A stretch of 13,213 bases of DNA from an uncultured Tidjanibacter sp. Its GTDB lineage: Bacteria; Bacteroidota; Bacteroidia; Bacteroidales; Rikenellaceae. The notes under the pieces are model-generated. The model worked only from the letters and a program-made list of their open reading frames with translations, searched no databases and was not told where the DNA came from. Positions 1-13,213 of this stretch are shown piece after piece. Numbering within the stretch: position 1 is the stretch's first letter; the number at the start of each line of letters is the position of its first letter. Position numbers and translations under genes: made by a program. The stretch covers positions 1 to 13,213 of the forward strand of contig CAKUKW010000034.1 of NCBI GenBank assembly GCA_934663885.1, read 5' to 3'.

Positions 1-45
1 TGCCTTCAGATGCAGCCTTAATGTGATGTCGGCTGGTGGAGGACA

Positions 46-138
46 GTTATCTCCTTCCGTTTGTCAGCGCTATTTCTTCGCAATAACAAGCGGGCTCCGG
101 TCGATCCTTTCGATTCGCGATTCACGCGAATCTCGGGT
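46..138 (-). repeat. Divergent third copy of the hydG-flanking intergenic repeat family
   Basis: Read on the minus strand, this stretch has the same ordered blocks as the two repeats around hydG: ACCCGAG, then a hairpin, then CGAAAGGATCGACCGGAGCC, then, after an insertion, GGAAGGAGATAAC. The hairpin here is GATTCGCG (112-119) paired with CGCGAATC (125-132), an 8-bp perfect stem with a 5-base loop. Its sequence is unrelated to the GTTTGC/GCAGAC stem of the other copies, yet it sits in the same place. The copy carries about 30 extra bases before the last block. I see no reading frame here that I would defend. Relationship to the other copies is inferred from shared blocks, not from a full alignment. 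Confidence 0.6.
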
Positions 139-153
139 GGTAGCCGCCACTTT

Positions 154-188
154 AAGGCCGTCTCATAACGAGGCGGCCTTTTCTTTTT
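154..188 (+). terminator. Rho-independent terminator
   Basis: AAGGCCGTCTC (154-164) pairs with GAGGCGGCCTT (170-180) around the loop ATAAC, giving an 11-bp stem with one G-U pair, followed directly by TTCTTTTT. This is a strong plus-strand terminator. The gene it ends is not in the window, so it implies transcription entering from the left. Confidence 0.8.
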
Positions 189-267
189 GATCCTGATAAG
201 GGTAATCGCCAAATAAAATAAGCAGATGTCGCTCCTTTTTATTATAGCGACCATACTCTGAAAGAGT

Positions 268-330
268 TTTAAAGGCAAACGACAGGGCAAATTTATTGCA
301 GGCAATATTCTCATGTCGTTTGCTTTTAAA
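268..330. repeat. 17-bp inverted repeat with 29-base loop
   Basis: TTTAAAGGCAAACGACA (268-284) is the reverse complement of TGTCGTTTGCTTTTAAA (314-330) except for one position, which would be a G-U pair in plus-strand RNA. The loop contains a smaller repeat, TATTG/CAATA. The long AT-edged stem could be a terminator, an RNA helix or the ends of a decayed element. There is no clean T-tract beyond it on either strand. Confidence 0.65.
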
Positions 331-509
331 TGCCAAATCGCATTTATCGCCGCTTCAACGTGTACCTCTTAGATCCCAATGCGGTATCTATAAATAGAGT
401 TACTTTCCTACCCTTTATCTGCACCGCCACCTTCATGGGCGGCCACTGACAGGCTCCTTATGCTGACCTTCGGTCTTCCTCCTCGCGGCTCGCCAGAAAT
501 CACGCAAGC

Positions 510-600
510 TTGGTCTGCCTCGCCCCGCAGCGTCGGTTCAGTCCTTTCGATTTGGGATAAGAGACCAAAAGCTCAGGTGCCCTAATGGGACGCACCTGAG
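510..600 (-). other. Two adjacent hairpins, possible structured RNA related to the repeat family
   Basis: TTGGTCT (510-516) pairs with AGACCAA (562-568). Immediately beside it CTCAGGTGC (572-580) pairs perfectly with GCACCTGAG (592-600). Inside the first stem, the minus strand reads ATCGAAAGGACTGAACCGACGC (530-551), which shares its first ten bases and part of the rest with the ATCGAAAGGATCGACCGG block of the 46-138 repeat. The similarity is short, so common origin is only a suggestion. Confidence 0.35.
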
Positions 601-701
601 ATCTGCCACAGTAGATACACCCAACTGTAAAGAGCAAGGTCCAAAGATAACAATCCTTGTTAGATTGTAATAATACACAACCCCATGCTTTAAATATATA
701 A

Positions 702-743
702 CCCGGGATAAGCTCCACGAAAATCTGGCAGCTTTGTCCCGGG
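702..743 (-). terminator. Probable terminator of the lipoprotein gene
   Basis: CCCGGGATAAGCT (702-714) and AGCTTTGTCCCGGG (730-743) form a 12-bp stem, in two blocks of 7 and 5 bp with a small internal loop, starting 23 bases beyond the lipoprotein stop codon. On the minus strand it is followed by TTATATATTT, which is T-rich but interrupted; on the plus strand by CATTTTAG. It may act in both directions. Confidence 0.5.
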
Positions 744-766
744 CATTTTAGTTGAATGGGTTCCCC

Positions 767-1201
767 CTATTTGGCTGATGAATATTCTATGTTACCGGTA
801 TATAATAAATATTTGTCACTCGTGAGAAATACAAGTGGTATCTCGCAACTCTGATAAGAGGTAAAAGATGTACTATGCGGCTCTATATTAAGTGAATACG
901 AGTCAGTTTTTGAACCGAATTCAAACCAGTTGGAATATACTTTACTGTTGGTGTCGTCATCAACGTATTCAACGTAGAACCTGATCCAGTTTATTGTAGT
1001 GGAGGTAGGGTTCCGAACCATAAACCTGACGTCGGTCGTGGTCGTGCTTCCTACATAGTACAGTACGTCTATGCTCTGCACCGTCACTTCGTCGTCGAGA
1101 TCGGGTTTCTTGTCATCGCCGCCACATGCCGGCATGGCTAAGCAAGCCAATACTGTCGCTAACAGGATGGCTCCATTTTTCAGGGAAAGTGTGATTCTCA
1201 T
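767..1201 (-). CDS. Small predicted lipoprotein of unknown function
   Basis: This 144-residue protein begins with a signal peptide (residues 1-25: Arg2 and Lys8, then a hydrophobic core) ending at Cys26 in the context AMPAC. The cysteine is followed by GGDDKKPDLDDE, an acidic stretch typical of Bacteroidota lipoproteins carried to the outer membrane. The mature part is rich in Ser, Thr and Tyr with alternating hydrophobic residues, so it is probably a beta-rich, single-domain protein. I do not recognise a family. Cys20 (VLAC) is a less likely lipidation site because the usual Gly-rich tether follows Cys26. The ATG at 1199-1201 is the only start that includes the signal peptide. It stands alone, with a gap of over 200 bases to its upstream neighbour and its own likely terminator. 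A tether or cell-surface role is possible but unsupported. Confidence 0.75.
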   Translation of the reverse strand: MRITLSLKNGAILLATVLACLAMPACGGDDKKPDLDDEVTVQSIDVLYYVGSTTTTDVRFMVRNPTSTTINWIRFYVEYVDDDTNSKVYSNWFEFGSKTDSYSLNIEPHSTSFTSYQSCEIPLVFLTSDKYLLYTGNIEYSSAK

Positions 1202-1318
1202 AATTTAAAGGGTAAATGTTAAAATTAGGTTTTAGTATGGTATATCGGTATAGCTTTACTTAAATATTGTGCTGATTCCGGATTCCATTCATGATGGCTG
1301 CCGTAATACTTTTATATG

Positions 1319-1326
1319 CAAATATA
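1319..1326 (-). promoter_or_regulatory. Possible -7 promoter element upstream of the lipoprotein gene
   Basis: The minus strand reads TATATTTG, a match to the Bacteroidota -7 consensus TAnnTTTG. No clear -33 TTTG is found at the usual spacing and the 5' leader would be over 100 bases, in AT-rich DNA where chance matches are common. Confidence 0.25.
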
Positions 1327-1426
1327 TAATAATATTTTATAATTGATTTATTACTTTTATTTTAAGGTTTAGGGTAATGAAGCGGGCGGGATGGCAATGT
1401 CGAAATCAATTTTCTACCACTGGGCC

Positions 1427-1828
1427 TTATAATATATTTCTCGATACAGTATATCCCACGACTATGGCCAGGGCAATCCATGCTGCCGTTGCTCCGTAAA
1501 GGTTTTTCCGTAGCCATGCGGCCCAGGTATATCTGGGTGAGAAAATATCGACAAATAATCCCAGTAACAGATAGGGTATGCAGATCACCAGCAATGGATT
1601 TACCACCCACGCGGCGCCTATATCGCCGTGAAGGAGGCTGTGTACCGCCCTCTGAGAACCGCATCCGGGGCATTGCCATCCCGTGACCGCCAGAAAAGGG
1701 CACCGCGGAAAAAAAGGCATCTCTCCGGGGTCGTATACGAAATATAATACTGCCCCTCCGCCTATCAGCAAAGGCAACAGTATATATAAAAATATCTTTC
1801 TTCCCGTCAGCCTACCAGAATAACGCAC
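1427..1828 (-). CDS. DUF2752 family membrane protein
   Basis: The protein has 133 residues and three or four hydrophobic segments (about 12-32, 77-94 and 112-128). Between the first two lies the cysteine-rich signature of DUF2752: Cys43 in RCPF, then GWQCPGCGSQRAVHSLLHGD with Cys53 and Cys56. The cysteines could bind a metal or form disulphides, but no function is established for the family. The start is a GTG at 1826-1828; the next in-frame Met (residue 36) would remove the first membrane segment, so GTG is preferred. Its first 17 bases overlap the end of the zinc-ribbon/CD225 gene, so the two are probably translated together from one transcript. This pair (DUF2752 with CD225) often occurs together in Bacteroidota genomes, which suggests a shared membrane role. 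Confidence 0.85.
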   Translation of the reverse strand: MRYSGRLTGRKIFLYILLPLLIGGGAVLYFVYDPGEMPFFPRCPFLAVTGWQCPGCGSQRAVHSLLHGDIGAAWVVNPLLVICIPYLLLGLFVDIFSPRYTWAAWLRKNLYGATAAWIALAIVVGYTVSRNIL

Positions 1829-2228
1829 CTGCTATTCCTATCGAGTAAAGTATCCCGTAGATAAGGCCTACCGCGAGGCCGGTTATCAGCGCTACGTTGA
1901 ACCATGTCTGGGCTTTCTGCGAGAGCCTGTAAGCCTCATCCACGTCGCCGCGGTTATATGCGGAATCGACCTGGGCGGCAAAGACAATGCTCACGATGCC
2001 GAAGATCTGGCAGCAGAAAATGGTCACCAGTATGGCTCCTACGAGATGGTTTTTGGGGCGCGGACGTTCGGTACGCCTGTCGTTGCAGACGGGCTCTTTG
2101 GAGTATCCCGCATCCGCTTTCGGCGGGTTGGGGTTATTGACCAGGTATTCTCCGCAGTAGCGGCATTTGACAGCGTCGGCGGGAACCGTGGATTTACAGT
2201 AAGGACATTTGGTTTCGAGTATTTCCAT
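1812..2228 (-). CDS. Zinc-ribbon and CD225/dispanin domain membrane protein
   Basis: This 138-residue protein opens with a zinc ribbon (Cys8, Cys11, Cys22, Cys25 in KCPYCK and KCRYCG). A polar linker of about 30 residues follows, then a CD225 domain: PKNHLVGAILVTIFCCQI (58-75), a conserved loop with Ala-Tyr-Asn-Arg-Gly-Asp (90-95) and a second hydrophobic segment (about 110-136). CD225 proteins are two-pass or re-entrant membrane proteins, known in animals as IFITM; their bacterial role is not established. The ribbon probably faces the cytoplasm. The ATG at 2226-2228 precedes the first cysteine pair and gives a complete ribbon. The downstream DUF2752 gene overlaps its end. A near-consensus -7 element (TATACTTG) lies just upstream but is weak. 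Confidence 0.88.
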   Translation of the reverse strand: MEILETKCPYCKSTVPADAVKCRYCGEYLVNNPNPPKADAGYSKEPVCNDRRTERPRPKNHLVGAILVTIFCCQIFGIVSIVFAAQVDSAYNRGDVDEAYRLSQKAQTWFNVALITGLAVGLIYGILYSIGIAGALFW

Positions 2229-2298
2229 AGTATTATCAAGTATATTTTTTCATAAGGTTGGTCATTACAGGGTTAAGCCGATATGTCTGCAATAGATA

Positions 2299-2622
2299 TT
2301 AGTCCGGAACTATGCCGCATTTGAGCAGTATACCGGCCACAAGCCGGTACTCGGTGGCATCGAGCTCCTTATCTATGTACGCCATTTTCATAAGGATTTC
2401 GCCCGCCACTTTTTTCTTGTCATCACTCATAGCGGATATTATTTCGAACGCTTCCGAAGGCTCTATTTCAAGGCTTACCGGCATGAGTTCGTCGGAAATG
2501 CCGAGCTCGTATTTTATCCTGCCCATATAGTCGACCTCTTTCTGGTCTATGAAGCCGTCGGCGTAAATTATTGCGGACAATACTCCTATGAGAGCCGCTT
2601 TTTCCTTGTCAGTGAATTCCAT
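2299..2622 (-). CDS. TerB-like domain protein
   Basis: I choose the ATG at 2620-2622, giving 107 residues. A TTG 30 bases further upstream would add ten residues but lies on top of a promoter element (CAAAGATA on the plus strand), so it would not be transcribed from that promoter. The protein is all-helical in appearance and carries the acidic pattern of TerB-like domains (tellurite-resistance family, seven-helix fold that binds metal): IIYADGFIDQKEVDYM (18-33) and AYIDKELDATEYRL (81-94). These two acidic repeats are typical. It is a cytoplasmic, single-domain protein with no signal peptide. The cellular role of stand-alone TerB-like proteins is poorly defined; metal binding or a scaffold role near membranes is inferred from the family. 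It is about 70 bases upstream of the CD225 gene and could be cotranscribed with it. Confidence 0.75.
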   Translation of the reverse strand: MEFTDKEKAALIGVLSAIIYADGFIDQKEVDYMGRIKYELGISDELMPVSLEIEPSEAFEIISAMSDDKKKVAGEILMKMAYIDKELDATEYRLVAGILLKCGIVPD

Positions 2623-2649
2623 AGTGAAATATATCGGTTGTGTAGAAAA

Positions 2650-2657
2650 CAAAGATA
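2650..2657 (-). promoter_or_regulatory. Bacteroidota -7 promoter element for the TerB-like gene
   Basis: The minus strand reads TATCTTTG, a full match to TAnnTTTG. Transcription would start near 2643, leaving a leader of about 20 bases before the ATG at 2622. No convincing -33 motif is visible. The element lies just past the terminator hairpin of the upstream ATPase gene, a sensible layout for an independent unit. Confidence 0.55.
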
Positions 2658-2668
2658 ACTAAAAATAA

Positions 2669-2707
2669 TAAAACACTATTCTTTCGTATGTTAAGAATAG
2701 TGTTTTA
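2669..2707 (-). terminator. Strong terminator of the fur-ATPase unit
   Basis: A 15-bp perfect stem (2669-2683 with 2693-2707, core AAAACACTATTCTT) encloses a 9-base loop. On the minus strand the stem runs into TTATTATTTTTAG, so it suits termination of the ATPase transcript, whose stop codon is 33 bases upstream. Confidence 0.8.
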
Positions 2708-2739
2708 AAAGGCTGTGATTTAAGAGACTCCCGGCTGTT

Positions 2740-4695
2740 CTAACGCTCTTTGTAGCGCAGTATCCTGATTGAATTCAATATGGCGAGCAGGGCCACTCCC
2801 ACGTCGGCGAAAACCGCCATCCACATCGAGGCGATGCCCATTGCACCGAGCACCATGACTACTATTTTGACGCCGAGGGCGCCGGTTATGTTCTGGATGA
2901 CAATGCGGCGGGTGGCTTTAGATATTTTTATCGCCGTAACGAGCTTTGAGGGCTGGTCGGTCTGGATCACGACGTCGGCTACCTCAATGGCGGCGTCGGA
3001 ACCCATCGCACCCATTGCTATCCCCACGTCGCTCAGGGCGAGCACCGGAGCATCGTTTATGCCGTCGCCTACGAAAGCTGTCACGTTTGCGGGATTTTCT
3101 TTAAGTTTCTCCATATACCCCGCCTTACCCTCCGGTAACAGTTCGCCGTGGGCCTCGTCGATCCCCAGTCCCGAAGCGACGCTCTGCACCACGGGGTTCT
3201 TGTCGCCGCTGAGCATAACGGTCTTTATGCCCATGCCGTGCAGGTCCGCGACAGTTTTAGCCGCATCCTCCTTGATTTCGTCGGCAATGGTTATATAACC
3301 CGCGTATTTCCCGCCTGCCGCTACCAGTACCGTGGTTTCCGGTATGGCTCCCGCTTCGGCCGGGTATTTTATGCCGTATTTTTCCATGAGTTTGGCGTTG
3401 CCGGCCATGACGGCCTTACCCCCTATCGTTCCCGAAATACCGTGGCCCGCTATTTCTTCAACATTGCTGGTTTCAGGTATATCGATGCCGTTCTGCCGCG
3501 CGTACTGGGTGACGGCTTTGGCTACGGGATGATTGGAGTTTCTCTCAAGGGCAGCCGCGAGCGCTGTGAAAGAGGCGTTTTCCCCCTCCGCAGGAACTAT
3601 GTCGCGAACCTTGAAAACGCCTTTGGTCAGCGTACCGGTCTTATCCATCACGACCGTATTGACTTTCGTCATAAGGTCGAGGTAGTTGGCTCCCTTGAAA
3701 AGGATACCGTTGCGCGAGGCCGCGCCTATGCCGCCGAAATATCCGAGCGGAACCGAAACCACCAGCGCGCAGGGGCACGATATCACGAGGAATACCAGCG
3801 CGCGGTAAATCCAGTCGGAGAAAATATAGTTGTCCACGAACAGGGCGGGAACGAATGCTATGCCCAGTGCGAGCAGGAAAACTATCGGAGTATAAATGCG
3901 TGCGAACCTCCGGATAAGGAGCTCCGTTTTGGCTTTCCGTGACGAGGCGTCCTGCACCATTTCCAGAATGCGGGCCAGCGAGCTGTCGCTGTATGCCTTG
4001 TCCACTTTTATACGGACTACGGCGTTAAGGTCGACCATACCCGCGAGTACCGTTTCCCCTCCCCTTATAGTTTTCGGACGGCTCTCTCCGGTAAGGGCCG
4101 AAGTATTGAAACTACCTTCACCCGAAAGCATAGTTCCGTCGAGCGGAACTTTTTCACCCGCGCGGACCTCGATAATTTCTCCTATACCTACGGTTTCGGG
4201 AGCTGCGGTGACGGTCTTGCCTCCGCGGATCACGTTGGCAGTGTCGGGCCGTACGTCGAGCAGGGCCTTTATGTTACGCTTTGAACGGTCGACGGCCGCG
4301 TGCTGGAAATATTCGCCCACCGAATAGAACAGCATTACCGCAACACCTTCGGGATATTCCCCGATAGCGAAAGCGCCTATCGTTGCGAGCCCCATAAGGG
4401 TGAATTCATTGAAAAGGTCGCCGTGGGAGACCGTTTTCCACGCGTCTTTGAGGACTGGAACACCTACCGGCAAATATGCCAGCGCGTACCATGCGAGCCT
4501 GACCCAGCCGCTGAAGAAAGCCCATCCCGAGAAATGATCGACGATAAGGCCCACTGCCAGCATCGCGAAACTGACTATTGCCGGGAGGTATTTCATCCAT
4601 GCGGGCTTTTCTGCGCCCTGGTTGCCGCCTGAATCATTGACTTTTCCAGTGTCGTGTCCGCAGCAATCGGGGGTTATTACTTTTTCCTTTGCCAT
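2740..4695 (-). CDS. P1B-type heavy-metal ATPase, probably Zn2+/Cd2+ exporter
   Basis: A 651-residue inner-membrane pump that uses ATP to expel soft divalent metals. Visible marks: TGES (202-205, actuator domain), SCPCALV with the metal-binding CPC at 307-309, DKTGT (351-355) with phosphorylated Asp351, SNHP (387-390, the His-Pro motif of P1B pumps) and GDGINDAP (543-550). The last membrane segments keep Lys610 and Asp631 (FADVGV), where ZntA-type pumps have the conserved Lys and Asp used for Zn/Cd/Pb, so subclass P1B-2 is favoured over the copper type. There is no N-terminal HMA domain; instead residues 9-14 read PDCCGH, a short Cys/His metal site. It follows a Fur-family gene by 56 bases with its own promoter and a palindromic operator candidate, which fits metal-responsive control. 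Exact metal preference cannot be read from sequence alone. Confidence 0.93.
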   Translation of the reverse strand: MAKEKVITPDCCGHDTGKVNDSGGNQGAEKPAWMKYLPAIVSFAMLAVGLIVDHFSGWAFFSGWVRLAWYALAYLPVGVPVLKDAWKTVSHGDLFNEFTLMGLATIGAFAIGEYPEGVAVMLFYSVGEYFQHAAVDRSKRNIKALLDVRPDTANVIRGGKTVTAAPETVGIGEIIEVRAGEKVPLDGTMLSGEGSFNTSALTGESRPKTIRGGETVLAGMVDLNAVVRIKVDKAYSDSSLARILEMVQDASSRKAKTELLIRRFARIYTPIVFLLALGIAFVPALFVDNYIFSDWIYRALVFLVISCPCALVVSVPLGYFGGIGAASRNGILFKGANYLDLMTKVNTVVMDKTGTLTKGVFKVRDIVPAEGENASFTALAAALERNSNHPVAKAVTQYARQNGIDIPETSNVEEIAGHGISGTIGGKAVMAGNAKLMEKYGIKYPAEAGAIPETTVLVAAGGKYAGYITIADEIKEDAAKTVADLHGMGIKTVMLSGDKNPVVQSVASGLGIDEAHGELLPEGKAGYMEKLKENPANVTAFVGDGINDAPVLALSDVGIAMGAMGSDAAIEVADVVIQTDQPSKLVTAIKISKATRRIVIQNITGALGVKIVVMVLGAMGIASMWMAVFADVGVALLAILNSIRILRYKER

Positions 4696-4726
4696 ATTTT
4701 TACACGCTTAATGTTATTTCTAATGG

Positions 4727-4734
4727 CAAAGTTA
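4727..4734 (-). promoter_or_regulatory. -7 promoter element of the metal ATPase gene
   Basis: The minus strand reads TAACTTTG, a full match to the Bacteroidota TAnnTTTG consensus, about 30 bases before the ATPase ATG. The expected -33 position has no good TTTG; it is instead occupied by the palindrome at 4747-4761, suggesting that the promoter depends on or is blocked by a regulator bound there. Confidence 0.6.
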
Positions 4735-4746
4735 GTGCCTGGATGA

Positions 4747-4761
4747 TGCAACTAAGTTGCA
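4747..4761. promoter_or_regulatory. Palindromic operator candidate for the Fur-family regulator
   Basis: TGCAACTAAGTTGCA is a perfect 7-1-7 palindrome covering the -27 to -41 region of the ATPase promoter and overlapping the last codons of the fur-family gene. Fur-family dimers bind inverted repeats of this size. Location between a metal regulator and a metal exporter is the main argument; no second copy was found in the window. Confidence 0.55.
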
Positions 4762-5174
4762 AACTTCGAACAGCCGTCACAAAGGCCCTTGAGTACGAAG
4801 TTTACACTATTCAGCCGGAATCCGGCGGGAAGCTCTACATCAGGGATCGAAAGGTCTTCCATGCAGAACGTTTTTCCGCAGCGGGTGCAGTGGAAATGGG
4901 TGTGAAGCTCCCGGGGCGTACATTGGCACGCCCCCCCGCAGACGGAATACTTCATGGAACCCGTACCGTCGTCTATGCTGTGAATGAGTTTGTTCTCGTG
5001 GAAAAGATGTATCGTACGCGAGAGTGTGGATTTGTCGACGGTGTCGAGCTCCTGCTCCAGATCCGCGAGACTGAATGCCTGCCTGGGCCTGGAAAGCATA
5101 GCCTTTAACACCAGTATTCTGACAGCCGTAACTTTAATACCGCTCTCCTCGAGCCTCCTTTCTATATTTTGCAT
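4752..5174 (-). CDS. Fur-family metal-responsive transcriptional regulator (Zur-like)
   Basis: The protein has 140 residues, the usual length of the Fur family. The N-terminal winged helix has its recognition helix around DKSTLSRTIHLFHENKLIH (47-65). The C-terminal dimer and metal domain has HTHFHC (91-96) with Cys99, and a second pair Cys132/Cys135 (LCDGC), together making the structural Zn(Cys)4 site; His91, His93 and His95 are likely regulatory-metal ligands. Extra cysteines at 79, 83, 85 and 104 add possible metal sites. It probably represses metal genes when its metal is bound or, given the exporter next door, may control efflux. The start ATG (5172-5174) gives the expected N-terminus. 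The gene is divergent from hydE with 208 bases between them. Zur is favoured over Fur, PerR or Nur from context only. Confidence 0.85.
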   Translation of the reverse strand: MQNIERRLEESGIKVTAVRILVLKAMLSRPRQAFSLADLEQELDTVDKSTLSRTIHLFHENKLIHSIDDGTGSMKYSVCGGACQCTPRELHTHFHCTRCGKTFCMEDLSIPDVELPAGFRLNSVNFVLKGLCDGCSKFAT

Positions 5175-5215
5175 TATAATTGTATCGTGTAATTTATATT
5201 AAAAACGGATACCGG

Positions 5216-5229
5216 TTGTTATTTGTTAT
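5216..5229 (+). repeat. Tandem TTGTTAT repeats between fur and hydE
   Basis: TTGTTAT occurs twice head to tail, and the same heptamer forms the left half of the palindrome at 5328-5345. The pair lies about 42-55 bases upstream of the fur-family start codon. They could be half-sites for the same regulator or chance in AT-rich DNA. Confidence 0.3.
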
Positions 5230-5327
5230 GGAAGGACAGGGGGGCAACGCGCTTTAAGTAAATTTGTAATATAGGTTATGCAAATATCACTATTTTTATT
5301 TTCAATAGCGTATTATGTAAGTAATTA

Positions 5328-5345
5328 TTGTTATCATGATAACAT
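5328..5345. promoter_or_regulatory. Rex-box-like operator in the hydE promoter
   Basis: TTGTTATCATGATAACAT contains a perfect 16-bp palindrome (5329-5344). Compared with the Rex consensus TTGTTAAnnnnTTAACAA it agrees at 11 of 12 outer bases; the two inner positions differ. It lies exactly between the -33 and -7 promoter elements, so a bound protein would block RNA polymerase. Rex is a repressor that leaves DNA when NADH is high and commonly controls fermentative and hydrogenase genes. A CRP/FNR-type regulator is the main alternative. Confidence 0.5.
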
Positions 5346-5357
5346 TCCGTAACTTTG
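5328..5357 (+). promoter_or_regulatory. hydE promoter
   Basis: A -33-like TTG (5328-5330, within TATTG) and a perfect -7 element TAACTTTG (5350-5357) are 19 bases apart, the normal Bacteroidota spacing. Transcription would begin near 5364, giving a leader of about 19 bases before the hydE ATG. It probably drives the maturase genes and perhaps the cassette beyond. Confidence 0.7.
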
Positions 5358-5382
5358 CGGCACGGAAAATTTAAGGATCGTT

Positions 5383-6420
5383 ATGATGGAACTGGTCGAC
5401 AGGCTCGAACACGACAGGCGTCTGGAAAGGGAAGAGTACAAACTCCTGCTCTCTGCATACGATACCCCTCTGCTGGATTATATCAACGCCAGGGCCAGGG
5501 CCGTCGCGCAGTCCCATTTCGGCACTGGTATCTACATCCGCGGCCTTATAGAGGTAACGAACTATTGTCGAAACGACTGCTATTACTGCGGTATACGCAA
5601 GAGCAACCTTAACGTGCACAGGTACCGGCTTTCAAAGGAACAGGTGCTCGAATGCTGCCGTGAAGGCAATCTTCTGGGCTTTAAAACGTTTGTATTACAG
5701 GGAGGGGAAGACGCCGGAATAAGCGACAAGGCCATCGAGGATATGGTCAGGGCCATCCGCACCGAATTCCCCGGCAATGCCATAACGCTGTCGCTCGGCG
5801 AGAGGAGCGGGGAGGCCTATCAAAGGTTTTTCGACGCGGGCGCTAACCGCTACCTCCTGCGGCACGAAACCGCCGACAGGGAGCATTACGGAAAGCTGCA
5901 TCCCGCCTCGATGTCGTTCGACCGCCGAATGGAATCCCTCCGTACGCTGCGCGAGATAGGGTTCCAGACCGGAACGGGAATGATGGTAGGCAGCCCCTGG
6001 CAAACGATTGACAACATTACGGACGATATATTGTTCATAGAGGAATTTAAACCCCAGATGATAGGACTGGGCCCCTATATACCCCAGAGCGACACCCCTT
6101 TCGCCGGCAAACCGGCCGGGAGTCCGGAGTTGTCGCTGATGCTTCTCTCCATTTTCAGGCTTATGTTTCCCGCAGCCCTTATTCCATCTACGACCTCTCT
6201 GGCCTCCGTGACCGACGACGGCCGCGAGCGAGGAATACTGGCCGGCGCGAACGTGGTGATGCCCAACCTTTCGCCCCCGGAATTCAGGGAGTGGTACGCC
6301 CTCTACAACAACAAAAGATCTTTCGGCAGCGAAGCCGCAGAAGGAGTGAAAACACTGGAAAAACAACTCTCCGCAATAGGGTACCATATATCCTACGACC
6401 GCGGTGACTATAAAGGATGA
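5383..6420 (+). CDS. hydE: [FeFe]-hydrogenase maturase HydE, radical SAM enzyme
   Basis: HydE is one of three maturases that build the two-iron part of the H-cluster; it acts on an iron-cysteine intermediate supplied by HydG on the route to the dithiomethylamine bridge. The 345-residue protein has the radical-SAM cluster motif CRNDCYYC (Cys62, Cys66, Cys69), QGGED (106-110), SLGER (137-141), RHETA (160-164) and MVGSPWQT (201-208), all characteristic of HydE and its close relatives. The C-terminal third has no cysteine, so the optional second cluster seen in some HydE proteins is absent. Adjacent ATGs at 5383 and 5386 cannot be told apart; the first is given. hydG and hydF follow, which settles the choice against BioB or PylB relatives. 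It has its own promoter with a Rex-like operator, and is divergent from the metal unit. Confidence 0.95.
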   Translation: MMELVDRLEHDRRLEREEYKLLLSAYDTPLLDYINARARAVAQSHFGTGIYIRGLIEVTNYCRNDCYYCGIRKSNLNVHRYRLSKEQVLECCREGNLLGFKTFVLQGGEDAGISDKAIEDMVRAIRTEFPGNAITLSLGERSGEAYQRFFDAGANRYLLRHETADREHYGKLHPASMSFDRRMESLRTLREIGFQTGTGMMVGSPWQTIDNITDDILFIEEFKPQMIGLGPYIPQSDTPFAGKPAGSPELSLMLLSIFRLMFPAALIPSTTSLASVTDDGRERGILAGANVVMPNLSPPEFREWYALYNNKRSFGSEAAEGVKTLEKQLSAIGYHISYDRGDYKG

Positions 6421-6451
6421 AATGTAAAATGATGTATAAGAGATATATTTC

Positions 6452-6552
6452 TGTTCTTTCTTGTAAGACCCGAGGTTTGCTGCAAGGCAGACGAGAGGAT
6501 CGACCGAGGCCTTTTGGCGGAGGGAGATAACATTAGAACCAAAGAACTTTCC
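6452..6552 (+). repeat. Intergenic repeat copy A, upstream of hydG
   Basis: This copy matches the inverted copy at 8069-8167: 50 of 51 bases at the left end, 23 of 25 at the right end, with a variable middle of 25 versus 23 bases. A 39-base stretch (6464-6502) is identical. It contains the hairpin GTTTGC (6475-6480)/GCAGAC (6487-6492). Near its ends GTTCTTT (6453-6459) and AAAGAAC (6541-6547) form 7-bp terminal inverted repeats, so it resembles a miniature transposable or repetitive extragenic element. It has no coding content. Confidence 0.85.
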
Positions 6553-6576
6553 TGGTTCTCTTTTACAAAAGAGAAC
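6535..6576 (+). promoter_or_regulatory. Overlapping alternative hairpins ahead of hydG
   Basis: GTTCTCTTTT and AAAAGAGAAC (6555-6576) form a nearly perfect palindrome with a 2-base centre. Its left arm overlaps TGGTTCT (6553-6559), which can instead pair with AGAACCA (6535-6541) at the end of repeat copy A. The two helices exclude each other, as in attenuators. No T-tract follows, so this would be an mRNA-processing or stability structure rather than a classical terminator. Confidence 0.4.
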
Positions 6577-6611
6577 AAATAGCTTTAAAATATCATATTA
6601 AAAACCATAAT

Positions 6612-8030
6612 ATGTACGATGTAAAATCTAAAGTCGCCGAGGAGTTCATCGACGACGGCGAGATAAAAAGCACGATGGAGTATGCGAGGGCGAACAAAAG
6701 CAACCGCTCTCTCATCGAATCGCTGCTTGCTAAGGCGGCCGAGGGCAAGGGCCTTACCCACAGGGAAGCGGCTGTGCTCGTGGAGAGCGACCAGAAGGAT
6801 CTGAACGAACGGACGTTCGCCCTTGCGAGGCAGATAAAGGAGAGGATATACGGCAACCGTATAGTGATGTTCGCGCCGCTTTACCTCTCGAACTATTGCG
6901 TGAACGGCTGTACGTACTGTCCGTTCCATGCGCTTAACAAAACCATGCCGCGTAAGAAACTTTCCCAAAAGGAGATCGAGCAGGAAGTAATAGCGCTCCA
7001 GGATATGGGGCATAAGAGGCTCGCTTTGGAGTCGGGCGAAGACCCCCGAAACACGCCTATTGAATATATACTGGAGAGTATAGACACGATATATAACGTC
7101 AGGCACAAGAACGGCGCTATCAGGCGTGTGAACGTCAATATTGCCGCCACCACCGTAGATAATTACCGTAAGCTGCACGACGCCGGGATCGGAACCTATA
7201 TCCTGTTCCAGGAGACCTACAACAAGGAGAACTACCAGAAACTACATCCTTATGGGCCCAAGAGCAACTATGCGTGGCATACGGAAGCAATGGACCGGGC
7301 CATGGAGGGTGGCATCGACGACGTGGGGCTGGGGGTGCTTTACGGCCTGACCAACTACCTTTACGACTTTATCGGCCTGCTGATGCACGCCGAGCACCTG
7401 GAGGCCGTTTTCGGGGTCGGTCCGCATACTGTGAGCGTGCCGAGGATTTGCCCCGCAGACGATATAGACGTTAACGATTTCGAGAATGCCCTTCCCGACG
7501 ATATTTTTGAAAAAATAATCGCCGTCATACGCCTGGCAGTACCTTATGCGGGTATGATAATATCTACCCGCGAGTCGCAGAAGATGCGCGAACGTGCGTT
7601 GGAGCTCGGCGTTTCGCAGATCAGCGGCGGCTCGCACACGAGCGTCGGCGGATACGAGCACGAAGTGGAGGAAACCGACGAAACGGCGCAGTTCGACGTC
7701 AGTGACCGCCGCACCCTCGACCAGGTGGTCTCGTGGCTGCTCGACTTGGGTTACATCCCCAGTTTCTGTACCGCCTGCTACCGCGAAGGACGTACCGGAG
7801 ACCGTTTTATGTCGCTGGCCAAGAGCGGCCAGATCGTAAACGTCTGTGGCCCGAACGCGCTGATGACCCTGAACGAATACCTCGAGGATTACGCTTCACC
7901 CGGGACCAAGTTGAAAGGGAAGAAAATGATCTGGGAGGAGATGGCCAGGGTGCCCAACGAAAAGATACGCGAGCGTGCGCTCAAAAACCTGGAGGCTATC
8001 GACAGCGGCGAACGCGACTTCCGTTTCTGA
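6612..8030 (+). CDS. hydG: [FeFe]-hydrogenase maturase HydG, tyrosine lyase (radical SAM)
   Basis: HydG cleaves tyrosine to p-cresol and makes the CO and cyanide ligands of the H-cluster, delivering them as an iron-cysteine synthon. The 472-residue protein has the radical-SAM motif CVNGCTYC (Cys96, Cys100, Cys103), ESGED (141-145) and, decisively, the C-terminal CX2CX22C motif (Cys386, Cys389, Cys412) that holds the auxiliary cluster. That motif separates HydG from ThiH and HydE. The length is normal and the N-terminus (MYDVKSKVAEEFIDDGEI) matches the family, which supports the ATG at 6612. No Shine-Dalgarno is present. The gene is separated from hydE by 191 bases and from hydF by 148, and both gaps are filled by inverted copies of one repeat, an unusual setting for consecutive genes of one pathway. 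Confidence 0.97.
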   Translation: MYDVKSKVAEEFIDDGEIKSTMEYARANKSNRSLIESLLAKAAEGKGLTHREAAVLVESDQKDLNERTFALARQIKERIYGNRIVMFAPLYLSNYCVNGCTYCPFHALNKTMPRKKLSQKEIEQEVIALQDMGHKRLALESGEDPRNTPIEYILESIDTIYNVRHKNGAIRRVNVNIAATTVDNYRKLHDAGIGTYILFQETYNKENYQKLHPYGPKSNYAWHTEAMDRAMEGGIDDVGLGVLYGLTNYLYDFIGLLMHAEHLEAVFGVGPHTVSVPRICPADDIDVNDFENALPDDIFEKIIAVIRLAVPYAGMIISTRESQKMRERALELGVSQISGGSHTSVGGYEHEVEETDETAQFDVSDRRTLDQVVSWLLDLGYIPSFCTACYREGRTGDRFMSLAKSGQIVNVCGPNALMTLNEYLEDYASPGTKLKGKKMIWEEMARVPNEKIRERALKNLEAIDSGERDFRF

Positions 8031-8050
8031 CGAACGGGTCAGGTAATTAT

Positions 8051-8067
8051 GAGATACCAAGTATCTC
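8051..8067. repeat. Short perfect hairpin between hydG and repeat copy B
   Basis: GAGATAC (8051-8057) and GTATCTC (8061-8067) pair around CAA. It stands 20 bases past the hydG stop and abuts repeat copy B on its hydG-facing side, the mirror position of the hairpin at 6555-6576. No T-tract follows on either strand, so it is not a good terminator. Confidence 0.55.
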
Positions 8068-8068
8068 C

Positions 8069-8167
8069 GGAAACTTCTTTGGTTCTAAAGTTATTTCCCT
8101 TCGCATAAGCTCCCGCCGATCCTCTCGTCTGCCTTGCAGCAAACCTCGGGTCTTATAAGAAAGAACA
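8069..8167 (-). repeat. Intergenic repeat copy B, inverted relative to copy A
   Basis: On the minus strand this is the partner of 6452-6552, sharing 39 consecutive identical bases (8117-8155), the same GTTTGC/GCAGAC hairpin and a nearly identical right end. The terminal GTTCTTT is kept but its partner here is AAAGAAG, one base off. It ends 11 bases before the hydF start codon, so it could affect hydF translation or transcription. Confidence 0.85.
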
Positions 8168-8178
8168 CGAATAATTAC

Positions 8179-9390
8179 ATGAAAATTAATACACGACCGG
8201 CCATGCAGAACACACCGAGGGCAAACAGGGTTCATATAGGGATTTTCGGGCCTGCGAACAGCGGCAAGTCGTCGCTGGTAAACGCGATTACGGGGCAGAG
8301 GGTGTCGATAGTTTCCGACGTCGCGGGAACTACCACCGATCCTGTCAATAAGAGTATGGAGGTGCAGGGCATCGGCGCTGTCACGTTCATAGATACCGCG
8401 GGATTCGACGATACGGGAAACATCGGCGCCCAGCGCGTGGAACAGACCGTCCGCGCCGCCGACCGTACTGATGTGGCGCTTGTACTATGCGAAGAGGGCA
8501 GCCTCGCGGAGGAGTCGCACTGGATAGATATGTTCCGCTCGAAGAGGGTTCCGGTCATCGCCGTGATAAACAAAAGCGACATGCTGGCTGATCCAGCCGC
8601 CCTTGCCGCGCGCGTGGAAAATAAAACCGGACTGAGACCCATAGTGGTCAGCGCCGTTACGGGCGATGGTATCCCCGGACTTGTTAAGGCTATAGCGGAG
8701 GTAGCACAGGCAGAAAATCCCGACTCAATCGTAGGTACTCTTGCCTCCCAGGGCGACGTTGTAATGCTGGTGATGCCGCAGGACTCACAGGCTCCCCGCG
8801 GCAGGCTTATCCTCCCGCAGGTACAGACCATACGCGACCTGCTCGACAAAAAATGCGTGGTCGTGGGTTGCACTCCCGACCAGATGGAGACTGCTCTGAA
8901 GTCCCTTGCGGCCCCCCCGAAACTTATTATCACGGATTCGCAGGTCTTCGGCCCCGTCAGCAAGCTGACCCCCACGGAAAGTATGCTCACCTCTTTTTCA
9001 GTCCTTTTCGCACGTTACAAAGGGGACATAAAGGCGTTCGTGGAAGGGGCTTCCGCGATAGACGCGCTGACCGAGAACTCGCGGGTGCTTATCGCCGAGG
9101 CGTGCACCCATGCTCCGCTCGATGAAGATATAGGCCGGGAAAAAATACCGCGCATGCTGCGGGCAAAAGCCGGACAGGGCCTGGAAGTGGACGTAGTGGG
9201 AGGCTCCGATTTTCCCGACGACCTCACCGGCTACGACCTTATTATTCACTGCGGTGCGTGTATGTTCAACCGCCGACATGTACTTTCGCGCGTCGCCCGC
9301 GCCGCCGGGCAGGGAGTTCCCATAACCAATTACGGCATCGCGATAGCCTACCTTACATCCATTCTGGACAAAGTGGTCTACCCGGACTGA
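8179..9390 (+). CDS. hydF: [FeFe]-hydrogenase maturase HydF, GTPase and cluster carrier
   Basis: HydF is the scaffold on which the two-iron subcluster is completed and from which it is passed to apo-hydrogenase. With the ATG at 8179 the protein has 403 residues. The N-terminal GTPase domain shows the P-loop GPANSGKSS (24-32), then DTAGFDD and NKSD. A middle dimerisation region follows, and the C-terminal domain has the cluster ligands Cys309-x-His311 and His357-Cys358-x-x-Cys361 (HCGAC), the normal HydF pattern. The open frame continues upstream to 8134 but that extension lies mostly in repeat copy B and reads as accidental sequence. The ATG at 8203 is a second possible start, still before the P-loop. 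It ends the maturase trio; 167 bases separate it from the signalling cassette. Confidence 0.96.
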   Translation: MKINTRPAMQNTPRANRVHIGIFGPANSGKSSLVNAITGQRVSIVSDVAGTTTDPVNKSMEVQGIGAVTFIDTAGFDDTGNIGAQRVEQTVRAADRTDVALVLCEEGSLAEESHWIDMFRSKRVPVIAVINKSDMLADPAALAARVENKTGLRPIVVSAVTGDGIPGLVKAIAEVAQAENPDSIVGTLASQGDVVMLVMPQDSQAPRGRLILPQVQTIRDLLDKKCVVVGCTPDQMETALKSLAAPPKLIITDSQVFGPVSKLTPTESMLTSFSVLFARYKGDIKAFVEGASAIDALTENSRVLIAEACTHAPLDEDIGREKIPRMLRAKAGQGLEVDVVGGSDFPDDLTGYDLIIHCGACMFNRRHVLSRVARAAGQGVPITNYGIAIAYLTSILDKVVYPD

Positions 9391-9557
9391 TTTTATAAGA
9401 GGCTGCTTAAAAATAGAATCACTGCTTTCTTCATCGGGAAAATTTGAAGAGGCTCCCAAAATAAATTGGAAGTTATTTAAAAGTTTACTATATTCGAAAT
9501 CCGTATCATGAGCTGGGAAGTTTTTGAATACGGAGAAAATTCCTTTAATCAGATAAA

Positions 9558-9902
9558 ATGGATATTAAAACGATCATGGAGCTCACGGGCGCGAAATGCG
9601 TCAGCGGAGATCCGGACAACCCCATGAAGATCCGCTACGGATTCGCGTGCGACCTTATGAGCGACGTACTTACGCTCGATGCGGAGGAATTGCTTCTTAT
9701 TACCGGCCTTTGCAATCCTCAGACCATCCGCACGGCTGAAATGTCGGACTTGAAGTGCATCCTGTTCGTGCGAAATAAGAAAGTGACGGAGGAGATGATG
9801 GAGCTGGCCGAAGACAACGGAATAGTGTTGCTCGAATCGCCCTACTCGATGTTCCGCGCGGTAGGCGAGCTGGCCAAGGCCGGTATAGAACCTATATTTT
9901 AG
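9558..9902 (+). CDS. DRTGG-domain protein (first of two)
   Basis: This 114-residue cytoplasmic protein consists of one DRTGG domain, a small alpha/beta fold found in regulatory parts of phosphotransacetylases and CBS-type pyrophosphatases and as stand-alone proteins near hydrogenases. The marks are GFACDLMSDVLT (28-39), a central beta strand ELLLITGL (44-51), the segment CILFVRNKKVTEEMMELAEDNG (67-88) and the ending SMFRAVGEL (97-105). It is a diverged paralogue of the second DRTGG gene at 11757, with the same order of motifs. Ligand and partner are unknown; a small-molecule sensing role is inferred. The next gene starts 23 bases on, so it belongs to the cassette transcript. No ribosome-binding sequence is visible. 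It may be the first gene of a subtranscript, since a 167-base gap precedes it, but I see no promoter consensus there. Confidence 0.82.
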   Translation: MDIKTIMELTGAKCVSGDPDNPMKIRYGFACDLMSDVLTLDAEELLLITGLCNPQTIRTAEMSDLKCILFVRNKKVTEEMMELAEDNGIVLLESPYSMFRAVGELAKAGIEPIF

Positions 9903-9925
9903 AAACAGAGCCCTAATGATAATAA

Positions 9926-10351
9926 ATGAAGGTAAATTATGATATAGAGGGAGGGGATTTTACCCGTGCCGGTTTCGCTTCGAGCGAGGTAAAAAAGCTC
10001 CTCAAGCAGCTTTCGGTAGATCCGCCGATTGTGAAGAGGATCGTCATAGCCCTTTACGAGGCGGAGGTCAACGTCGTCGCACACGCTTACAGCGGCAACA
10101 TCGAGATGGAGATCGACCCCGATAAGATCACTATAGTGATAGCCGACCGCGGTCCAGGTATACCCGACATAAGTAAAGCTATGGAAATGGGGTATTCGAC
10201 CGCCTCGCAGCAGGTGCGCGAGATGGGTTTCGGCGCCGGTATGGGGCTGCCCAACATTAAGAAAAACGTGGATGAGCTCGATATAGACAGTACGGTGGGA
10301 GTCGGTACCACGGTTCGTATGACCACTTACTTCGCCCCGCAGGCGTCCTGA
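9926..10351 (+). CDS. RsbW-type ATP-binding protein (anti-sigma/serine kinase fold)
   Basis: A 141-residue stand-alone GHKL ATPase domain like the anti-sigma-factor kinases RsbW and SpoIIAB. The N box is ALYEAEVNVVAHAY (42-55, Glu45 and Asn49), the G1 box DRGPGI (74-79) and the G2 box GFGAGMGLP (101-109). There is no dimerisation or phospho-acceptor histidine, so it probably phosphorylates a partner on serine or threonine, or acts as a binding switch. No sigma factor or STAS anti-anti-sigma is encoded nearby, so the target may be one of the cassette proteins; this is inference. It sits between the first DRTGG gene and the sensory hydrogenase with gaps of 23 and 39 bases. Length matches the family. 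Confidence 0.87.
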   Translation: MKVNYDIEGGDFTRAGFASSEVKKLLKQLSVDPPIVKRIVIALYEAEVNVVAHAYSGNIEMEIDPDKITIVIADRGPGIPDISKAMEMGYSTASQQVREMGFGAGMGLPNIKKNVDELDIDSTVGVGTTVRMTTYFAPQAS

Positions 10352-10390
10352 CCTCCTCCAAAATAATTATATAGATTAACCGAACCTAAT

Positions 10391-11767
10391 ATGCCCGGGA
10401 AAAACACGAATTTCTACCACGCACTCAAGATAGACCCCGCCGTTTGTGTGGGGTGTACGCATTGCGTGATAGACTGTCCTACCGGGGCGTTGCGCATCAG
10501 GGAAGGCAAGGCCGTGTTGAGCCATCCCAACTGGTGTGTGGATTGCGGCGAGTGCCTCAAGGTGTGTCCTGTGAACGCCATATCGGTTCAGCAGAACGAT
10601 TTCGACAGGATATTCGATTTCCCCTGCCGGGTCGCGCTGGTTCCGGCGCTTTTCTTCGGGCAGTTTCCCGAGACCAACAGCGAACAGGATATATTCGCCG
10701 CCCTTTTCGAGCTCGGGTTCACCCATATTTACGAGGTTGAGTCCGTGGTAGAGCCGGTTAGGGAGCAGATGGCGCTCGATATAGCGGCCGCCGAAGACAA
10801 GCCGGCGATCAGTTCCTACTGTCCTGCGATCGTGAGGCTCATACAGATCCGCTTCCCCGATTTGGTTGATAATATTCTCAATGTCAAGCCTCCTATAGAA
10901 GCCGCCGCGACGCTTTATCGCGACCAGCTCCGAAAGGAGGGATATTCGGACGGGGAGATAGGAATGTTCTACGTTACCCCTTGCGCCGCTAAGATAGCCT
11001 CACTCAAAACGGGGAAAGAATACGCTTCGCTTATAAACGGGGTGTTGAACATGGACTTTATGTACAACAGGGTTTCCCATATCCTGCACAACAAACAGGA
11101 GGTGTTACCGCAACATTATAAAAAATTCGTTCCGACGCTCTCCTGCGCGGAGATGAGTTGGAGCCTTACGGCAGGCGAAGCAGACGGTTTTAAAGGACGC
11201 TGCTTCGCGGTAGACGAGATACATAACGTTACGGAATTCATCGAGCGGATGGAAATGACGGGTGAACTGGATAATATAGATTTCCTGGAACTCAGGGCGT
11301 GCGACCGCGGCTGCGTGGGCGGTGCGCTAACTCCCGCAAACCGTTTCCTGGCTGCCGAGAGGCTCCATAAACGCTCACTTGCCCATCCCCAGGAAACAGA
11401 GCTTTATAAAAATATCGATCCCGACTGCCTCGTCAGGCTGAAGGAAGATATCCATAATGAAAAATTCCTGCCTGTCGCCAAACTTATCTACGAGGGGGGA
11501 ATGGTGGAAGTGCTGAGGAAGATGGACAGGGTTAAGCAACTTGCCGGCTACCTTCCGGGTATAGATTGTGGCTCACCGGGATGCCAGAGCCTTGCCGAAG
11601 ATATTGTCAGGGGAGAGGCGGCTTTCAGCAACTGCGTATTCATGCAGCGCGAAATGATCCGCCGCGGTAAGATGAAATCAGAAAAAGGGGCCGACATCCT
11701 CAATACCGTATGGGGGAAAGACAGGTTTAAACTGAATTTAAATAAAGACAAAGATAATGAAACTTAA
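10391..11767 (+). CDS. Divergent (sensory-type) [FeFe]-hydrogenase-like iron-sulphur protein
   Basis: The 458-residue protein has two N-terminal [4Fe-4S] ferredoxin motifs (Cys19/22/25/29 and Cys49/52/55/59), then the [FeFe]-hydrogenase large-subunit domain. All four H-cluster cysteines are present: Cys144 (SSYCP), Cys198 (VTPCAAK), and Cys304 and Cys308 (RACDRGC). The surroundings differ from catalytic enzymes: the proton-relay cysteine (TSCCP in classical enzymes) is Tyr143, and the usual methionines before the second and third motifs are Thr196 and Arg302. Such changes mark the slow 'HydS' group C/D proteins thought to sense H2 or redox state. No PAS domain is present, so group D is favoured. 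A C-terminal segment GIDCGSPGCQSLAEDIVRGE (390-409) plus Cys415 resembles a further cluster domain with only three cysteines. Its end overlaps the next gene by 11 bases, implying coupled translation. HydE, HydF and HydG upstream could mature it. Confidence 0.9.
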   Translation: MPGKNTNFYHALKIDPAVCVGCTHCVIDCPTGALRIREGKAVLSHPNWCVDCGECLKVCPVNAISVQQNDFDRIFDFPCRVALVPALFFGQFPETNSEQDIFAALFELGFTHIYEVESVVEPVREQMALDIAAAEDKPAISSYCPAIVRLIQIRFPDLVDNILNVKPPIEAAATLYRDQLRKEGYSDGEIGMFYVTPCAAKIASLKTGKEYASLINGVLNMDFMYNRVSHILHNKQEVLPQHYKKFVPTLSCAEMSWSLTAGEADGFKGRCFAVDEIHNVTEFIERMEMTGELDNIDFLELRACDRGCVGGALTPANRFLAAERLHKRSLAHPQETELYKNIDPDCLVRLKEDIHNEKFLPVAKLIYEGGMVEVLRKMDRVKQLAGYLPGIDCGSPGCQSLAEDIVRGEAAFSNCVFMQREMIRRGKMKSEKGADILNTVWGKDRFKLNLNKDKDNET

Positions 11768-12089
11768 TGATTTGGTAAGCGTGCTCGAGCTGACGGTACT
11801 CAGCGAGGGAGCCGATCCCGGCCGTGAAATCACAGGCGGCTATACTTCCGACCTGCTCAGCGACGTGATGGGCAATATAGACGAGGGTATGGTATGGATC
11901 ACCCTGCAGGTACACCGCAATACCATAGCCGTTGCATCCCTGAAAGAGGTCTCCGCCGTAATTCTCATAAACGGCGTGAAGCCCGACCAAGACACTCTGG
12001 AACAGGCACAGGGCGAGGGCGTCTGCATACTTTCGACGGATATGTCCGCATTCGAAACCTCGGGCCGCATATATGAATTATTGAAATAG
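11757..12089 (+). CDS. DRTGG-domain protein (second of two)
   Basis: A 110-residue single DRTGG domain. The motifs GYTSDLLSDVMGN (28-40), WITLQVHRNTIAVASLKEV (47-65) and the ending MSAFETSGRIYELL (96-109) are typical of the hydrogenase-associated form, more so than in the paralogue at 9558. Its ATG lies inside the end of the sensory hydrogenase gene (11-base overlap), which usually means coupled translation and often a physical partnership in fixed ratio. It is probably a small cytoplasmic ligand-binding or protein-binding module; the domain also occurs in phosphotransacetylase, so a link to acetyl phosphate or nucleotide level is conceivable but not shown. No membrane segment or signal. Confidence 0.87.
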   Translation: MKLNDLVSVLELTVLSEGADPGREITGGYTSDLLSDVMGNIDEGMVWITLQVHRNTIAVASLKEVSAVILINGVKPDQDTLEQAQGEGVCILSTDMSAFETSGRIYELLK

Positions 12090-12113
12090 GTATTTTGCCG
12101 GTTTCCGGCGCAT

Positions 12114-12119
12114 AGGAGG
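12114..12119 (+). promoter_or_regulatory. Strong Shine-Dalgarno sequence before the PHP gene
   Basis: AGGAGG lies 9 bases before the ATG at 12129. None of the other genes in this window has such a site, in keeping with Bacteroidota habit, so this one stands out. A small GCCGG-TTT-CCGGC hairpin (12097-12109) sits just before it. The site supports the chosen start. Confidence 0.55.
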
Positions 12120-12128
12120 TTCGCGGCA

Positions 12129-12884
12129 ATGAACAGGTATCTGGTAGACCTGCATATACATACCCTGCTTTCACCTTGCGGCGACCTCGATATGAGCCCG
12201 GAGGTGATAGTGGATTATGCGCTGAAGGCAGGGCTGGATGCCATCGCCGTATGCGACCACAATACTACTTTGCAGGTAGCTACCGTAAGGGCCGTGGGCG
12301 AGCGTATGGGGCTGCGGGTTTTCTGGGGCGTAGAGCTTACCACCCGTGAGGAGGCTCATTGTGTGGCTATCCTGCCGGACGGGGAAGCCGCGGCAAAACT
12401 GCAGGAATGGATCGACGCCAATATTATGAAGATCCCGAACGTTCCGGAAAAATCCGGTGATCAGATATGGGTCGACGAAGAGGAGAATATCGGCGGGGAG
12501 GTCGAATGGTACCTTAATTCCGCCATAGACAAAAGCGTTGAAGAGATAGCGGATAAGGTGAAAGGGCTCGGTGGCCTTTTCGTTCCGGCGCATGTCGACA
12601 GGGGGGCCAACAGCCTTATAGGACAACTGGGATTCATTTCGCCAATGCTTCCCGTGAATGCCGTGGAATACAACTTCAAGGACAAGATAGACGCGATGAA
12701 GGGCAAGGGACATAAATACCTCGAGAAGTACTCGCTCTATACTGCATCCGACGCCCATTTCCCGAATCTTATCGGCACCAATCCCTCTTGGCTCTATGCC
12801 GAAACGCGCAGTTTCGAAGAGTTGCGCAAAGCTTTCGCGCAGGAAGGGGGAAGGCGGATAGTAAGCAGGCTGGAAGAAAAATAG
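12129..12884 (+). CDS. PHP-domain phosphoesterase
   Basis: A 251-residue PHP-family metal-dependent phosphoesterase. The expected metal ligands are all present in order: DLHIHT (His9, His11), CDHN (Asp43, His44), GVELTT (Glu69), His77 (EAHCVAI), PAHVDR (His155) and SDAH (Asp208, His210). The family includes phosphatases for nucleotides, histidinol phosphate and phosphoproteins. In the hydrogenase cassettes of Clostridia and Thermotogae a similar PHP protein accompanies a kinase-like protein, so removal of a phosphate from a protein partner is a reasonable guess, not shown. The insert between residues 100 and 140 (acidic, DEEENIGGEVEWY) is typical of this subgroup. It is preceded by a strong ribosome-binding site and lies 39 bases after the second DRTGG gene; the next gene is 131 bases on. 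Confidence 0.9.
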   Translation: MNRYLVDLHIHTLLSPCGDLDMSPEVIVDYALKAGLDAIAVCDHNTTLQVATVRAVGERMGLRVFWGVELTTREEAHCVAILPDGEAAAKLQEWIDANIMKIPNVPEKSGDQIWVDEEENIGGEVEWYLNSAIDKSVEEIADKVKGLGGLFVPAHVDRGANSLIGQLGFISPMLPVNAVEYNFKDKIDAMKGKGHKYLEKYSLYTASDAHFPNLIGTNPSWLYAETRSFEELRKAFAQEGGRRIVSRLEEK

Positions 12885-12982
12885 ATAGAGATTGAAGGAA
12901 CTTAAAGATTTGAAGATGAAAATTTTAAATAGGGGGATAAGGAAAAATGCCGGCTTCGAATCGTCATTCGGGATATCTGTTA

Positions 12983-13006
12983 AGGATTTCCGGATCTTTA
13001 AATCCT
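12983..13006. repeat. Hairpin ahead of the last ATP-binding gene
   Basis: AGGATTT (12983-12989) and AAATCCT (13000-13006) pair around a 10-base loop, ending 9 bases before the ATG at 13016. A smaller CGAAT/ATTCG hairpin precedes it (12957-12970). They might modulate entry into the last gene; without a T-tract neither is a clear terminator. Confidence 0.35.
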
Positions 13007-13015
13007 AATATTGTA

Positions 13016-13213
13016 ATGAAAGACATATCGTTCCATATAACAGACGTAACGGAAAATTGTATCCGGGCCGGGGCTTCCGAAATGAGGCTCGGCCTGAAAC
13101 TCGAAGGACAGAAGCTGGAGCTGACCATTGAAGACAACGGCTGCGGTATGAGCGAAGAGACAATACTGAAGGCCACAAATCCATTCTATACTACACGCAC
13201 GACAAGGAAAGTG
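13016..13213 (+). CDS. GHKL ATP-binding (histidine-kinase-like) protein, 3' part beyond window
   Basis: The first 66 residues of an open frame that runs off the window. It has the N box of a small class of histidine-kinase-like ATPases (VTENCIRAGA, 11-20), the G1 box DNGCGM (40-45) and NPFYTTRTTRKV (55-66), the segment leading into the ATP lid, where the family continues to a GLGL box. Proteins starting like this, about 180 residues long, follow PHP and DRTGG genes in hydrogenase clusters. It is a stand-alone ATPase without a sensor domain in the part seen. The ATG at 13016 is chosen because the family starts within a few residues of it (MKDISFHI). Together with the gene at 9926 it gives the cassette two separate kinase-like domains. 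Confidence 0.85.
   Translation, partial: MKDISFHITDVTENCIRAGASEMRLGLKLEGQKLELTIEDNGCGMSEETILKATNPFYTTRTTRKV

Follow-up and report, generated by a model that had tools for sequence, protein, structure and literature searches.

The window, that is the whole stretch of 13,213 nucleotides analysed here, comes from an uncultured Tidjanibacter sp. and contains hydE, hydG and hydF in this order on the plus strand (Table 1). The three genes exceed the NCBIfam cut-offs, with nearly the whole models covered. An earlier reading of this DNA (hereafter the original prediction) had proposed that hydG is the only gene between a pair of inverted repeats. This is the case: NCBIfam matches place hydE before the first copy and hydF after the second. 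Among the inverted repeats listed for the window, the arms on either side of hydG are the two longest, followed by one of 29 nt at 72%. When 6452-6552 was compared with the reverse complement of 8069-8167 in a single alignment, we observed 13 differences over 101 columns and a longest identical run of 39 bases (6464-6502 and 8117-8155), which agrees with the pair as originally described; a blastn comparison of the two copies within the window gave an E value of 2.75e-30. The 39-base run is long if the differences are evenly spread (P 0.014), and it could result from conversion between both copies or from constraint.

Table 1. Genes of the hyd locus, inverted arms and parts of the two repeat copies in the window.
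Feature	Position	Strand	Remarks
hydE	5383..6420	+	NCBIfam TIGR03956, 522.6 bits
Inverted arm pair 1	6446-6502/8117-8173		57 nt, 95% complementary
Inverted arm pair 2	6517-6552/8069-8104		36 nt, 89%
Copy 1, left-end hairpin H1, 5' part (GTTCTTTCTTGTAAGA)	6453..6468	+	same left end in relatives
Copy 1, module A within H1	6469..6534	+	66 nt; CCCGAG-hairpin-CGAGAGGATCGACC-hairpin-GGAGGGAGATAAC type
Copy 1, AGAACCAAAGAACTTTCC: H1 3' arm and start of base stem	6535..6552	+	left-end pattern AAGAACCAAAGAACTTT
Copy 1, right-end hairpin H4 (GTTCTCTTTTACAAAAGAGAAC)	6555..6576	+	first hairpin of the original prediction; H4 pattern in relatives
hydG	6612..8030	+	NCBIfam TIGR03955 (HydG), 872.1 bits, end-to-end profile match
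GTAATTAT, flanking copy 2	8043..8050	.	palindromic with 8171-8178, 8-bp pair read from sequence
Copy 2, inner hairpin GAGATACTTGGTATCTC	8051..8067	-	second hairpin of the original prediction; stem also in relatives
Copy 2, AGAACCAAAGAAGTTTCC	8069..8086	-	
Copy 2, module A within H1	8087..8150	-	64 nt
Copy 2, left-end hairpin H1, 5' part (GTTCTTTCTTATAAGA)	8151..8166	-	
ATAATTAC, palindromic partner of 8043-8050	8171..8178	.	directly 5' of hydF start codon
hydF	8179..9390	+	NCBIfam TIGR03918, 527.3 bits

Each repeat was also said to carry, facing hydG, a hairpin of unrelated sequence. Both hairpins exist and they differ from each other, but they are not unrelated add-ons, the first one being the right-end hairpin H4 and the second one an inner hairpin of a single element family. 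Better bounds are thus 6453-6576 for copy 1 and 8051-8166 for copy 2 (8166-8051 on the minus strand). Copy 1 consists of H1 with module A, the base-stem arm and H4, and has no inner part. Copy 2 consists of H1 with module A, the base-stem arm and one inner hairpin, and has no right end (H4); the stem of its inner hairpin (GAGATACTGCGTATCTC) adjoins H1 or H4 in relatives, there with a different loop. Copy 1 begins 32 nt past the stop codon of hydE, at a distance often seen in the repeat family. A small hairpin, CTGAC-GAACGG-GTCAG at 8027-8042, overlaps the hydG stop codon and adjoins copy 2.

Other features were seen in the rest of the window. A 17-nt inverted repeat with a 29-nt loop lies at 268-330, in a stretch without a clear gene. 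The protein encoded at 1812-2228 (minus) combines a zinc-ribbon-like start (below cut-off) with a CD225 domain (78 bits), and its gene adjoins that of a DUF2752 protein. The genes at 9558-13213 include a weak HPr-kinase-N match, a DRTGG protein and the start of a HATPase; an anti-sigma-like ATPase, an iron-hydrogenase-like protein and a PHP-type hydrolase were also matched there, below the NCBIfam cut-offs. They may form a hydrogenase-linked signalling set.

We then looked for the repeat in relatives. Judged by HydG, the nearest named relative is Candidatus Tidjanibacter gallistercoris (L001), with 80% identity, and the sample comprised the 268 genomes of its family group. A search of the Candidatus Tidjanibacter gallistercoris genome with the repeat gave no match, and no full-length match to the window repeat was present among the few candidates scored per genome in the 268 genomes. 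A scan was also made with the pattern AGAACCAAAGAASTTTCC; it is no independent test of the pair, since this pattern was built from both window copies. Several genomes of the family group carry both repeat ends directly adjacent, so the approximately 65 nt lying between them in the window are an added module.

The left-end motif AAGAACCAAAGAACTTT, with at most one mismatch, was found at 57 places in 12 of the 268 genomes (up to 14 places per genome), against 2 places for the reversed control; part of the 57 may be chance matches. One of them, in G255, has no left-end hairpin and was left out, and the surroundings of the other 56 were analysed. A right end was recognised within about 700 bases in 31 of these 56 elements; in some of the remaining 25 it went unrecognised because the right hairpin differs in sequence. 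The H4 pattern was present in 8 of 42 genomes, which were chosen and not random, with 0 control places. A full element in relatives measures approximately 170-330 bp and is arranged as H1, then a base stem CCAAAGAACTTTT/AAAAGTTTTCTGG enclosing H2, a long stem and H3, then H4. The termini are thus hairpins together with an imperfect base stem; the long stem is specific to each copy, and further modules can sit within the hairpins. The elements printed fold at -84 to -100 kcal/mol. They are mostly intergenic: with gene calls based on codon usage, only one of 56 (L368) shares more than 40 bases with a called gene; with a cruder list of open reading frames, 17 of 56 overlapped one to some extent. 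At one locus, L346 (G217:C120), two left ends lie in opposite orientation about 150 bases apart.

Outside the family group, an order-wide search found the left-end motif in 25 of 295 genomes and the control in 33, so that such matches are at chance level there, with the exception of G323, a genome of this wider sample with eight left-end matches, two of them exact. Rfam, searched with the window at E values up to 5, gave four matches, all far below the curated score and none over the repeats. Phage and plasmid records did not match window 6440-6600, and viral contigs matched neither the 27-base core nor a left-end pattern exactly.

In most of the relatives' elements printed, H1 has no insert and closes, for instance, as GTTCTTTCTTGTAAGAAAGAAC. 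In both window copies, by comparison, the module of about 65 nt (module A) sits at the same place within this left-end hairpin. Module A was recognised in the window alone, at three places, against none in 200 shuffles. The third place, at about 44-140 (minus), is in the gene-poor start of the window, and there the hairpin sequences differ yet pair. The 31-mer core with up to 3 mismatches was found in 0 of the 268 family-group genomes, and the copy-specific pattern of the H1-module junction in 0 of 433 loci. A looser module A pattern gave 20 places in 16 of the 268 genomes, which we rejected, as by their letters alone they look like chance matches in coding sequence. A second module (B, of the form CCGACGC-hairpin-GAGGAGGAA and variants) was matched at 12 distinct sites when 60 loci and the window are taken together: ten in or near element hairpins as judged by eye, one in the window, and one, in L354, that resembles coding sequence. 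The window site is a module B-like AACCGACGC..GAGGAGGAA at 472-543 (minus), of the kind seen within the hairpins of relatives' elements. From their common linkers, modules A and B may be related.

The hyd locus itself was examined in 89 loci, 87 of which gave a hydG match. HydE was detected directly upstream of hydG in 43, hydF directly downstream in 40 and both in 30; many loci end close to hydG, so a missing neighbour there means little. The spacers hydE-hydG and hydG-hydF measure 191 and 148 nt in the window and, as extrapolated from tblastn, 60 and 39 in L001, 54 and 31 in L171, 65 and 44 in L172, 669 and 39 in L173, 124 and 20 in L174, 65 and 22 in L175, 180 and 289 in L176, and 73 and about 0 in L177. 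The eight corresponding genomes (G001, G250, G229, G230, G248, G247, G005 and G179) lack the left-end motif, so relatives with the hydE-hydG-hydF order and without this end of the repeat do exist. Since L173, L174 and L176 have long spacers without the motif, spacer length alone is not diagnostic. A blastn comparison of the repeats with 80 loci from the HydG search yielded two short matches only, one of 20 and one of 15 bases.

Taken together, we consider that the pair flanking hydG very probably represents two insertions of one non-coding, hairpin-rich, MITE/REP-like family of intergenic repeats. Among the origins that the original prediction had listed, this is the one that the data support: the family is dispersed and mostly intergenic, and the eight relatives with the same gene order are devoid of the left-end motif. 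One reduced copy would have entered the hydE-hydG spacer and another, inverted, the hydG-hydF spacer, both belonging to a sub-type that carries module A within H1. The two copies would have arrived as separate events, moved by some enzyme acting in trans, and template switching would keep the hairpins paired and flip the inner part. In that case it would be a coincidence that the copies bracket hydG and face inward. The 13 differing columns out of 101 argue against a recent duplication. Several findings count against two insertions: the module A sub-type was not found among the 268 genomes of relatives, copy 2 is without H4 and copy 1 without the inner part, and neither a mobilising gene nor a target-site duplication was identified. 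We use the term MITE/REP-like for the behaviour of the family and claim no named MITE family, because transposon-matching ends and target duplications are not established.

The position of the elements relative to genes was determined with simple codon-usage gene calls. Of the full elements, 30 could be classified (one that overlapped a called gene was left unclassed), and 17 of these lie between convergent gene ends. Among the other neighbouring pairs of these loci, which were not matched for spacer length, 19 of 156 are convergent (Fisher P 4.5e-7). The 25 elements in which no right end was recognised do not enter the P value; 15 of them were classifiable, and 4 of these were convergent. This bias, together with the strong folds of the printed elements, could suggest that the elements are structures useful to the host, either two-way transcription ends or protectors of mRNA 3' ends, and are kept for this role. 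The minus strand of copy 1 has a terminator-like match (6559-6535), which points the same way. However, the convergent bias would equally arise if insertions at other places were selected against, the elements without a found right end are convergent in so few cases, and the bias itself depends on home-made gene calls and unmatched comparison pairs. In addition, no T run follows H4 of copy 1, and the window copies sit within a row of genes on the same strand. We therefore regard a host role as unlikely.

A second alternative, which we consider quite improbable, gives the pair itself a function. The copies would pair in a hydE-hydG-hydF transcript, an RNase III-type enzyme would excise the hydG mRNA, and the ratio of the maturases would shift. 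Precursors of rRNA have the same stalk geometry and are cut by RNase III. The original prediction that the ends of the hydG mRNA could pair is favoured energetically by the computed fold, the co-transcription of the three genes being its premise. Indeed, the predicted duplex reaches -169 kcal/mol, whereas the two copies give -42 and -26 when each is folded by itself. When window 6401-8200 is folded at minimum energy, copy 1 has 94 bases paired with copy 2, and this fold is 121 kcal/mol better than one with pairing limited to 400 nt. The copies could thus form a duplex of about 95 bp around hydG if the three genes share one mRNA. Such energies are nevertheless expected for any inverted pair of equal length (no control was folded), local hairpins form first, and the single transcript is an assumption. 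A promoter-like match (6562-6591, 10/12) also begins inside H4; the stretch has four promoter-like and four terminator-like matches where 1.6 and 1.8 are expected, so both kinds are near background and too weak to use. The arrangement is not known to be kept in any relative, so there is no sign of selection.

The original prediction had further envisaged an invertible segment that would switch off H-cluster assembly. Recombination between the repeats would then flip hydG in a fraction of the population. The near-identical inverted arms (the 57-nt pair with its 39-nt run) are suited to it, this run might have been left by an exchange between both copies, and inner cassettes of the same element family occur in both orientations. 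The relatives do not support it: in none of the 87 hydG loci was hydE or hydF detected on the opposite strand, although these loci are not known to carry the repeats and so cannot show hydG switching as such. Furthermore, no recombinase was present among the 15 window proteins scanned (10 by NCBIfam; the 5 others and 2 of the ten by Pfam), one of which had no match at all, and the flips that we observed concern the inner part of about 120 nt of one element and not a 1.6-kb gene between two elements. Such a switch is very improbable. Finally, it is hardly credible that hydG was captured or moved as a cassette lying between two mobile elements of this kind: hydG stands alone between the copies and is somewhat closer to the six nearest relatives (79-80% identity) than hydE (66-69%) and hydF (65-68%) are, but order and strand are conserved in relatives without the left-end motif, the GC content of hydG (0.550) is close to that of its neighbours (0.552 for hydE, 0.578 for hydF), and the same offset in the more distant L176 and L177 (69 for hydG, against 54-56 and 62-63 for hydE and hydF) leads us to read the higher similarity as slower evolution of hydG.

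Returning to two insertions of a dispersed repeat as the preferred reading, the hydG feature itself is ordinary and it is the repeat family that is of interest. Its flanks are mostly locus-specific palindromes. With 45-base flanks, the left flank pairs better with its own right flank than with any of the 30 other right flanks in 17 of 31 elements, and the own flank ranks third or better in 25 of 31, such pairing being absent in 6; the 31 cases are not independent, since elements of one genome share sequence. The long stems differ between copies yet remain paired. In two genomes, with 10 and 11 elements, the arms show 84% and 83% pairing with their own partner, against 41% and 48% on average with the partners of other copies, single cross pairs reaching 90% and 93% because some copies share stems.

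The inner part was found in both orientations. In G213, six elements have it one way and four the opposite way; three opposite pairs scored 67, 83 and 78 when inverted, against 32, 52 and 25 when direct, and a same-way control pair scored 98 direct against 59 inverted, palindromic content raising both scores. The same was observed between two species at an orthologous site, L338 (G263) and L349 (G266), where the ends align directly (32/34 and 33/36) and the score of the inner part is 39 when inverted and 12 when direct, with shuffled sequence reaching 5.5 at most. Stem, flank and inner-part orientation all differ between these two elements. At both, the outer palindrome tracks the adjacent gene's 3' coding end, and the two arms of the palindrome have changed together, the frame being judged by eye. 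An empty site corresponding to L338 was sought in 36 genomes; among the matches listed, G266 alone keeps both neighbours together, and its site is also filled.

A broader picture can be drawn from these features, which as a whole is rather unlikely. A family of nested hairpins would colonise hairpin loops, the elements settling in palindromes at gene ends and the modules in the elements' own hairpins; template switching would rewrite the stems as well as the palindromes around the element, even into the 3' end of the adjacent gene, and flip the inner part; and at hydG, two inward-facing elements would wrap the message of this gene in a duplex of about 95 bp, changing the supply of H-cluster maturases. 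Known template switching, taken by itself, could explain much of what is seen in the family.

A suspected switch of a hydrogenase gene is thus replaced by a dispersed repeat, which guards against over-reading a bracket of this kind. The family also offers a natural test set of bacterial palindromes that stay paired as their sequence changes. With the terms used in one open-access library, we found no paper on such repeats in Alistipes, Rikenellaceae or Bacteroidetes; a paper on a repeat of P. gingivalis (PMC5771137) was returned.

The part of the review PMC10969869 used here treats several bacterial MITEs, Correia, Chunjie and BOX/RUP/SPRITE, and describes MITEs inserted into one another and one within an operon, a precedent for the insertions proposed here. 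Like MITEs, the repeat family is short and non-coding, with several dispersed, mostly intergenic copies and stable hairpins, and among these MITEs, BOX, RUP and SPRITE insert into one another (PMC10969869). Unlike the MITEs presented there, it has no established terminal inverted repeat matching a transposon and no established target duplication, and it ends in hairpins with palindromic flanks. The host of BrickBuilt, Porphyromonas gingivalis, belongs to the Bacteroidales. This MITE is described, in the part of PMC4596501 used here, with 19 copies in one strain, intergenic and modular; the repeat family resembles it in being intergenic and modular, with up to 14 left-end places in one genome. 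BrickBuilt, however, has a core of 23-nt tandem repeats and IS5-like ends (PMC4596501), where our elements have a copy-specific long stem and hairpin ends.

Template switching at quasipalindromes is reported to invert spacers and homogenise arms (PMC8604942, PMC8794818). The stems that stay paired though changed and the flipped inner part of the relatives' elements are what such switching would give. The spacer flips in the part of PMC8604942 used here concern a few bases in yeast, and their extension to an inner part of the size seen here is one that we infer. As to position, the family places palindromic units at gene 3' ends, as illustrated by the full elements lying between convergent genes. 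Enterobacterial REP/BIME elements likewise consist of palindromic units and lie at the 3' ends of genes and between convergent ones, where they are landing sites for other insertions. Their architecture differs from that of the family described here.
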